64,000 bases of DNA from Methanogenium sp. (GTDB lineage Archaea; Halobacteriota; Methanomicrobia; Methanomicrobiales; Methanomicrobiaceae). Shown piece after piece: positions 1 to 64,000 of the stretch; position 1 is the first letter of the stretch; every line of letters begins with the position of its first letter. The DNA lies in the NCBI GenBank assembly GCA_030595665.1, contig JAUVCV010000002.1, forward strand, positions 1 through 64,000. The letters run 5' to 3'. Below the pieces are notes generated by a model. That model did no database searches. It was not told the DNA's origin and saw only the letters and a program-made list of their open reading frames with translations. A program made the translations under genes and the position numbers.

Positions 1-511
1 TCCGTTTGAAGTCCAGAGATTATTCCCTGCAGCATCCGGAAAAATCCAGATGACCACAGAGCGTCATATTTCCATGATATCTTGTATGCCTGCAGAGCAA
101 ACGAAGGTCATTCAGACCCCGAATACGTGCGACATTCGACCCAACAACATGGGACCTCCGAAGATATAAACCCTCGCATTTCCATTTGAAATCAGGCACC
201 AAACCACTATAATCTCCAACAAATTGTCAGAAAATAACAGAGATTCAATTACGAAGATATTGCCTGCGTTGCAAACAAAGGTTGTTTCACCCTGTTTGCC
301 CCAGACATTCGACCTAACAACATGGCACCCCACACAATATAATACTTATGTATATTTTCCAGACATTACCACAATCACAATGCCAAATGTACGACATTAT
401 TGCCACATTCTCAGAAAAATATCCCTTATTTACATAATCGCGCAGATCAGTTACAGAAAAATAAAAAATGAATCAAATTATGGACAAAAAATGTGGTTAA
501 ATACAGTGGAC
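1..511. repeat. Gene-free region with degenerate ~180-bp tandem duplication
   Basis: No convincing gene lies left of hisE. The first ~360 bases look like two diverged copies of one ~180-bp unit. TCCGTTTGAAGTC near 1 matches TCCATTTGAAATC near 181. The block GCCTGC..GCAAAC.AAGG near 88 recurs near 262. ACATTCGACC.AACAACATG near 132 recurs near 305. A weaker third echo (TGTACGACATTATTGCCACAT) follows near 388. Small ORFs in both copies are not similar enough to suggest a protein. Function is unknown; it may be a decayed element that extends beyond the left edge. Confidence 0.6.
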
Positions 512-802
512 TCAATTGCGTCGCCGGGAAAGCTCCTCAAGCACATCTCCGAGGTCTTCACCAGAAGCACGCAAAGCCAGCAGAATATGGAACAATAAAT
601 CAGCGGCCTCTTCGACAGTTCGGTCAGATGAACCGTTCTTCGCCGCGAGAATAAATTCAGTTGCCTCTTCTCCCACCTTTTCAAGGGCCTTGTCCATCCC
701 CTTTCGATGAGTGAGAATGGAAACAACGTATGATCCTTCCGGGCGCTCCTCCATCCTCTGATTTATCGTATCCCACACATCAACAATTACGCCAGAATCC
801 AT
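512..802 (-). CDS. hisE: Phosphoribosyl-ATP pyrophosphatase (HisE)
   Basis: HisE hydrolyses phosphoribosyl-ATP to phosphoribosyl-AMP and pyrophosphate, the second step of histidine biosynthesis, in the cytoplasm. The 96-residue protein has the all-alpha MazG-like fold signature: KALEKVGEEATEF supplies the metal-binding glutamates and EEAADLLFH the second acidic helix. Length is normal for stand-alone archaeal HisE. I chose the ATG at 802 because GAGGGTG sits six bases upstream; a GTG at 811 would add three residues. It begins one base after the stop of the NusA-like gene, so the two are probably cotranscribed and translationally coupled. No other his genes are nearby. Confidence 0.93.
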   Translation of the reverse strand: MDSGVIVDVWDTINQRMEERPEGSYVVSILTHRKGMDKALEKVGEEATEFILAAKNGSSDRTVEEAADLLFHILLALRASGEDLGDVLEELSRRRN

Positions 803-803
803 G

Positions 804-1244
804 TTATTCACCCTCTGCTACAATATCTGCAACCTCAGTATTATACATACGCCGGCACAGCAGTCGCACTTTTTCCGCATTACAACCGCCCCTGCCTATA
901 GCAATACCAAGATCACTCTTCTTTTTAATCACAATCCGTTTTTTTCCGGTATCCGGGTCTTCTCCCGTCTTCAGCACATCAATCGGCCGGACAATATTTC
1001 TGACAAATTCATCAAAAGAAACACCTTCCTCAACCATCTCGATACGCTTTCCAAGAACCCTCTGCATCCGACGTATATTGTCCCCGTTTTTACCGATTGC
1101 AAGACCCATATCACCTTTTTTCACTACATAAATGATCCGATCAAATCCATCATCTACTATGCAGTCAATTGCAATCGATTTGGTAAGAATACGAAGTTCT
1201 TCAATATATCTGCGCTCTTTAAAGCCTATGACACTATGCATCAA
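804..1244 (-). CDS. nusA: Archaeal NusA-like transcription factor
   Basis: This 146-residue protein is the short archaeal NusA relative: two KH RNA-binding domains without the S1 or polymerase-binding domains of bacterial NusA. KH-type GxxG turns are visible as AIGKNGDNI (around residue 70) and AIGRGGCN (around residue 115). The family is thought to bind nascent RNA during transcription elongation or termination. In many archaea it sits beside RNA polymerase genes. Here it stands first in a two-gene unit with hisE. The start can be 1244 or the next ATG at 1241. Confident on family, less so on exact role. Confidence 0.88.
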   Translation of the reverse strand: MMHSVIGFKERRYIEELRILTKSIAIDCIVDDGFDRIIYVVKKGDMGLAIGKNGDNIRRMQRVLGKRIEMVEEGVSFDEFVRNIVRPIDVLKTGEDPDTGKKRIVIKKKSDLGIAIGRGGCNAEKVRLLCRRMYNTEVADIVAEGE

Positions 1245-1360
1245 TTAGTCATTTAGTATTTTTTCTATGATACCATATAATCCCTTGTTTAATCAAAAAT
1301 TATGAAATTCCGGCCGGAATTCGCAGAAAGGTTATTATCCCGCATAAAAACAGTTATTCT

Positions 1361-2068
1361 ATGTACGGGAGATACGAAATTCCCTTTGAATACTCAGATG
1401 ATACCATCACACTCTCCATAACAGAAGATGGAGACTTTTTCCGTTATACCCGGGAAATGGCAGGGGGAGAAACAGTACAGAAAACACTCCTGACAACAGG
1501 CAGTGCCATCGTAGCTGTAAACCCCATTGAACCGGTAAATCTTCCAAAAAAGGTCACCCATTACCTGGAAATTGAATTTACCCCCATACTCATTGAACCA
1601 GAAGGGATTAAGATCATATATCTGATGTTTCCGATAGAAATCGGAGTCATTGTCTTTGGCAATAAAAAAATGGAATCAGTGGACATATTTTCTTTCTGCC
1701 CCCAGAAGTATTCACTCTATGGACCCTCAGGAGGAGGAGTTATCACCAAATATTTTGCAAGTGACATATACTCATCCCCGCCAAAATCTAACCGATACTG
1801 CACCGGCGTGATTCGCCTTGAAATCGTAAATAAAACCCCCGAATGGGCCAATATTAGCAGAACAGTTCTTGACGGATATAGCATGAAGATCTATTTTGGT
1901 CCATATGTATCGATGCTCGCACGCATGGAAATACTCACACCAACCACTGCTGAAACGGAGTTCATCCGCAACCCGGCCGCATCTGATTTTCAGAAATCAG
2001 TAGAAATATATCACACCCTCAATATTCCATCAATAAAACGCACATATCTCATGGAGTGGGGGTATTGA
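1361..2068 (+). CDS. DUF432 family protein
   Basis: A 235-residue soluble protein resembling the archaeal DUF432 family, whose function is not known. There is no signal peptide or membrane segment; the middle is rich in beta-prone stretches, including a YSLYGPSGGGV turn. The stop lies three bases before the start of the MscS-type channel gene. That arrangement is familiar in methanogens and suggests that the protein works with, or modulates, the channel. The partnership is inferred from context only. Confidence 0.7.
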   Translation: MYGRYEIPFEYSDDTITLSITEDGDFFRYTREMAGGETVQKTLLTTGSAIVAVNPIEPVNLPKKVTHYLEIEFTPILIEPEGIKIIYLMFPIEIGVIVFGNKKMESVDIFSFCPQKYSLYGPSGGGVITKYFASDIYSSPPKSNRYCTGVIRLEIVNKTPEWANISRTVLDGYSMKIYFGPYVSMLARMEILTPTTAETEFIRNPAASDFQKSVEIYHTLNIPSIKRTYLMEWGY

Positions 2069-2071
2069 CCA

Positions 2072-3058
2072 ATGAGTGATATCTTCAACACCTCCATTAT
2101 TTTTAAATCATCCATATTTGCAACCCCCGTCTATGGCCCAACCACGATAGGCAACATGCTCTGGTTCTTCATTATCCTCGTTCTCGCAGTCATCATCGCC
2201 AAAATCGTCTCACTCAACCTCAACCGGTTTCTCAAAGACCGTGTCCGGAAAAATGACCTGAACCTCATCACCAAAGCAGCATACTGGCTGATATTTTCCA
2301 TCGGATTTTTAACAGCTCTTCCAAACCTCCACGTAGACCTCTCCGGAATCCTCGTTGCAGGAGGAATCGTTGGTATCATCATCGGGTTTGCAGCACAGAG
2401 CGTCGTTGCCAATCTGATCTCAGGCATCTTCCTCATCTTTGAGCAGCCCCTCAAGATCGGGGACAACGTACTCATAGAGGACACACTCATCATTGTAGAA
2501 GACATTCGAATCTTTTCCACCATCGGAAAGACCTTTGAAGGCATCTATGTCAGGATACCCAACGAGAAGATATTCACCACAACCATAACCAATTATGTAG
2601 CAAATACCGCCCGCCGATTTGAATACGCTGTGGAAATCCGCTATCAGGACGATGCAGCCCGCGCGATACAGATCATTGAAGCACTCATTGAAGACGAACC
2701 ATTCTGTCTGAAAAAACCAGGCCCCTCAGTTTTTGTTGATGAACTGGCAGCAGACGGGGTTATAATCAAAACACGCATATGGGCACCTTCAGAGGTATGG
2801 TGGGACATCAGAACAACCATGCTCTGGAAAATAAAGTGTGCACTCGAAAAAGACGGAATGGAGATACCATTCCCTCAGCGCACCATATGGGTCAATCTGG
2901 ATGACGGAGATTCCACTCCCAAAAAAACAATTCCAGAAAGAAACCATGTTGCCGAAGTCCGCATACACACATGCAAACCATCCCATCCGGCCCTGGAAAA
3001 AAGCCATCCAAATTCAATTACTGCATATAATGGACCAGACGAATCCGATAAAGAATAA
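2072..3058 (+). CDS. mscS: MscS-family mechanosensitive ion channel
   Basis: A 328-residue small-conductance mechanosensitive channel homologue that would open under membrane tension to release solutes during osmotic downshock. About three membrane helices occupy residues 25-125. The last is the glycine/alanine-rich pore helix typical of the family (GILVAGGIVGIIIGFAAQS). It is followed by the cytoplasmic beta domain with FEQPLKIGDNV. A C-terminal alpha/beta domain and a hydrophilic tail rich in His and Pro complete it. It is cotranscribed with the DUF432 gene just upstream. Confidence 0.9.
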   Translation: MSDIFNTSIIFKSSIFATPVYGPTTIGNMLWFFIILVLAVIIAKIVSLNLNRFLKDRVRKNDLNLITKAAYWLIFSIGFLTALPNLHVDLSGILVAGGIVGIIIGFAAQSVVANLISGIFLIFEQPLKIGDNVLIEDTLIIVEDIRIFSTIGKTFEGIYVRIPNEKIFTTTITNYVANTARRFEYAVEIRYQDDAARAIQIIEALIEDEPFCLKKPGPSVFVDELAADGVIIKTRIWAPSEVWWDIRTTMLWKIKCALEKDGMEIPFPQRTIWVNLDDGDSTPKKTIPERNHVAEVRIHTCKPSHPALEKSHPNSITAYNGPDESDKE

Positions 3059-3078
3059 AAAACTGAATGAGACTTTCA

Positions 3079-3471
3079 TCAATTCAGTTTCGGACAGATA
3101 ATATCTAATACACCATTTTTTATGCCATATCTGCTATTTTCCAGATGAATGGGAGCAGAAAGAGGCACATTAAAGTCACGACCCTCTATAGTCACCCGCA
3201 CTTCCTGATCACGGAATTCTACACCGGGTGCAGAGGTTTCCTCACCAGATAATTCCAGAGTGATGTAAAAAAAACCGGAATCTTCGACAAGGTCATAATC
3301 GAACTCATCTTCATAATCGTCCATATGGAAGATGTGACCGTCATCACCCGAACCAGATATAATCGTACAGCCGATAAACCGGGGAGGTTCATCTCCGGGC
3401 AGGTTGCGAATCATCTCTTCCATTGCCTTTGCAAGATTTTTGAAGACGTCGTCGTTTGGTTCATTTGCCAT
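3079..3471 (-). CDS. Hsp20/alpha-crystallin-like small heat-shock protein
   Basis: A 130-residue acidic protein whose C-terminal half has an alpha-crystallin-like beta-sandwich: FFYITLELSGEE, then VRVTIEGRDFNV, then GVLDIICPKLN. The N-terminal ~30 residues are helical. Family members are ATP-independent holdases for unfolding proteins. Its start lies 11 bp inside the end of the upstream ArsR-type regulator gene, so the two are translated from one transcript. No clear C-terminal IxI motif is visible, so oligomerisation may differ from classical sHSPs. Confidence 0.75.
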   Translation of the reverse strand: MANEPNDDVFKNLAKAMEEMIRNLPGDEPPRFIGCTIISGSGDDGHIFHMDDYEDEFDYDLVEDSGFFYITLELSGEETSAPGVEFRDQEVRVTIEGRDFNVPLSAPIHLENSRYGIKNGVLDIICPKLN

Positions 3472-4081
3472 TTATTTCACGCACCGAATATTTTTGTCCA
3501 TGACGCGTTACAATCCCTCTCCCCTCAAGCCGTGCAAGTGCACTCTCAATGCAGGGAACGGAGATATCTGTAATCCTGTGAATTTCAGGAACAGACAGAT
3601 CACTGTTACATAGTGCGGTTACAAGATTGATTTCTGTTTCCCCAGCTAATATTTCTTTGCTCGTAGACACAAGATCATCCATAGCTGCACCAAGATCACT
3701 CTCCAGATACTCCAGCGTCTCAAGATACCTGTTGCGGGTATCAAGAAGAGACCGAAGATTTAGCACTGATCGCAGGAACAGGTCTTCGGATGAGGATAAC
3801 TGCTGCTGGATCACGCCGGGTGATTTTGCCACTTTTATATCGATACTGATGTCACGGACAAGGCAGTAGTATTTTCGCCTCCGTGTATCTGTGCGTGAAG
3901 AAAGAAACTCTGCGCGCTCCATATACTGGAGATGGTCAATAACTGCCTTTGGATTCAGCGTCAGCCGCTCAGCTATCTCAGTCACATAACATGGCTTTTC
4001 CCGAAGAAGCACAATGATACGCCGCCTGTTGCGATTACCAAGAATATCAAGAAGGCAGGAGTCCTCGTCATCAGCGATCAT
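3461..4081 (-). CDS. ArsR-type winged-helix transcriptional regulator
   Basis: A 206-residue DNA-binding protein. Residues ~10-75 form an ArsR-like winged helix (LLDILGNRNRRRIIVLL, then YVTEIAERLTLNPKAVIDHL). A helical middle includes RSLLDTRNRYLETLEYLE. A second helix-turn-helix lies near the C-terminus (LSVPEIHRITDISVPCIESAL). No metal-binding cysteine set is evident. It overlaps the Hsp20-like gene by 11 bp, so a role in controlling that gene in response to stress is likely but inferred. I prefer the ATG at 4081 over an upstream TTG at 4090. Confidence 0.8.
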   Translation of the reverse strand: MIADDEDSCLLDILGNRNRRRIIVLLREKPCYVTEIAERLTLNPKAVIDHLQYMERAEFLSSRTDTRRRKYYCLVRDISIDIKVAKSPGVIQQQLSSSEDLFLRSVLNLRSLLDTRNRYLETLEYLESDLGAAMDDLVSTSKEILAGETEINLVTALCNSDLSVPEIHRITDISVPCIESALARLEGRGIVTRHGQKYSVREINGK

Positions 4082-4124
4082 ACTTACCAAAAGAAAATGA
4101 TAAAATAATATATAGGTATTTGGA

Positions 4125-5591
4125 TTATTCCATCACACGGTAATTGGGAGCCTCATCGGTAATGAGGATATTATGAGGATGGCTTTCGGCATATCCGGCC
4201 GAAGTGATCTGAACAAATCTTCCGTTCTTCTTAAGGTCAGCAATAGTCTTTGATCCAGTATATCCCATCGCAGATTTCAGGCCACCCATAAGCTGATAGA
4301 GCACTTCAGAGACATTGCCCACATAGGGAGTAGCTCCTTCCACACCCTCAGGAACATATTTGTTCTTTCCAATATCCTTCTTCTGGAAGTAGCGGTCACT
4401 TGATTCCCCACCGCTCATCACACCAAGAGATCCCATACCACGGTACTGTTTGTAACGTCGCCCTTTCATTGCAATAAAACGACCGGGGGCTTCATCCGTC
4501 CCTGCAAGAAGACTACCAACCATCACCGAATCAGCACCAGCAGCAATTGCCTTTGCAATGTCACCACTGTAGCGGATACCACCATCTGCAATAACAGGCA
4601 CATCATACTCCTGCATCACTTGTGCAACATTCGCAATAGCAGTAATCTGGGGCACCCCAACGCCTGCGACAACACGGGTTGTACAGATAGATCCCGGGCC
4701 GATTCCGACCTTAACTGCATCAACATCTGAACCTAATTCTTCCGCAGCCTCTTTTGTCGCAATATTACCGGCGATGACATCTGCAGAGACACTCTCCACA
4801 ATATCACGGACAGCTGATACAACATTCATATTGTGCGCATGGGCACAGTCAACTGCAAGTGCATCAGCACCTGCCTCAGCAAGCATGACTGCACGTTCAA
4901 AATCAAACGGACCAACGGCTGCACCAACACAGAGATTGCCATCCCGGTCACGCAGGGCATTCGGATTCTGGTGGCGCTCCAGAAGGTCCTGCATGGTGAT
5001 GATGCCCATAAGACTGCCATCTTCGTTCGTGACAGGCAGGCGCTCCACCTTATTGGTGTACATCCTCTCAAGGGCCTCCTCCAGACCGATACCATCTACT
5101 GCAGTGATAGGCTCATGCGTCATGACATTCTTGATATTCTCATCACCACGCCTTCCAACGATGCCACGCAGATCCCTGCGGCTGACAATGCCGATTATCA
5201 CATCATTGTCCATCACCGGCACACCACCAATGTCATGGTAGCGCATCATATGGTCAACCTCACTAACCGTAGAGTCAGACTGGACCGTCAGCACTTCACG
5301 CTCAATGATATCTTCTGCCTGTTTTACAAGCCTGATCTCTTCTACTTCACGCTCTACACTCAGATTACGATGGATTATTCCGACACTACCCTCACGGGCA
5401 AGTGCAATTGCCATCCGCGCTTCAGTAACCGTGTCCATCGCTGCCGATATAATGGGACTATTGAGTGCAATATTTCGGGTCAGCCGGGTATGGGTATCAG
5501 CATCTGAAGGTTCAACAAATGACTCAGCCGGAACCAGCAGAACATCATCAAAAGTCAGGGCCAGCGGAATATTCAGTTTTCCGGCATACAT
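4125..5591 (-). CDS. guaB: Inosine-5'-monophosphate dehydrogenase
   Basis: GuaB oxidises IMP to XMP with NAD+, the committed step of guanine nucleotide synthesis. The 488-residue protein is a full-length (beta/alpha)8 barrel with two CBS domains inserted at residues ~95-205. The catalytic loop GPGSICTTR carries the nucleophilic cysteine near residue 303, and the flap region GMGSLGVMSGG is present. An AGGTGAT ribosome site five bases before the ATG at 5591 fixes the start; it overlaps the stop of mfnB, indicating coupled translation. A GTG at 5600 is the less likely alternative. Confidence 0.97.
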   Translation of the reverse strand: MYAGKLNIPLALTFDDVLLVPAESFVEPSDADTHTRLTRNIALNSPIISAAMDTVTEARMAIALAREGSVGIIHRNLSVEREVEEIRLVKQAEDIIEREVLTVQSDSTVSEVDHMMRYHDIGGVPVMDNDVIIGIVSRRDLRGIVGRRGDENIKNVMTHEPITAVDGIGLEEALERMYTNKVERLPVTNEDGSLMGIITMQDLLERHQNPNALRDRDGNLCVGAAVGPFDFERAVMLAEAGADALAVDCAHAHNMNVVSAVRDIVESVSADVIAGNIATKEAAEELGSDVDAVKVGIGPGSICTTRVVAGVGVPQITAIANVAQVMQEYDVPVIADGGIRYSGDIAKAIAAGADSVMVGSLLAGTDEAPGRFIAMKGRRYKQYRGMGSLGVMSGGESSDRYFQKKDIGKNKYVPEGVEGATPYVGNVSEVLYQLMGGLKSAMGYTGSKTIADLKKNGRFVQITSAGYAESHPHNILITDEAPNYRVME

Positions 5592-5596
5592 GCATA

Positions 5597-6283
5597 TCAC
5601 CTCAAAAGAGACATTGCCTTTTCAACAAGTTCTTCCCGGATAATACTGCTGCGATCCCCACCACAGACCATTCCCCGGACACCAATAATTTCAGGATTAA
5701 TACGTCGCAGAGGTTCGAGATCTTCAAATTTCAGGGAACCAGCAAGAGCAGTCTTTTGATTCAGACTACGGTTCATATCTATAAATTCTCCCAGAATAGA
5801 TTCGTCCATGAAATCAAAGAGGCACTTACCATCCTTAATACCTGTGTCAATCATGGCAATGTCTGCACCATTTTCTGCCACAAGGGGTGCCACTTCCAGC
5901 GGAGAAATCGTACCCATGCGTTCATAATCTGCATATGCTGCAATAACAACGGTCTTCTCAGGGTACTGCCAGTGCACTCCCTTTGCAACAGCCTCAATCA
6001 ATTCTGCAGCACGATCTGCTCCGTCAAAATTAAGACCGACCTTGACATAATCTGCACCGGCGGACGCTGCACCATACGCAGCCTGGGAGGCTCCACCCGG
6101 AAGAAATGCATAATCACCGATTGCAGCGCTGACAGGCTTGTCCGACAGCTCCTTTATTGCATGAATGACCCATGGAAAATTGGCACCGAGCGAACCTTCG
6201 GACGGTTTTTTGACATCGATGATATCAGCAGAAAGGGCACTGCGTGCCTCCTCAACACTACTGGGGCTGACTAAGAGTTCCAT
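5597..6283 (-). CDS. mfnB: (5-formylfuran-3-yl)methyl phosphate synthase (MfnB)
   Basis: MfnB condenses two glyceraldehyde-3-phosphate molecules into the furan precursor of methanofuran, the C1 carrier of the first step of methanogenesis. The 228-residue protein is the DUF556-type TIM barrel. Lysine-containing motifs DVKKPSEGSLGAN near residue 23, DYVKVGLNF and DTGIKDGK supply the Schiff-base and general acid/base residues known from the Methanocaldococcus enzyme. The ATG at 6283 gives the family's usual length; 36 upstream in-frame codons are not family-like. It is cotranscribed with guaB. Other methanofuran genes (mfnD, mfnF) lie at 28-30 kb. Confidence 0.93.
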   Translation of the reverse strand: MELLVSPSSVEEARSALSADIIDVKKPSEGSLGANFPWVIHAIKELSDKPVSAAIGDYAFLPGGASQAAYGAASAGADYVKVGLNFDGADRAAELIEAVAKGVHWQYPEKTVVIAAYADYERMGTISPLEVAPLVAENGADIAMIDTGIKDGKCLFDFMDESILGEFIDMNRSLNQKTALAGSLKFEDLEPLRRINPEIIGVRGMVCGGDRSSIIREELVEKAMSLLR

Positions 6284-6445
6284 ACTTATTTTTGGATTCT
6301 CCCCATAATAGTGATTACGTATGATCATATCCGGACAGACATATTTATGCCCCGGTTTACCCGGTTTTTTCCTGAAAGGGGGATGGGGCACGCGGACTGC
6401 AATGCTACGTCATAAAGTGCAGAATACAGGCGGGGAGGATACACA

Positions 6446-7045
6446 ATGCTGATTACCATAGAGGGAATAGACGGAACCGGCAAATCAACATTAATCAGAA
6501 ATCTCAGCGAGATTCTGAGCGACATGAATCCTGTCATCACCAGGGAGCCAGGATCAACATGGATTGGAGAACAGGTACGAAGAGGTATCGCAGAAGAGAT
6601 TGACCCTGTTGCAGAGGCACTCCTCTTCACGGCCGACCACGCCGCGCATATTCGTGACGTTATTCGACCGGCCCTTTCTGCAGGAAAAGTAGTCATTTCT
6701 GACCGATATAGTGATTCACGCTATGCATACCAGTCCGTCACCCTGGATTCCATACTATCGGATGCTCTTGGCTGGCTGGAGGCAGTCCACCACGGGTGGA
6801 CCATTGTCCCTGACCGCACCTACCTTTTGACCATTCCGGTTGAAGAAGCGATGAAAAGACTCTCTGCAAACCGCGATACCGCCGAACACTTTGAAAAAGC
6901 AGACATCCTCTCCCGTGTCCAGAAGAACTACCTGATGGCAGCAGAACGTGACCCGGAACGGTTTGTCATTGTTGATGCAATGCTTGAAAAAGAGAAAATA
7001 GGAAATTTTGTTGCAGAAAGTATCAGGCAATTCGTGAAACGGTGA
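6446..7045 (+). CDS. tmk: Thymidylate kinase
   Basis: Tmk phosphorylates dTMP to dTDP. The 199-residue protein has the P-loop GIDGTGKST at residues 7-15, the DR-Y motif [13 protein letters not shown] that positions dTMP, and a LID region near residue 140. GGGGAGGAT lies a few bases upstream of the ATG. The last 23 bp overlap, tail to tail, the 3' end of valS on the other strand, so the two mRNAs are antisense at their ends. Confidence 0.95.
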
Positions 7046-9623
7046 CAATGACCCCATCATTCAGGGTCAGAACATCCACATCTTTTCCTGCAACACGGAA
7101 CGAATGAACCAGTTCAAAGGAACCCTCCGGAACAGCCACCTCTTCTCCGTCAACAGTCACATGGGACACACCTCTGGCGAGGTCCTCCTCAGGGAGTGCA
7201 CGCACCGCGTCCACAAACCCACGGGCTTTGTTTCTCAGCGCAGGTCCGATTACCCCAAATGAAAATTTCACATCGGATATAACCCGTTCAAGTTCCGGTT
7301 TATCTGTTGTCCAGGTCACTGTGGCATTCAGGGCACGGGATGCATCACCGGCATCATCAATCTCCCTATCTACATACACGAAGACAGAGCCGAGGGGAGC
7401 GTTGAGTGCCTTTTTATTATCATGCTTATACCTGCGCACCTCAGATACCACTTCAACAAGCAGGGCTCCGTTACGGTATGCATCCACATCGATAAACGAA
7501 AGGTCAGGCCATCCTGCGGCATGCACACTTCCGGCATCAAGATATGAATAACATTCTTCAGAGAAGAATGGCGTAATCGGTGCAAACATCCTGCAGATGG
7601 TGGCAAGTGCCGTCCTCAGAGTATAGAGAGCACTGTCACGTGCAGGCCCTTCTTCTTCGTATAGTCTGCCTTTCACCAGTTCAATATAATTGTCTGCAAA
7701 GACATCACGGGAAAGCTCGCGGATAGCGCGGATGGCACGGTCAAACTGATAAGAATCCATTGCCTCAGTCACCTCTGCAACAGTTGCAGAAAGACGGCAC
7801 ATCAGCCACCGGTCAGCAAGGACCGTCAGCGAATCTGCAGTAAGGGAACCTGCATCCCCCGCCTGCATCAAAACAAAGCGCGCAATATTCCAGAGCTTGG
7901 TCTGGAACCTGGACCCGGCAACCACATCATTCCAGGTAAAAACAATATCTGATCCTGTTGCCGCACCGATGGCACACCACTGGCGGAATGCATCTGCTCC
8001 GTAATCCTTGAGGATTTCCTCCGGAGGAATGATATTGCCACGGCTCTTGCTCATCTTAAAGCCGTCTTCTCCGAGCACCATCCCGTTCACAAGAATTTCC
8101 TCCCATGGTTTGGACCCGGTCAGGGCAAGGGACCGCAGAATGGTATAGAATGCCCACGTCCGGATGATGTCATGCCCCTGCGGGCGAATTTGTGCGGGGA
8201 AGCGCTCCGGAATATCTCCGCCGTCCCAGCCGGTTACATTCAAGACAGAGATTGAAGAATCCATCCAGGTGTCAAGTACGTCTGTTTCTCCGGTAAACGA
8301 TGTCCCGCCACAGACCGGACATGCATGCTTTGGTGAATCTGCAGTCGGGTCAATCGGCAGGTCTGCCTCGTCCGGGAGAATCTTCTCACCACAGCCATCA
8401 CAGAACCATACCGGAATCGGGGTGGCAAAGACACGCTGGCGTGATATGCACCAGTCCCATTCCATCTGTGATGCCCAGTTTTCCAGACGGGAATACATGT
8501 GATCCGGTGTCCACACGATCTCCTTTGCCGCCTTGATGATACCTTCACTGTGAATCTTCACAAACCACTGGCGTTCACTGAGAATCTCAATCGGAGTCTT
8601 GCAGCGCCAGCAGGTACCAACATGCTGATCCAGTTTATCCTGTCGACGAAGAATGCCCTGTGCCTTCATATCAGCAAGGATTCTCTCACGGCACTCCATT
8701 GTGGTCAGGCCCTCATAGGGGGCTGCAATGGCAGTCATTTTGCCGGAGGAGTCAATTGCCTTTCTCAGGTCAAGATTATGTGTTTTCCACCAGTACACAT
8801 CCTGCTTGTCACCGAACGTACAGATCATCACCGCACCGCTGCCAAACTCAGGATCCACAGCCTTATCGATTATAACCGGCACATTGTGGCCAAAGAGCGG
8901 CACAGTCAGGGTCTTTCCTTTTGTCTCTGTATATCGTTCGTCATCCGGATGGACAGCAACGGCCACACAGGCAGCAAGAAGTTCGGGCCGGGAGGTGGCA
9001 ATCTCAACACCATCGAACTCAAAAAAGTTCAGAAGGGTAGTGCGGTCCTCATAGGCCACTTCTGCAAATGCAATAGCTGTTTCACAACGGGTACAGAAAT
9101 TGACAGGATGCTCACTCTGGTATATATCGCCTGCCTTAAACATCCGGAGAAATGAAATCTGGGTCTTCCGGTAGTATTCCGGCATCATGGTGATGTATTC
9201 ATTGCTCCAGTCAGTTGAGAAACCACACCGCCGCATTGTCGCGCGCATCTTCTCAATATTCTGAAGCGTTAAATCACGGCACATCTGCCTGAACGTATCA
9301 CGAGACACATCATTTTTGGTGATACCGTGAATCTCTTCAACCTTCACTTCGGTGGGAAGACCATGACAGTCCCACCCCTGGGGGAACATAACATTGAACC
9401 CGCGCATCCGCTTATACCGTGCGATAAAATCGATATAACACCAGTTAAACCCGTTTCCAATATGAAAGTTTCCAGTCGGATAGGGGGGTGGTGTGTCGAT
9501 AATAAACTGTGGTTTCGTAGAGACGGGATCAAAATAATTGTCCTCATCCTTCCATTCCTGCAGCCAATGCTCTTCCACAGAATTGGGATCATACGTCTTC
9601 GGTATTTCAGTTGATGGAGACAT
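7023..9623 (-). CDS. valS: Valyl-tRNA synthetase
   Basis: A class I aminoacyl-tRNA synthetase charging tRNA-Val with valine. The 866-residue protein shows [11 protein letters not shown] (HIGH signature) near residue 48 and KMSKSRGN (KMSKS) near residue 525. It has archaeal-type zinc-binding cysteine pairs ([31 protein letters not shown]), the CP1 editing domain and a C-terminal anticodon-binding domain. The ATG at 9623 begins [13 protein letters not shown]; 17 further in-frame codons upstream are not family-like. It is monocistronic and converges on tmk. Confidence 0.97.
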
Positions 9624-9786
9624 TTTGAGAATATTGGTTGTTTTTTCTCTTAATAGTAATCGCACATATGCCATTCAGAGAGGATCTTCCTGCAAATTGT
9701 CAGGTTCAAATAAATGAGGGTTTTTTCAGAAAATCATCATCCTTCAGGCATAACCCCATTAACCATGAATCACAAAAATAAAAGCA

Positions 9787-10992
9787 ATGGAATGGGATAC
9801 AGAGATGTGGGCAGCATCAGCTCTTGCGCTGATATGCATCGTCATCGCGCCATATGTCTCCCCCCCCTGGCTCCTCTCGCTTTTTGTTGTGCTCATCTGT
9901 GCACTATTTTTCCTCATTAAAAAGTCCCGCTACACCTCAGTCTCCATCGCAGCAATTGCGGCGCTCTATGGCCTTGAACTAATACCACTGGTGGTATTTT
10001 CCACCACTTTTGCGATAGTTATCATGGGGGAGGCTGCCTACCGTATCGCAGGAAGGGGTACAAAAGGGTACATCCCGTTTACGATTGTCGCCTTCCTCGG
10101 TGCGTTCCTGGTGATGATGTATTCCGGCTACAACGTCCCGTTTGTGGCTGTAACAGGAGTAATCGTTGCTCTGATGCTCCACTCAATTCTGCGCGACCGT
10201 CAGGATAGTATCTTCATTGAGACACTGGGAGTTGCGATGACAATGCTTCTCTTCTATGAAATCGGGTATCAGGTTGAGACAACCATTCTTATCACTGCAG
10301 TCATCATCGGATTCGGATTTGCATTATCTTCATACAAACTGAAGGCAGCAGACCTCTCAGGTCTTTTTTCAGGAGCACTGATGGGTATTCTTCTCATCGT
10401 TTTCACCGATGTGCGCTGGTTTCTGATTATGCTCGCCTTCTTCATTCTCGGTGCAGGCACCACAAAATACCGGTTTGAAAAGAAGACAGCGCTTGGTGTA
10501 GCAGAATCGCACGGCGGGGTGCGCGGATACTTCAATGTCTTCGCAAACGGCCTGGTCTCACTCTGTGGCGCTATCCTGTACGGAGTCACACAGAACCCCA
10601 TATTTATCGCGCTCTTTCTGGGAAGTGTCGCCTGTGCCACCTCAGATACCCTTGCAAGTGAAGTTGGAGTTGTGGGAAAGGTGCCACGCCTCATCACCAC
10701 GTTCAAAGAGGTGCCCCGGGGAACCAACGGGGGGGTCACAATGATAGGAGAACTTGCAGCAATTGGCGGTGCTGTCATCATCGCAGTGTTCGCATATCTG
10801 CTGAACGTTGCAGACCTGGCACTCGTCGCTGTCACGGTGCTTGCAGGATTTTTCGGCACGAACATCGACAGTCTCATCGGTGCATTATATGAAAATAAAA
10901 ATCTCATCGGAAACGCCGGAACAAATTTCCTCGCCACGTTACTTTCCGGGATCTTTGCGATGGCAGTGTATTATGTATTCATCTCCTTTTAA
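9787..10992 (+). CDS. DUF92 family integral membrane protein
   Basis: A 401-residue polytopic membrane protein with roughly ten to twelve hydrophobic segments. The C-terminal ~230 residues resemble DUF92/TIGR00297, seen as SHGGVRGYFNVFANG, ATSDTLASEVG, PRGTNGGVT and FFGTNIDSLIGA. A plant/cyanobacterial branch of this family includes the phytyl-phosphate kinase VTE6, so an isoprenoid-phosphate CTP-dependent kinase role is conceivable. In archaea the substrate is not established. The N-terminal ~150 residues are an extra membrane block. It is monocistronic and followed by a long gene-free region. Confidence 0.8.
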   Translation: MEWDTEMWAASALALICIVIAPYVSPPWLLSLFVVLICALFFLIKKSRYTSVSIAAIAALYGLELIPLVVFSTTFAIVIMGEAAYRIAGRGTKGYIPFTIVAFLGAFLVMMYSGYNVPFVAVTGVIVALMLHSILRDRQDSIFIETLGVAMTMLLFYEIGYQVETTILITAVIIGFGFALSSYKLKAADLSGLFSGALMGILLIVFTDVRWFLIMLAFFILGAGTTKYRFEKKTALGVAESHGGVRGYFNVFANGLVSLCGAILYGVTQNPIFIALFLGSVACATSDTLASEVGVVGKVPRLITTFKEVPRGTNGGVTMIGELAAIGGAVIIAVFAYLLNVADLALVAVTVLAGFFGTNIDSLIGALYENKNLIGNAGTNFLATLLSGIFAMAVYYVFISF

Positions 10993-11902
10993 AAAATGAT
11001 ATTTTGAACAACCGGCAATTTCATTCATTCTTTACCGCCTTATTGTTTCCATTCTTCTTCCGTTTTTCAACCAAGAAATTCAGATTATTTTTCCGGGCGA
11101 CGGGCACCAGATGTGCTGTTTGTGTTCTCTTGTAACTGCGGATTACTCTTTTTTCGGCATTTTAAAGCAACATCCTGCAATCCGTGGCAAAATGACGTTC
11201 AAATGGCACATCCTGCCAATATTTGCCCCGGAAAAACACGTCCACACAGAAGCCCGGAGTGGCCGGATCTCAGTCGGGACAAACAAATACATCCTCCCAA
11301 AATACCTGTCAATAGAGACCCCACATTAGTTCGCAATTAATCGTATTTTTAGCAAATAAAGGGCATTACAACCGTGTTTTTGCGTCAATTAATAGAAGGG
11401 AAAAATACGCTCATTTCACGCCCTGATTCTCCAACACAGGGAGGGAAAAAGGGAGGTGGTAGTAGCCTCCGTTTCCAATATCCATTCGGCCGGATTTATA
11501 TACGTACACACATTTTCTTTCGCTTCATTTCCGTGCGTATGTCGGGATAAATCCCGCTGGATATCTTGATCAGATAACTGCGACATGCATGCCTGATTTA
11601 CCCCTTCGTTTACTCTTACGCCAGGTTCGCAGAGCCCAAAAAACATTCATTTTTCTGCAGAGTTACAATAGTATTACATCCCCACTCACTTCGCCGTTCA
11701 AAAACAGTAATAATCTCATCCCCACTTCGCCTGGAATCCCCGAATTACACTCCAAAAACGACACACACCACACCCTGCAGATCGTCTTTCAAAAAATAAA
11801 AACAGAGAACATCGAAAAGACGCAGATTATTTTTACCCGTCAGGAGACTCAATTTACCATCTCCATAGATTTCATACATTTTGATGAAAAAAAGGGGAAG
11901 CA
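10993..11902. other. ~900-bp region without a recognisable gene
   Basis: No ORF here looks like a real protein. The longest, 105 codons at 11589-11906 on the + strand, has no motif and odd composition. Visible structure includes a GGAGG/CCTCC inverted repeat at 11452-11470, a small CGGGA-TAAA-TCCCG hairpin at 11543-11556, a TTTATATA-like box in GGATTTATATACG near 11500, and CAATTAAT occurring near both 11335 and 11390. A non-coding RNA or decayed genes are possible; nothing decides between them. Confidence 0.4.
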
Positions 11903-12769
11903 CTAATATTTGTACCAGCGTCCCTTCTCATCATAGACACCGCCCTGCTTTTCCGTTTCCTGCATCTCCGCTTCCTGCTTTTTTTCAGAGATACCCTGGA
12001 CAAGCCTCCGGTAAAATACTGCTTTAAACGGAAGAAGAATGACGGTAAAAACACCTGCCACCACCGCATACAGGGCGATGATAAGAGACACCCCTTCCTC
12101 TCCAATGAGAGCCTGCTGCTCATCCATGGTCATATTCAAAAGTGTGTTTATATCCAAAGACGGATCAAAAACCATTGAACCTGCAAGGAAAACGGAGCCA
12201 ATGAAGGCACTGGCAATAAACAACACAATGAGAAGGACGAAACAGGCGCAGTAAAAGGCTATAACTTCAAAGGGGCGGGAACGAACAAATTGCAAACTTC
12301 GCCTTAAAGAATCAAATACTTTCTTTTCTTCCAGAACCGCTGCGGTATCATAGAAGGAAAAGAAGAACAATATCGGGATGAAAATCCAGAAAATCCCCAT
12401 AATCATCAGCATATCATCCTGCCCTCCGCCAACTGCTGCAAGAAGAATGGTGAGAATAAATGCTGCAATGGCACCAAAGAACGTCACAAACGCTCCCGGA
12501 AGAAGAACGGCAAAATACCGGGAAATACCCCCGGTCCGGAATACTGAAAGTGACCCGTCATCCCTGTGTATCATTTCATAGGATGCCCCCACAAAAAACG
12601 GGAACAGAATGAGTCCAAAGAAACCAATGGTCTCCCCATAGAAATCAAGACCATTGAAAAGACAATATTCAAAAGCTGCAACAGCACATCCGACCCAGAC
12701 GCCTGACAGAAGAATAAGCGGATATCGTAGGATACAGCGGAATGCTTCCCTGAGTGACTGAAATACCAT
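11903..12769 (-). CDS. DUF4013-like polytopic membrane protein
   Basis: A 288-residue protein with about six membrane helices in three pairs. Hydrophobic stretches lie near residues 17-40, 45-65, 85-115, 120-145, 165-195 and 225-250. A hydrophilic Lys/Glu/Gln-rich tail ends in YDEKGRWYKY. The pattern, including the N-terminal SLREAFRCILRYPLI segment and the short charged tail, resembles archaeal DUF4013-type membrane proteins of unknown function. It follows the pyruvate-kinase-domain gene by 12 bp on the same strand and may be cotranscribed with it. Confidence 0.6.
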   Translation of the reverse strand: MVFQSLREAFRCILRYPLILLSGVWVGCAVAAFEYCLFNGLDFYGETIGFFGLILFPFFVGASYEMIHRDDGSLSVFRTGGISRYFAVLLPGAFVTFFGAIAAFILTILLAAVGGGQDDMLMIMGIFWIFIPILFFFSFYDTAAVLEEKKVFDSLRRSLQFVRSRPFEVIAFYCACFVLLIVLFIASAFIGSVFLAGSMVFDPSLDINTLLNMTMDEQQALIGEEGVSLIIALYAVVAGVFTVILLPFKAVFYRRLVQGISEKKQEAEMQETEKQGGVYDEKGRWYKY

Positions 12770-12781
12770 GATGTAAATCTC

Positions 12782-13372
12782 TCACCGATTCCGTGGCATA
12801 GCTACGATCTCACGGACCTGCAGGTCAAAGTAGCGGGCCGTATTTGCGGGGAGTACAACACAGACCATATCAGCGCCCTGTGCCGTGCCACCTACTGCAA
12901 TCACTTCTTCCCCAACCGGAACCCTGCCCTGGTCTGTGGCTATGAGCGTACATTCTACAGCTACCTTCAGTCCTATTGCAATCGTCCGCCGAAGGGTCTC
13001 TGCCACCGTATCTGTGCGTGACCCACCACCAATCTTCGGGTTGGCTGACAGTGCGCGTTCAAGGCCTGACAGAACATGCGTCCCCATGATAACATCTGCT
13101 CCCTGTTCTTTGAGGAACGGCAGATATTCCTCATCAAATTCCCACACACCCGGTTCACGGAACCCGACCAGATGAGTTACCACAACGAGGTGAATTCCCG
13201 TGTTTTCCATTGCCTCAGCAAATATCTTCGCCGTTTTCCCGGTGGTGCTTGCGACAACGATAGTGGATATCCCGAGTTCCTGTGCACGTTTCACAGCAAT
13301 TTTTGCAGCGTCGTGTGAATTATCTTTTCCCGGCTGGTCAAAGTAAAATACCGATTTTTCAGAAAAACTCAT
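12782..13372 (-). CDS. Free-standing pyruvate kinase C-terminal-like domain protein
   Basis: This 196-residue protein matches only the C-terminal alpha/beta domain of pyruvate kinase. In full-length enzymes that domain carries regulatory, not catalytic, residues. Visible features are ISTIVVASTTGKTAKIFAEA and the HLVVVTHLVGFREPG and EEVIAVGGTAQGADM segments. There is no TIM barrel and no MxARGD-type active-site sequence, so it cannot be a pyruvate kinase. Such stand-alone domains are common in methanogens and of unknown function. It is divergent from the YchF-type GTPase gene across a 118-bp promoter region. Confidence 0.78.
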   Translation of the reverse strand: MSFSEKSVFYFDQPGKDNSHDAAKIAVKRAQELGISTIVVASTTGKTAKIFAEAMENTGIHLVVVTHLVGFREPGVWEFDEEYLPFLKEQGADVIMGTHVLSGLERALSANPKIGGGSRTDTVAETLRRTIAIGLKVAVECTLIATDQGRVPVGEEVIAVGGTAQGADMVCVVLPANTARYFDLQVREIVAMPRNR

Positions 13373-13490
13373 GATAACATTTTTTGCATCTTATCATTTA
13401 TACACTGGTACTACAATCAGATACCATATGCATAGGCATCACATAATTGCCTGAGATATGAATCAATATTGAAGAAGAGGAGAAAAATTA

Positions 13491-14657
13491 ATGCTGAAAA
13501 TTGCTATTGCAGGAAAACCAAACTGTGGAAAATCAACGTTTTTTACCGCATCCACACTCGCACCTGTCGAAATTGCAAATTACCCGTTCACAACGATTGA
13601 TGCAAACACAGGCGTTGCCTACCTGCGTGTCCCATGTGCGTGCCAGGAACTTGGCGTACAGTGTGACTTCTGCTCAAACGGTGTCCGGTTCATTCCGGTT
13701 GGAATGATTGATGTTGCAGGACTGGTGCCTGATGCGCACGAAGGAAAGGGACTGGGAAACCAGTTTCTGGATCACCTGAAGGACGCGGATGCCATCATTC
13801 ACATCATTGACGGCAGTGGCGGAACAGACAGTGAAGGAAACCCTGTTGATGCAGGTTCTCACGACCCCCACGAGGATATCGGATTCATTGAATATGAGAT
13901 GTCGATGTGGGTCTACGGAATTCTTGAAAAGAACTGGGGAAAGTTACAGCGTTCAACCCAGCAGCGGAACTTTGACATCCTTGAAGCCGTAACTGAAGCA
14001 CTGGCAGGGCTTAAAATATCTTATGAACAGATCCGCGATGCAGAACGCAATGCAGAAATTGATCTGAAGGTATGCACTAGTGAAGAACTGATAAAATTCT
14101 GTTCCATTCTCGTGCCCATGAGCAAACCGATGGTAGTGGTGGCAAACAAGGCGGATCTCATATCAGAAGAGATGCGAAGCCAGCTGAAGGAGGCCGGCAT
14201 CTCATTTGCTTCTGCAGCAAGTGAACTGGCACTCCGAAAGGCAGCAGAAGGGAAGTTCATTACCTATCTACCAGGAGATCCTGCCTTTGAAATCCCCCCT
14301 GAGTCAAACCTCAATGACGCCCAGAAGAAAGGCCTGATGGCAATTCAGGGTGTAATGGACGTGCTCGGTGGAACAGGTGTTCAGCAGGCAATCAATGGCT
14401 CTGTCTTTGATCTCCTGGATATGATCGTTGTCTATCCGGTGGAAGATGAGAACAAATTCTGTGACGGAAAGGGCAGAGTGCTCCCGGATGCGTTCCTCAT
14501 GAAGCGCGGTTCAACACCTCATGACCTTGCTTACCAGGTCCACTCCGATATCGGGGACAAATTCCTGTATGCGGTTGACGCAAAGACAAAGATGAGAATC
14601 AAAGAAACACACGAATTGCAGACAGGCGACGTCATCAAGATCGTCTCAACCAAATAA
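13491..14657 (+). CDS. YchF/OBG-type GTPase with TGS domain
   Basis: A 388-residue P-loop NTPase of the Obg/YchF family, linked to ribosome-associated functions. The Walker A motif is AGKPNCGKST at residues 6-15, the switch II region is DVAGLVPDAHEGKGLG, and the base-recognition motif is NKAD near residue 219. A C-terminal TGS domain occupies residues ~310-388. Typical of the archaeal branch is a cysteine cluster inserted after G2 (CACQELGVQCDFC, residues ~50-62), which could bind metal. AAGAGGAGAA ahead of the ATG is a good ribosome site. It appears monocistronic, ending at a T-tract. Confidence 0.88.
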   Translation: MLKIAIAGKPNCGKSTFFTASTLAPVEIANYPFTTIDANTGVAYLRVPCACQELGVQCDFCSNGVRFIPVGMIDVAGLVPDAHEGKGLGNQFLDHLKDADAIIHIIDGSGGTDSEGNPVDAGSHDPHEDIGFIEYEMSMWVYGILEKNWGKLQRSTQQRNFDILEAVTEALAGLKISYEQIRDAERNAEIDLKVCTSEELIKFCSILVPMSKPMVVVANKADLISEEMRSQLKEAGISFASAASELALRKAAEGKFITYLPGDPAFEIPPESNLNDAQKKGLMAIQGVMDVLGGTGVQQAINGSVFDLLDMIVVYPVEDENKFCDGKGRVLPDAFLMKRGSTPHDLAYQVHSDIGDKFLYAVDAKTKMRIKETHELQTGDVIKIVSTK

Positions 14658-14659
14658 AA

Positions 14660-14678
14660 AAATCCTTTTTTACTTTGG
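14660..14678 (+). terminator. T-tract terminator after the YchF-type gene
   Basis: Immediately after the stop codon, an A-rich run is followed by TCC and six consecutive T on the coding strand, a typical archaeal oligo-T termination signal. Confidence 0.5.
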
Positions 14679-14739
14679 GAATCACGGTGTGATTTCTCAT
14701 CAAACAATGCCTGAAGCATATGGATCACGTTCGTTTTTC

Positions 14740-14861
14740 CGGCACTGTCGGATTTTTCAGTGATAGAAGAGTACGAAATAGATTGTCTCAGTTCAAATCA
14801 CCAAAAACAGTAATTGCTGCTTAAGGATTATTAATGATAACTGGATTTTCCGACAGTGCCG
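14740..14861. repeat. 13-bp inverted repeat, arms 14740-14752 and 14849-14861
   Basis: CGGCACTGTCGGA on the left and its exact complement TCCGACAGTGCCG on the right are separated by 96 bp, and both arms are flanked by T-runs. It lies in the gap between the YchF-type gene and a short hypothetical gene. It may be an operator pair, a long-range hairpin or a trace of a small inverted-repeat element. Confidence 0.55.
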
Positions 14862-14908
14862 TTTTTCCACAAGAGATATAAACCATTAGTAAAAAGATTC
14901 TGTTTACT

Positions 14909-15229
14909 ATGGGCGGAGAGATTTTTCAGGCTCAGGTGATCAGAAACTTCTTTGAGACTGTCACCGGTCCTGACCGAAACATGACACGAATTTTCATGTG
15001 CGTTGTCAGTACGGCAAAACTCCGGATGGAACCGCCTGAGAGAATAACATTCCTTGTGGATCAAATAAAGAAATCCAAACAGAAGCGTGAACTCTCCATT
15101 GATATCATCGATTATATGTGTGAGGCAGCAATCGACATCGACATCACATCGGTGATGACGGCATTCGGGGCACAGGAAGTAGCAGGGATTGCCGATGAAA
15201 TTGGCGACATCAGTTTTAGCTCCCTCTGA
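14909..15229 (+). CDS. Hypothetical protein, 106 aa
   Basis: A 106-residue soluble protein of unknown family. It has three helix-prone segments (residues 5-18, 40-60, 68-100), several methionines and no cysteine motif or membrane segment. Composition and codon use match neighbouring genes, and an AT-rich promoter-like stretch with AGAGATATAAACC precedes it, so it is probably real. It converges on a decayed MATE transporter fragment. Confidence 0.55.
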   Translation: MGGEIFQAQVIRNFFETVTGPDRNMTRIFMCVVSTAKLRMEPPERITFLVDQIKKSKQKRELSIDIIDYMCEAAIDIDITSVMTAFGAQEVAGIADEIGDISFSSL

Positions 15230-15242
15230 CACCACAAATACC

Positions 15243-15420
15243 CTAAATACTAATATTTCTCCATTTTCCGGACCGAAACATCAGGTAGAGTGCAACGGTC
15301 TGAACGAGAATACCAATCGCCATTGCATACCATACCCCCACAATGCCTGTTCCCGTGAGGTCAGGGGATAATCAGCGCAAGCGGCAACCTGGACCAGAAG
15401 ATAGGAAAGGAGGGTTGCAT
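15243..15420 (-). pseudogene. Decayed C-terminal fragment of a MATE-type efflux transporter
   Basis: Read leftwards, the DNA encodes FPIFWSRLPLALIIP, then a stop. Shifted by one base it continues PDLTGTGIVGVWYAMAIG, then ILVQTVALYLMFRSGKW and the terminal stop at 15243. Joined, these resemble the last two membrane helices of a MATE multidrug/Na+ antiporter, including the IPLA..L....GI.GVW.A.A pattern. The frameshift and absence of the first ~10 helices mark it as a relic. It sits between two lineage-restricted genes, probably after deletion of the rest. Family assignment rests on ~55 residues. Confidence 0.55.
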
Positions 15421-15464
15421 ACCCCACCTGCCGGTTTGGTCCGGCCCCCTGTTTATCCTTACAT

Positions 15465-16763
15465 TCAGGTAAAATCCGGTACCTGAATGAGGCTGACATG
15501 AACAACCTCTCCTGCCAGATGTTCAAGATTCAGCCTGAGATTTTCTGCCATCTCAGGGGCCGATGCACGGATTTCATCGATGCTGTCCTGAATATCATTG
15601 ATCTGCGCAGAATTCGTAGCAATCTGTTTTTTCAGTATCAGAATATTCTCTTTCATTTTCCTTTCTGTTCCGACAAACACTACATTACTCAGAGCATCTG
15701 TCACGCGCGCACTCTCTCCATCCAGTTCTTCGGTCCGTGCAATGGCATTATTCAGCGGAATGATAAACGCGTCCTGCTCAGAGAACAGGACCTCTTCATC
15801 CTTATTTTTTATAAGGGAATCATTCTCACGGATCATCCGGGCAAGTCGGGGGAAGAGGGACGGGTAGACTGCAAGTCCCCGGACACGTCCGGCAGAAGAC
15901 GGAGATTTCAATCCGTTTCGGACAGTCTTCAGAAATTCAGTCGTCTCTTTGTCCCCGGAAAGGTCACAGATATGAATCGCCTTTCTGAAGACATTTGCAG
16001 ACAGAGAGAGAATTCGTTTATAGTCAGCATCGGCCTCACGGAGTTTACCCTCACAGACTCTCTTCTGTGCCATAAGTTTGTCATACTCCAGCGATTCCGG
16101 ACCCTCACGATATGTCTGAATATCACGTTCCAGAGTGGAAAGTTTTGCTGTCATGGCAGTGTTTTTCTCCGCCAGAGATGCCGCCTTAACCTGAGCTTCT
16201 GCAAACTGAATCTTCTTGTCTGATATAAGAGCATGCGCTTCAGTTGCCTCATCTACCCACCCCGACTGTTCCCGTGTTTTTGTAAGAACACCCGAGAGGG
16301 CGTTGATTTCACGTCCGATAACATCGGTCTGGACGCGTATCTCCTTCAGAAGTGCGGGGAACACATTTCCGATATAACGACCCGGCCCTTTGGTATTCTT
16401 TGCAATCTGTGAAATCAGTTCAACACAGTCATCATAATATTCTCCAGGCACATCAGAAACAGAAAGGGAGAGCGTCTTCTCCATCGCCGCAGCATAACGG
16501 GGCACACCCTGTTCAACCACACGGAGCAGTTTGGGATGGAGGGGAACATTCTCATCAGGTTTTGCCTCTTTCAGTGCAGAGACGGTCTCCTGCATCTCCT
16601 GAAGTGCATCACAGACACGGGGACGCGATTCACGGACAGCACTGTCTGCCTCTTCATGAATGACTCGTTCTTTTTCCGATATCCATCCGGGAACATCCGG
16701 AAATACGAGTTCAGTCTCTTCCGGTTCCGGACTGCGCTTTAATAATTTATCAAGAAAACCCAT
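15465..16763 (-). CDS. Hypothetical coiled-coil protein, 432 aa
   Basis: A 432-residue cytosolic protein with long predicted coiled coils. Helical, Glu/Lys/Ala-rich stretches run over residues ~35-70, ~140-250 and ~370-420. It starts MGFLDKLLKRS, a short amphipathic basic helix that might touch the membrane. A central globular part around residues 270-320 contains GRVRGLAVYPSLFPRLAR. No known domain is recognised. It could be a scaffold or SMC-like accessory protein; function is not assigned. Confidence 0.7.
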   Translation of the reverse strand: MGFLDKLLKRSPEPEETELVFPDVPGWISEKERVIHEEADSAVRESRPRVCDALQEMQETVSALKEAKPDENVPLHPKLLRVVEQGVPRYAAAMEKTLSLSVSDVPGEYYDDCVELISQIAKNTKGPGRYIGNVFPALLKEIRVQTDVIGREINALSGVLTKTREQSGWVDEATEAHALISDKKIQFAEAQVKAASLAEKNTAMTAKLSTLERDIQTYREGPESLEYDKLMAQKRVCEGKLREADADYKRILSLSANVFRKAIHICDLSGDKETTEFLKTVRNGLKSPSSAGRVRGLAVYPSLFPRLARMIRENDSLIKNKDEEVLFSEQDAFIIPLNNAIARTEELDGESARVTDALSNVVFVGTERKMKENILILKKQIATNSAQINDIQDSIDEIRASAPEMAENLRLNLEHLAGEVVHVSLIQVPDFT

Positions 16764-16826
16764 CTTTATCCCTGTAATAATCCGTTCAGCATCTTTCTAT
16801 TTTTACAGCATATAGTCATATACCGT

Positions 16827-18111
<1,285 letters not shown>

Positions 18112-18157
18112 GGCTGATAATTATCATATTGGTATACGTGAAATAACTACGTATTGC

Positions 18158-18508
18158 ATGGCATCAACATACCTTCTCTATGTAACCATCTTCGGAGTCA
18201 TCGGGGTGGCATTCCTCTGGCTGCGTGATGCACGGATTTTTTACCGGACCGGCGACCAGACGTATCGAAAGGCTGCGTATATGGGAGTACTCTTCACCGC
18301 ATTTGCTTCGATGGGGATCTATTTTGCATACCAGCAGGCAGAATTCCTCGGAATGGGTATTGTACTCATCGCATTATACCTGCAGGGAAGAGTGAAGCGT
18401 ACGAAACTCTTTGGCTCAGATACCCCCGCAACAGACCGATTACTGGGAACAGTCCCGGCAAAGATATCCGGGGGAACAAACCCAAAAAAAGGAGATAAAA
18501 ATAAATGA
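18158..18508 (+). CDS. Small integral membrane protein, 116 aa
   Basis: A 116-residue protein with two to three membrane helices (residues ~5-22, ~37-58, ~60-76) and a basic, disordered C-terminal tail rich in Gly/Lys. I do not recognise the family. Its stop overlaps the hisS start as ATGA, indicating translational coupling. An ATG at 18110 would extend it by 16 codons, but that would overlap the larB start on the other strand, so I prefer 18158. No typical ribosome site precedes either. Confidence 0.65.
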   Translation: MASTYLLYVTIFGVIGVAFLWLRDARIFYRTGDQTYRKAAYMGVLFTAFASMGIYFAYQQAEFLGMGIVLIALYLQGRVKRTKLFGSDTPATDRLLGTVPAKISGGTNPKKGDKNK

Positions 18509-19734
18509 TACAGCGACCGCGAGGCACGCGGGATTTTCTTCCCGACGAGATGGAATTCCGCCGAAATACCGAGATGAAGATGCGAAAGGCAGCACGCCAA
18601 TGGGGCTACCGTGAAGTCTGCACACCCACATTTGAGACACAGGAGCTCTATACCATCCGTTCAGGAGAAGGCATCATCAATGAGATGTACACCTTCAAAG
18701 ACAAAGGCGGGCGGGAACTGGCACTGCGCCCGGAAGGCACCGCAGCAGTCCTGCGGATGTATGTGAACGAAGCGAAGGTGCTTGCAAAACCTCTCCGCTG
18801 GTGTTACCTCTCCGACTGTTACCGCTATGAACGCCCACAGAAAGGAAGGTACCGCCAGTTTTGGCAGTTTGGTGCAGAACTCATCGGTGCCGACACACCG
18901 GAAGGGGATGCTGAGGCTATTCTCCTCGCGGATGACATTCTGCGTGCGACAGGCGTCACCTATGACCTCCACGTCGGCCATCTCTCCCCGATGCGGGCCA
19001 TTCTCAAAGATATATCAGAAGACCGGAAGAGGACTATCATGGCTCTTCTTGATAAGAAGAACATTGAAGGACTGGAAGAGACCCTCGATTCATGGCATCT
19101 GGAAGACCTTGAGTCCTCTCTGAAAGGGCTGCTTGAGGCTGACACAACAGATGATGTCTTTGCGATCACCGGACCAATCCCCGAACAGGAACGGATTGAG
19201 TCAATGATCAGTGTGCTGGAGAACGAAGGTACCGTGTTCCGCCAGAACTACGGCATCGTCCGCGGACTGGATTACTATACCGGCATGGTCTTTGAAGGAT
19301 TTGCAGAAAATCTCGGGGCAGAAAACCAGATCATCGGCGGGGGCGCATACCGCCTCGCCCACCTTTTCGGCGGCGACGACGTTGGCTCATGTGGATTCGG
19401 CATCGGATTTGACCGGGTGATGGTTTCCCTCGGTGATGTGGCCCTCCCTGATGACACCGTTGTCGCAGTGCTCTATACACCGGAAGCACGTGAATATGCC
19501 TTCTCTCTCTCACGAAAGTTCAGGGACACAGGATTCAGAACAGAGATTAACCTGCTCTCCCGCGGCATCGGTGCACAGATGAAACATGCAGCAAAGACTG
19601 CCCGCTATGCTGTTCTTGCCGGTGAACGGGAGATGCAGAGCGACACTGTAACCCTCAGAAACATGAAGACAGGAACCCAGAAAGAGTGCAGTGTTGCTGA
19701 GGCAATACATGGGGTGAGCCAGGAGTGGCAATAG
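18505..19734 (+). CDS. hisS: Histidyl-tRNA synthetase
   Basis: A class II synthetase charging tRNA-His. The 409-residue protein shows [12 protein letters not shown] at the N-terminus, motif 2 [17 protein letters not shown] near residue 112, the histidine-specific motifs [12 protein letters not shown] and [13 protein letters not shown], and a C-terminal anticodon-binding domain. It is coupled to the upstream membrane protein gene by ATGA and overlaps the top6B start by 10 bp, so histidine charging and topoisomerase VI genes share one transcript. Confidence 0.96.
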
Positions 19735-21533
19735 CCGAGAAGCTGGCGTCACAGCAGAAGAGTATCAGTGTTGCAGAATTCTTTGAAAAAAACAAACATC
19801 TGCTGGGGTTTGATTCCCCAACCCGTGGCATTATCACCACCATCAAAGAGGCGATAGACAACTCCCTGGACGCCTGTGAAGAAGCCGAAGTGCTCCCTGA
19901 CATCTGGGTATCCATCACAAAACTCACCAAAGAAACAATCCGGATAGCCGTTGAGGATAACGGGCCGGGTATTGTCCCGGACAATGTCCCGTATGTATTC
20001 GGAAAACTCCTCTATGGATCCAGGTTTCATCAGATACGTCAGAGCAGGGGACAACAGGGCATTGGAATATCAGCAGCAGTTCTCTTCGCTCAATTGACAA
20101 CCGGTGTCCCCGCTCGCGTCATCTCACGAACCGGTGCAGACAAACCCGCCTACCTGTTTGACCTGATGATCAGGACCGAGAAGAACGAACCGGAGATCAT
20201 CAGAAAGGAGGAATATGACTGGGACCGGACTCACGGCACACGAATTGAGCTTGAATTCACCGGCTCGCTTGCTGCCAAACGACGGCTCATTGATTACCTG
20301 AAATATACGGCAGTGGTAAATCCACATGCCCGGATACAGGCTGATATCGATGGTGAATGGCATTCATTCGAACGGGTCAGTGACGAGATCATCGTTTCAC
20401 CACAGGCAATTGCCCCGCATCCGTACGGGATTGAATTCGGCACCCTGAAACGGATGGCTGCTATTTCAAAAGACAATGTGCATGACTTTCTCGTAACAGG
20501 ATTTTCCCGAGTGGGTCAGAAAAGTGCCGACCAGATGCTTAAGATAGCAGGCATTAAGGGCACACGAAAGGCAAAAGGCCTCTCCTCAGAACACCTCAAG
20601 ACCCTGCTTGCAGCGATGCAGACAGTGGATGTGCCTCCACCCCCTGCATCCCTCTGCCTCTCTCCGATAGGCGAGGAGATGATCGTGCAGGGAGTGGAAA
20701 AGGAATTTGAACTGGATTTTGTGAAGGCACGGACCAGAAAGGCACAGGTATTCTCCGGTCACCCGTTCATTGTTGAAGCAGCTATTGGCTACGGCGGAAA
20801 ACTGGATCAGGAGGGGCAGGCACTTCTCCTGAGGTTTGCAAACCGGGTGCCGTTATTGTACCAACAGGGTGCCTGCGCCATTACGAATGCAGTTGCAGGA
20901 ATTAACTGGCGGTCATACAACATCTCTCAGCAGTCCCTCCCGATTGGGCCCGTTCTCCTGCTGGTGCATGTGGCATCGACAAATGTGCCCTTCACATCTG
21001 AATCAAAAGATGCGGTCGCGGCCATCCCTGAGATTGAAAAGGAGATTACCCTCGCCCTCCAGGACCTGGGAAGGGAACTGAAGAACTTCATCAACAAACG
21101 GGACCGCAATAAACTCGCAGAAGACCGGGCACGTGCAGTCTGTTCCATTATCCCGGATATTGCAAAGAAGGTCGCAGAAATCGTTGAACTCCCTCCCCCT
21201 GACATCTCACCGATTGAAGGTCAGATCATGCGCAGGGTAGTGGCAAAGAAGAAGACAGAAGACGGAATCGTTGGGATCTCTGTCACAAACTATACCAGAA
21301 AACCGATAGAGGTGATGGTCTACAGTCTCTCCGAAGACAACCCGGAAGAAGCTGTTCCAAAACCGGATTTCATCGATACCATCGGTAGTGAATTCAATGC
21401 AGTCTGGCGGATAGTAATTGAACCAGAGTCCGCATGGAAGACCGCGTATCCCGGAAAAGGCAGAGGATCAATTGATATCCGCGGTGTCGATGAGAAGATG
21501 AAAGTGGTGGTGGACCTCGATGGCATATACTGA
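19725..21533 (+). CDS. top6B: DNA topoisomerase VI subunit B
   Basis: The ATPase subunit of the type IIB topoisomerase, which relaxes and decatenates DNA with subunit A. The 602-residue protein has the GHKL ATP-binding signatures [13 protein letters not shown] (residue ~44), DNGPGIVP and GQQGIGISA, then the H2TH and transducer regions. The C-terminal ~60 residues form an Ig-like domain as in methanogen orthologues. The start codon is GTG at 19725 inside the end of hisS, and its end overlaps top6A by 14 bp. Confidence 0.96.
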
Positions 21534-22608
21534 AAAGGACAGGTTAACACAGGAGCGGCTGGTATCCATCGCTGCAGAATGGTATGGACAGATGACCGCG
21601 GGACAGGTCCCCACAATCACTCTTCCCACCCGGACGAAGGCAAACATCGAGTACGATGGGAAGAGTAAGGTCTGGAAATACGGCAGCAAAGGAACAACAC
21701 GAACGGCAAATACCACAAAGAGCGCATTGCATATCCTGAAGATGGCATATGTGGTCGGATTTTTAAAACAACAACTCACCGAGTCCCGCTCATCAACACT
21801 CAGGGAGATGTATTACATCTCGGAAGGCTGGAAACGGGCGAAGTTTGCGGCACAGGACGAGAGCAATATGTTTGTCGAAGACCTTGAAATTGTCACCAAA
21901 CTCTCCCGGGAAGCATTCCATCTGCGCCCGGAGGAGAATGGTGCGTCCATCTACGGGCCACTCCGCCTCCGTGAACAGACCAAACGGGGGAACCGTGATA
22001 TCCACTGCCAGGAAGATGTGGGAGAAGCAGGATATCCCATCCCTTCAAATGTGGAGAACATTAAGTTTCTCGACCATGATGCTTCCTTCATCATAGCGAT
22101 GGAGACCGGTGGTATGTATGCCCGGTTAATGGAGAACGGATTTGATGAGGAGCATAACGCCATCCTTCTCAATCTCAAGGGACAACCGGCACGCTCCACC
22201 CGGCGCATGCTCAAACGGATGAACAATGAACTGGGCATTCCGGTTGTCATCTTCACTGATGGTGATCCCTGGTCATACCGCATCTTTGCGAGCATCGCCT
22301 ATGGTTCTATCAAGGCAGCCCACATGTCAGACCTGCTTGTCACACCAGAGGCCCGGTTCATCGGTGTCCAGCCGAGTGACATCAGTGACTATAACCTGCC
22401 GTCAGATATACTCACAGAGGGCGACAACGCGGCTCTGAAAGCAATACTCACGGACCCACGGTTCGACACTGAATACTGGAGAAAACAAATCCGGCTTCAG
22501 CTTGAGATCGGTCTGAAGTCAGAACAGCAGGCTTTTGCAAGCAGGGGACTTGACTATGTCACCAAAGAGTATCTCCCAACCCGTCTGAGTGATATGGGAA
22601 TTCTCTAG
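21520..22608 (+). CDS. top6A: DNA topoisomerase VI subunit A
   Basis: The DNA-cleaving, Spo11-related subunit. The 362-residue protein has the catalytic tyrosine in [10 protein letters not shown] (Y98/Y99) within its winged-helix 5Y-CAP domain, and a Toprim domain with [10 protein letters not shown] (E195) and FTDGDPWS (D247, D249) for Mg2+. The length is typical. It overlaps top6B by 14 bp, ensuring balanced synthesis of the A2B2 complex. A small hairpin follows the stop. Confidence 0.96.
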
Positions 22609-22963
22609 AATTATCTGAGAATACTGGCCGTTATTCTAAGAAATTGCGTGGGTATACCTCCCGATCATTCTCTCTTTTTTGACCCATCATTGAATTACAC
22701 GGGAAGACGGGCAATAATTCTCTCACATATTTCCCGGTTTTCAGAACCTTATTTCACCGTTATTCCTTTCCTGTCACAGACTCATATGAACTACCACATA
22801 CGGGGGGAAGGACTGCAGGGAAGAGGAAAAACGTCCCTTACTCCGCACCAGAAACAAGGAACAATTCAATTGCGTAATAATTGAGAGAAAAAAGGGTACC
22901 TTCCGGAAAAACGGATATTATTCATACGGAATGCCCTACAGAAGAGAAAAACAAAAAAAAATA
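22609..22963. other. 355-bp gap between top6A and a convergent gene
   Basis: No gene is supported here. It begins with an AGAATA/TATTCT stem (22618-22637) that may terminate top6A. The rest is AT-rich with poly-purine stretches and no clear repeat or motif. Confidence 0.4.
22618..22637 (+). terminator. Hairpin after top6A
   Basis: A six-base-pair AGAATA/TATTCT stem with an eight-base loop lies 10 bp beyond the top6A stop. It is weak but well placed for 3'-end formation. Confidence 0.35.
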
Positions 22964-23419
22964 TTATTTTCCTTCAATCTCACATATCGCATCATTTGTT
23001 TTCTGCAGAAGATTCTCTTTCCCCTCAATCCGTGCCACATCACGTATCGTTTCAAGGGTGTGAACACTATCTTCCAGGAAACTCAGAATATCGGTGGGGT
23101 AAATCTCCACCCCATAATCATCCATCAGTATTCCACTGATCTGCCGGTGGTCAAGCCCAAGGCTGCGGAGTTCAAGGATCTTCAGGGCAAATTTCCTCTC
23201 CGGGCATCCGCAGTGGGGTGATTCTTTGCATTTGCATTCAAGAAAATCTTTGTAAAACAGGATTATTTGTGACCGCAGTATGCGGTCAAGGGAATCATAG
23301 TCCAGAGATGAGACCAGAATGTCCATGAATGCCCCGTTAAAGGCAGATTCAGGTACACGATATCCTGCAATCCTCTGGAGTTTTTTTGCGTTCCTAAATT
23401 TGGCCTTCGCGGCGATCAA
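22964..23419 (-). CDS. Hypothetical protein with Cys cluster, DUF5814-like
   Basis: A 151-residue protein with a compact cysteine cluster, CKCKESPHCGCPERK at residues ~62-76, suited to binding zinc. Helical segments follow, including LGLDHRQISGILMDDYGVEIYPTDILSFLED. The cluster and following helix-rich part recall DUF5814-type regions that occur at the C-terminus of some archaeal helicases; this link is tentative. The start TTG at 23419 overlaps the stop of the DUF2150 gene (TTGA), so the pair is coupled. Function unknown. Confidence 0.65.
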   Translation of the reverse strand: MIAAKAKFRNAKKLQRIAGYRVPESAFNGAFMDILVSSLDYDSLDRILRSQIILFYKDFLECKCKESPHCGCPERKFALKILELRSLGLDHRQISGILMDDYGVEIYPTDILSFLEDSVHTLETIRDVARIEGKENLLQKTNDAICEIEGK

Positions 23420-24039
23420 ATGCCTTCTCCAAACTGCTCTTCAAAGTTTTTGAGAGATTTGAGTCCATTCCCGATATCATCCACCTCAATCAGCCAGTCA
23501 TCAAAGAGAGCCGGATCCTCTATCTCTCCGCGGAGATATTTCCCACAGCACGACCCGCCCTGAATGACAAGCGCACAAACAGTCGCAGCAGTTTTAAGAG
23601 CTTCTTCTGCCTGGTCATCCCCAAGTGTTCTTCCATATTTTATGAGGTCTTTTATCTCACCGGTGACAGTGCCATCAATGACAGCCTTACATCCGGCAAA
23701 GAGCACCAAAAAGCGCATCTGAACACCAGAGACAATATCAGCGACGTCACTTTCAGGCAGCGGCCCCATGACAATCTCCTCAACTTCCTCAATCTTCTTT
23801 TTGGCAGCCTCACCACTATAATTGCCAAGAAGGAAGAGTTTGATTATTTTCAGGACAGAGACATTGATATCTTCGGTAAAATTATTGAGTGACTGCAGTC
23901 CTTCCGGCATATCCTCTGAATCTTCGTCATACTCAAAACTCATCTCCTCAAGCGTCTTAATCCAGTTATCCCACCGTTCCTGTGTATAAAAATAATACAG
24001 GACTGACTGTGGTACCACTTTATCCTTCTTTTTCGCCAT
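23416..24039 (-). CDS. DUF2150 family protein
   Basis: A 207-residue acidic protein of the archaeal DUF2150 family, function unknown. It begins MAKKKDKVVPQSVLYYFY and is mostly helical. It has a small hydrophobic core near residues 100-125 that is too short for confident membrane insertion, and a CC pair in QGGSCCGKYL. It is upstream of, and overlaps by four bases, the Cys-cluster gene. Confidence 0.78.
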   Translation of the reverse strand: MAKKKDKVVPQSVLYYFYTQERWDNWIKTLEEMSFEYDEDSEDMPEGLQSLNNFTEDINVSVLKIIKLFLLGNYSGEAAKKKIEEVEEIVMGPLPESDVADIVSGVQMRFLVLFAGCKAVIDGTVTGEIKDLIKYGRTLGDDQAEEALKTAATVCALVIQGGSCCGKYLRGEIEDPALFDDWLIEVDDIGNGLKSLKNFEEQFGEGI

Positions 24040-24189
24040 AGTAAGTACTCAATTGTATATCTGCGTTATTAGTGTTTTCGCGTTGCCCTTTTTTTACCCT
24101 GCCTGAGGTAACAATCTACTTTGCCCGTTGGTGCCAATGTATCTCCGGTTATTGCCGGCCTGTAGACTACCGGAAGAGATGAAAAAATA

Positions 24190-25401
24190 ATGGAAGAAAA
24201 TATCGAGACCTATGAGGCTGTGATGATACGATATGGTGAGCTTTTTTTGAAGAGCGAATCTGTCATGAAATACTATATCAATATCCTGACAAATAATCTG
24301 GCCGCAGCGGTTAAAGCAGAAGGGCTGGAATGTTCAATTAAAACGCACAGGGAGAGAATTATCATAACAGGAGATGATCCGGAGAAGATTGCACAGGCTG
24401 CATCACGGGTCTTTGGCATTGTCGGAGTCAGCAGGTGCGTTATGACACCGCCGGACCGGGACATAATCGAAGAAACCGCTGCCCGGCTTGCAGCGGAAAA
24501 ACTTACTCCCGGCATGTCATTTGCGGTTCGTGCAAAACGGTCCGGCATGAAAGGGTTTACCAGCCGGGAACTGGGGGCCTCAACGGGCGCACGAATCATT
24601 GATCGGTGTCCCGGAATCCACGTTGATCTGACATCACCAGACTACGAGGTTTTTGCAGAGGCACGGGTGTTTGGAGGAATCGTCTATGACAGCCAGATAC
24701 CCGGCCCGGGAGGCCTCCCTCTCGGCACGCAGGGCAGGTTCCTCTCCCTCCTCTCTGCAGGAATTGACTCCCCTGTTGCTACATGGATGATGATGCGCCG
24801 CGGATGTGTCCCCGTATTTCTCCACTGCGATGGTGGCCGGTATGCCGGTGCAGACGTCCGAAGTACCGTAGATAAGAATCTGGCCACCATCTCTACATGG
24901 TGTCCGGAAAAAACGGTTCAGATGACAGTCATTCCCCTTGAACCGTTCTATGACGCGCTGATTGGTTCTGAAATACTCAAGACCCGCTGCATCCTCTGTA
25001 AACGTTTCATTCTCCGTGTTGCCGCAGAGTTTGCCAGGCAGGAAAATATGGCTGCCATCGTGATGGGTGACAATATCGGCCAGGTGGCAACACAGACTCT
25101 CGTAAACATCGGGGTCATACAGGAAGTAATGACGCCGTCCATACCTGTTCTCCGTCCCCTTCTGACCTACGACAAGGAAGAGATAATCCTTCGTGCCCGG
25201 ATGATCGGAACTTTCCGTGAAAATGCAGGTGACCTCGGGTGCACGGTCGTTCCCAAGCATCCCTCCATTGCAGCAGATTCTGAAGCGATACGCGCCGATG
25301 AATCACACATTGCATTCGAGGAATTGCTGACAGATGCCCTCTCCCATGCCACCATTGTTGAGGCACGGAACGGAGAAATCATTGAATATCCACCTCAGTA
25401 G
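24190..25401 (+). CDS. thiI: tRNA 4-thiouridine sulfurtransferase (ThiI)
   Basis: ThiI adenylates U8 of tRNA and replaces oxygen with sulfur; some relatives also serve thiazole synthesis. The 403-residue protein has an N-terminal ferredoxin-like domain, a THUMP RNA-binding domain (residues ~60-165) and a PP-loop ATPase with SAGIDSPVA at residues 189-197. The archaeal CKRF site follows (TRCILCKRFILR). There is no rhodanese domain, as in other methanogens, so the active cysteines must be in the PP-loop domain. Apparently monocistronic. Confidence 0.93.
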   Translation: MEENIETYEAVMIRYGELFLKSESVMKYYINILTNNLAAAVKAEGLECSIKTHRERIIITGDDPEKIAQAASRVFGIVGVSRCVMTPPDRDIIEETAARLAAEKLTPGMSFAVRAKRSGMKGFTSRELGASTGARIIDRCPGIHVDLTSPDYEVFAEARVFGGIVYDSQIPGPGGLPLGTQGRFLSLLSAGIDSPVATWMMMRRGCVPVFLHCDGGRYAGADVRSTVDKNLATISTWCPEKTVQMTVIPLEPFYDALIGSEILKTRCILCKRFILRVAAEFARQENMAAIVMGDNIGQVATQTLVNIGVIQEVMTPSIPVLRPLLTYDKEEIILRARMIGTFRENAGDLGCTVVPKHPSIAADSEAIRADESHIAFEELLTDALSHATIVEARNGEIIEYPPQ

Positions 25402-25786
25402 ACGTCAGACACAATAAAAAACAGCGACGGAAAAACAGCGAATGCTGAATGAGTTATTCCAATTGCTGAATAACCATTGCTGAATTCCGAAATACCACAT
25501 TTCGGAAACAGCATTGCGGCCCAATTCCATTTCATTTTTTGGATTCATTTTTCCGGTTCCACTTATACCAGATCTATACCGTTTCCTCCCAAACTCCCGC
25601 ATACAACCCATCGCATCCAAGGGGGTGGGCAGGCATCCCCCTTGCTCCGGTTGTCGATTATACTACGACAAAACATCGTGAAATAAAGAGAACATAAATT
25701 AGGAGAACTGTCAAAATCTGAAATAAAAAAAGAACATTTGTTTTCCGAAGGGTGCAACCCCCCGGAAAAAATTCAAATACACCAAA
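25402..25786. other. 385-bp gap rich in hairpins between convergent thiI and pscS
   Basis: No gene is visible. Three inverted repeats stand out: TTCCGAAA/TTTCGGAA (25485-25492, 25500-25507), extended by GCTG/CAGC; CAAGGGGG/CCCCCTTG (25618-25625, 25637-25644); and a nested TTTTCCG..CGGAAAA (25741-25769). The word TTGCTGAAT and close variants recur several times at 25440-25490. The last hairpin suits pscS termination. The others are unexplained. Confidence 0.5.
25741..25769 (-). terminator. Hairpin downstream of pscS
   Basis: TTTTCCG pairs with CGGAAAA, and an inner GGG pairs with CCC around a TGCAA loop. It lies 18 bp beyond the pscS stop and is the strongest stem in the gap. Confidence 0.5.
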
Positions 25787-26965
25787 TCAGGAAACGTTAA
25801 GCTTATTTTCCCGGGCAATATCCTGAAACGCTTCACAGACAATACCAATCTGTGCGTCGGTCAGACCATAGGTATTATATTTCCAGACACGGGTTGAACC
25901 GGGGATAACGCCGATTATTCCGTTCTTTTTGAGGGAATGTGAAAGGAAATATCCCCGTTTTTTATGGATTTCAGCCACTTTGTTAAAGGAATCAACCGTA
26001 TTGATTCTCGTAAGCGTGTGCTCACGCGGCATATCGCTCTCCACCAGGGTGCCCTCGACAGCACAGAGTGCATCTGCCACGGTGTTGCTGTTTTTTACTT
26101 CGTGGTCCCAGTGAAGCACCCGCTCTTTTACGGCAGGGAAGGAGGCAACGAGGCCGACAGCCGTCACACCCATCAGCGTGCACCCCATCATCTCCACTTC
26201 CTTGATGCCAAATGTGCGGCCGGTGATATCACCTTTCACCTGCGTTGTCCGGAAGACAATGTCAGCGTACTCATCTGTTGTCGCAACAAGCCCCGATGGG
26301 GCAGGAGCGGCCATGCTCTTATGGCCTGAACCGATGACAAAGTCCACGCCCAGTGCTTTCCCGTCCACCGGCATGATACCAACACTGTATGCGCCGTTCA
26401 GGAGCACCGGGATGTCATACTGGTGTGCCACCTTTGCGATCCCTGCAACCTCGTGGATATTGCCATACTGGTAATCCACATGCTCCACAAAGAGAATGGA
26501 CGGTGTCTTCCCGGTTTCACGGGTGACATCCTCAATCCGTGCCGCAGCATTTTCAGCGGTGATATGATTATGTTCATCCTTTGGAATCTCATGAATATCA
26601 GCACCCGCCTGCTCCAGGGAAGCAAATTCCGTATAGTGTGAAAGGGCTGTTACAAGGGCAGGGTCTCCTTTCTCAACAATGGAACTTACCACTGCCTGAA
26701 ACCCGCGCCGGGCACCGGGGACCAGCCGAACCACATCCATATTCAGCCACTCCGCGCAGTCACGATGAAAATCTGCAATCGGCGGCTTATCGATATAATC
26801 CAGGCGGAATGGTTTCCGGCAGTTGTCACATACCGAATATCCGTCAGAATAGGCAATTGCTGCTTTCTGGGCATCAACAGTCAAACGACCGCCTGCCTGA
26901 ATGGGATCGATATTAATGTAGAGCTCTTCCACATCACGGGTATCGATATCAGCGGTGCATTTCAT
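25787..26965 (-). CDS. pscS: O-phosphoseryl-tRNA:Cys-tRNA synthase (SepCysS)
   Basis: SepCysS converts phosphoseryl-tRNA(Cys), made by SepRS, to Cys-tRNA(Cys) using PLP, the indirect route of cysteine coding in methanogens. The 392-residue protein has the PLP lysine K216 in GSGHKSMAAPAPSG. Three conserved cysteines are present: C46 and C49 (CDNC) and C262 (MMGCTLMG), matching those essential in the Archaeoglobus enzyme. GAGGAGGA is ~10 bases upstream of the ATG. The start shares one base with the stop (TGATG) of a 59-codon gene that looks like a truncated SepCysE scaffold. Confidence 0.95.
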   Translation of the reverse strand: MKCTADIDTRDVEELYINIDPIQAGGRLTVDAQKAAIAYSDGYSVCDNCRKPFRLDYIDKPPIADFHRDCAEWLNMDVVRLVPGARRGFQAVVSSIVEKGDPALVTALSHYTEFASLEQAGADIHEIPKDEHNHITAENAAARIEDVTRETGKTPSILFVEHVDYQYGNIHEVAGIAKVAHQYDIPVLLNGAYSVGIMPVDGKALGVDFVIGSGHKSMAAPAPSGLVATTDEYADIVFRTTQVKGDITGRTFGIKEVEMMGCTLMGVTAVGLVASFPAVKERVLHWDHEVKNSNTVADALCAVEGTLVESDMPREHTLTRINTVDSFNKVAEIHKKRGYFLSHSLKKNGIIGVIPGSTRVWKYNTYGLTDAQIGIVCEAFQDIARENKLNVS

Positions 26966-27144
26966 CAGCTCAGTTCCTCCTCAAGAATGGTCACCTGTTT
27001 TTTCAGTTTTTCAATCGCTTTTCCGGCACGAACCTTCTGTTCATCATCGAGTTCGTGGACAGGTGCTGTCTCCCGCAGAATAAACCGAATATCTGTGAGA
27101 AGATACAGCGCCTGAAACAGGGCATCCACCGCACGTCTTGACAT
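26965..27144 (-). CDS. Short SepCysE-like protein coupled to pscS, 59 aa
   Basis: ATG at 27144 opens a 59-codon frame starting MSRRAVDALFQALYLLTDI and ending VTILEEELS before TGA. Two amphipathic helices are joined by ETAPVHELDDEQ. Its stop overlaps the pscS start (TGATG), and its codon use matches the neighbours. Surveys of RNA-dependent cysteine synthesis report C-terminally truncated homologues of SepCysE, the scaffold joining SepRS and SepCysS, fused or genetically coupled to pscS. Size, helicity and position fit that description. Sequence homology to SepCysE itself was not verified here. Confidence 0.68.
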   Translation of the reverse strand: MSRRAVDALFQALYLLTDIRFILRETAPVHELDDEQKVRAGKAIEKLKKQVTILEEELS

Positions 27145-27330
27145 CTGCTAACCTGCTTATTCCTCTTTTTTTAATGCATAATAAACCAGACACAAAAAAT
27201 AAACCATTTTCTCCCGGCACCAGAGACAATGTGGATGCTACATACACCGAAGGGAGCGAGAGAAAGAAAAAGAGAATACATACCCTTAAGGAATATTTAC
27301 AGGTAATTATCCGGCAGGAGAAAATGTAAG

Positions 27331-27918
27331 ATGCGCACAGTTCAGATTCCTTCAATGCTTAGAGATCTCGTCTCTTCGGCGATTCTGTCAGTTGACGGCA
27401 TCACATTTACCCGTCTTGATGTCTGTCCATACTGTGGCGGGCCGGTGAAGGGGCATGACATCCGCCGAAAACGGTTTGCAACTGTCCGAAACAAAAACGG
27501 GAAACAGACGGTTTATGTGTTTGTTAAAAGATATCACTGCGAAAAATGTGAAAGACTATGTTATGCAGAGTCACCATTTTATCCGGATACACGATTAGGG
27601 ATGCCCATAGTTGACCTCTGTAACGCCCTGATTCAAAAGCACCCCTATCACCATGCCGCCCGTATTCTTGCAGCTCTTGAGATTGTGGTCGACAGAGGAA
27701 CACTCAGAAACTACGCACAGCGCTCGTTCCCCCTGCCTAATGTGATTGAGATGTATGGCGTGCCGATTCCCATTTCCATCCTTAACATAAATGAACTGTC
27801 ATACAAAGGAAACGAAAGCAGTTCCATCCCAGGGGCAGAACTATTCGGCGCCAGTGGGCTCCCACCCACAGCGCGGGCATATCTTCATACAATGGGGGAC
27901 GGCGGCAAACGGAATTAG
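27331..27918 (+). CDS. Transposase-like zinc-ribbon/HTH protein, possibly truncated
   Basis: A 195-residue ORF. Residues ~32-75 form a zinc ribbon (CPYCGGPVKGHD, then YHCEKCERLCYAESPFYP). A helix-turn-helix-like segment follows (LIQKHPYHHAARILAALEIVVDRGTLRNYAQ). This layout resembles the N-terminal DNA-binding part of certain archaeal transposases, but no DDE catalytic core follows. The last ~35 residues are low-quality sequence, and the stop lies 11 bases before a (GAA)9 tract. It may be a broken transposase gene or a domesticated DNA-binding protein. No terminal inverted repeats were found. Confidence 0.5.
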   Translation: MRTVQIPSMLRDLVSSAILSVDGITFTRLDVCPYCGGPVKGHDIRRKRFATVRNKNGKQTVYVFVKRYHCEKCERLCYAESPFYPDTRLGMPIVDLCNALIQKHPYHHAARILAALEIVVDRGTLRNYAQRSFPLPNVIEMYGVPIPISILNINELSYKGNESSSIPGAELFGASGLPPTARAYLHTMGDGGKRN

Positions 27919-27929
27919 CGGAAGAAATA

Positions 27930-27956
27930 GAAGAAGAAGAAGAAGAAGAAGAAGAA
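27930..27956. repeat. (GAA)9 trinucleotide microsatellite
   Basis: Nine uninterrupted GAA units, preceded by imperfect ones from 27921, lie between the zinc-ribbon ORF and mfnF. Such tracts are prone to slippage. The + strand frame that reads the tract as polyglutamate has no evident start. Confidence 0.9.
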
Positions 27957-28018
27957 CGGGTACCCCGCAATATAACACATCAGAGTAACTACAAGAGAGA
28001 CTTCAAGAAGAAGGAGAC

Positions 28019-28951
28019 TCAGATTTCCCCATTTCGTTTCGCCACCTCACGGACCGCAAACGCGGGAAATGCATCGGTCATTGTCCCACATATGTCTGAG
28101 AGGTCTCTGCCGCGGAATGTCTCTGCAAGGAGTGCTGACCCGATTCCTGCACAGATCAGATCAGGCATTGTCTCACTGCCTGAGGCCCGCAGGATCTCCT
28201 CTTCAATGACTGTCCGCTGCTCATACCAAAATGCAGCAGCCACCGCACACGCATTATCTTCTCCAATCTCTGAAAGGTCAGAACAGACCATCCGTGCAAG
28301 CCGCTGCAGGGACTCTGTGAGCATGACACCTGCACCATCCGGTGTGGGCACTGCATATTCTATCTTCCCGATATTCCCCAGCACGAGATGGACATCGGCA
28401 CTGATGGCAAAGAGTTCGTTTGCAACCAGTGTTCTTGTGGCTCCCTCGTCCAGGTATACTTCCCGTATCAGTGAGGCAACAGGAGCACGCAGAAGACCTG
28501 TGTAAACCAACATCCCCCGCTGCAGGCGATCCAGATCACGCAGCGAGAGCAACCGGTCAAACGAAGAGAGGGGTATGATGTCTGTGGTAGTGCTTCCCAT
28601 GTCAACAAAGACTGAATCAGGGAACTGATTGCAGAGATAATCCGCTGAAGCAAGCCAGTTGGCTGCCGCAAGACACATGCAGGGTTCAGCATGAAATTTC
28701 CCGTCTGTCCCATAGAACCGCGCATCCGGAATAGCCGCCCTGACAGCACTGACGATGTAGGCAATACCCGCTTCCTTGGAGGGGAAACCATCTGCAAGTT
28801 CCCCGCTCATCACCACCGCAGCCTTTCTCCCGGCATATGGCTTCAGATATTTTGTGATGGGTGATTCCTGCCAGAGAGGACAATAATGAATGATAACATC
28901 ATCCCCGTCCACAATCTTCAGGTTTGCACCTCCGATGTCAATACCTATCAC
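28019..28951 (-). CDS. mfnF: MfnF: methanofuran core (APMF-P-type) synthase
   Basis: MfnF joins gamma-glutamyltyramine to the activated aminomethylfuran diphosphate, forming the benzyl-furan ether core of methanofuran. The 310-residue protein is of the hydantoinase/oxoprolinase-like ASKHA fold. MIGIDIGGANLK is its phosphate loop at the N-terminus, and FVDMGSTTTDIIPL near residue 120 the second nucleotide loop; ICAGIGSALLA lies near the end. It overlaps mfnD by four bases, so both steps are made together. The assignment rests on family likeness and the mfnD neighbour. Confidence 0.9.
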   Translation of the reverse strand: MIGIDIGGANLKIVDGDDVIIHYCPLWQESPITKYLKPYAGRKAAVVMSGELADGFPSKEAGIAYIVSAVRAAIPDARFYGTDGKFHAEPCMCLAAANWLASADYLCNQFPDSVFVDMGSTTTDIIPLSSFDRLLSLRDLDRLQRGMLVYTGLLRAPVASLIREVYLDEGATRTLVANELFAISADVHLVLGNIGKIEYAVPTPDGAGVMLTESLQRLARMVCSDLSEIGEDNACAVAAAFWYEQRTVIEEEILRASGSETMPDLICAGIGSALLAETFRGRDLSDICGTMTDAFPAFAVREVAKRNGEI

Positions 28952-29832
28952 AGAACAGTCACCGTCCCATCTTTGTCATATCGTGCCCGCCCGGTGAGAT
29001 GAACTGATTCGGGTATATCTCCTTTTGATGCAGCAACCAGAATCTCTGAGATCTCCTCCTCCATCACTGCAGCGATAGCAGTCATACTTGAGGTGGGCCG
29101 TGGATTGACATCCACAACATAGATATCGTCACCGACGACCACATCGACACCGACATACCCCTGACAGCCAAGGACCGTGGCAGCTTTGATGGCAGTTGCC
29201 ACTATCTCATCTTTGCAGGGATGGTCCACGCCAACCTCGCCACCATCAAACACCACCAGGCCATCATCAAAACGGATGAACTGCCGATTCAGGGAAAGCA
29301 CCAGGGGCGGGCGCCCGCTGTAGAAGGAACAGGCATTTCCAACATACCGGCTGATGACAAGGCTTACACTCATATGCTCACCTTCGATGAACTCCTGCCC
29401 AAACTCACCAGGGCCGGGTTCTTCATCTGCAATACGCATATTCAGTGCACCTGCCCCCTGCTTTTCCTTGATTACCCGAATACCTTCTGAAATCTCTTTT
29501 GGAACATAGATCCCCTGCGCGGCAAGAATTGCTCCTGCATGTGGTTTTTTTGAACAAAGCGCACAGTTGAGACTTCCACACCCGATAGAATGGCAGTTGT
29601 CTTCAAGGATCTTGGAATATTTTCCCAGCAGATGGTCCGGTGCAATAACAATCCCCACATCAGCGATGGGGGAGAGGCGCCTGAGTTCTGCTTCAAAATC
29701 CCCGGACTCCGGGGTTATCACATCATATCCTGACCGGAGGAAACTCTCTTTTAAGACCGAGAGCATTGCATTTCCTTCCGGCGCAAGTGCAGGGTTGTGG
29801 AATATCGTATATTCTGCAAGAAGTGCCAGCAT
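28948..29832 (-). CDS. mfnD: Tyramine-L-glutamate ligase (MfnD)
   Basis: An ATP-grasp ligase that attaches glutamate to tyramine in methanofuran side-chain synthesis. The 294-residue protein has the ATP-grasp central and C-terminal modules: GQEFIEGEHMSVSLV (nucleotide contact), YVGVDVVVGDDIYVVDVNPRPTS (metal-binding D/N) and a cysteine-bearing segment SIGCGSLNCALCSKK around residue 83. The length is normal. It heads a two-gene operon with mfnF and is divergent from surE across 86 bp. A GTATA-CTAT-TATAC palindrome lies directly upstream. Confidence 0.9.
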   Translation of the reverse strand: MLALLAEYTIFHNPALAPEGNAMLSVLKESFLRSGYDVITPESGDFEAELRRLSPIADVGIVIAPDHLLGKYSKILEDNCHSIGCGSLNCALCSKKPHAGAILAAQGIYVPKEISEGIRVIKEKQGAGALNMRIADEEPGPGEFGQEFIEGEHMSVSLVISRYVGNACSFYSGRPPLVLSLNRQFIRFDDGLVVFDGGEVGVDHPCKDEIVATAIKAATVLGCQGYVGVDVVVGDDIYVVDVNPRPTSSMTAIAAVMEEEISEILVAASKGDIPESVHLTGRARYDKDGTVTVL

Positions 29833-29833
29833 T

Positions 29834-29847
29834 GTATACTATTATAC
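29834..29847. promoter_or_regulatory. Palindrome in the mfnD/surE divergent promoter
   Basis: GTATA and TATAC flank CTAT, ending one base from the mfnD start codon. It may be an operator that represses mfnD or a TATA element for surE. Confidence 0.3.
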
Positions 29848-29918
29848 ACCTCCGGAAATTATGAGAGTGCCGATCGAACTTTTTTTGTAGCCACGACACA
29901 CCATTTCCATTCATACAA

Positions 29919-30710
29919 ATGAGACCAAAAATACTCCTCACAAACGATGACGGCGTCACATCAGAAGGGCTGTGGGCAGCCTATGATGCACTCACTCCTT
30001 TTGCAGATGTAACCGTTGTCGCCCCTTCTACACAGCAGAGTGCAGTGGGACGTTCCATATCAATATTTGAACCAATCAGGGTCACAAAAATTCCGATGCA
30101 CTCCACCGAAGCCTACTCTGTCGGCGGGAAACCAACTGATTCTGTGATCATTGGAATCTACTCACTGAACCTGAAACCTGACCTTGTGGTAAGTGGCATC
30201 AATATCGGGGAGAACCTCTCCTATGAATCCATCACGACATCGGGCACTGTCGGAGCCGCACTAGAGGCATCCAACCAGGGTGTGCCGTCCATTGCCTTCT
30301 CCCTTGAAGTGGAGGATCAGGGCAAAAAATTTGATGACCCACGATATTCTGAACAGAATTTTGGCGAGGCAAAAAAGGTGATCACAGACATTTGCAAGCG
30401 ATTGTTAAAAGACGGATTCCCCCAGAGCACAGATGTTGTCAACGTCAATATCCCGGCAGAGGTCAAAGGCGGATATGAGATCACCCATCTTGCAGAGAAA
30501 CTCTTCTTCACCGGTGTTGAAGAACGCGCCGACCCCAGGGGGCGCCCATATTACTGGATCAACGGACCCCTCTGTTCGGATGCGGAGGAAGGCACTGATG
30601 TTCACGCAATCCATGAAGGACGCATTTCAATCACCCCCATAACGCTTGACTGCACCGCATATTCCGGAAAAACCGGCCTTGAAAAACTGTTTTATGATGA
30701 ATTGTCCTGA
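29919..30710 (+). CDS. surE: 5'/3'-nucleotidase SurE
   Basis: SurE dephosphorylates nucleoside monophosphates using a divalent metal. The 263-residue protein has the metal-binding LTNDDGV at residues 6-12, the PSTQQSAVGRSIS loop near residue 37 and SGINIGENLSYESITTSGTVGAA near residue 92. The length is typical. Its 3' end overlaps a convergent membrane protein gene by 19 bp. Confidence 0.94.
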   Translation: MRPKILLTNDDGVTSEGLWAAYDALTPFADVTVVAPSTQQSAVGRSISIFEPIRVTKIPMHSTEAYSVGGKPTDSVIIGIYSLNLKPDLVVSGINIGENLSYESITTSGTVGAALEASNQGVPSIAFSLEVEDQGKKFDDPRYSEQNFGEAKKVITDICKRLLKDGFPQSTDVVNVNIPAEVKGGYEITHLAEKLFFTGVEERADPRGRPYYWINGPLCSDAEEGTDVHAIHEGRISITPITLDCTAYSGKTGLEKLFYDELS

Positions 30711-31231
30711 GATTCCTCAGGAACACGTTCATCTGTTTCATCAGCATTGGAAAAGAGGGTGCCTGACCACACCAGCCAACCAGCCACCAGAAGAACCGGG
30801 ACACCGACAGGGATGGCAAACCCTCCACTTGATGAAAATGAAGGTCCATACTGCGCAATAAGGGCAACAAGATAGAGAAGCCCGGCACCCATGATACAGA
30901 TTCCACCCCTGCGGGGAGAATACAGGACCTGCATACGGGACGGGACGCCAACAGAAACAAGACCTGCAATCCCGGACACAACCCCTGCCACCCAGAAGAC
31001 AGGCATCAGGGCGCTTCTGCCGGTGATAGTCCCCTCCAGCACATACTGGAGGTCACGGAAGATTGTAATCACATTTGTACCCATATAGGTCTCCTGGTAT
31101 CGGAAGAGCGGAAACTGCACCCCGGCACCCACCATTGAGCCGATAACATAGACCGATACAGGCACGCAGAATATAAGGGCGGCAAGGCCCGCAAGAGCCA
31201 GTCCACGCCTTTCAGGTGCAACAAGATTCAT
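30692..31231 (-). CDS. Hypothetical membrane protein with about five helices
   Basis: A 179-residue protein with hydrophobic segments near residues 12-35, 75-95, 108-130 and 138-160 (ATG start). No family is recognised. It follows the HEAT-repeat gene, whose stop is nine bases before this ATG; a GTG at 31240 would abut that stop directly. The two genes are probably one operon. Confidence 0.65.
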   Translation of the reverse strand: MNLVAPERRGLALAGLAALIFCVPVSVYVIGSMVGAGVQFPLFRYQETYMGTNVITIFRDLQYVLEGTITGRSALMPVFWVAGVVSGIAGLVSVGVPSRMQVLYSPRRGGICIMGAGLLYLVALIAQYGPSFSSSGGFAIPVGVPVLLVAGWLVWSGTLFSNADETDERVPEESQDNSS

Positions 31232-31240
31232 GCCAACCAC

Positions 31241-31816
31241 TTATATGTCATGACCAAGGATTATCAGGGCCTCTGACATCGCCGCCCGGGTCTTATCATA
31301 TTTTTCCTGCTGCAGAGCTTCCTCGATGCGTGGCGCATATGCCGCAAGGTTCATTCGCCCGAGAGCACGGGCCGATGATGCACGGACAAACTCATTCTCA
31401 TCATTCAGGAGAGCAGCCACTGCGCCAGCAGTTTCAGTCCGTAATGAAAGACCCAACCCTTTTGCTGCCATGTATCTCACATGGTCCCTGCTGTCCTGCA
31501 GAGAGTTCAGAAGAAGGTCACACGCCGCATCGCCGCCGATGATACCCAGAGCTTCTGCAGCACGGTACCGAACCATCCATTCTTCGTCGTTAAGCAGCAG
31601 TGCAAGGGAAGGGACAGCATCACGGCCTATACAGCAGAATAGTTCCATCCCCCGTTTTCGGATGCGTTTTTCGGGAGAACGCAGAAGAACAGATAATTCC
31701 GGTAGCACTGTTTCGGCGGAAACATCCTTTAGTGAGGATTCAGCCGACTGCCTGAGCACACCATCTTCTGAGAGCAGGTCTGCAATGATTTCTTCAACTG
31801 ACTTTTCCGGCATCAT
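31241..31816 (-). CDS. HEAT-repeat protein
   Basis: A 191-residue protein made of about five HEAT-like helical repeats of ~31 residues. They are seen as LLRSPEKRIRKRGMEL, LLNDEEWMVRYRAAEALG, LLNSLQDSRDHVRYMAAKGLG and LLNDENEFVRASSARALG. Such proteins form right-handed superhelices that bind other proteins; some related PBS-lyase HEAT proteins act on cofactors. The partner here is unknown. It is upstream of a small membrane protein gene and probably coexpressed. Confidence 0.85.
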   Translation of the reverse strand: MMPEKSVEEIIADLLSEDGVLRQSAESSLKDVSAETVLPELSVLLRSPEKRIRKRGMELFCCIGRDAVPSLALLLNDEEWMVRYRAAEALGIIGGDAACDLLLNSLQDSRDHVRYMAAKGLGLSLRTETAGAVAALLNDENEFVRASSARALGRMNLAAYAPRIEEALQQEKYDKTRAAMSEALIILGHDI

Positions 31817-31940
31817 ATTCTGATAATGTTTGAACGATTGGGGCTAAAATACCTCGGTTTTCATATGCAAAAACATCATCACTATATATTTATTTCCCCA
31901 ATATTATCCAAAGGAATAGCAGATACTATATTGGAGAATT

Positions 31941-33659
31941 ATGCGAATGGAACATCATACAATAAAGCGGGTCGTCCTGATATTTGCATTAATTGCAGTT
32001 TTCCTGTTTTTAGGGCTTGCAAGTGAAGGGAAAATAGGAATTGCACTCTTTAATAATTCATCCCAGACCCCGGAACCACCCAAGGCAGGCGAGCCAATCA
32101 CATACCTCATCTCAAACCTGACCCGGCCGGCAGAAGTGGAGATAACAGAAGACGATATCAGGCGTATCCCAAAAATTGAGGGAGTTGTTAACTCCAACGG
32201 GAACAGTAATTCCTCAGAGTATGAAGAAGCTGTTCTGAATTCATTCCTTCAGATTGCAGAGGATTTTTCCGGTGCAGGGACAGGAATGGAAACCTATAAA
32301 ATTGAAACATTTGACCTGCTCACTGACCCTGACTTTGCAGATACCATATTCCTTGGAAGAGAGAATGGAGTGAAGGTATCGGTTGTGTACAACAGTTCAC
32401 CCGATGTTCTGGAAGATACAAACTGGGGCCACCTGACTGACGCTTCTGCCATTGCCCACGACATATATAACAGCACTGCCGGGTCAGATACCGGATATGT
32501 AACGATATCCTATATGTTCGCAGATAAGGTATCCCCACGGTTTCAGGTCTCCCTTACTGCTGAGGATGCCGAAGCATTCAACAGGGACTGGACAAAAGAC
32601 ACCTATCTTCCTCTGTCGGCATGGTCCACAATGACCATTGATCCATCCGCAGACATTGTACCCTATGAAAATATTGACACTGCCCTCCCTGCACCCCGGG
32701 GAATCGATAGCCTTTTTTCAGATGCTGTGTCATCCAGGAGTGCAACCAATGAATACAATCTCTACCTGTCCAAAAACGATCTGAAAGAACTTCTCGGCAG
32801 ATACAGCATTGAAATGCAGAATCAGATTCAGACAATATCCCAATATTCTACCAAATCCGATTTCCACGGTATGGCAGACGCCTCTAAAAAGCTGATGAGC
32901 CAGGCAGCAGAAATTGAAGATGAGATTACAAAACTTCCCATCTCCCCACAGTTCACTGATGTGGCAGATAACTTCCTGGAAGGAATCAGGGATTACCAGT
33001 ATGCAGGTTCCTATTTATGGTACGGTGCAGCATTTACTGAAGTTGATCCTATCAAAACCGGCAACACCTATATTGAGCAGGGTTTTTCAAAAAATAACGA
33101 CGCACTCGAAGCACTTGATCTGGAGGCCATAGAAAACGACATATTTGAAATGCCCAACGAGAAAATCTTCCCCGATGCCAAGTATATCTATGAAAACTTT
33201 GAATATCAGGACAGCAGTAAGAGAAACGACATCTCAGTAAAACTAAGTTCATTCAGTAGTACGAATACCTACACCCTGAAACAGAACGACAATACAGAGA
33301 GGAATGTTGCAGGATATGGATACAAATATATCTTCCCGGTCGTAGAATTCCATCACCTTGGATACCGGGGCATCGGGTCATCCCGTATAACCACCCCGGA
33401 TGCAGATGATTTCACCATCATCTACAATGGAGAGGAATACAAAAGCATCACCCCTTCCCCCTACATTGGCCGAAAACTTGACCAGACAACCTATATCGAA
33501 CCAGTAGGTTATCCATATTATAAGATGAACCTGAACAGAAAGGAAGCATATGAAGGCGTTCTTATCTTCAGGGTGCCACATGAATTTGATCCCGCGAAGG
33601 CATACATGACACTTGATCTTGGCAGTGAGGTAGCAGTCTGGCACATGGTACCACGCTAA
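31941..33659 (+). CDS. Membrane-anchored extracellular protein with DUF4352-like C-terminal domain
   Basis: A 572-residue protein with one N-terminal membrane segment (residues ~9-27, RVVLIFALIAVFLFLGL) and an extracellular remainder with many NxS/T sequons. The middle is helical and mixed. The last ~150 residues (KYIFPVVEFHHLGYRG.., then EGVLIFRVPHEFDPAKAYMTLDLGSE) look like a DUF4352-type beta-sandwich found on surface proteins. No cysteine lipobox is seen. Function unknown; probably a surface-exposed, lineage-specific protein. A T-tract follows the stop. Confidence 0.72.
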   Translation: MRMEHHTIKRVVLIFALIAVFLFLGLASEGKIGIALFNNSSQTPEPPKAGEPITYLISNLTRPAEVEITEDDIRRIPKIEGVVNSNGNSNSSEYEEAVLNSFLQIAEDFSGAGTGMETYKIETFDLLTDPDFADTIFLGRENGVKVSVVYNSSPDVLEDTNWGHLTDASAIAHDIYNSTAGSDTGYVTISYMFADKVSPRFQVSLTAEDAEAFNRDWTKDTYLPLSAWSTMTIDPSADIVPYENIDTALPAPRGIDSLFSDAVSSRSATNEYNLYLSKNDLKELLGRYSIEMQNQIQTISQYSTKSDFHGMADASKKLMSQAAEIEDEITKLPISPQFTDVADNFLEGIRDYQYAGSYLWYGAAFTEVDPIKTGNTYIEQGFSKNNDALEALDLEAIENDIFEMPNEKIFPDAKYIYENFEYQDSSKRNDISVKLSSFSSTNTYTLKQNDNTERNVAGYGYKYIFPVVEFHHLGYRGIGSSRITTPDADDFTIIYNGEEYKSITPSPYIGRKLDQTTYIEPVGYPYYKMNLNRKEAYEGVLIFRVPHEFDPAKAYMTLDLGSEVAVWHMVPR

Positions 33660-33666
33660 CCAACTC

Positions 33667-33678
33667 TTTTTTTGTTTT
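33667..33678 (+). terminator. T-tract terminator after the surface protein gene
   Basis: Seven T, a G and four T begin eight bases after the stop codon, a typical archaeal oligo-T signal. Confidence 0.55.
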
Positions 33679-34061
33679 ATACCTTTTATTCAGGAAAAGT
33701 CACCGTTTCCCGAAAGGAACCACATGCTCTTCAATGACAATTTCCCAATGTTTAATCCCAAAAATCCCAATAAAAAATATTCCCATTTCATTATTTTGTC
33801 AACCCCCTGAAGACACTATTTTTGCAAGTACGGCGATTATCACCATGAGAAACAAAAGGGGAGACACATATCCCCTTATTCAGACAGATATTCGGTATAA
33901 AAACCCCATCCGATATTTTATACAGAATAATCCTGCCAGCCATCTCACGCCCATAAGAAAGACCGGGGATAAACCACAAAACTCCGAGATACAAATACTA
34001 AATATACACAATCAGAACAGGTCAGAAAAGCTACAATCATTATAGTAAAAGAAACCATTTC

Positions 34062-34068
34062 AAAAAAA
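34062..34068 (-). terminator. Oligo-T terminator after tRNA-Asp
   Basis: A run of seven A on the + strand is seven T in the sense of the tRNA transcript, eight bases past the tRNA-Asp 3' end. Confidence 0.5.
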
Positions 34069-34075
34069 CAAGTTA

Positions 34076-34148
34076 CGCCCAGGACGGAATTCGAATCCGT
34101 GTCGCAGCCGTGACAGGGCTGCATGATAGGCCCCTACACTACCTGGGC
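34076..34148 (-). tRNA. tRNA-Asp (anticodon GTC)
   Basis: A 73-base cloverleaf: acceptor GCCCAGG pairs with CCTGGGC, discriminator G, anticodon stem GCAGCC/GGCTGC with loop CTGTCAC (anticodon GTC), and T-loop TTCGAAT. CCA is not encoded. It lies 23 bases downstream of tRNA-Tyr and is probably processed from the same precursor. Confidence 0.93.
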
Positions 34149-34171
34149 ATTTCGCACGCACATCCAACAAG

Positions 34172-34278
34172 TCCCGCCTCCCGGAATCGAACCGGGGACA
34201 TCGCGGTAGCCGCGCAGTTACCGTCATCCGGCAAACTATACTACAGCCGCGCACTCTACCAGTCTGAGTTAAGGCGGG
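34172..34278 (-). tRNA. tRNA-Tyr (anticodon GTA) with a 33-base intron
   Basis: Acceptor CCCGCCT pairs with AGGCGGG, discriminator A. The anticodon stem CGCGG pairs with CCGCG, the anticodon is GTA and the T-loop is TTCGATT. The cloverleaf closes only if 33 bases (34208-34240) are removed after position 37, the canonical archaeal intron site, giving a 74-base mature tRNA. The splicing endonuclease would recognise a bulge-helix-bulge formed by the exon-intron junctions. CCA is not encoded. Confidence 0.92.
34208..34240 (-). other. Intron of tRNA-Tyr
   Basis: Thirty-three bases between G37 and A38. Within it, TTGCCGG and its surroundings can fold into the helix expected of a bulge-helix-bulge substrate. 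It is too short to encode anything. Confidence 0.85.
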
Positions 34279-34316
34279 CATTGCGCCGTGGTGCTCTACA
34301 ATATACGACACCTCCA

Positions 34317-34330
34317 ACCTTATAGTTTGC
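34317..34330 (-). promoter_or_regulatory. Putative promoter of the tRNA-Tyr/tRNA-Asp unit
   Basis: Read leftwards, CGCAAACTATAAGG places an A/T-rich TATA-like box ~43 bases before the tRNA-Tyr 5' end, which leaves a short leader if transcription starts ~25 bases downstream. A second candidate, GTATATTG, lies at 34300-34307. Confidence 0.4.
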
Positions 34331-34441
34331 GTTTTTAACCAGGATCGTCACTATTTCATCCGAGCCAATCATTATATTCGCGCCAGACATATAGAGGGAT
34401 CATGTCTCACAGACCATACGAGATCAGGACAGTCGCAGGAG

Positions 34442-35968
34442 ATGCGGCAGGTCGCTTTCTTCGGCAATTCAAAGCGTATTAAGAGTAGAGTAACTGTTTT
34501 TGACACCACCCTGAGGGATGGTGAACAGACACCGGGCGTGTCATTTACCTGTGATGAGAAGATCACCATTGCACATCAGCTTTCAGATATCGGCGTTCAT
34601 GTCATTGAAGCAGGATTTCCCGCATCATCAACCGATGAGACAGCGTTTGTACGAGATATCGCCTCAGAAGGACTGGAGAGCTGTATATGTGGCCTTGCGC
34701 GGGCAACACGGGCGGACGTGGAGGCCTGCGCCGATTGTGGCGTTGATATGATCCATGTCTTTATCCCGACTTCAGAGGTGCAGCGGGTGCATACCATCAA
34801 AAAAACCCACAAAGAGGTCGTCGACATCACACAGTCAGTTGTCCGTTTTGCCCGCGACCACGCAGACCAGGTGATGTTTTCGGCGATGGATGCCACACGC
34901 ACCGGAATGAATGAACTTACTGAAGTATACCAGACAGCAGTGAACGCCGGGGCAACAATCCTCAATGTGCCCGACACCGTGGGAGTGGCATCCCCGTCGT
35001 CCATGAAAGCACTCGTGTCCACCCTTGCAGATACTATCGCCTGCCCACTGGACGTGCACTGCCACAATGACTTCGGCATGGCAGTTGCAAACACCATATC
35101 TGCCGTCGAGGGAGGAGCTTCCCAGGTGCAGGTGACCATCAACGGGATTGGTGAACGGGCAGGGAACGCCGACATCGCACAGACCGTGATGGCGCTGGAG
35201 TCCATATACGGCATTAGGACAGGCATCTGCACCGAAAGACTAGTAGAGACATCACGGATGGTTTCACGCCTCTCAGGCATCTCTGTTGGCCCCACACAAC
35301 CGGTCGTAGGAGATAATGCGTTTGCCCATGAAAGCGGCATACACTCACAGGGAGTACTCGCAGATACAAGCACCTTTGAACCCGGCATCATGACGCCGGA
35401 GATGGTCGGACACCGCAGGAGACTGAAACTGGGCAAACATGTCGGCCGCCATGCCGTATCACATATGCTTTCTGATGCACACATCATCGCAAAAGAGCGT
35501 GAACTGGATGAGATTGTGGCACAGGTTAAAGAGGTATCAAACCGCGGCAGAAAAGTGACAGAGAATGATCTTTATGAGATCGCAGATACGGTTATCAGCG
35601 GAGCAGGTGTCGAAAAGATCATCACCCTCCATGACATCGCAGTTATAAACGGAAATCACATCATGGCAACCGCCACGGTCAGGGCGAGTGTGAATGGAAA
35701 AGATACGGTGTGCTGCAGAATCGGGAACGGACCGGTCGATGCTGCCATGAAAGCGGTCGTCGGCATCGTCCCCGAAGAGCTGGAGTTAAAGGAGTTCTCC
35801 GTATCCGCCATCTCAGGCGGGAGTGACGCCATCGGCCACGTATCTATTGCTGTCGAGGATGCAAAAGGCAGATTATACGATGCCAGTGCTTCATCGGATG
35901 ATATCGTCCTTGCATCAGCAGAGGCGATGATTAATGCACTGAATCTCGTGTACCGGCTGAAAAAATAA
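34442..35968 (+). CDS. 2-isopropylmalate synthase / citramalate synthase family enzyme
   Basis: A DRE-TIM metallolyase condensing acetyl-CoA with a 2-oxoacid. The 508-residue protein has VFDTTLRDGEQTPG near residue 19, HCHNDFGMAVANT (metal-binding HxHND) near residue 201 and GERAGN near residue 235. A C-terminal LeuA-type dimer/allosteric domain starts at residue ~385. That domain argues against AksA (homocitrate synthase), which lacks it, and favours LeuA (leucine) or CimA (isoleucine via citramalate); sequence reading cannot decide. GCAGGAG directly precedes the ATG. It is monocistronic. Confidence 0.88.
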   Translation: MRQVAFFGNSKRIKSRVTVFDTTLRDGEQTPGVSFTCDEKITIAHQLSDIGVHVIEAGFPASSTDETAFVRDIASEGLESCICGLARATRADVEACADCGVDMIHVFIPTSEVQRVHTIKKTHKEVVDITQSVVRFARDHADQVMFSAMDATRTGMNELTEVYQTAVNAGATILNVPDTVGVASPSSMKALVSTLADTIACPLDVHCHNDFGMAVANTISAVEGGASQVQVTINGIGERAGNADIAQTVMALESIYGIRTGICTERLVETSRMVSRLSGISVGPTQPVVGDNAFAHESGIHSQGVLADTSTFEPGIMTPEMVGHRRRLKLGKHVGRHAVSHMLSDAHIIAKERELDEIVAQVKEVSNRGRKVTENDLYEIADTVISGAGVEKIITLHDIAVINGNHIMATATVRASVNGKDTVCCRIGNGPVDAAMKAVVGIVPEELELKEFSVSAISGGSDAIGHVSIAVEDAKGRLYDASASSDDIVLASAEAMINALNLVYRLKK

Positions 35969-35974
35969 GGATAA

Positions 35975-36337
35975 TCAGTTCATTGAGGGTGTTCCGACAC
36001 TCTCAAGGGCACCTTTTATCTGGGCCTGAAGCTGCTCAAACTTTGAAGTGAGAGCTTTTTCCTGCTTTTCAAGTGATTTTATTCTGAGTTCAAATGTTTC
36101 AATCTTCTCAGTCAGGTCTGTTACAACCTTATCGCGATCCTGTTTCATCATCACGGTTCCGATGGTGACATAGACATCCGAGTCATCAGAGACACTACCA
36201 AGCTCTGCTTCTGCTTTGCGGGCCTCTTTTGCCATCATCTCAAATTGTGACTTCTGCTGAATAATGGTCCCAAGCTGCTGCTGGACCTGCTGAATCATTG
36301 CAATCTGATTCTGAACTTTTGGTGAAACTCCATTCAT
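35975..36337 (-). CDS. pfdB: Prefoldin subunit beta
   Basis: Prefoldin beta, with alpha, forms the jellyfish-shaped hexamer that hands unfolded proteins to the thermosome. The 120-residue protein is two long coiled-coil helices (residues ~4-45 and ~75-115) joined by the beta hairpin VYVTIGTVMMKQDRDKV. The ATG at 36337 (MNGVSPKVQNQI) gives the family length; in-frame codons further upstream belong to the Pcc1 overlap. It is last in the superoperon and overlaps pcc1 by four bases. Confidence 0.93.
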   Translation of the reverse strand: MNGVSPKVQNQIAMIQQVQQQLGTIIQQKSQFEMMAKEARKAEAELGSVSDDSDVYVTIGTVMMKQDRDKVVTDLTEKIETFELRIKSLEKQEKALTSKFEQLQAQIKGALESVGTPSMN

Positions 36338-36594
36338 TTCAATACTTCCTGCATCTCTTCTGCAATCATAATTATCCGAAGATATGAATTCACTGCCGCC
36401 CTGAGTGAGGAGATGTCCTCCCCTTCCACAGACAGAAGAATCCTCCCGTCTGCTTCCTGGCAGAGCGAGGCACACGAACGCCCCATATCCCCCATCTCCG
36501 GAAGTGCAGCTCTAAACACCACATCAGGACTAGCTGTCCTGATGCGAAACACTGCCCTGTGTTCTCTGTGGTTTCTCTGCGATTCTGAGGACAT
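36334..36594 (-). CDS. pcc1: KEOPS complex subunit Pcc1
   Basis: Pcc1 is the dimerising small subunit of KEOPS, which makes t6A at position 37 of ANN-decoding tRNAs. With an 86-codon frame from ATG 36594 it fits the family: a beta-rich half ([20 protein letters not shown]), then RILLSVEGEDISSLRAAVNSYLRII. A second ATG at 36630 would extend it further into the Brix gene. With the shorter start the 5' end still overlaps the Brix gene by 65 bp out of frame, which is unusually long for this strand. Confidence 0.85.
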   Translation of the reverse strand: MSSESQRNHREHRAVFRIRTASPDVVFRAALPEMGDMGRSCASLCQEADGRILLSVEGEDISSLRAAVNSYLRIIMIAEEMQEVLK

Positions 36595-36970
36595 ATCCTT
36601 TTCTCTGTGTTCCGTGGAACAGGATTTCATTCACACCAGCATCTGTGAGGGAGATATCCAGGCATTCTGCCAATTCATGATACACCTTTTCACTGCCAGT
36701 ACGAAGTCCCCTTTCAAGGGGCACATCACGTTGGGAAACGGAAAATCCTGAGAGGAAAATCCCTGATATCGGTTCATCGGAGACGTACGTCTCAATCATA
36801 GTTTTTCTCCCCCTTCGGGAAACTATCAAAACGGGATCCCCCCAGGACAATACTTCATCAACCCCTGACTTTCCACGGGGGGAATATTTTCCCCCCAGGG
36901 CAAATGCAAGATCCTTTCCCAGAGTCCTCAGTTCCGGAGCAGGTTTCCGCGACGTTGTAATAAGCGTCAT
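36530..36970 (-). CDS. Archaeal Brix-domain ribosome biogenesis protein
   Basis: A 146-residue Brix/Imp4-like protein presumed to act in rRNA processing or large-subunit assembly. It has [21 protein letters not shown] at the start (the signature beginning of archaeal Brix proteins) and [21 protein letters not shown] in the middle. Its ATG overlaps the rpoP stop (ATGA). The position between rpoP and pcc1 matches the conserved archaeal superoperon. Confidence 0.88.
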
Positions 36971-37098
36971 CGGGATTTGATGGTTTTTATCCCTGCCCCG
37001 CGCTCTTTAAAGAGAATTCGGTGACCACAGTAGGGACAACGGACATTGACGTCCACTTCGACCCTTTGCTTACACCGAGCACACTTGTATCCAGACAC
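36967..37098 (-). CDS. rpoP: DNA-directed RNA polymerase subunit P (Rpo12)
   Basis: A 43-codon gene starting GTG at 37098. The product reads [15 protein letters not shown], then [17 protein letters not shown], ending IKTIKSR. The CxxC..CxxC zinc ribbon and the CPYCG-HRIL motif are diagnostic for the Rpb12/P subunit, which stabilises the Rpb3-Rpb11-like platform of RNA polymerase. It sits between L37Ae and the Brix gene, its usual place, and overlaps the latter as ATGA. Confidence 0.93.
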
Positions 37099-37108
37099 GA
37101 CGGAGTCA

Positions 37109-37399
37109 CTACTCCTTGATCAGTGAACGTTCAATAGTACGAAGTGCAACCTTCAGATTTGGTGTCTGAGGCGCATATGCACCACCAGCAAACTTGAAAC
37201 CACACTTGCGGCATTCCCAGATACCGGTACCCTTGCGGGCAACAGCCTGCGTGTCACAGCGTGGACACACATGTTTCGCGCGTGAAACAATCTCGATCTC
37301 GTTGACACGCTTCCGAAGGAATCGACCATAGCGCGGCCCAAATCTGCCAGCACTTCCTGTAATTCGTCCTTTTGCTCTCTGGTTACTCTTTTTAGCCAT
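37109..37399 (-). CDS. rpl37ae: Large subunit ribosomal protein L37Ae
   Basis: A 96-residue zinc-binding ribosomal protein (eL43). It has the basic N-terminus [25 protein letters not shown] and a ribbon [31 protein letters not shown]. The length is typical of archaeal versions. It follows SBDS by 47 bp. In many archaea the exosome genes lie at exactly this junction, but here nothing does. Confidence 0.95.
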
Positions 37400-37446
37400 G
37401 TAAGATTGCCCCTGATATGTCTGTATATATTTACTCTCAACCTTTA

Positions 37447-38148
37447 TTAATCCTGATCAAGAATCTTCAGTTCAGCATCTCCTTTTGTGAGACGATTGAT
37501 AAGGGAGTAGAACTCCTCCTGAATGCCCGCAGGGATGCGCACAACACAGATCCACGATCCATCATTCTGCCACTGGTCCCGTTCAATGGTTGTTGCTGTG
37601 CGAATTTCACCATACGCCTTTGGCGCATAATCTGCAGGAATCTTCACTGCAAATTTCATCTCAGCAAACTTAATCGGGATTAATGGTCGCAATGCCTTTA
37701 CGACATCCTTTACCTGCTCATCGACATGTTTGAACGGGTCCACACTAACCTTCGCCTGCTCCATTGCCATCTCAATACGCTGGCGGGGATGGGGAAGCTT
37801 CGTCTGAGGATTGATAGCATTCCGGGAGATGAATGTCACAATCTGATTCCGCTTGTCCTCAGTCATCCGTTTCCGCTGTTCTGAGGTCAGGTGAATCTCC
37901 CCTTTCCGGATAATTCGCTCGGCAATTGGTTCGAATTCAACCGTATCAAATACTTTTTTCAGCGTTTCTTCAGGTGATTTTTCAGCTTTTGACGAATTTT
38001 CAAAGATATACAGTGCTGCCACTGCATCCTCTATCGGAATATCGTCGCCCTGTCTGATAGCAGCTGCTATGTCAGGGTCAACGAGGATCTCGAATCGTTC
38101 CCCATAGCTCTCAAGCCGTGCGACAACTGCCTGGTCAAGCGGAATCAT
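37447..38148 (-). CDS. Ribosome assembly factor SBDS
   Basis: The archaeal orthologue of the Shwachman-Bodian-Diamond protein, which with EF-2-like GTPases releases aIF6 from the large subunit. The 233-residue protein has three domains: FYSH domain (residues 1-90, starting [16 protein letters not shown]), a helical middle ([25 protein letters not shown]) and a ferredoxin-like C-terminus. The ATG at 38148 is the family start. It is next to psmA in the superoperon. Confidence 0.94.
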
Positions 38149-38164
38149 ATCTCTGGCCCACCAC

Positions 38165-38911
38165 CTACTTATCTTCGGTTGCTTTTTCCGGTTCAAACGT
38201 GGTGGTATATTCACTGACTTCTGACTTGGTCATCTTCCTGAACATGCCGGTCTCAAGAGGTATGATACCAATCTCAACATTGTCCACGTCAAATTTGCCT
38301 TCCGTTGCAGCATACAATGCCTCAAGGCCAAGATAAATCGATTTAGCGCAATCCATCTCATCGCTGTACTTCTCATCAAAGACCTTCATGACAGCAGGGC
38401 GGCCGGTACCGATTCCCGTTGCCTTATATTCCAACAGGGTACCGGAAGGGTCTGTCTCGAAGAGGCGGGGGGCCCCGTCACTCACACCTGCAATCAGAAG
38501 TGCAGTGCCATACGGACGGGCGCCGCCGAACTGCGTATACGTCTGCATATGATCACAGAGTTTCTTCGAGAGTGTCTCAAGATCTATTGACTCATTATAC
38601 GAGACCCGATTTATCTGGCATTCTACCCTGGCCCGGTCAACAAGTGCCCGCGCATCTCCGACAAGACCTGAGGAAGCAACGGCAATATGGCCGTCAATTT
38701 TAAATATCTTCTCAATCGAGGTCTGTTCAAGAAGGCGGGAGCTGACTCGCTTATCCACAATGAGAACAACCCCGTCTTTGCATTTGATACCGACGGCTGT
38801 TGTCCCCCTCTTTACTGCTTCACGGGCATACTCTACCTGGTACAGTCTGCCATCAGGGCTGAACACAGTAATTGCCCTGTCATATCCCATTTGTGCCTGC
38901 ATTGGCTGCAT
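38165..38911 (-). CDS. psmA: Proteasome subunit alpha
   Basis: The alpha ring subunit gates entry to the 20S proteasome chamber. The 248-residue protein has the [20 protein letters not shown] alpha signature at residues 10-29, no catalytic N-terminal threonine as expected, and an acidic/helical tail. The family's N-terminal gate residues and HbYX-receiving pocket lysine (IVDKRVSS region) are present. Its start abuts the end of rnp2. Confidence 0.97.
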
Positions 38912-39393
38912 CAGAAATCCTCCAAATCATCTGTATTTAGGTACAGTGCTGTTGTTTGTTTAATACCCTGTTGAACTAAATCAACCTTTTGACCCGACAT
39001 CCTGAGAATCCGGTAGGTATTATCGCCAATTTTATAATTACCCTCATCAGAGGGCAAAGAACGAATTACAATCTTTTTCTTCAGTCCATGGATGGTACCT
39101 GAGGTGACAAACGGGTGCAGAGCCACCGGAGCAACCCCAACATCCGTCACGGTCGCAAGAGCAGTCTCGACATCATCTTCAGTGCCCCGGATACAACGCA
39201 CGATGACCACACCACCATCACAGGATATGACGCTGGTGCGCATTGATGCAGCATTACTGTCACCAAAAAGGGATGCCTCACACCCCAGAATTGCATAATG
39301 CATATCCCGTGCTGAGGCAGGGCACCACCGCGGCACCATCTCAGCAGCAATGTAACGCCAGTTTGGCCGTTGTGTCGGTGGCAAGGGCCTCAT
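38911..39393 (-). CDS. rnp2: Ribonuclease P protein component 2 (Pop5 family)
   Basis: Rnp2/Pop5 pairs with Rnp3/Rpp30 to activate the RNase P RNA in tRNA 5' maturation. The 160-residue protein begins [19 protein letters not shown], typical of archaeal Pop5. It contains the RRM-like core ([23 protein letters not shown]) and a C-terminal extension of ~35 residues. It overlaps rnp3 by four bases, so the two partners are made together. Confidence 0.92.
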
Positions 39394-40031
39394 TCGATCA
39401 CCTCCACAGACAGGTGAGGTGACATCAGTGCTGCCGGGGCAGCGAGAGCCTCACAAACCTGCAGTTCATCAAGCCCTGCCACCGCACCCAGAAGGACAAA
39501 TGCCCGGACAGACCGCAGGCCAACGAGGGAACGTCCCCCAGACGAAATAGTCAGCATAAAACCATACTTCCGGGACAGACGGCTTATTTCACGATAGCGT
39601 TCCAGTGTCCGCTGTCTTCGTGAACCTGACTCTGAGATGATACGCGAGAGATCAATATCCACAGCAACACCCCGATCTGCTGCCATCCGGGCACTCACAT
39701 GATCAAAAGCCCGCTTGTCAGTATGGTAAATCCCCCGAAGAATATGCAGAGGGATATTTCCCAAAATTGCCCGGTTAAAGACGGCATCACCCGCATGAAC
39801 CATCACAACATCTGTCTTTGGTGCACTCCGGAGCGCATCCCTGCAGGACTTCACGGAGTTTGCAGTAATGTCTACCCCCGAGAGAAAACGGACATTCCCT
39901 ACCGTACAACCCGCAGGAATACCCACAGCTATTGCCCCAGTAAAACCCCGCAGTTCAAGCTCATCTGCGAGTCTCCGAAGAGAGGCATCTCCCACCGGAT
40001 ACGGATAAATACATGCATCAGCAGTCTTCAT
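39390..40031 (-). CDS. rnp3: Ribonuclease P protein component 3 (Rpp30 family)
   Basis: Rpp30-like TIM-barrel protein of RNase P. The 213-residue protein starts MKTADACIYPYPVGD (ATG at 40031). It shows DVVMVHAGDAVFNRAIL, then VAVDIDLSRIISESGSRRQRTLERY and LTISSGGRSLVGLRSVR, all characteristic. It overlaps rnp2 by four bases and follows L15e after a 90-bp gap. Confidence 0.92.
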   Translation of the reverse strand: MKTADACIYPYPVGDASLRRLADELELRGFTGAIAVGIPAGCTVGNVRFLSGVDITANSVKSCRDALRSAPKTDVVMVHAGDAVFNRAILGNIPLHILRGIYHTDKRAFDHVSARMAADRGVAVDIDLSRIISESGSRRQRTLERYREISRLSRKYGFMLTISSGGRSLVGLRSVRAFVLLGAVAGLDELQVCEALAAPAALMSPHLSVEVIE

Positions 40032-40121
40032 AACAAAACGCCCCTGCGGCAGAAATGAATAATTTGTGTCAGCCGGAAACTGCCGCATTTATCCCGGCAT
40101 CAGCTGGAAAAGAAAAAAGGG

Positions 40122-40712
40122 TTATTTCCCTTTGTTTCCGTTTGAACGGATACTTGGACGAGTGTGTTCGGTTCCTTTTCCACGTTTGCCCATACCACGT
40201 CCCTTCACACCGGCACTGGTCTTACCACGTTCGGCACGACCACGGTGGACCGGATCTGCCATCCATCCGAGGTGCGGGTCATTGACAATTGACGGGTGGT
40301 GCCCATCAACGAGAATAACTTCGTACCACTTCTGGCGACCATCCTCTCCAACCCAGTATGAGTTCAGTGCTTCCATGTTACGGTACTTGCGGCAGGCACG
40401 CTCTTCAGCGATACGCTGGATACTCTTACCCATGGTCACCTTGCGCATACCCATCCGGCTTGTCCGGCGTCCACGGATATACCGGGATTTCCTTCGGCCA
40501 CCACGGCGAATGCCGACACGGGCAACAATGATACCCTGCTTTGCACGGTATCCAAGGGTGCGTGCACGGTCGATACGAGTTGGGCGTTCAATACGCACAA
40601 CACTACCTTCCCGTCTCCAAATCTGCATCCGGTTCCACAGAAGCTGCTTAACTTCTGATTCGTCTGGTTTTTTCCATGCCTCACGGACATAGGCGTACAT
40701 TGATTTTGACAT
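40122..40712 (-). CDS. rpl15e: Large subunit ribosomal protein L15e
   Basis: A 196-residue basic ribosomal protein (eL15). It begins [16 protein letters not shown], contains [20 protein letters not shown] and [20 protein letters not shown], and ends in a Gly/Arg/Lys-rich tail. It is the first gene of the leftward superoperon; a TATA-like box and a leader hairpin lie upstream. Confidence 0.96.
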
Positions 40713-40770
40713 TGGTTTTCACCATGAAGGTTCAGCCATCCATTATGTATGGCCACATCCCTTTTTCCAG

Positions 40771-40802
40771 CGGGTATACACCCGGCGGTTCCCATATATT
40801 TG
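40771..40802 (-). promoter_or_regulatory. Putative promoter and leader hairpin of the L15e superoperon
   Basis: Read leftwards, AAATATATGGG (40792-40802) is a TATA-like box, followed by a CGGGT-GTAT-ACCCG stem (40771-40784). Transcription would start close to the stem, ~60 bases before the L15e ATG. A leader hairpin before a ribosomal gene could be a regulatory site, which is speculative. Confidence 0.35.
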
Positions 40803-40836
40803 ATCTTTGTCTATTAAAAGATCGAGGGTGAAGGAT

Positions 40837-41301
40837 TCAGGACTTCCACTTCTCGGTGACACAGATACCCTCTATAGATGTTTCAGGATACTGCCCATCC
40901 TCGTCTTTTTCAGCGGATTTGACCATATCCCATATCGTGAGAAGTGCCACACTGACACCAGTCAGGGCCTCCATCTCCACACCGGTTCGGCTGTATGTCC
41001 GCACCGCCACCTCTGCCGTGATAAAACCATCACCATCACGGAAATCCACATCAACACCGCCGACTGGCAGGGGATGGCACATCGGAATCAGTGAGGACGT
41101 CTGTTTTACGGCCAGGACGGCCGCAATTCGTGCTGTTGCAAGTACATTTCCCTTGATGACCTCTCCCGCCCGGATGGCCTCAAGTGTTTCCGGCCGGAGA
41201 TGAATCCGGCCTTCTGCCCGTGCGAGGCGATGTACATCATCCTTCTCCGTTACATCCACCATATAGGCACGATCATTATTGATATGAGAAAATTCTGGCA
41301 T
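40837..41301 (-). CDS. moaC: Cyclic pyranopterin monophosphate synthase MoaC
   Basis: MoaC acts with MoaA to form cyclic pyranopterin monophosphate for the tungsto/molybdopterin cofactor of formylmethanofuran dehydrogenase and related enzymes. The 154-residue protein has MVDVTEKDDVHRLARAEG, PMCHPLPVGGVDVDF and GVEMEALTGVSVALLTIWDM. The ATG at 41301 (MPEFSHINNDRAYMVDV) gives normal length. No other moa gene is nearby. It follows nnr on the same strand. Confidence 0.95.
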   Translation of the reverse strand: MPEFSHINNDRAYMVDVTEKDDVHRLARAEGRIHLRPETLEAIRAGEVIKGNVLATARIAAVLAVKQTSSLIPMCHPLPVGGVDVDFRDGDGFITAEVAVRTYSRTGVEMEALTGVSVALLTIWDMVKSAEKDEDGQYPETSIEGICVTEKWKS

Positions 41302-41350
41302 ATTATCACTCCATCTCCGGTCCCTGCTGTCACCAGACCAGGATATTCCG

Positions 41351-42799
41351 TCAAAATTCTTTGTTATGATCTGACTTATCATTACGCACGCCTTTCACAC
41401 CAGATAGTACCCGAGGTATCTGTGCGAGAAGATCGGTAGCAGCAAGGCCGTCGCCCAGATCTACCAGTAATTCTCCGGCACAGCCATTGACATAGGCACC
41501 AAGGGCTGCTGCCTCAAATGCCGGAAGACGGCAGAAGAGTGCCCCCACAATACCTGCAAGAACATCCCCAGTACCACCGACGGTCATATGCGGGGTGCCG
41601 GTGCGGCTGAAGCGAACACGACCAGTGTCAGAAATGACATCAACCGGCCCTTTCGCAAGAGTGACTCCGGCCGGCCCGTTGTCACGCACCATGCGGGCAC
41701 GCCCGGCAGAGTCGTCCGGCAGACGGCAGCCCGTCATCCGGAAAAACTCCCCCGCATGGGGCGTGTATATCGAATTGTCTGCAACTGGCAAAGGCTGCCG
41801 GAGAGTATCCGCATCAAAGACCGCACGCCCCATATATCCGGCAATCTCTGAAATTACATGATGGCTTTCCGTCCCCAGGCCACACCCACATACCGTAACA
41901 TCTGCACGCTCCGCAAGCCCGGCAAGCCGGTCAGTGTCCTCTTCACAGATCACCTTCCCCCCAGTCTGTTCAACAATCAGGTCAGGACAGGGCAACATAT
42001 TCGGGGTTGCCACCCGGACGATATCAGCCCCCGCACGGATGGCGGCCATACCAGCAAGATACGGCGCCCCCTGATACGGCCCGCCGCCAATGACCAGCAC
42101 TTCACCGCCCGCCCCCTTATGACTGCCCTGCGCTTTTGGCGGCATGAGCAGCAGGTCGCCTGGCCCCGTGAAGCACTCGGCTTCATCCGGAATGCCAATG
42201 TCGATGATGACAGGCTCACCCCCTTTTGACCGGTGAAATGAACAGACAATAGTTGCAGGAAGATCGGGAGTAGGTGTATCTGCAGCCACCACCGAGACAC
42301 CGGATTCCCGCACGACTTTGACACAGGTGGCGTATGGCTCCCGAAGCGCTCCCGTAATACCAGTGCCCAGCATCGCATCAATGACGACATCCGCTGCAGA
42401 GATGCAGTCCCGGCACGCCAAAACGGCATCCGGGGTATCGGCGATGATGACCGACACGCCGCAGTGAGAGAGGGCACGATAGTTTTGGGTCGCGTTCTCG
42501 GTTCGTATATCACGCGAAAGAACGATGACCATCACCTGGCAGTCACGGCAGAGATGACGGGCTGCGACAAAACCGTCACCGCCATTGTTGCCCTTCCCAC
42601 AGATTACCACCACATGATCGGGAGACATACCCCTCACATAGTCGGCAAGGCCTTTTCCCGCACTCTCCATCAGCTGGACGGCAGACACTCCCAGCGCCTG
42701 TGCGTTGGTGTCAACCGCCCGCACCCTCTCCGGGCTGATACAGCCCTTCTCCAGAAATTCACGGAATTCCATTGCATACTGCCAGGGATTCATCTTCAT
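41351..42799 (-). CDS. nnr: Bifunctional NAD(P)H-hydrate repair enzyme
   Basis: A fusion of NAD(P)HX epimerase (NnrE, residues ~18-215) and ADP-dependent NAD(P)HX dehydratase (NnrD, residues ~225-470), repairing hydrated nicotinamide cofactors. The epimerase shows GKGNNGGDGFVAARHL. The dehydratase shows KGAGGEVLVIGGG, YTPHAGEFFRMTG and GGTGDVLAGIVGAL. In the epimerase half the usual DIPSG-containing loop reads DTPTPDLP and is shortened by a dozen or so residues; the aspartate is kept. The start may be ATG 42799, ATG 42793 or GTG 42802. Confidence 0.92.
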   Translation of the reverse strand: MKMNPWQYAMEFREFLEKGCISPERVRAVDTNAQALGVSAVQLMESAGKGLADYVRGMSPDHVVVICGKGNNGGDGFVAARHLCRDCQVMVIVLSRDIRTENATQNYRALSHCGVSVIIADTPDAVLACRDCISAADVVIDAMLGTGITGALREPYATCVKVVRESGVSVVAADTPTPDLPATIVCSFHRSKGGEPVIIDIGIPDEAECFTGPGDLLLMPPKAQGSHKGAGGEVLVIGGGPYQGAPYLAGMAAIRAGADIVRVATPNMLPCPDLIVEQTGGKVICEEDTDRLAGLAERADVTVCGCGLGTESHHVISEIAGYMGRAVFDADTLRQPLPVADNSIYTPHAGEFFRMTGCRLPDDSAGRARMVRDNGPAGVTLAKGPVDVISDTGRVRFSRTGTPHMTVGGTGDVLAGIVGALFCRLPAFEAAALGAYVNGCAGELLVDLGDGLAATDLLAQIPRVLSGVKGVRNDKSDHNKEF

Positions 42800-42903
42800 C
42801 ACACCCGTTATCCTTCTGTCAGACTCTTTTGCCGTCCTTCCTCATTAACATTCCATCATAATGACATCCTTCATCTGAGAGCAATGACAACCACTACACA
42901 GCA

Positions 42904-44289
42904 ATGACGTTTGAAGATGATGTCCGGGCAGTTGCCCGGCAGATACAGGATGCAGACGCAGTCACCGTGATATCCCATATCGATGCAGACGGCATCACCA
43001 GCGAAGCGATCATGATGCAGGCATGTGAAGATTCACACATCCCTGCACAGAGCGTCTTCGTACGTCAGCTTGAGCCCATGACCATGAAATATGTGCCCGA
43101 AGATGACAGTCTGAAAGTCTTCATCGACCTCGGGGCAGGACAGCAAAATCTGATGGAGGAACGGGGCATGGGCACCAAAGATGTGGCCATTATCGACCAC
43201 CACGTCGCACAGAACGTAGATACCCAATATCTGCAGGCAAACGGCCAGCCCTATGGCCACACACAGCTTTCGGCAGCAGGTGTCGGATACCTCGTCGCAA
43301 AGGAGATGAACCCGGGCCACCCCCACCTTGGAATACTTGCACAGAACGCTGTCGTCGGGAATGTCGGCGACATGATGGCCCGGGAACACTGCGGTCTGAC
43401 AGGACCGGCACGTAAAATCGCAGCTGACGGAGAGCAGGCAGGAACAATAAAAATTGTACCGCAGGAACTGAACTGCTACGGCATCTCCACCCGTCCCCTC
43501 AGGATCTGTCTTTCATACAGTGATGACCCGTTCATCCCGGGCATCTCCAATAACGAACAGAAGGCAGAGGCATTCCTCAGGAAACGGGAGATAAAAGAGC
43601 GTACAGCAGGCGGCAGACAGCGAGTATGGGAAGACCTTGACCAGGAGGACAAGTCTGCCATCATCAATGGTCTTGCGCAGCAGATGCTTGCAACCGGGCA
43701 GGACATATCCCGCCTTCTCGCGGAACACTATATCTTCCCGGGCGAGGAGAAAGGAACTCCGCTTCGAAATGCGTCTGAGTATGCGACCATGCTCAATGCC
43801 TGCGGCCGCTGGGCCAAGCCACGAGTGGGGAGTGCGGTCTGTGCAGGTGACCGGGCACAGGCATACCGCGAAGGAGAGGAGATGCTGCGCCACCACAAGC
43901 GGATCATCCGGGAGATGATGGAGTACATTCTTGACACCGGCACCATCGAACTGAGCCACATGCAGCACATCCATGTCGGCGACCGGTTCCCGGACACCAT
44001 CGTTGGTATCGGGGCGGGCATGGCACTCTCCAAACTGGATTACGAAAAACCGATCATGATCCTCTGCTACCTCAATGATGACCCTGACCTGGTCAAGGTC
44101 TCCATGCGGACCAATACCCGCATGGTGGAACGTGGCATTGACCTGCAGGCCGCACTCATCGCGGCATCTGAAGAAATCGGCGGTGGCGGCGGAGGACATA
44201 AGATAGCTGCGGGAGCATATATTCCACGGAATGCCGAAGAGGGGTTTGCAGAACGTGTCAACAGAATTATCGCAGAACAACGCAATTAA
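42904..44289 (+). CDS. DHH-family nuclease (archaeal RecJ/GAN type)
   Basis: A 461-residue single-strand exonuclease homologue of the DHH-DHHA1 superfamily. In other archaea relatives associate with the GINS/CMG replication helicase. Motifs are SHIDADGITSEA near residue 24, IDHHV near residue 98 (the DHH centre), and the C-terminal DHHA1 glycine-rich segment EIGGGGGGHKIAAGAYI near residue 423. It is the first of four tightly packed genes; the next (PUA) starts inside its last ~35 bp. Confidence 0.9.
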   Translation: MTFEDDVRAVARQIQDADAVTVISHIDADGITSEAIMMQACEDSHIPAQSVFVRQLEPMTMKYVPEDDSLKVFIDLGAGQQNLMEERGMGTKDVAIIDHHVAQNVDTQYLQANGQPYGHTQLSAAGVGYLVAKEMNPGHPHLGILAQNAVVGNVGDMMAREHCGLTGPARKIAADGEQAGTIKIVPQELNCYGISTRPLRICLSYSDDPFIPGISNNEQKAEAFLRKREIKERTAGGRQRVWEDLDQEDKSAIINGLAQQMLATGQDISRLLAEHYIFPGEEKGTPLRNASEYATMLNACGRWAKPRVGSAVCAGDRAQAYREGEEMLRHHKRIIREMMEYILDTGTIELSHMQHIHVGDRFPDTIVGIGAGMALSKLDYEKPIMILCYLNDDPDLVKVSMRTNTRMVERGIDLQAALIAASEEIGGGGGGHKIAAGAYIPRNAEEGFAERVNRIIAEQRN

Positions 44290-44734
44290 CCGCGTCCGGA
44301 CGATCGCGGATTATCAGTTCGGGAGAGGGACAGGAGTTGCCCTCTTCCCCGACGAATGTACATTCAAACTCTCCACCACCAAGCGAATACGCTATGTGAT
44401 GCTGGACAAGGTGCGTATCGCAACTGTCCGGGCACATGACGGACGGTTCACTCTCTCCATTGAAGGAGCAGAACGCCTCTGGCATTATCTGCCCGCGCCC
44501 GTCTATCGTGTCTCTGTCACAGAAGAGGTGGCAGAGTTCATGATGAAAGGGAAGAATGCCATGGCAAAACATGTCACCGCAGTTGACCCGGGTATTATGG
44601 CAGGAGATGAAGTCCTCGTTGTCACAGGCGATGATCAGCTTATCGCTACCGGGAATGCGCTTCTCTCAGGTGATGAGATGATGGCATTTAATTACGGTGG
44701 AGCAGTACAGGTACGGTCAGGAAGGTTGATCTAA
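44255..44734 (+). CDS. PUA-domain RNA-binding protein
   Basis: A ~159-residue protein with a C-terminal PUA domain at residues ~80-155 (AKHVTAVDPGIMAGDEVLVV, then ATGNALLSGDEMMAF), the fold used to bind structured RNA in tRNA and rRNA modification enzymes. The N-terminal half (RVRTIADYQFGRGTGVALFP) matches the archaeal PUA-associated pre-PUA domain. I chose GTG 44255, with GAGGGG upstream; ATG 44231 would add eight codons. The RNA target is unknown. It is followed immediately by the NAC gene. Confidence 0.83.
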   Translation: MSTELSQNNAINRVRTIADYQFGRGTGVALFPDECTFKLSTTKRIRYVMLDKVRIATVRAHDGRFTLSIEGAERLWHYLPAPVYRVSVTEEVAEFMMKGKNAMAKHVTAVDPGIMAGDEVLVVTGDDQLIATGNALLSGDEMMAFNYGGAVQVRSGRLI

Positions 44735-45076
44735 ATGATGCCCGGAGTAAACCCAAAAAAGATGAAACAGATGATGAAACAGCTCGGCATGAAGATGGAG
44801 GATATCGAAGGTGTCGAACGTGTGGTCATCTACACCACCAAAGGAGAATATGTCTTTGAGCCGGCAGAGGTTGTAATCACCACAATGCAGGGCTCAAAGA
44901 CCTATCAGCTGCAGGGCAGTGAACCGGTATTCACCCCAAAAGAGATGGATATTCCGGATGATGACGTGATGCTTGTCGCAGAACAGGCACAGGTCACCCC
45001 TGACGAAGCACGTGCTGCACTCAAAGGAGCAAAAGGCGAGATTGCAGAGGCAATTATCAGGCTCACCACCACATGA
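44735..45076 (+). CDS. nac: Nascent polypeptide-associated complex protein
   Basis: A 113-residue archaeal alpha-NAC homologue that binds ribosomes and nascent chains. It has an N-terminal helix with MMPGVNPKKMKQMMKQLGM, the NAC beta domain (VERVVIYTTKGEYVFEPAEVVIT) and a C-terminal UBA domain (VTPDEARAALKGAKGEIAEAI). It begins directly after the PUA-gene stop and overlaps the next gene by four bases. Confidence 0.95.
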   Translation: MMPGVNPKKMKQMMKQLGMKMEDIEGVERVVIYTTKGEYVFEPAEVVITTMQGSKTYQLQGSEPVFTPKEMDIPDDDVMLVAEQAQVTPDEARAALKGAKGEIAEAIIRLTTT

Positions 45077-45801
45077 TCAATACTGGCCAGCGAGTCCTTC
45101 TGATCTGGGAAGGAAAAGAGTATTATGTACGTGCAGGCGAAGGGACACTCTCGACTGACAAGGGCATTATTGATCTGAATGCCCTCCTGGATGCATCGCC
45201 CGGCGAAACCATCGAAACACACCTGGGAATCCCGTTTTATATCCGGATTCCCCGGCCGACTGATTTCTTTTCCCATGCCCGGCGTACCGGGGCACCGATG
45301 CTCCCGAAGGATATCGGAATGGTCTGTGCAATGACCGGCATGAACAGAAATGACGATGTCCTGGATGCGGGGACCGGCAGCGGGATTGCCTCGATTTTCT
45401 TTGGTGGGATTGCAAAGACAGTCACCACCTATGAAATCCGCGAGGAGTTTGCGAAAGTCTGCCAGAAGAATATCAATGAAGCAGGTCTTGAGAACGTGGA
45501 AGTCATTGCAGGTGATATGCTTGATGCAAAAGGAGAATATGATGTTGTCCACCTGGATCTGCAGATCACAGAGGCACACATCCTCCATGCACATTCCCTG
45601 CTCAGACCAGGCGGTTATCTTGCCACCTACACACCGTTTCTGGAACAGACGTTCATCGTCATGGACACAGCAGAACCACTCTTCACCGATGTCGTCTGTC
45701 ACGAACTGATCGGGCGTGAACTGACACGGACAAAACGGGGAACCCGTCCATCCACGCGCGTAAGCCACAGCGGATATATCACCGTTGCCCGGAAGAAATA
45801 A
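45073..45801 (+). CDS. trmI: tRNA (adenine-N1)-methyltransferase, TrmI family
   Basis: An AdoMet-dependent enzyme methylating A57/A58 in the T-loop of archaeal tRNA. The 242-residue protein has an N-terminal beta domain (RVLLIWEGKEYYVRAGEG). The Rossmann methyltransferase follows, with VLDAGTGSGIAS near residue 96 and VHLDLQITEAHILHA around residue 155. The length is family-typical. It overlaps NAC by four bases. Confidence 0.9.
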   Translation: MINTGQRVLLIWEGKEYYVRAGEGTLSTDKGIIDLNALLDASPGETIETHLGIPFYIRIPRPTDFFSHARRTGAPMLPKDIGMVCAMTGMNRNDDVLDAGTGSGIASIFFGGIAKTVTTYEIREEFAKVCQKNINEAGLENVEVIAGDMLDAKGEYDVVHLDLQITEAHILHAHSLLRPGGYLATYTPFLEQTFIVMDTAEPLFTDVVCHELIGRELTRTKRGTRPSTRVSHSGYITVARKK

Positions 45802-45970
45802 TACTTCCAAGCCATTTTTTCCCGCGCACATCCCGTCTGCAGGATACTTCTATTACCCCGAATCACGCATTACTGACTATGAAGGAAATCGCAGACGGAG
45901 ATGCCGGGTGCATTTCCCTGCGTATATATTCCATTCTTTTTTTGCCGTTACAACGGGAGGCAGGCCTCTG

Positions 45971-46864
45971 ATGAAACACATCATATCAATAAAGGATTTT
46001 GGCAGGGAGGAGATTGACAGCCTTCTTGCCCGGGCAGGTGCAATTGATGCAGCACCGCAGATACGAAAGACACTGGATGGAAAACAAGTCGCACTCCTCT
46101 TCTTTGAGCCCAGTACGCGGACACGGATGTCATTTGCATCTGCAGTGTCGCGCCTCGGGGGGACGACAATCACCGTTGACAGTATCGAAGGGAGTTCAAT
46201 ATCAAAAGGCGAGACGCTGGCAGATACCGTACGGGTGGTAAGCAGTTATGTGGATGCCATTGTCCTGCGCCATCCAAAGGAAGGAGCAGCCCGCCTGGCA
46301 AGCGAGTTTGCATCTGTGCCGGTGATAAACGCGGGGGACGGGGCAGGACAGCACCCATCCCAGACCCTTCTTGACCTCTACACCATCCGCCAGTCCATGC
46401 CTTTGAAGGGCATCCATATCGGCCTTCTGGGCGATCTCAGATATGGCAGAACCACCCATTCACTTGCCTATGCACTTTCCAATTATGATGTCACCATCCA
46501 CACCATTGCACCCCCTACTCTGGAACTGCCAGGGAGTCTGGTATCTGAACTGCACAAACGCGGGTGCAACGTGCAGGAGCATGAAGATATCACCGATGTG
46601 ATCCCTGACCTTGATGTAATCTACGCCACACGCATTCAGCGGGAACGCTTCCCGGACGCGGCATCATACTACAATGTAGCAGAGAGTTATCGCATCACCC
46701 CGGAGATTTTGGAGGGTCACAAAAAGGAGATGATTATTCTTCACCCCCTGCCACGTGCAGGGGAAATCGACCCCCGTGTGGATGCCCTGCCCTGCGCACG
46801 CTACTTTGAACAGGCACGAAATGGCATACCTGTGAGAATGGCAATGCTTGAAGAGGTGATCTGA
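45971..46864 (+). CDS. pyrB: Aspartate carbamoyltransferase catalytic subunit
   Basis: PyrB makes carbamoyl-aspartate, the first committed step of pyrimidine synthesis. The 297-residue protein has the carbamoyl-phosphate site FEPSTRTRMSFASA near residue 45, DGAGQHPSQTLLDLYTI near residue 125 and HPLPRAGEIDPRVD near residue 259. The ATG at 45971 fits the family; a longer frame from 45785 runs back into trmI and is rejected. pyrI starts two bases after its stop. Confidence 0.96.
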   Translation: MKHIISIKDFGREEIDSLLARAGAIDAAPQIRKTLDGKQVALLFFEPSTRTRMSFASAVSRLGGTTITVDSIEGSSISKGETLADTVRVVSSYVDAIVLRHPKEGAARLASEFASVPVINAGDGAGQHPSQTLLDLYTIRQSMPLKGIHIGLLGDLRYGRTTHSLAYALSNYDVTIHTIAPPTLELPGSLVSELHKRGCNVQEHEDITDVIPDLDVIYATRIQRERFPDAASYYNVAESYRITPEILEGHKKEMIILHPLPRAGEIDPRVDALPCARYFEQARNGIPVRMAMLEEVI

Positions 46865-46866
46865 GA

Positions 46867-47337
46867 ATGGAAGATGAACCGCGAGGCCTTCTGATAAGCC
46901 CCATTAAAGACGGGACCGTAATTGACCATATCAGAGCGGGTGCTGCACTCACAGTACTGCGAATGCTGGGCATCACCAGTCAGACAGACGAGGAACTCTC
47001 CATTGCTACAAATGTTACTTCCATGACAGACGAGAAGGAAGGCAAAAAAGACATCGTCAAAGTGAGTAACCGCGAACTTTCAAAAGAAGAAGTAGACAGA
47101 ATTGCCCTCATTTCGCCCCATGCCACCATCAACATTATCCGGAATTATATTGTAGTGGAGAAAAAAGGAGTAGAGACTCCTAAACTCCTCACCGGGATTA
47201 TACGCTGCACCAATGCCGGGTGCATCACCAATGCTAATGAACCCATCAAAAGTGTATTTGAAGTCACAGATGAGGGCCTCCACTGCCTATATTGTGACAC
47301 GGTCATAACCACAGATATCGAAAGCCACATCACCTGA
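46867..47337 (+). CDS. pyrI: Aspartate carbamoyltransferase regulatory subunit
   Basis: PyrI confers allosteric control by nucleotides. The 156-residue protein has the N-terminal effector-binding domain (LISPIKDGTVIDHIRAGAAL) and a C-terminal zinc site of four cysteines (RCTNAGCITN and LHCLYCDTV). The complete pyrBI pair indicates a regulated dodecameric enzyme. Its end overlaps the convergent coaD gene by eight bases. Confidence 0.96.
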   Translation: MEDEPRGLLISPIKDGTVIDHIRAGAALTVLRMLGITSQTDEELSIATNVTSMTDEKEGKKDIVKVSNRELSKEEVDRIALISPHATINIIRNYIVVEKKGVETPKLLTGIIRCTNAGCITNANEPIKSVFEVTDEGLHCLYCDTVITTDIESHIT

Positions 47338-47788
47338 TCATCCGTCCATGGTCATCAATTTCGCCCCGGTGTATCCGGGTGCTTGATATCCACCTCCCGT
47401 CATCGGCGAGGACACAGGTGATCTGGTGAATATCCACCTTTTTTCTGCCACGTTCTTTTCTCATACGATTAATCTCAAGACTCACGGAAAATGTCTCCTC
47501 ACTAACGACAAGAGCATCAAAATCCGTGTCAAGGGTAGCCCCATACCGATCCTCCAGGGGAATGATATTCCAGGTTGCCAAGTACCCGGAATCCCTGATA
47601 AATGCATCAAGGCTCTTTTTGCGCACCTCATATGACGCAATAGGATGATTCTTCCCGCCAGCGAACGCATCGGTAGAAAGACCGACAATAACGTGCCCGT
47701 TTTTCCCGGCAAGCTCAAAGGAACGGGAAATGAGCTTTTTATGGCCGTCGTGGAGCGGGCTGAATGTGCCCCCTACCATAATCTTCAT
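47330..47788 (-). CDS. coaD: Phosphopantetheine adenylyltransferase, archaeal type
   Basis: It makes dephospho-CoA from phosphopantetheine and ATP. The 152-residue nucleotidyltransferase has GGTFSPLHDGHKKLI at residues 6-20 (HxGH motif) and WISSTRIHRGEID near the end (ISSTxI). The length and HDGH form match the archaeal rather than bacterial CoaD. It is divergent from the gamma-carbonic anhydrase gene with only 30 bp between starts, so at least one transcript is probably leaderless. Confidence 0.92.
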   Translation of the reverse strand: MKIMVGGTFSPLHDGHKKLISRSFELAGKNGHVIVGLSTDAFAGGKNHPIASYEVRKKSLDAFIRDSGYLATWNIIPLEDRYGATLDTDFDALVVSEETFSVSLEINRMRKERGRKKVDIHQITCVLADDGRWISSTRIHRGEIDDHGRMIR

Positions 47789-47818
47789 TGGAGCGTGACG
47801 TTAAACGTATTACCTATT

Positions 47819-48310
47819 ATGAATAGCGATACTTCTGCCGGAACACCTGCATTTATTGCCGGAAATGCAACTGTGACCGGAGATATCAGCATCGCAGACG
47901 ATGTCAGCATCTGGTACGGCGCGGTCATCAGGGCTGATAAAGACCGAATTACAATCCACGCAGGTTCAAATATACAGGACAATGTTGTTGTTCACACCAC
48001 CGCAGGGTGCCCGATTACCATTGGCAAAGACGTATCTGTCGGCCATGGCGCCATCATTCATGGTGCAACAATACGGGACAGAGTGCTGGTAGGCATGGGT
48101 GCCATCGTGATGAATAACGCAGTCGTTGGAGAAGACAGTATTATTGCAGCAGGATCTGTTGTGACGGAAGGAAAAAAGATACCACCACGGTCCCTTGTGA
48201 TGGGTGTGCCCGGTAAAGTCATACGGGAAGCATCTGAAGAACAAATAAAACATATTCTGGAGAATGCCCGTTCCTATGTCAAACTCGGGAGGGAAACCAA
48301 CAATGGCTGA
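47819..48310 (+). CDS. Gamma-class carbonic anhydrase-like protein
   Basis: A 163-residue left-handed beta-helix protein made of hexapeptide repeats (IAGNATVTGDISIADDVSIW, and GHGAIIHGATIRDRVLVGMG). Metal-binding histidines are present in VVHTTAG, SVGHGAIIHG. The fold is shared by Cam/CamH carbonic anhydrases, so CO2 hydration is plausible. It is of the CamH-like short type without the acidic proton-shuttle loop. Its end overlaps the HdrA-like gene by eight bases, an intriguing link to methanogenic redox enzymes. Confidence 0.85.
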   Translation: MNSDTSAGTPAFIAGNATVTGDISIADDVSIWYGAVIRADKDRITIHAGSNIQDNVVVHTTAGCPITIGKDVSVGHGAIIHGATIRDRVLVGMGAIVMNNAVVGEDSIIAAGSVVTEGKKIPPRSLVMGVPGKVIREASEEQIKHILENARSYVKLGRETNNG

Positions 48311-49583
48311 AGTGGCAGTCATCGGCGGCGGGGTGGCAGGCATCCAGGCAGCCCTTGATATCGCAAACCATGGCGTCAGAGTACACCTGATTGAACGCGA
48401 ACCGTCTATCGGGGGACACATGGCCCAGCTGGACAAGACATTTCCGACAAACGACTGCTCTATGTGTATTCTCTCTCCAAAGATGGTCGATGTCACACGC
48501 AATCCAAATATCATCCTCCACACACTGACCGAGGTCACGAGTATCACCGGAGAAGTCGGCAATTTCACGATAACAGCCACCCGCCACCCCAGATATGTCA
48601 ATGAAATAACCTGCAACGGGTGCGGAGACTGCATCGAAATATGTCCGGTTGAAGTCTATAATGAATTTGATGCGGGTATTGGTGTCAGGAAAGCGATTTA
48701 CAGACCCCAGCCACAGGCAGTCCCGAACATCACCATTCGCGACGCTGTACACTGTATTGACTGTGGTCTTTGTTATGACATCTGCGGGAAGGACGCCATC
48801 TTCCACAATGACGAGGAGGAGGAACAGGAAATCACCCTCAACGTCGCATCTGTTGTCATTGCCACCGGTTACCGGACCTTTGATGCAGAGAAAAAGACGT
48901 CCTTCGGATATCTCCGCCACCCGGATGTGATCACCAGTATGGAGTTTGAGCGGCTCATCAATGCAAGCGGCCCCACCGGAGGAAAAATCAAGCGTCTTTC
49001 AAACGGAAAAGAACCAAACCATATCATCTTTATCCAGTGCTTTGGGTCCCGTGACATCCCGGAAAAACGTCCATATTGTTCAGGCGTCTGCTGCATGTAT
49101 GCAATAAAGAACGCAATTCTCATCAAGGAAAAAAATCCAGATACCGAAGTCACCATCTGCTATATGGATATCCGCGCCTACGGAAAAGGGTATGAAGAAT
49201 ATTATGCCCGGGCACAGGAACTGGGGATTCGCTTCCTGAGAGGACGGCCCGGAGAAATTATCCGGACAAGAGATGGCATGGAAATTCCGGTTGAAAACAC
49301 CGAAACATCAGAGTTTGAGAAACTGGAGCCCGAAATGGTGGTGCTTTCTGTGGGCCTTGAACCCGCAGACGGAGCAGCAGAACTCGCAGAAAAATTTGGT
49401 ATCGAACTGGATGAAAACGGTTTCTTCGAGCAGAAAGACGTAAAGTGCGAACCAGTTCAAACGGTTCGTCCGGGCATCTACATCGCCGGTGCAGCTGTTG
49501 CACCAAAGGATATTCCCGACAGTGTGACGCAGGGAGAAGCGGCGGCAATGAGGGCATTTCTGGACACAGTCGCTGTTGAGTAG
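48303..49583 (+). CDS. Short HdrA-like FAD/iron-sulfur protein
   Basis: A 426-residue homologue of the flavin subunit of heterodisulfide reductase. It has the FAD-binding AVIGGGVAGIQAALD at residues 4-18 and the HdrA-specific CSMCILSPKM cluster site near residue 52. Two ferredoxin-type motifs follow (CNGCGDCIEICP, CIDCGLCYDIC). Normal HdrA is ~650 residues; this one lacks the N-terminal domain and C-terminal ferredoxin. It may be an alternative electron-bifurcating or transfer partner. It overlaps the carbonic anhydrase gene and precedes mtnA. Confidence 0.83.
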   Translation: MAEVAVIGGGVAGIQAALDIANHGVRVHLIEREPSIGGHMAQLDKTFPTNDCSMCILSPKMVDVTRNPNIILHTLTEVTSITGEVGNFTITATRHPRYVNEITCNGCGDCIEICPVEVYNEFDAGIGVRKAIYRPQPQAVPNITIRDAVHCIDCGLCYDICGKDAIFHNDEEEEQEITLNVASVVIATGYRTFDAEKKTSFGYLRHPDVITSMEFERLINASGPTGGKIKRLSNGKEPNHIIFIQCFGSRDIPEKRPYCSGVCCMYAIKNAILIKEKNPDTEVTICYMDIRAYGKGYEEYYARAQELGIRFLRGRPGEIIRTRDGMEIPVENTETSEFEKLEPEMVVLSVGLEPADGAAELAEKFGIELDENGFFEQKDVKCEPVQTVRPGIYIAGAAVAPKDIPDSVTQGEAAAMRAFLDTVAVE

Positions 49584-49592
49584 GAGACCTAT

Positions 49593-50630
49593 ATGCGAAC
49601 AATAACCTGGAACACCGAGGCACAGTGCCTCACATATATCGACCAGACACGTCTGCCTGCGGAACTGGTGACCGTGGAGACACAGTCAGTCACACGCCTT
49701 GCAGACGGCATACGGCGTCTCGAAGTCCGCGGGGCACCCGCACTGGGAATTGCCGGGGGCTACGGAGTGGCACTCTCCTGTTTCTCGCACCAGAATGAAA
49801 AGGCAGGCCAGGCATTCTGCCATGCAGTAGAAACGGATGCAGCATTTCTTAGAGCAACCCGGCCAACAGCAGTCAATCTGGGCTGGGGCATTAACCGGGT
49901 GCTGCAGACTGCCTTACCGGAAGAGACACCTGAGGCCGCATTTGATGCGGCGCTGCGGGAGGCACAGGCCATCGAAGAAGAGGATATCGCACTTTGCCAC
50001 CGCATTGGTGCAAACGGAGCAACCCTGCTTCCTGATACCTGCACGGTCCTTACCCACTGCAATGCAGGAGCCCTTGCCTGTGTCGAATGGGGCACTGCGC
50101 TGGGCGTCATCCGCTCTGCCGTTGAAGCGGGTAAGAACATCTCTGTACTCTCTTGTGAGACACGTCCCCTGAATCAGGGATCACGCCTCACCGCATATGA
50201 ACTGCAGGCAGACGGCATACCCGTCAAAACAATTCCCGATTCTGCAGCAGCACATCTGATGCGCAGAGGCATGATCGATGCAGTAATTGTCGGTGCCGAC
50301 AGGATCACCCCGGATGCGGTATTCAATAAGATCGGGACCTACATGCATGCTGTCTGTGCAGACCACCATAAAATCCCCTTCTATGTGGCAGCACCATATT
50401 CCACTCTGGATTTATCACAGACAGAAGCAGACATAACCATTGAAGAGCGTGCCCGTAATGAACTGGCCATCTGCGGCGACCGACAGTTGATGCCGGACGG
50501 GGTTGATGTGGTCAATCCTGCCTTTGATGCCACACCACTCTCCCTCGTGACTGCAATCATCACAGACAAGGGTATCTTTCGGCAGCCATATTCAGAACTT
50601 GCAAAGCAGGACGAAAGGGTTGAACCATGA
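49593..50630 (+). CDS. mtnA: S-methyl-5-thioribose-1-phosphate isomerase-like protein (MtnA family)
   Basis: MtnA isomerises methylthioribose-1-phosphate in methionine salvage; archaeal relatives may accept other sugar phosphates. The 345-residue protein has RGAPALGIAGGYGVAL near residue 47, SCETRPLNQGSRLTAYEL near residue 188 and VGADRITPDAVFNKIGTY near residue 231, all standard catalytic segments (C and D retained). The last four bases overlap the DUF116 gene. Confidence 0.9.
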   Translation: MRTITWNTEAQCLTYIDQTRLPAELVTVETQSVTRLADGIRRLEVRGAPALGIAGGYGVALSCFSHQNEKAGQAFCHAVETDAAFLRATRPTAVNLGWGINRVLQTALPEETPEAAFDAALREAQAIEEEDIALCHRIGANGATLLPDTCTVLTHCNAGALACVEWGTALGVIRSAVEAGKNISVLSCETRPLNQGSRLTAYELQADGIPVKTIPDSAAAHLMRRGMIDAVIVGADRITPDAVFNKIGTYMHAVCADHHKIPFYVAAPYSTLDLSQTEADITIEERARNELAICGDRQLMPDGVDVVNPAFDATPLSLVTAIITDKGIFRQPYSELAKQDERVEP

Positions 50631-51334
50631 GTGTAGAATATATTGACCCGACGGCTGTTGTCGGGACGCCATGGTGGGACCAGTTGATCTATCTCATCGG
50701 GGAAGTGACCCTTGTCTTCCTCCTGTTCATGATCATCGTCCCGCTCATCATGAGCGTCATTATCTTCCTCTCCATTCACAATCGCCACTTCTATGCCCCA
50801 CGCCTGCTCAAGTCGGGGCTCGTAATGACAGAAGGGACGGTCAAGGCGTTCTGCCGGCTTTTCGGGCTGGAAGATCAGGAACTGATGGCCTTTTTTATCC
50901 ACCTGCACAATACCCTCTCCACAACAGAATTTGAAGAAACCCCGGTTAAAGAACGTGCAATATTTATTCCACAGTGCATGCGGGCAGCAAACTGCCCCGC
51001 ACATCTCACCCCCGAAGGGCTTGTCTGCCGGCGGTGCGGCAGATGTGAAATCGGGGATAATATTGACCACCTCGAAAACATCGGATATAAGGTCTGGATT
51101 GCACCCGGTTCTACGCTCATCAAGCGGATGTTCAAGAAGTATCACCCCAAAGCCATCATCGGTATCGGGTGCCTGATGGAGGTAAAAGAAGGTCTCGATA
51201 TGTGTGACAAGGCAGGTGTCATCGGGATGGGTGTTGTTACCATGCGAGATGGCTGCGTGGAAACAGCCGTGAGCTGGCCGGACGTCTATGACGTGGCACT
51301 GCTTGGAATAGAAGAGACGGATACGGCCGCTTAA
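50627..51334 (+). CDS. DUF116 family membrane/cysteine-rich protein
   Basis: A 235-residue protein with a membrane helix near residues 20-45 (VTLVFLLFMIIVPLIMSVII) and a cysteine-rich cytoplasmic domain. The motifs are CMRAANCPAH, CRRCGRCEIG and IGIGCLMEVKEGLDMC, with enough cysteines for one or two metal or Fe-S sites. The family function is unknown. It is translationally coupled to mtnA (ATGA) and converges, by four bases, on a bactofilin-like gene. Confidence 0.8.
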   Translation: MSVEYIDPTAVVGTPWWDQLIYLIGEVTLVFLLFMIIVPLIMSVIIFLSIHNRHFYAPRLLKSGLVMTEGTVKAFCRLFGLEDQELMAFFIHLHNTLSTTEFEETPVKERAIFIPQCMRAANCPAHLTPEGLVCRRCGRCEIGDNIDHLENIGYKVWIAPGSTLIKRMFKKYHPKAIIGIGCLMEVKEGLDMCDKAGVIGMGVVTMRDGCVETAVSWPDVYDVALLGIEETDTAA

Positions 51335-51747
51335 AGGCCATTTCCAACCACTTTTACGTTTCTTCCGGTAAGTTTTCCGGATTTTATCTTTCCACACACA
51401 TAGATTGTCTCATCAGAGGAGACAGCCCCCACCTGCACACCGGGGCGCAGAGTGATGTTCCCTCCTGCATGCAGACTCCGGATACGGGCTTCATCACAGA
51501 CGATTACATTCTCGAGGACATTGAGGAAACCCTTGATGCGCACCTGGTTTCCAATAATTGCATTATCACAGGTGACATCACCCCCTACCGTAGAACGCGG
51601 ACCAAGTTCAAGAGCGCCCTCCACATCAAGACGCCCCCAGAAGTGGGTATCAGGAGCCACAATAAAATTGCCGGGTATTTGCACATTACCGTCAAAGAAG
51701 GATCCCTTTGGTGCAATGAAACTATCTCCCTGCCGGTAAACTTTCAT
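51331..51747 (-). CDS. Bactofilin-like polymer-forming protein
   Basis: A 138-residue beta-helical protein: repeated short strands (FDGNVQIPGNFIVAPD, FWGRLDVEGALELGPRS, VGGDVTCDNAIIGNQVRI, SLHAGGNITLRPGVQVG) without enzymatic motifs. The pattern fits the bactofilin/polymer-forming family, which makes membrane-linked filaments in bacteria; archaeal roles are little known. The ATG at 51747 (MKVYRQGDSF) is preferred. Confidence 0.7.
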   Translation of the reverse strand: MKVYRQGDSFIAPKGSFFDGNVQIPGNFIVAPDTHFWGRLDVEGALELGPRSTVGGDVTCDNAIIGNQVRIKGFLNVLENVIVCDEARIRSLHAGGNITLRPGVQVGAVSSDETIYVCGKIKSGKLTGRNVKVVGNGL

Positions 51748-51804
51748 TGAACTAATTTCCCATTTCAAAGACTATTAACTATACTCTCTGCTTCTGCCAC
51801 AGAG

Positions 51805-52647
51805 TCATCCGACCAGGGCCCAGAAGATAAATAATGCGAGTGCAGCAAACATCCCCGTTTTAAGTGTCTTTGTCGCGCCGGATTCCCTGACACAGGCAGA
51901 CTTGGCGCACCCGAGTGAAGATACCACTGCAGCAAGGATTATCACATCCGCCAGAGCAATCGTGACAAGATACCAGACTCCCCACCAGGGCACAATGGGC
52001 AGAATACTAAGAAACACCGCCCCTGCCGCAAGGACGGATGCGACCCGGCAGGAGGTGAGGACACCGATAACCATGGGGAGGGTACGGGCACCCCCCTCCC
52101 GGTCCCCCTCAATATCTTCCGCATCCTTCAGGATCTCGCGCGCCATCATCGGGAAAAAGACGATGCCTGCAAGTGGGAGGTTTAGAAGAATACCATCCAG
52201 ACCTCCCGCGGCACCGCCAAAGAGAAAGATGCTTCCGGCAAGATAAGAAACCACGAGGTTTCCCGCAAGAGGCACACCTTTCAGCCGGGCTGCATAGGCC
52301 ACCAGAAGAATGGAATTGACACAGGCAAAACCAAAACATAATGGGTGGACAAAAGCTGCACAGATGATGCCGGAGAGGAAAAGAACAGCACTATAGAGAG
52401 CAGCGCCCCCGATACTAACGGCACCGGAAGGAATCGGGCGTTCCGGACGGTTGATGGCATCAATCCCACGGTCACAATAGTCATTGACCGCATTTCCCGC
52501 GCCGGTAATGCAGAATACTGCCAAAACAAGCAGGAGCATGACAGGAGTCAGCCCCACTCCTGCGACAAGCACTCCAAGCAGGACGGCAATGCCTGCGACA
52601 AGCGCATTGACAGGGCGTATGATCTGCAGATATCCGCGAAGACTCAT
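51805..52647 (-). CDS. Digeranylgeranylglyceryl phosphate synthase (UbiA family)
   Basis: A membrane prenyltransferase that attaches the second geranylgeranyl chain to glycerol-1-phosphate, forming archaeal diether lipid. The 280-residue protein has eight to nine hydrophobic helices. The first Asp-rich motif is NAVNDYCDRGIDAINRPERPIPSG near residue 52, and the second is EILKDAEDIEGDREGG near residue 171. It begins SLRGYLQIIRPVNALV, typical of the archaeal enzyme. Monocistronic. Confidence 0.93.
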   Translation of the reverse strand: MSLRGYLQIIRPVNALVAGIAVLLGVLVAGVGLTPVMLLLVLAVFCITGAGNAVNDYCDRGIDAINRPERPIPSGAVSIGGAALYSAVLFLSGIICAAFVHPLCFGFACVNSILLVAYAARLKGVPLAGNLVVSYLAGSIFLFGGAAGGLDGILLNLPLAGIVFFPMMAREILKDAEDIEGDREGGARTLPMVIGVLTSCRVASVLAAGAVFLSILPIVPWWGVWYLVTIALADVIILAAVVSSLGCAKSACVRESGATKTLKTGMFAALALFIFWALVG

Positions 52648-52689
52648 GTATGAAAATCATATACGATTCATTTCGGATTAAATTTGTTA

Positions 52690-52705
52690 AAACAAAAAAA
52701 TAAAG
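52690..52705 (-). terminator. Oligo-T terminator after tRNA-Arg
   Basis: On the + strand AAAACAAAAAAATAAA; in the sense of the tRNA transcript this is a T-rich run starting four bases past its 3' end. Confidence 0.5.
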
Positions 52706-52708
52706 AAC

Positions 52709-52782
52709 GGGCTTGAGGGGATTTGAACCCCTGATCATTAACTTAGGAGGCTAACGCCCTATCCAGACTAGGCCACAAGCCC
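52709..52782 (-). tRNA. tRNA-Arg (anticodon CCT)
   Basis: A 74-base cloverleaf: acceptor GGGCTTG pairs with CAAGCCC, discriminator G, anticodon stem TTAGC/GTTAA with loop CTCCTAA (anticodon CCT), T-stem GGGG/CCCC and T-loop TTCAAAT. No intron, and CCA is not encoded. It stands alone between the lipid prenyltransferase gene and trm1. Confidence 0.93.
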
Positions 52783-52811
52783 ATACGTGCCTATAACCTT
52801 CATCATCAGAA

Positions 52812-52819
52812 GGTATAAG
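52812..52819 (-). promoter_or_regulatory. Putative TATA box of tRNA-Arg
   Basis: Read leftwards, CTTATACC lies 30 bases before the tRNA 5' end, the right distance for an archaeal promoter. On the other strand CCTATAACC (52788-52796) could serve trm1. Confidence 0.4.
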
Positions 52820-52847
52820 ATTTCCGAACCACCACGCTTCTGGAACG

Positions 52848-54008
52848 ATGAGCGACAGAGAGGTTATGGAAGGGATTACCCGGTTTTTCATACCGGAACA
52901 GGACGAGAACAGTTCATTCCCACCCGGAAGTGCGGCGGTTTTCTTTAATGACCGGATGCGGCTGAACCGTGACAGCACGAACTACCTCCTCCGTCAGCTG
53001 GATGTATCATCATACTTTGATGCAATGGCAGCATCGGGTGTCCGTGGACTGAGGGTAGCACATGAATGTGGCATCCCGGTCACGATTAATGATTACAGCC
53101 CGGAGGCAGCGGCACTTATCCGAAAGAATGCGGCCATGTATCCGGAAAATGAGATCACCGTCACTGAAGAGGATTGCAGAGCAGTGATGCTGAGACAGCG
53201 GTTTGATGTTGTTGACCTGGATCCGTTTGGCACGCCCGCACCATTTGTGGATATCGCTGCAACGAGCGCACGCCATTACCTGTTTGTCACCGCAACTGAT
53301 ACCGCACCCCTCTGCGGGGCACACCTGAAGGCAGGCATACGCCGATACGGCGCCCGTCCTATGAATACTGAATACCATAGCGAAGTTGGCCTGCGCATAC
53401 TTCTGGGATTTGTCGTGCGTGAGACGGTAAAATACGACCGCGGCATTGAACCACTCTTCTGCTTTGCACGGGAGCACTTCGTCCGCCTCCATCTACGCAT
53501 GACACGTGGTGCAGGCAGGGGAGACAAGGCACTCAAAAACATCGGGTATATTCACCAATGCCCCGCATGTCCATGGCGTATGACAGAGACTGCCTTACTT
53601 CCATCCGTGCAGGAATGCCCGGAATGTGGTGCAAAAATGAGCAGGATTGGACCCCTCTGGGTCGGCCCCATCAATAATCATGAGGTCCTTTCTCAGCTGG
53701 CAGTGGACCTGGATGCAGATGACATGGGAGAGAGTATACTCGCACGGCTGGTCACAATCCTGGATCAGGAACTTCCCACACCAGCATTCTATAATTATCA
53801 CCGACTTGCCAAACACTGGCACATCTCACCGTCTCCTGCAGACGATGTCATTGCAACCATTCGTGATGCAGGATACCAGGCATCACGGACCCATTACGAT
53901 GGACGGGGAATAAAAACAGATGCACCCCTGCATGTTCTCAGGGATGCAATAACTGCACAGGGGACCAAAAGCCCGGTTGATGAAGAAAATAAAGAGAACA
54001 ATAATTGA
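52848..54008 (+). CDS. trm1: tRNA (guanine-N2)-dimethyltransferase Trm1
   Basis: Trm1 makes N2,N2-dimethylguanosine at position 26 of tRNA. The 386-residue protein has FDAMAASGVRGLRVA (AdoMet site, near residue 57), the catalytic DLDPFGTPAPFVD near residue 123 and a zinc site from CPACPWRM and CPECGAKM around residues 240-265. Monocistronic, converging on the DRG-type GTPase gene with eight bases between them. Confidence 0.95.
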   Translation: MSDREVMEGITRFFIPEQDENSSFPPGSAAVFFNDRMRLNRDSTNYLLRQLDVSSYFDAMAASGVRGLRVAHECGIPVTINDYSPEAAALIRKNAAMYPENEITVTEEDCRAVMLRQRFDVVDLDPFGTPAPFVDIAATSARHYLFVTATDTAPLCGAHLKAGIRRYGARPMNTEYHSEVGLRILLGFVVRETVKYDRGIEPLFCFAREHFVRLHLRMTRGAGRGDKALKNIGYIHQCPACPWRMTETALLPSVQECPECGAKMSRIGPLWVGPINNHEVLSQLAVDLDADDMGESILARLVTILDQELPTPAFYNYHRLAKHWHISPSPADDVIATIRDAGYQASRTHYDGRGIKTDAPLHVLRDAITAQGTKSPVDEENKENNN

Positions 54009-54016
54009 TACAACAA

Positions 54017-55129
54017 TTATGCGCGGGTAACAAGGGTCAGAATATCGCCGTCAATAAGATTGTGCGACAGGCCAACCCGCTGGGCATCATGCTTCACTGA
54101 TGGCCCCCACACTTTTGCATACTTGAATTTCTCTACAAAGTCACGGTGCAGTTTCATACAGACCGCCTCTACAGTTGCCGGTTCGCGGATGATAAGCGGC
54201 TCTACCATATCTGCCTTGCCGCCCACCGGTTTCATGTAGATACGGATGAAATCCAGTTGATCAAAAACCTCATCTTTGAGAGTTTCAATGTTGAATCCGC
54301 TGACGGCAGAAAGAAGAATTGGCGCCCGGCCGAAGCGCTCCGTTACATCCGCATCGATCTGAGCCAGGGTCTCTTTGTCGACCAGATCGACCTTGTTGAC
54401 GGCAAAGAACGCCGGCACATAGACACGATTTCCAAACATCGCGTCAATAAAGTCGTCCTGCGTCACATTCCCACGGACAAGGATATCAGCATTTACAATC
54501 TTGTTATCTGCAAGAACAGGACGGATATCATCGATATCGAGGCCCGAATTCCCGACTGTGTTGAACCGGAGACCCCCGTATCCCCGCCTCGATATGGTGA
54601 TGTCCGGTTTGTCCTTGTTCAGACGGATGCCCGCGTCATAGAGTTCTCTGATGAGGACATTAATGTGTTTTTCATTATACACATCACCCAGAAGTAAGAT
54701 GAGATCAGCACCACGTACGACACCAATCACTTCCTTACCACGCCCCTTGCCCATTGCAGCTCCTGCAATCAGACCAGGGATATCCAGAATCTGGATGTTT
54801 GCCCCTTTGTGCTCCATAGAACCGGGCACAACCGTAAGAGTGGTGAATGCATAGGCCGCAATCGTACTCTCCGTGTTGGTCAGTTTATTCAGGAGTGTGG
54901 ACTTACCAACAGATGGGAACCCAACGAGGACAACGGTTCCATCACCGGATTTCTTCACTGAAAATCCTTCACCACTGCCGGCGGAGGCCATGGCACGGGA
55001 AACGGCATCATCTTTGAGACGGGCGATCTTTCCTTTGAGCTTTCCAATATGTCCAGAGGTCGCCTTGTTATATTTAGTATTGCGAATTTCGTCTTCAATT
55101 AGTTTGATTTCTTCTTCAATTGTGGCCAT
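54017..55129 (-). CDS. DRG-family GTPase with TGS domain
   Basis: A 370-residue developmentally-regulated-GTP-binding-protein homologue, a translation-associated GTPase conserved in archaea and eukaryotes. An N-terminal helical hairpin (IEEEIKLIEDEIRNTKYNKAT) is followed by Walker A GFPSVGKST near residue 71, DIPGLIAGAAMGKGRG (G3), NKVD (G4) and a C-terminal TGS domain (residues ~295-370). The ATG at 55129 (MATIEEEIK) is the family start. This is the second TGS-domain GTPase of the window. Confidence 0.94.
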   Translation of the reverse strand: MATIEEEIKLIEDEIRNTKYNKATSGHIGKLKGKIARLKDDAVSRAMASAGSGEGFSVKKSGDGTVVLVGFPSVGKSTLLNKLTNTESTIAAYAFTTLTVVPGSMEHKGANIQILDIPGLIAGAAMGKGRGKEVIGVVRGADLILLLGDVYNEKHINVLIRELYDAGIRLNKDKPDITISRRGYGGLRFNTVGNSGLDIDDIRPVLADNKIVNADILVRGNVTQDDFIDAMFGNRVYVPAFFAVNKVDLVDKETLAQIDADVTERFGRAPILLSAVSGFNIETLKDEVFDQLDFIRIYMKPVGGKADMVEPLIIREPATVEAVCMKLHRDFVEKFKYAKVWGPSVKHDAQRVGLSHNLIDGDILTLVTRA

Positions 55130-55237
55130 TGGTGTTGCTATACATATCAATGGGAGACTACTTATGGGTAGTGTATCTACCGGTTTTTCTGCAGAATACC
55201 TGCCGTCAGAAAAATCCACACGATGGATTTTACTTCA

Positions 55238-55435
55238 TCAAATAAGCCAAAAACAGGGATTTGCAGCACTGGTTATAGCACGTGCGGCATACAAATTCCC
55301 CGCAGGGCCGGTGGCATCAGTAGAAATACCAGCATTCATACTCACCTTCACTGTATAAATCCCAAATATCATCAGAACAGTGCCACCTGCAAGGGCAACG
55401 GGAACAGGGAGTGCCCCCTGTGCGCAGGCATACAC
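55238..55435 (-). CDS. Possible small membrane protein downstream of atpD, 65 aa
   Basis: A 65-codon frame from GTG 55435 with one strong membrane segment (PVPVALAGGTVLMIFGIYTV). It lies nine bases past the stop of the 33-codon membrane peptide gene, on the ATP synthase strand. No family is recognised. The tail after residue 35 looks random, so the true end may differ or the frame may be decayed. Confidence 0.35.
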   Translation of the reverse strand: MYACAQGALPVPVALAGGTVLMIFGIYTVKVSMNAGISTDATGPAGNLYAARAITSAANPCFWLI

Positions 55436-55444
55436 AGGACGGGT

Positions 55445-55546
55445 TCACACCAGAACAAGGAGAAATACAATCCCGCCGATTGCAAACGCTGCCCCGCCTG
55501 CAACCCAGAGAAGAACAAAGATCCGGCCGTAATCTTCAGCACTCAC
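55445..55546 (-). CDS. 33-codon membrane peptide coupled to atpD
   Basis: GTG at 55546 opens a short frame reading [20 protein letters not shown], then FAIGGIVFLLVLV and TGA. It is a single membrane helix preceded by a short charged head. Its start overlaps the atpD stop as GTGA, the same junction style that atpD itself has with atpB. This argues that it is the last gene of the ATP synthase operon. It could be a small assembly or stabilising peptide, an inference from position. Other-strand frames here have no such features. Confidence 0.6.
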   Translation of the reverse strand: MSAEDYGRIFVLLWVAGGAAFAIGGIVFLLVLV

Positions 55547-56193
55547 AGGAGGAGCCCTCCGGAACGGGACTGCTTCGCCCGTTTTCTCCGGAAGATGTCT
55601 TCCCGTTCCATCTCTTCCAGATAGTCCTCAATGTAGGCGGCGGTGTCATACAGTGAGGGAATCAGGATGTTTGCCAAGGCATTGACCCGCCTCCGTGTCA
55701 CAACGATCTGGTCTGCCAGACGCACGAGAGATCCTTCCAGTTCCGCAAGGTGGAGGGTGGCCTTCACCGCCTGTTCGCACTGGTGGTATGCCACATCCAG
55801 ATGAGCGGACGGCAGGGCAAGCGGATACCCCGGCTCCCGGCAGTCACGGAAGGGTTCGGGCAGCGTAATCGCGGGCACTGGGGTGCCCATCACAGTGACG
55901 GTGCCCATATCAATCTCTTCAGCAGGGCTCGTCAGAGAGAGAGCTTCTTCCAGCCCGCGCTGGCCCATGAGCATTACGGCACGCTGCAGAGGTAGGTATG
56001 CCACAGCAAAGGCCGCCTCCGTCTCTCTGCGCAGACCGTCGCGGCTCTCCCGGAGGCGGAAGAACTCCATCACCATCGTATCCAGTTTCTCCTGCAGGAG
56101 TTCATGCCCCTTCTCTGCGACCACGATCCGTTTTTTGATCTTCAAAAGCTCAATCCGGGTGGGCCGGACACCCCGCATTTTCTGCCTGCTCAC
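55543..56193 (-). CDS. atpD: A-type ATP synthase subunit D
   Basis: The central-stalk rotor subunit. The 216-residue protein is a long two-helix coiled coil: [20 protein letters not shown] at the start and [32 protein letters not shown] at the end, both diagnostic, with a variable head between. The start GTG at 56193 overlaps the atpB stop (GTGA); an ATG at 56178 is the alternative. Confidence 0.94.
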
Positions 56194-57578
56194 TCGCTCT
56201 CACCTCCACGATAGGTCTCTATCAGGTCGGTCGGGATACGGTTGAGTTCTTCCTCCGGGAAGAGGGAGAGGAGGTCCCATGCGGCATCAAGGCTCTCGGT
56301 AATGGTGCGCCCCCCGGCACGTCCCTGCCCAATGTATTCACGCTCGAACCGTGTGGCAAACGTAAGGTAGCGCCGGTCAGATTCACTGAGCCCCTCATCA
56401 CCGATGACGGTGACAAGGCTTTCCAGACGTCTCCCCTTTGCATAAGCGGCATACAACTGGTCCGAGACCGCCCCGTGATCTTTGCGGGTCTTGTTCTCTC
56501 CGATACCCCCGGCCATCAGGCGGGAGAGGGAGGGGAGCACGTCAATGGGTGGATAGATACCCCTGCGGTGGAGATCACGGGAGAGGACGATCTGCCCCTC
56601 GGTGATGTAGCCGGTCAGATCCGGCACCGGGTGGGTGATGTCGTCATCCGGCATGGAGATGATAGGCAGCTGGGTGATTGATCCGTCTCTGCCATAAATA
56701 CGCCCGGCCCGTTCAAAGATGGAGGCGAGGTCAGTATACATATATCCGGGATACCCCCGGCGGGCCGGCACCTCATCACGGGCGGCGGAGACCTCACGCA
56801 GTGCCTCACAGTAGGAGGTAATGTCCTGAAGGATGACAAGGACATGCATCCCGCGGTCAAAGGCGAGATATTCCGCGGTGGTCAGGGCAAGGCGGGGGGT
56901 GATAATACGCTCAATGGCGGGGTCATCGGCACGGTTGATGAAGAGCACCGCATGTTCCAGCGCACCGGTATCCCCGAACTCATCCAGAAAGAACTGTGCA
57001 TCTTCATTGGTTATTCCCATCGCGCCAAAGACGATGGCAAACTCCTCATGGTCTCTCAGGACACGGGCCTGCCGGGCGATCTGGGCGGCAAGCATGGAAT
57101 GTGGCAGTCCCGCACCGGAAAATATCGGCAGTTTCTGACCCCGCACAAGGGTGTTCATGCCGTCGATTGCCGATATGCCGGTCTCGATACAGTCTTCGGG
57201 GTAGGCACGGGCGGTCGGGTTGACCGCTGATCCGGCGATGTCCATCACCGTTCCGGGAATCACCGGCCCGCCGCCGTCAGTCGGTGCGCCGGACCCGTCG
57301 AATACCCTGCCGATGATATCGGGACTGACGACCATGCGCATTGGATATCCGGTAAACCTGACCGACGTGATCTCGGTGTCAAGTGCCTGTGTCCCGCCGA
57401 ACACCTGAACAATGGCGAGGTCAGAACGGCTCTCCAGCACCTCTCCCATACGTTTTTCGCCGTCGGGCAGGCGTATCTCCACCACCTCGCCGTATGTTGC
57501 ATCACCGACACCGGAGACCGCCATCAGGGGGCCTGCCACCCGGACGACCGAGGTGTACTCCCGTGCGGGCGAGGTCAT
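56190..57578 (-). CDS. atpB: A-type ATP synthase subunit B
   Basis: The non-catalytic nucleotide-binding subunit of A1, alternating with subunit A. The 462-residue protein has the beta-barrel start, a degenerate P-loop ([18 protein letters not shown] near residue 150) as expected for B, and [17 protein letters not shown] near residue 275. The length is normal. It overlaps atpA and atpD by four bases each. Confidence 0.97.
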
Positions 57579-59338
57579 GTGCTCTCTCCGCCAGGGTTTT
57601 GGAATGCGTCTTTCATCCGGCGTTCGGTCTCCTCAAAATACTCCCGGAAGTCGGCATCCGGAATCGCACCGAGACGCAGCAGGCGTTTTGCTACCGACAG
57701 AGCTGCAATCACAGAGACTTGCATGCCACCTGCCACTGCCGCCTTCCCGTAACAGGCGTAATCGGTGATGAGCTGCATCATCATATACTGCTTATCGGGG
57801 GCGCAGAAGGTGTCCACCGGGTCAAAGGCATACTGGACCAGAAATGACTCCCGGATATACTCTGCGATATGCAGGGAGAGTTTGTCGTCCTCCGGCAGCA
57901 CGTCGGGCCCCACCAGCTGGACAATTTCCTCAAGCTCGCTCTCTTTCTGGAGAATGGCCATCATGCTTCTGCGCATCTCCCCCCATTGGTCCCCCACATG
58001 CTCGTTCCACCATCTTTCCACAGCGTCCGGATAGAGGGAGTAGGACGTGAGCCAGTTGACCGCGGGAAAGTGGCGTTCATGGGCAAGGTCTGCATCCAGT
58101 GCCCAGAATACACGGACGACCCGGAGCGTGTTCTGGGTGACCGGTTCGGAGAAATCCCCGCCCGGCGGTGAGACGGCACCGATGACCGAGACTGATCCCG
58201 CCTTCCCGGACGGACCCAGCACCCGGACATGGCCTGCCCGTTCATAGAAGCAGGCCAGCCGGGAGGCGAGATAAGCCGGATATCCGTGCTCGCCCGGCAT
58301 CTCCTCCAGACGCCCGGAGATCTCCCGCATCGCCTCTGCCCAGCGGGAGGTGGAGTCAGCCATCAGGGCCACATCATAGCCCATGTCACGGTAGTATTCA
58401 GCAATGGTGATGCCAGTATACACCGAGGCCTCCCGTGCGGCCACCGGCATATTCGAGGTGTTGCCAATAAGGACGGTTCTTTCCATCAGGGGCTCGCCGC
58501 TCTTCGGGTCGGTAAGGGCAGGGAACTGGCGCAACACATCTGCGAGTTCATTGCCCCGCTCCCCGCAGCCCACATAAACGATGATGTCCGCATCCGACCA
58601 CTTCGCCAGTTGGTGCTGGACCACGGTCTTTCCGGCCCCGAACGGTCCGGGCACCGCCGCCGTCCCGCCTTTGACGATAGGGAAAAAGGAGTCGATGACC
58701 CGCTGACCGGTTATAAGCGGGGCACCGGGTTTCAGCTTCTCTGCAACCGGTCGGGTAACCCGCACCGGCCAGCGGCGGAGCATGGTAACAGGTAATTCTT
58801 TTCCGTCAGTGCTGAGAATAGTCGCAATCTCTTCTGTTACCGTATACTCACCGGCACCTGCCACAGAGGCAATGGTCCCCTCCATGCCATGCGGGATGAG
58901 GACAGAATGCGTAAACCTGCCCTCCTGCACGGTCCCGATAACGGTGCCGGGTGTTGCCGCGGCACCCGGTGCTGCTTCCGGGGTAAATATATACGTGCGC
59001 TTCCTGTCAAGAGCAGGGAATGAGGCGCCACGGACGATGAATACACCCATCTCCTCACGGATCACCTGAAGCGGGCGCTGTATACCATCATAGACCATAC
59101 CCAGAAGACCCGGGCCCAGTTCAACAGAGAGCGGCGCACCGGTTCGCTCCACCGGTTCGCCCGGGGCAAGTCCGGTGGTATCCTCATACACCTGAATCGT
59201 CGCCACATCCTCGGAGAGGCCGATGACCTCACCGATCAGGGCACCCCCCCCCACATGGACCACTTCATACATGAGCGCACCCCGCATACGGTCCGCCTCC
59301 ACCACCGGGCCGGCGATACGGATGATGCGGCCGGTCAT
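57575..59338 (-). CDS. atpA: A-type ATP synthase subunit A
   Basis: The catalytic subunit. The 587-residue protein has the Walker A loop [15 protein letters not shown] near residue 231, the catalytic glutamate region [11 protein letters not shown], the A-type non-homologous bulge (residues ~110-190) and [28 protein letters not shown], hallmarks of A/V-type enzymes. The P-loop reads GPFGAGKT, where GAFGSGKT is usual. It overlaps atpF and atpB by four bases each. Confidence 0.97.
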
Positions 59339-59646
59339 GGGCCCGCCCCCGGCATATTCCTGCCCGCGACCTTTCTGACCGCGGCAGATACAGCATCCTC
59401 GCCGTGGACCGGGCCTGCCAGTCCGGGAATGCTGATGACAACCGGATACGCCCCCTTCGAGGAAGGGATCGGGATCTCTTTCAGATATTGGTCCAGCACA
59501 CAGACGACACCGGTGTCCGGGCGCTTTAGCATCTCTTCGAGGGCACGGCGTGCCTCCTCTGCATCACGGCAGGGAATGGTATCGGCGATACCTCCTGCCC
59601 TGCAGGCGGCCACCATCATCCAGTCACCGATGGCAATGATCTTCAT
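59335..59646 (-). CDS. atpF: A-type ATP synthase subunit F
   Basis: A 103-residue small central-stalk subunit with the Rossmann-like start MKIIAIGDWMMVAACRAGGI, a typical EEARRALEEMLKRPDTGVVCVL middle, and a C-terminal helix segment. It overlaps atpC and atpA by four bases each. Confidence 0.93.
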   Translation of the reverse strand: MKIIAIGDWMMVAACRAGGIADTIPCRDAEEARRALEEMLKRPDTGVVCVLDQYLKEIPIPSSKGAYPVVISIPGLAGPVHGEDAVSAAVRKVAGRNMPGAGP

Positions 59647-60833
59647 TCGTTTATCTCCTCCAGCACGAGTAGTCGTGCAATCTCTTCCGGCGGCAGAGAG
59701 GCAGCGACCCCTCCGACGATCACCTGCATATTCTGCACCTCATATCCGAGTGCGACCATATACCGGAGCAGGGGGCCACTCTCCAGATGATACTGGTTTG
59801 AGACCGCACGCACTGAGTCAAGCATGCACTGGTCGAGGGCGGCCTCTAAAACAGGGATATCCTCATCTTTGACTGCCTCAGGATAACGGGAGAGATATGG
59901 TTCATACCATGTCCCCGCCAGTGCCAGTATGAGGTCCGGCAGGGAACCGGCCCGTCTTGCATGCTCCAATCGGTCGCCGGTGAGTTCAAACCCCCCCTCC
60001 GGGATGAGGTGACGGCCAGTCTCCTCCCGTTCCACACCCAGTGAGAGGGCACGAAGTAATGCCCGGATGTTTGCCTGATCGATCATCCGGCCCGCGGTCT
60101 CGGTGACCGGCGGTGAGAGGGAGATGTCCACACTCCTGGCCGCAAGAGAGAGACGCTCCAGCAGGGCCGTCTGCACCCGTGCAGAGAAACGGGCCGGGTC
60201 ACCTGCCGCCGTACGGTATGCGGCGGCAAGCACCAGCCCAAAGGGTGTCTGGGCAAACCGGTTGAGGGCATCCTCAGGTCCTGCGGCATGGGCGGCCTTG
60301 CGCACCAGCTCCGGTGTTAACGGTCCGGCAGAAGAGATCCGCTGCTCAAGGTCTGCGGGAGATATATTCCTCGCCCGGCCCATGATGATCCCGGCGGCCT
60401 CCCGTGCGACAAGCATCTCCCCGTATGTTGCAAAGAAGTGGCGCACACTATCCGGCACATTCTCACTGAGGCTCATCACCTTTCCGTAATAGTACCCGCG
60501 GATGGCCCGTTCTGCGATGTCGATGTCCATCTCTCCTGCTGCCGGGAAGGGGTGGCCGGCGGCCCGGAAGCGGTCAAAGAGGTCGTGCAGGGTATGTGCC
60601 TCACGCACGACTGCCGCCGTCACCGGGTCCACCATCGGATTGCCTATCGCCCGCACCCGTGCATCCGGCCGGGCGAAGACGGCAATATTCAGAATGATAC
60701 GGAAGTATCCGGCCGATGCCGCGAGCATCAGACTGATGAGGATCACAATGGCAATGGCCGCAACGAGGAGTGCGGTTGCACTGTCCCCGGAGAGCAGACC
60801 GGAGAAGAGGGATGAGAGGGAGAGGTCAGTCAT
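59643..60833 (-). CDS. atpC: A-type ATP synthase subunit C with N-terminal membrane segment
   Basis: Subunit C (V-type d) links the central stalk to the proteolipid ring. The 396-residue protein has the family's repeated helical three-fold (residues ~55-390), with ARPDARVRAIGNPM as its usual start. Before that lie ~50 residues with one strong membrane helix (ALLVAAIAIVILISLMLAAS), which most archaeal homologues lack. ATG 60833, with GGTG four bases upstream, is preferred; a TTG at 60842 is possible. It overlaps atpE by eight bases. Confidence 0.9.
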   Translation of the reverse strand: MTDLSLSSLFSGLLSGDSATALLVAAIAIVILISLMLAASAGYFRIILNIAVFARPDARVRAIGNPMVDPVTAAVVREAHTLHDLFDRFRAAGHPFPAAGEMDIDIAERAIRGYYYGKVMSLSENVPDSVRHFFATYGEMLVAREAAGIIMGRARNISPADLEQRISSAGPLTPELVRKAAHAAGPEDALNRFAQTPFGLVLAAAYRTAAGDPARFSARVQTALLERLSLAARSVDISLSPPVTETAGRMIDQANIRALLRALSLGVEREETGRHLIPEGGFELTGDRLEHARRAGSLPDLILALAGTWYEPYLSRYPEAVKDEDIPVLEAALDQCMLDSVRAVSNQYHLESGPLLRYMVALGYEVQNMQVIVGGVAASLPPEEIARLLVLEEINE

Positions 60834-61422
60834 GGCCACCAAAGAGTATCTGCGCTGTTTTTCGGGTCAAACACTCCCGCATTCGTTCGCATCTGGCGGA
60901 GAACCGCTGGTCGCACCGGTGCATTCCACAGGTGATGACAATGCCGCCCCCGCTGCGGTCGGTCGTTGTTTCACGCAGCAGGGCAGCGCTGACATCCGGG
61001 AATGCCGCAAGTGCCGCTTCTGCGGCATCCTGATCCTCCTCCCGGAAGAGCACCTCGTGCGTTCCCGGCCCGATGACCTCCCGGCCTTCTGCGATCAGGT
61101 CACGCAGCACATCGGGATAGATTGGCAGGCAGGGCAGGAGAGAGAGGTGCTCTTTGGCCCCGGCAAAGCATCGGGCGATCCCCTCCTCCCGTGTTTTCCG
61201 CACATTGCCCCGTGCAGCAAGCCGTGCCCGTGCGACAATCCTCCTCTGCCGGGCCACTGCCTCCCGCCTGCCGTCCGTGGTGATGACAGTATAGGTTGCC
61301 TCTGCTGCCGCCTCCCCCTCGCGCTGGATACGGGCGGCCTCGTCTGCTGCCGCCTGCCGTATCCGGGCGGCTTCTGCGGCGGCATCCGCATCCATTCGTG
61401 CAATGATCTCCTCCACGCCCAT
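60826..61422 (-). CDS. atpE: A-type ATP synthase subunit E
   Basis: The peripheral-stalk subunit. The 198-residue protein has a long N-terminal Ala/Glu/Arg-rich helix (residues ~1-70) that pairs with subunit H, and a globular C-terminal head (DRSGGGIVITCGMHRCDQRFSARCERMRE). It starts on the base after the atpK stop. Confidence 0.9.
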   Translation of the reverse strand: MGVEEIIARMDADAAAEAARIRQAAADEAARIQREGEAAAEATYTVITTDGRREAVARQRRIVARARLAARGNVRKTREEGIARCFAGAKEHLSLLPCLPIYPDVLRDLIAEGREVIGPGTHEVLFREEDQDAAEAALAAFPDVSAALLRETTTDRSGGGIVITCGMHRCDQRFSARCERMRECLTRKTAQILFGGHD

Positions 61423-62871
61423 TCACGCACCCCCGAAGAGCCCGATGCCGAACATGATCAACACGGCGATGAGGAGGCCGAATATCGCAAAGGTCTCTGC
61501 CATTACGGCAAAGACGAGGCTTGCTCCCATCGCCTCACGCCGCTGTGCAGTGGCGCCGATTCCGGAGGCGGCGGTCATGCCCTGACCGATGGCAGAGAGG
61601 CCCGCAAGGCCGACGGCAAACCCGGCACCGATGGCAGCCAGACCCGCTGCAGCCGTTGCCGTGACATCACGGGTGATCATGCCGGTGAAGGCCATAATCA
61701 GGATGGCAACCAGGAGGCCGTATATCGCCTGCGTCTCCGGGATGACGGTGAAGACCAACCCTTTCCCAAACATCTCCTCGTTTTCAGCGGTGGCGGCAAT
61801 GCCTGCGGATGCCGCGATGCCCTGGCCGATGGCGGAAATACCCGCAAAGCCCACAGCAAACCCGCAGGCAATGGCGCCAAACCCGGCGGCAAGGGTGGCG
61901 GTGACATCATGGGTGATCATGCCGGTGAAGACCATGATCAGGATGGCAACCAAGAGGCCGTATATCGCCTGCGTCTCCGGTATCACCGAGAAGACGAGAT
62001 TCTTGCCAAAGCTTTCTTCATGCTCGGCGGTCGTCGCGGTGCCCGCCGCAGCGGCAATGCCCTGACCGACGGCAGATATGCCGGCAAGCCCGACGGCAAA
62101 CCCACATCCGATGGCGGCAAAGCCGATGGCAAGATTTCGGGTCGGTTCTCCGGCAATCATGCCAGTGAAGGCCATGATAAGGATGGCAACGAGGAGGCCG
62201 TATATCGCCTGCGTCTCCGGTATCACGGAGAAGACCAGACTCTTGCCGAAGCTCTCTTCATGCTCGGCAGAGGCGGCAGACCCCGCCGCAGCGGCGATGC
62301 CCTGACCGATGGCAGAGAGTCCGGCGATGCCCACTGCAAGACCGCATCCGATGGCGGCAAGGCCGGTCGCTTCGGTCGCCGCCGCATCTCCGGTCAAAAG
62401 TCCACTGAAGGCCATGATGAGAATGGCAACCAGGAGGCCGTATATCGCCTGCGTCTCCGGGATGACGGCAAAAATCAGGCTCCTGCCCATTGCAGAGTCG
62501 TGCTCGGCGGTGGCGGCAATGCCTGCGGATGCCGCAATGCCCTGCCCAATCGCCGAAAAGCCGGAGATGCCGGTCGCAAGGCCCGCACCAACTGCGGCAA
62601 GGCCGAGGGGAAGGGGCACAGCCCCGCCCCCGCCGCCGATGACACCGGTTGAAAGAAGAATGAGAACCGCGACAAGGAGACCGTACATGCCCTGGGTCTG
62701 AGGCACGGCCTGGAAGACCAGTGCCCGCCCAAACTTCTCCGGCCGGACCGCGATGACACCCGCACCGGTGGCACCGGCGATGCCGACACCGATGCCTGAG
62801 CCAATGGCGGAGAGACCGACGGCAAGACCGGCTCCGGTCACGGCAAGAATGGTGCCTGCATCAACGACCAT
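61423..62871 (-). CDS. atpK: A-type ATP synthase proteolipid, six fused hairpins
   Basis: The rotor-ring c/K subunit, here 482 residues with six tandem ~80-residue hairpins (12 helices). Hairpins 2-5 have VIPETQAIYGLLVAILIM in helix 2 and SAIGQGI (SAVGQGI in one) in helix 1. Hairpin 6 reads AVMAETFAIFG and keeps both E and Q. Hairpin 1 reads AVPQTQGMYG and SAIGSGI, so it lacks both the glutamate and the helix-1 glutamine. The ring would thus have fewer ion sites than hairpins. ATG 62871 (MVVDAGTILAV) is the start. It overlaps atpI by 11 bases. Confidence 0.95.
   Translation of the reverse strand: MVVDAGTILAVTGAGLAVGLSAIGSGIGVGIAGATGAGVIAVRPEKFGRALVFQAVPQTQGMYGLLVAVLILLSTGVIGGGGGAVPLPLGLAAVGAGLATGISGFSAIGQGIAASAGIAATAEHDSAMGRSLIFAVIPETQAIYGLLVAILIMAFSGLLTGDAAATEATGLAAIGCGLAVGIAGLSAIGQGIAAAAGSAASAEHEESFGKSLVFSVIPETQAIYGLLVAILIMAFTGMIAGEPTRNLAIGFAAIGCGFAVGLAGISAVGQGIAAAAGTATTAEHEESFGKNLVFSVIPETQAIYGLLVAILIMVFTGMITHDVTATLAAGFGAIACGFAVGFAGISAIGQGIAASAGIAATAENEEMFGKGLVFTVIPETQAIYGLLVAILIMAFTGMITRDVTATAAAGLAAIGAGFAVGLAGLSAIGQGMTAASGIGATAQRREAMGASLVFAVMAETFAIFGLLIAVLIMFGIGLFGGA
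61701..62700. repeat. 240-bp internal repeats of atpK
   Basis: The block GGATGGCAAC and the ~45 bases after it recur at exactly 240-base spacing (61701, 61941, 62181, 62421), nearly identical, with a more diverged copy near 62661. Each period is 80 codons, one hairpin. Near-identity at DNA level in the helix-2 coding part points to recent amplification or gene conversion. Confidence 0.9.
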
Positions 62872-64000
62872 CGCATTCCTCCTGCGGCATCGTATGTGTC
62901 CGCTGTGCTGCAAAGGGGGAAAACGCTCTCCCGCCTGCGTCAAAGAACCGCCCGAAAAACTCTACATACTGGAGGCGGAGTGCATGGATGAATCCCCCAA
63001 GGCACTGGAGGACCAGGTTTGCCGCATGCCCGGCAACAGCAAAGAGAATGCCAACGATAAAAAAGACCGGGCCGATTCCCATAATCATCCCCGAGAGGAT
63101 GTTGATCATCATTGCAATGCCGCCCGTGGCAAGGGCAAGTGCAAGGATACGGGTATAGCTGAGCCAGTCCCCGAGGTAGCCGGTGAGAGAGAAAAAACCG
63201 AGCGGACCGTTATCTTTCAGGATACCAATGATAGCAACCACACCACCGACCCAGGCAAGTGTGGTGACAAAGGATGAGAATGTGGCCCACCCAAAGAACG
63301 AGAGAATGAGAACTGCTGCACAGGGCTGAAGCAGAAACCAGGTGCATTCAGAATTGAGCATTTGTCGGCGTTCACCACACCGGAGATGTTCTGATGCAGC
63401 AATCGCAAAACCGAGGTTGAGGTGGGCGATGCCGATGGCAAGTGCCAAAAGGAGGAGTGAGAGGGGATCATTCAGGGGTTCGATGACCGTAAACGGCAGG
63501 GTGATGCCGAAGAAGGCGGGCAGATTGCCAAAGAAACTCCCCATGAGAAGGCCAAATACCGTGCCCGCAACACCACAGGCACAGAGGACGATTGCAAGGT
63601 CACGAGTGGTTCCCTGCGAATGCCCCACCCCGCGGAGGAGGAACGCTGCAATGAGAAAGAGAAGGATGCCATACCCGGCATCGCCGAGCATAAGGCCGAA
63701 GGTGAGGACGAGTACCGGTGCAAGAAAGAGTGTGGGGTCAATTTTGCCATATGCGGGCATCCCGAACATGGCGGTGAGAAACCCGTACGGCGCCAGCCAG
63801 CGGGGATGATCAAAGGCCGACGGCACTGCACCTGTTGCAGGTTCTGTGGTGCAGAAGGAAAGACAGCCGGTCGAACGGTCGCAAAGTGCCCGTATCCGTG
63901 GCAAATCACGTGTTTTGACCCATCCCTGCATGACCATGAGAGAACCGGCCTTTCCAAACAGAGGGGCGGCATCCTCACGATCCCGCATGATGGCCAGCTC
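62861..64000 (-). CDS. atpI: A-type ATP synthase subunit I, 5' end outside the window
   Basis: The membrane stator subunit (V-type a) whose conserved arginine drives ions across the ring. The visible ~380 residues cover the end of the cytoplasmic domain and the whole membrane domain, with FGLMLGDAGYGILLFLIA, GSFFGNLPAFFG and the arginine-bearing SYTRILALALATGGI. The frame is open to the right edge (ELAI precedes MRDRED), so the N-terminal ~250 residues lie outside. It is the first visible gene of the leftward operon. Confidence 0.95.
   Translation of the reverse strand, partial: ELAIMRDREDAAPLFGKAGSLMVMQGWVKTRDLPRIRALCDRSTGCLSFCTTEPATGAVPSAFDHPRWLAPYGFLTAMFGMPAYGKIDPTLFLAPVLVLTFGLMLGDAGYGILLFLIAAFLLRGVGHSQGTTRDLAIVLCACGVAGTVFGLLMGSFFGNLPAFFGITLPFTVIEPLNDPLSLLLLALAIGIAHLNLGFAIAASEHLRCGERRQMLNSECTWFLLQPCAAVLILSFFGWATFSSFVTTLAWVGGVVAIIGILKDNGPLGFFSLTGYLGDWLSYTRILALALATGGIAMMINILSGMIMGIGPVFFIVGILFAVAGHAANLVLQCLGGFIHALRLQYVEFFGRFFDAGGRAFSPFAAQRTHTMPQEECDGR

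Follow-up and report, generated by a model that had tools for sequence, protein, structure and literature searches.

In Methanocaldococcus jannaschii, the protein SepCysE comprises an N-helix (residues 1 to 24) that binds SepRS, an N-terminal domain (NTD; residues 35 to 101) that binds the SepCysS dimer, and a C-terminal domain (CTD; residues 111 to 213) that binds tRNA, and deletion of the N-helix abolishes SepRS binding in vitro (Chen 2017, PMC5688128). According to the literature, Archaeoglobi lack SepCysE, and archaea without selenocysteine often have the small protein SepCysSn in its place. SepCysSn was named by Mukai et al. (2017; PMC5424206) and was also treated in a 2022 paper (PMC8762117). 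Its physical binding to SepCysS is assumed in the literature, and our search of the accessible text of these two papers returned no biochemical assay of its role.

Here, we analyzed a 64,000-nucleotide stretch of Methanogenium sp. DNA (the window) in which a 59-codon gene directly precedes SepCysS. This gene is a new example of the already described SepCysSn. We conclude, with a probability of roughly 0.78, that its product serves SepCysS as a co-subunit whose translation is coupled to that of the enzyme, i.e., the “SepCysSn” of Mukai et al. The features of the locus are as follows.

25787..26965, minus strand: SepCysS (382 bits to TIGR02539, whose cut-off is 365; E = 1e-172 to NF006810)
26963..26967, minus strand: TGATG, in which the sepCysSn stop runs into the SepCysS start, one base being common to TGA and ATG (read from the sequence)
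26976..26982, minus strand: GAGGAGG, Shine-Dalgarno-like motif for SepCysS, inside the Leu-Glu-Glu-Glu-Leu codons of sepCysSn and 10 nt 5′ of the SepCysS ATG
26965..27144, minus strand: sepCysSn, encoding a 59-aa helical-hairpin protein, homologue of the SepCysS-binding N-terminal domain of SepCysE (ORF, homology, selection, and codon use)
27163..27191, minus strand: putative promoter region of the sepCysSn-SepCysS unit, AT-rich, upstream of sepCysSn and kept in three aligned Methanogenium sequences

A small gene under purifying selection

The sepCysSn ORF starts with ATG and encodes the product MSRRAVDALFQALYLLTDIRFILRETAPVHELDDEQKVRAGKAIEKLKKQVTILEEELS. Under a codon model trained on neighboring genes, it scored 31.5 bits versus a genic median of 18.9, and the remaining five frames over the same stretch scored −39 to 2.5 bits. 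The reading frame is open in all 74 distinct homologous genes, and the other frames are open in 3 to 22. Across these 74 genes, the median pairwise dN/dS is 0.26 (5 to 95% range, 0.09 to 0.48). Inside the genus, nearly all changes fall in third codon positions. R20, R24, and P28 are invariant. Purifying selection thus acts on sepCysSn, which is confirmed as a real gene; the open frame in relatives, the dN/dS value, and codon use rule out a chance ORF. An earlier note on this DNA, made from the letters alone, had placed and described the small gene correctly, and its remark that the codon use fits is borne out by these scores. Searches of the peptide against Pfam and NCBIfam yielded no fitting family model, and neither a second sepCysSn copy nor a full-length SepCysE NTD was found in the window’s own genome.

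The AT-rich segment upstream of sepCysSn is likely the promoter region of the two-gene unit, judging from its composition and conservation; a search for sigma-70 type promoters is uninformative for an archaeon. On the opposite strand, a divergent gene (27331-27918, plus strand) has a weak, below-cut-off match to DUF6431, and a run of AAG repeats lies near 27925-27957, after the end of that gene.

Homology to the SepCysS-binding domain of SepCysE

When the 59 residues were compared by phmmer with 177,635 PDB sequences, there were only two distinct matches, both to M. jannaschii SepCysE (MJ1481; E = 0.038 and 0.16). A profile built from 42 homologues placed MJ1481 at the top of the PDB matches (E = 0.001; next unrelated protein, 0.75) and aligned without gaps to its residues 52-95, across the hairpin. 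The peptide’s sequence match is limited to MJ1481 positions 50-95, within the NTD. The structure predicted from homologues is a two-helix hairpin (residues 3-24 and 34-58; mean pLDDT, 97.5), for which the first five of 350,542 PDB chains ranked by Foldseek were SepCysE chains that include the NTD (5x6b, 3wkr, and 3wks; probability, 1.00; TM, 0.74-0.76; identity, 26-34%). Each match alone is modest: the sequence similarity is weak when taken by itself (E values of 0.001-0.04), and hairpins of two helices are simple as folds go. The homology inferred from sequence and model is nevertheless secure, because sequence match, fold match, and the SepCysS neighbor agree.

SepCysSn corresponds to the middle part of SepCysE (the NTD) only. 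The C-terminal tRNA-binding domain is absent, as a stop codon follows residue 59 and SepCysS begins at once. The likeness to SepCysE that the earlier note had proposed, its description of two helices, and its view that the peptide is truncated at the C terminus relative to SepCysE all held up in these comparisons, including a profile search of the kind that it had named as a check.

Proposed SepRS docking

The same note had interpreted the peptide as a mini-scaffold that docks SepRS, i.e., one that bridges SepRS and SepCysS and channels Sep-tRNA(Cys). In favor of this reading, the homologous SepCysE is published as a bridging protein, and the sequence leaves room for the hairpin to contact SepRS in a nonhomologous way, by its free face. 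However, the frame is closed one codon 5′ of the ATG, and therefore no SepRS-binding N-helix is encoded; in M. jannaschii SepCysE, loss of that helix is sufficient to lose SepRS binding (PMC5688128). The SepRS side also differs. The M. jannaschii SepRS loops that grip the N-helix read ILDEF, FNGE, and ALVSN, whereas SepRS of the window’s genome has QTTPG, WDGE (preceded by a gap of five residues), and AACAG, closer to the loops of Archaeoglobus fulgidus SepRS (QTAVG, FEGE, and AAMRE). SepRS of M. maripaludis, which has SepCysE, retains the first loop as VMDEI and the third as AFVSN, and its middle loop is not clearly aligned. As these short motifs come from one organism and were read by eye from alignments, the loop comparison is supporting rather than decisive. 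Given the missing N-helix and the diverged SepRS loops, a SepRS-docking scaffold is not supported, and we regard it as unlikely.

Probable translational coupling with SepCysS

The product of 25787..26965 matches M. jannaschii and A. fulgidus SepCysS in the PDB (E = 3e-78). The arrangement seen in the window, in which the earlier note had recognized the TGATG overlap with the start of the SepCysS gene (pscS) and a genetic coupling of the two genes, is general among relatives. The sepCysSn stop overlaps the SepCysS start in 90 of 91 usable unfused loci (81 by four bases and 9 by one), and the remaining locus has a two-base gap; some of these loci represent one genome fetched twice, and one masked locus was excluded. 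A Shine-Dalgarno consensus match of at least 5 nt lies within the last 21 nt of sepCysSn in 62 of 75 distinct genes. Over 300 rounds of synonymous shuffling of the 3′ ends of these 75 genes, the average was 36 matches and the maximum was 47, and internal sepCysSn windows contained a match in 12% of cases. Because the real count exceeds that of every shuffle, codon choice at the 3′ end of sepCysSn is tuned beyond the protein sequence, and we infer that translation of sepCysSn and SepCysS is coupled.

The overlap and the embedded ribosome-binding site would also suit a leader ORF, whose translation supplies ribosomes to SepCysS and whose product matters little. Against this stand the strong amino acid conservation described above (the invariant R20, R24, and P28 and the dN/dS of 0.26), the SepCysE homology, and the retention of the domain in SepCysS fusions, where a leader role is impossible. 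The fused forms described below largely refute a mere leader, and we give this explanation almost no credence.

Distribution and fused forms

Of 100 related genomes, 94 contain SepCysSn. In an even sample of the phylum at a completeness of at least 90%, 75 of 76 Methanomicrobiales genomes have a match, one of them in the fused SepCysS form only. In nearly all, the peptide gene lies directly before SepCysS; conservation of the frame beside pscS in relatives, another check that the earlier note had named, was thus observed (frame open in 74/74).

Several irregular cases were recorded. Most members of one genus of the order have two short-frame SepCysSn copies per genome (10 two-copy genomes). 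The genome of Methanogenium cariaci JCM 10550, like another that matches it, has SepCysS split into two overlapping frames beside an intact SepCysSn; the broken SepCysS frame is either a draft error or a true frameshift. One typical Methanomicrobiales SepCysSn-SepCysS pair is on a probably misbinned contig whose record names an uncultured delta proteobacterium.

Weak matches to the peptide in frames of 465-534 codons of relatives could have been false, but these frames proved to encode SepCysS paralogues with an N-terminal SepCysSn domain. Such fused paralogues occur at 11 loci, and some genomes have both split and fused forms. Across the domain, the fused versions share 26-39% identity with the window peptide. 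A tree built from 86 SepCysS proteins has a fully supported branch that separates the split Methanomicrobiales form, to which the window’s protein belongs, from the fused proteins and the split genes of Bathyarchaeota and neighbors; two changes of the split/fused label are needed on this tree. The predicted structure of a fused protein contains the same hairpin (residues 3-25 and 32-54) followed by a low-confidence linker, so the model is silent on the position of the domain on SepCysS. That the domain is naturally fused to SepCysS points to SepCysS as the partner of SepCysSn.

The Cys-tRNA route and the proposed role of SepCysSn

The window’s genome encodes SepRS and, like its congeners, one SepCysS. 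Neither this genome (91% complete) nor any of four congeners, of which two are 99% complete, has a cysteinyl-tRNA synthetase (CysRS) match above the family cut-off. SepSecS and PSTK likewise had no match in the window’s genome, a result to be read with the same completeness in mind. The presence of SepRS together with the lack of CysRS, SepSecS, and PSTK matches agrees with the published pattern in which SepCysSn often replaces SepCysE in archaea without selenocysteine. SepRS-SepCysS appears to be the sole Cys-tRNA route in this organism, and the sepCysSn-SepCysS pair is therefore probably essential.

Under the favored co-subunit reading, sepCysSn would be translated in step with SepCysS, and two copies of the hairpin would bind the SepCysS dimer at its two-fold axis, by analogy with the NTD of M. 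jannaschii SepCysE. SepCysSn would then act as a small constitutive subunit that stabilizes or shapes SepCysS, without bridging to SepRS by the known route. The surface of the domain may have changed partners after separation from SepCysE.

Alternatively, the SepCysS-bound peptide could be an adaptor for a third partner that is not SepRS but, for example, a sulfur donor, tRNA, or the ribosome/EF-1A. The domain has been kept, separate or fused, across long evolutionary distances, and the A. fulgidus SepCysS chain (PDB 2e7i, 371 aa) has no room for it, so catalysis alone seems not to demand the domain. A gene for ThiI, which thiolates tRNA, lies convergently downstream. However, no specific partner is indicated, and the ThiI gene, being convergent, is outside the operon; we therefore consider recruitment of a third partner improbable. 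The ThiI gene itself (24190-25401, plus strand; THUMP and ThiI domains) is situated just past SepCysS, placing two tRNA-sulfur enzymes side by side.

Extending the co-subunit reading to all Methanomicrobiales, we tentatively raise a broader proposal, which we do not yet favor: SepCysS may be an obligate two-component enzyme throughout the order, and its small subunit may be a leftover of a dismantled transsulfursome that has acquired a new role. SepCysS binding would have been kept after loss of the SepRS- and tRNA-binding parts, and the new role would be SepCysS stability or recruitment of a different partner, in cells with no other Cys-tRNA route. If SepCysSn is an obligate subunit, assays of Methanomicrobiales SepCysS conducted in its absence would measure an incomplete enzyme, and the pair would be an example of the reduction of a three-protein tRNA-channeling complex. 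The gene is easily missed and has no family model, yet it is conserved beside the apparently sole Cys-tRNA-making enzyme of the genus.

Comparison with known systems

The earlier note had referred to published C-terminally truncated SepCysE homologues that are fused or genetically coupled with SepCysS, which is accurate as far as the accessible text of Mukai et al. (PMC5424206) extends. The window protein resembles the SepCysSn described there in its homology to the SepCysE NTD, in being encoded by a split gene directly before SepCysS rather than fused to it, in having no SepRS- or tRNA-binding part, and in its host, which lacks selenocysteine machinery. Relative to the accessible description, no structural difference was found. 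SepCysSn is nearly universal in Methanomicrobiales, an order that the accessible text of PMC5424206 and PMC8762117 does not name among the carriers.

The fused form, SepCysSN, has the same helical hairpin and the same presumed partner, and several relatives carry it in addition to another SepCysS; it differs in its covalent joining to SepCysS and in belonging to a separate SepCysS clade. SepCysE itself (MJ1481; 3wkr, 3wks, and 5x6b) is matched by the window’s 59 residues, in sequence and predicted fold, at its SepCysS-binding NTD. Unlike SepCysSn, SepCysE also has the SepRS-binding N-helix and a Toprim-like tRNA-binding C-domain, and it is found in selenocysteine-using archaea, whereas the window’s 91%-complete genome has no SepSecS or PSTK match.
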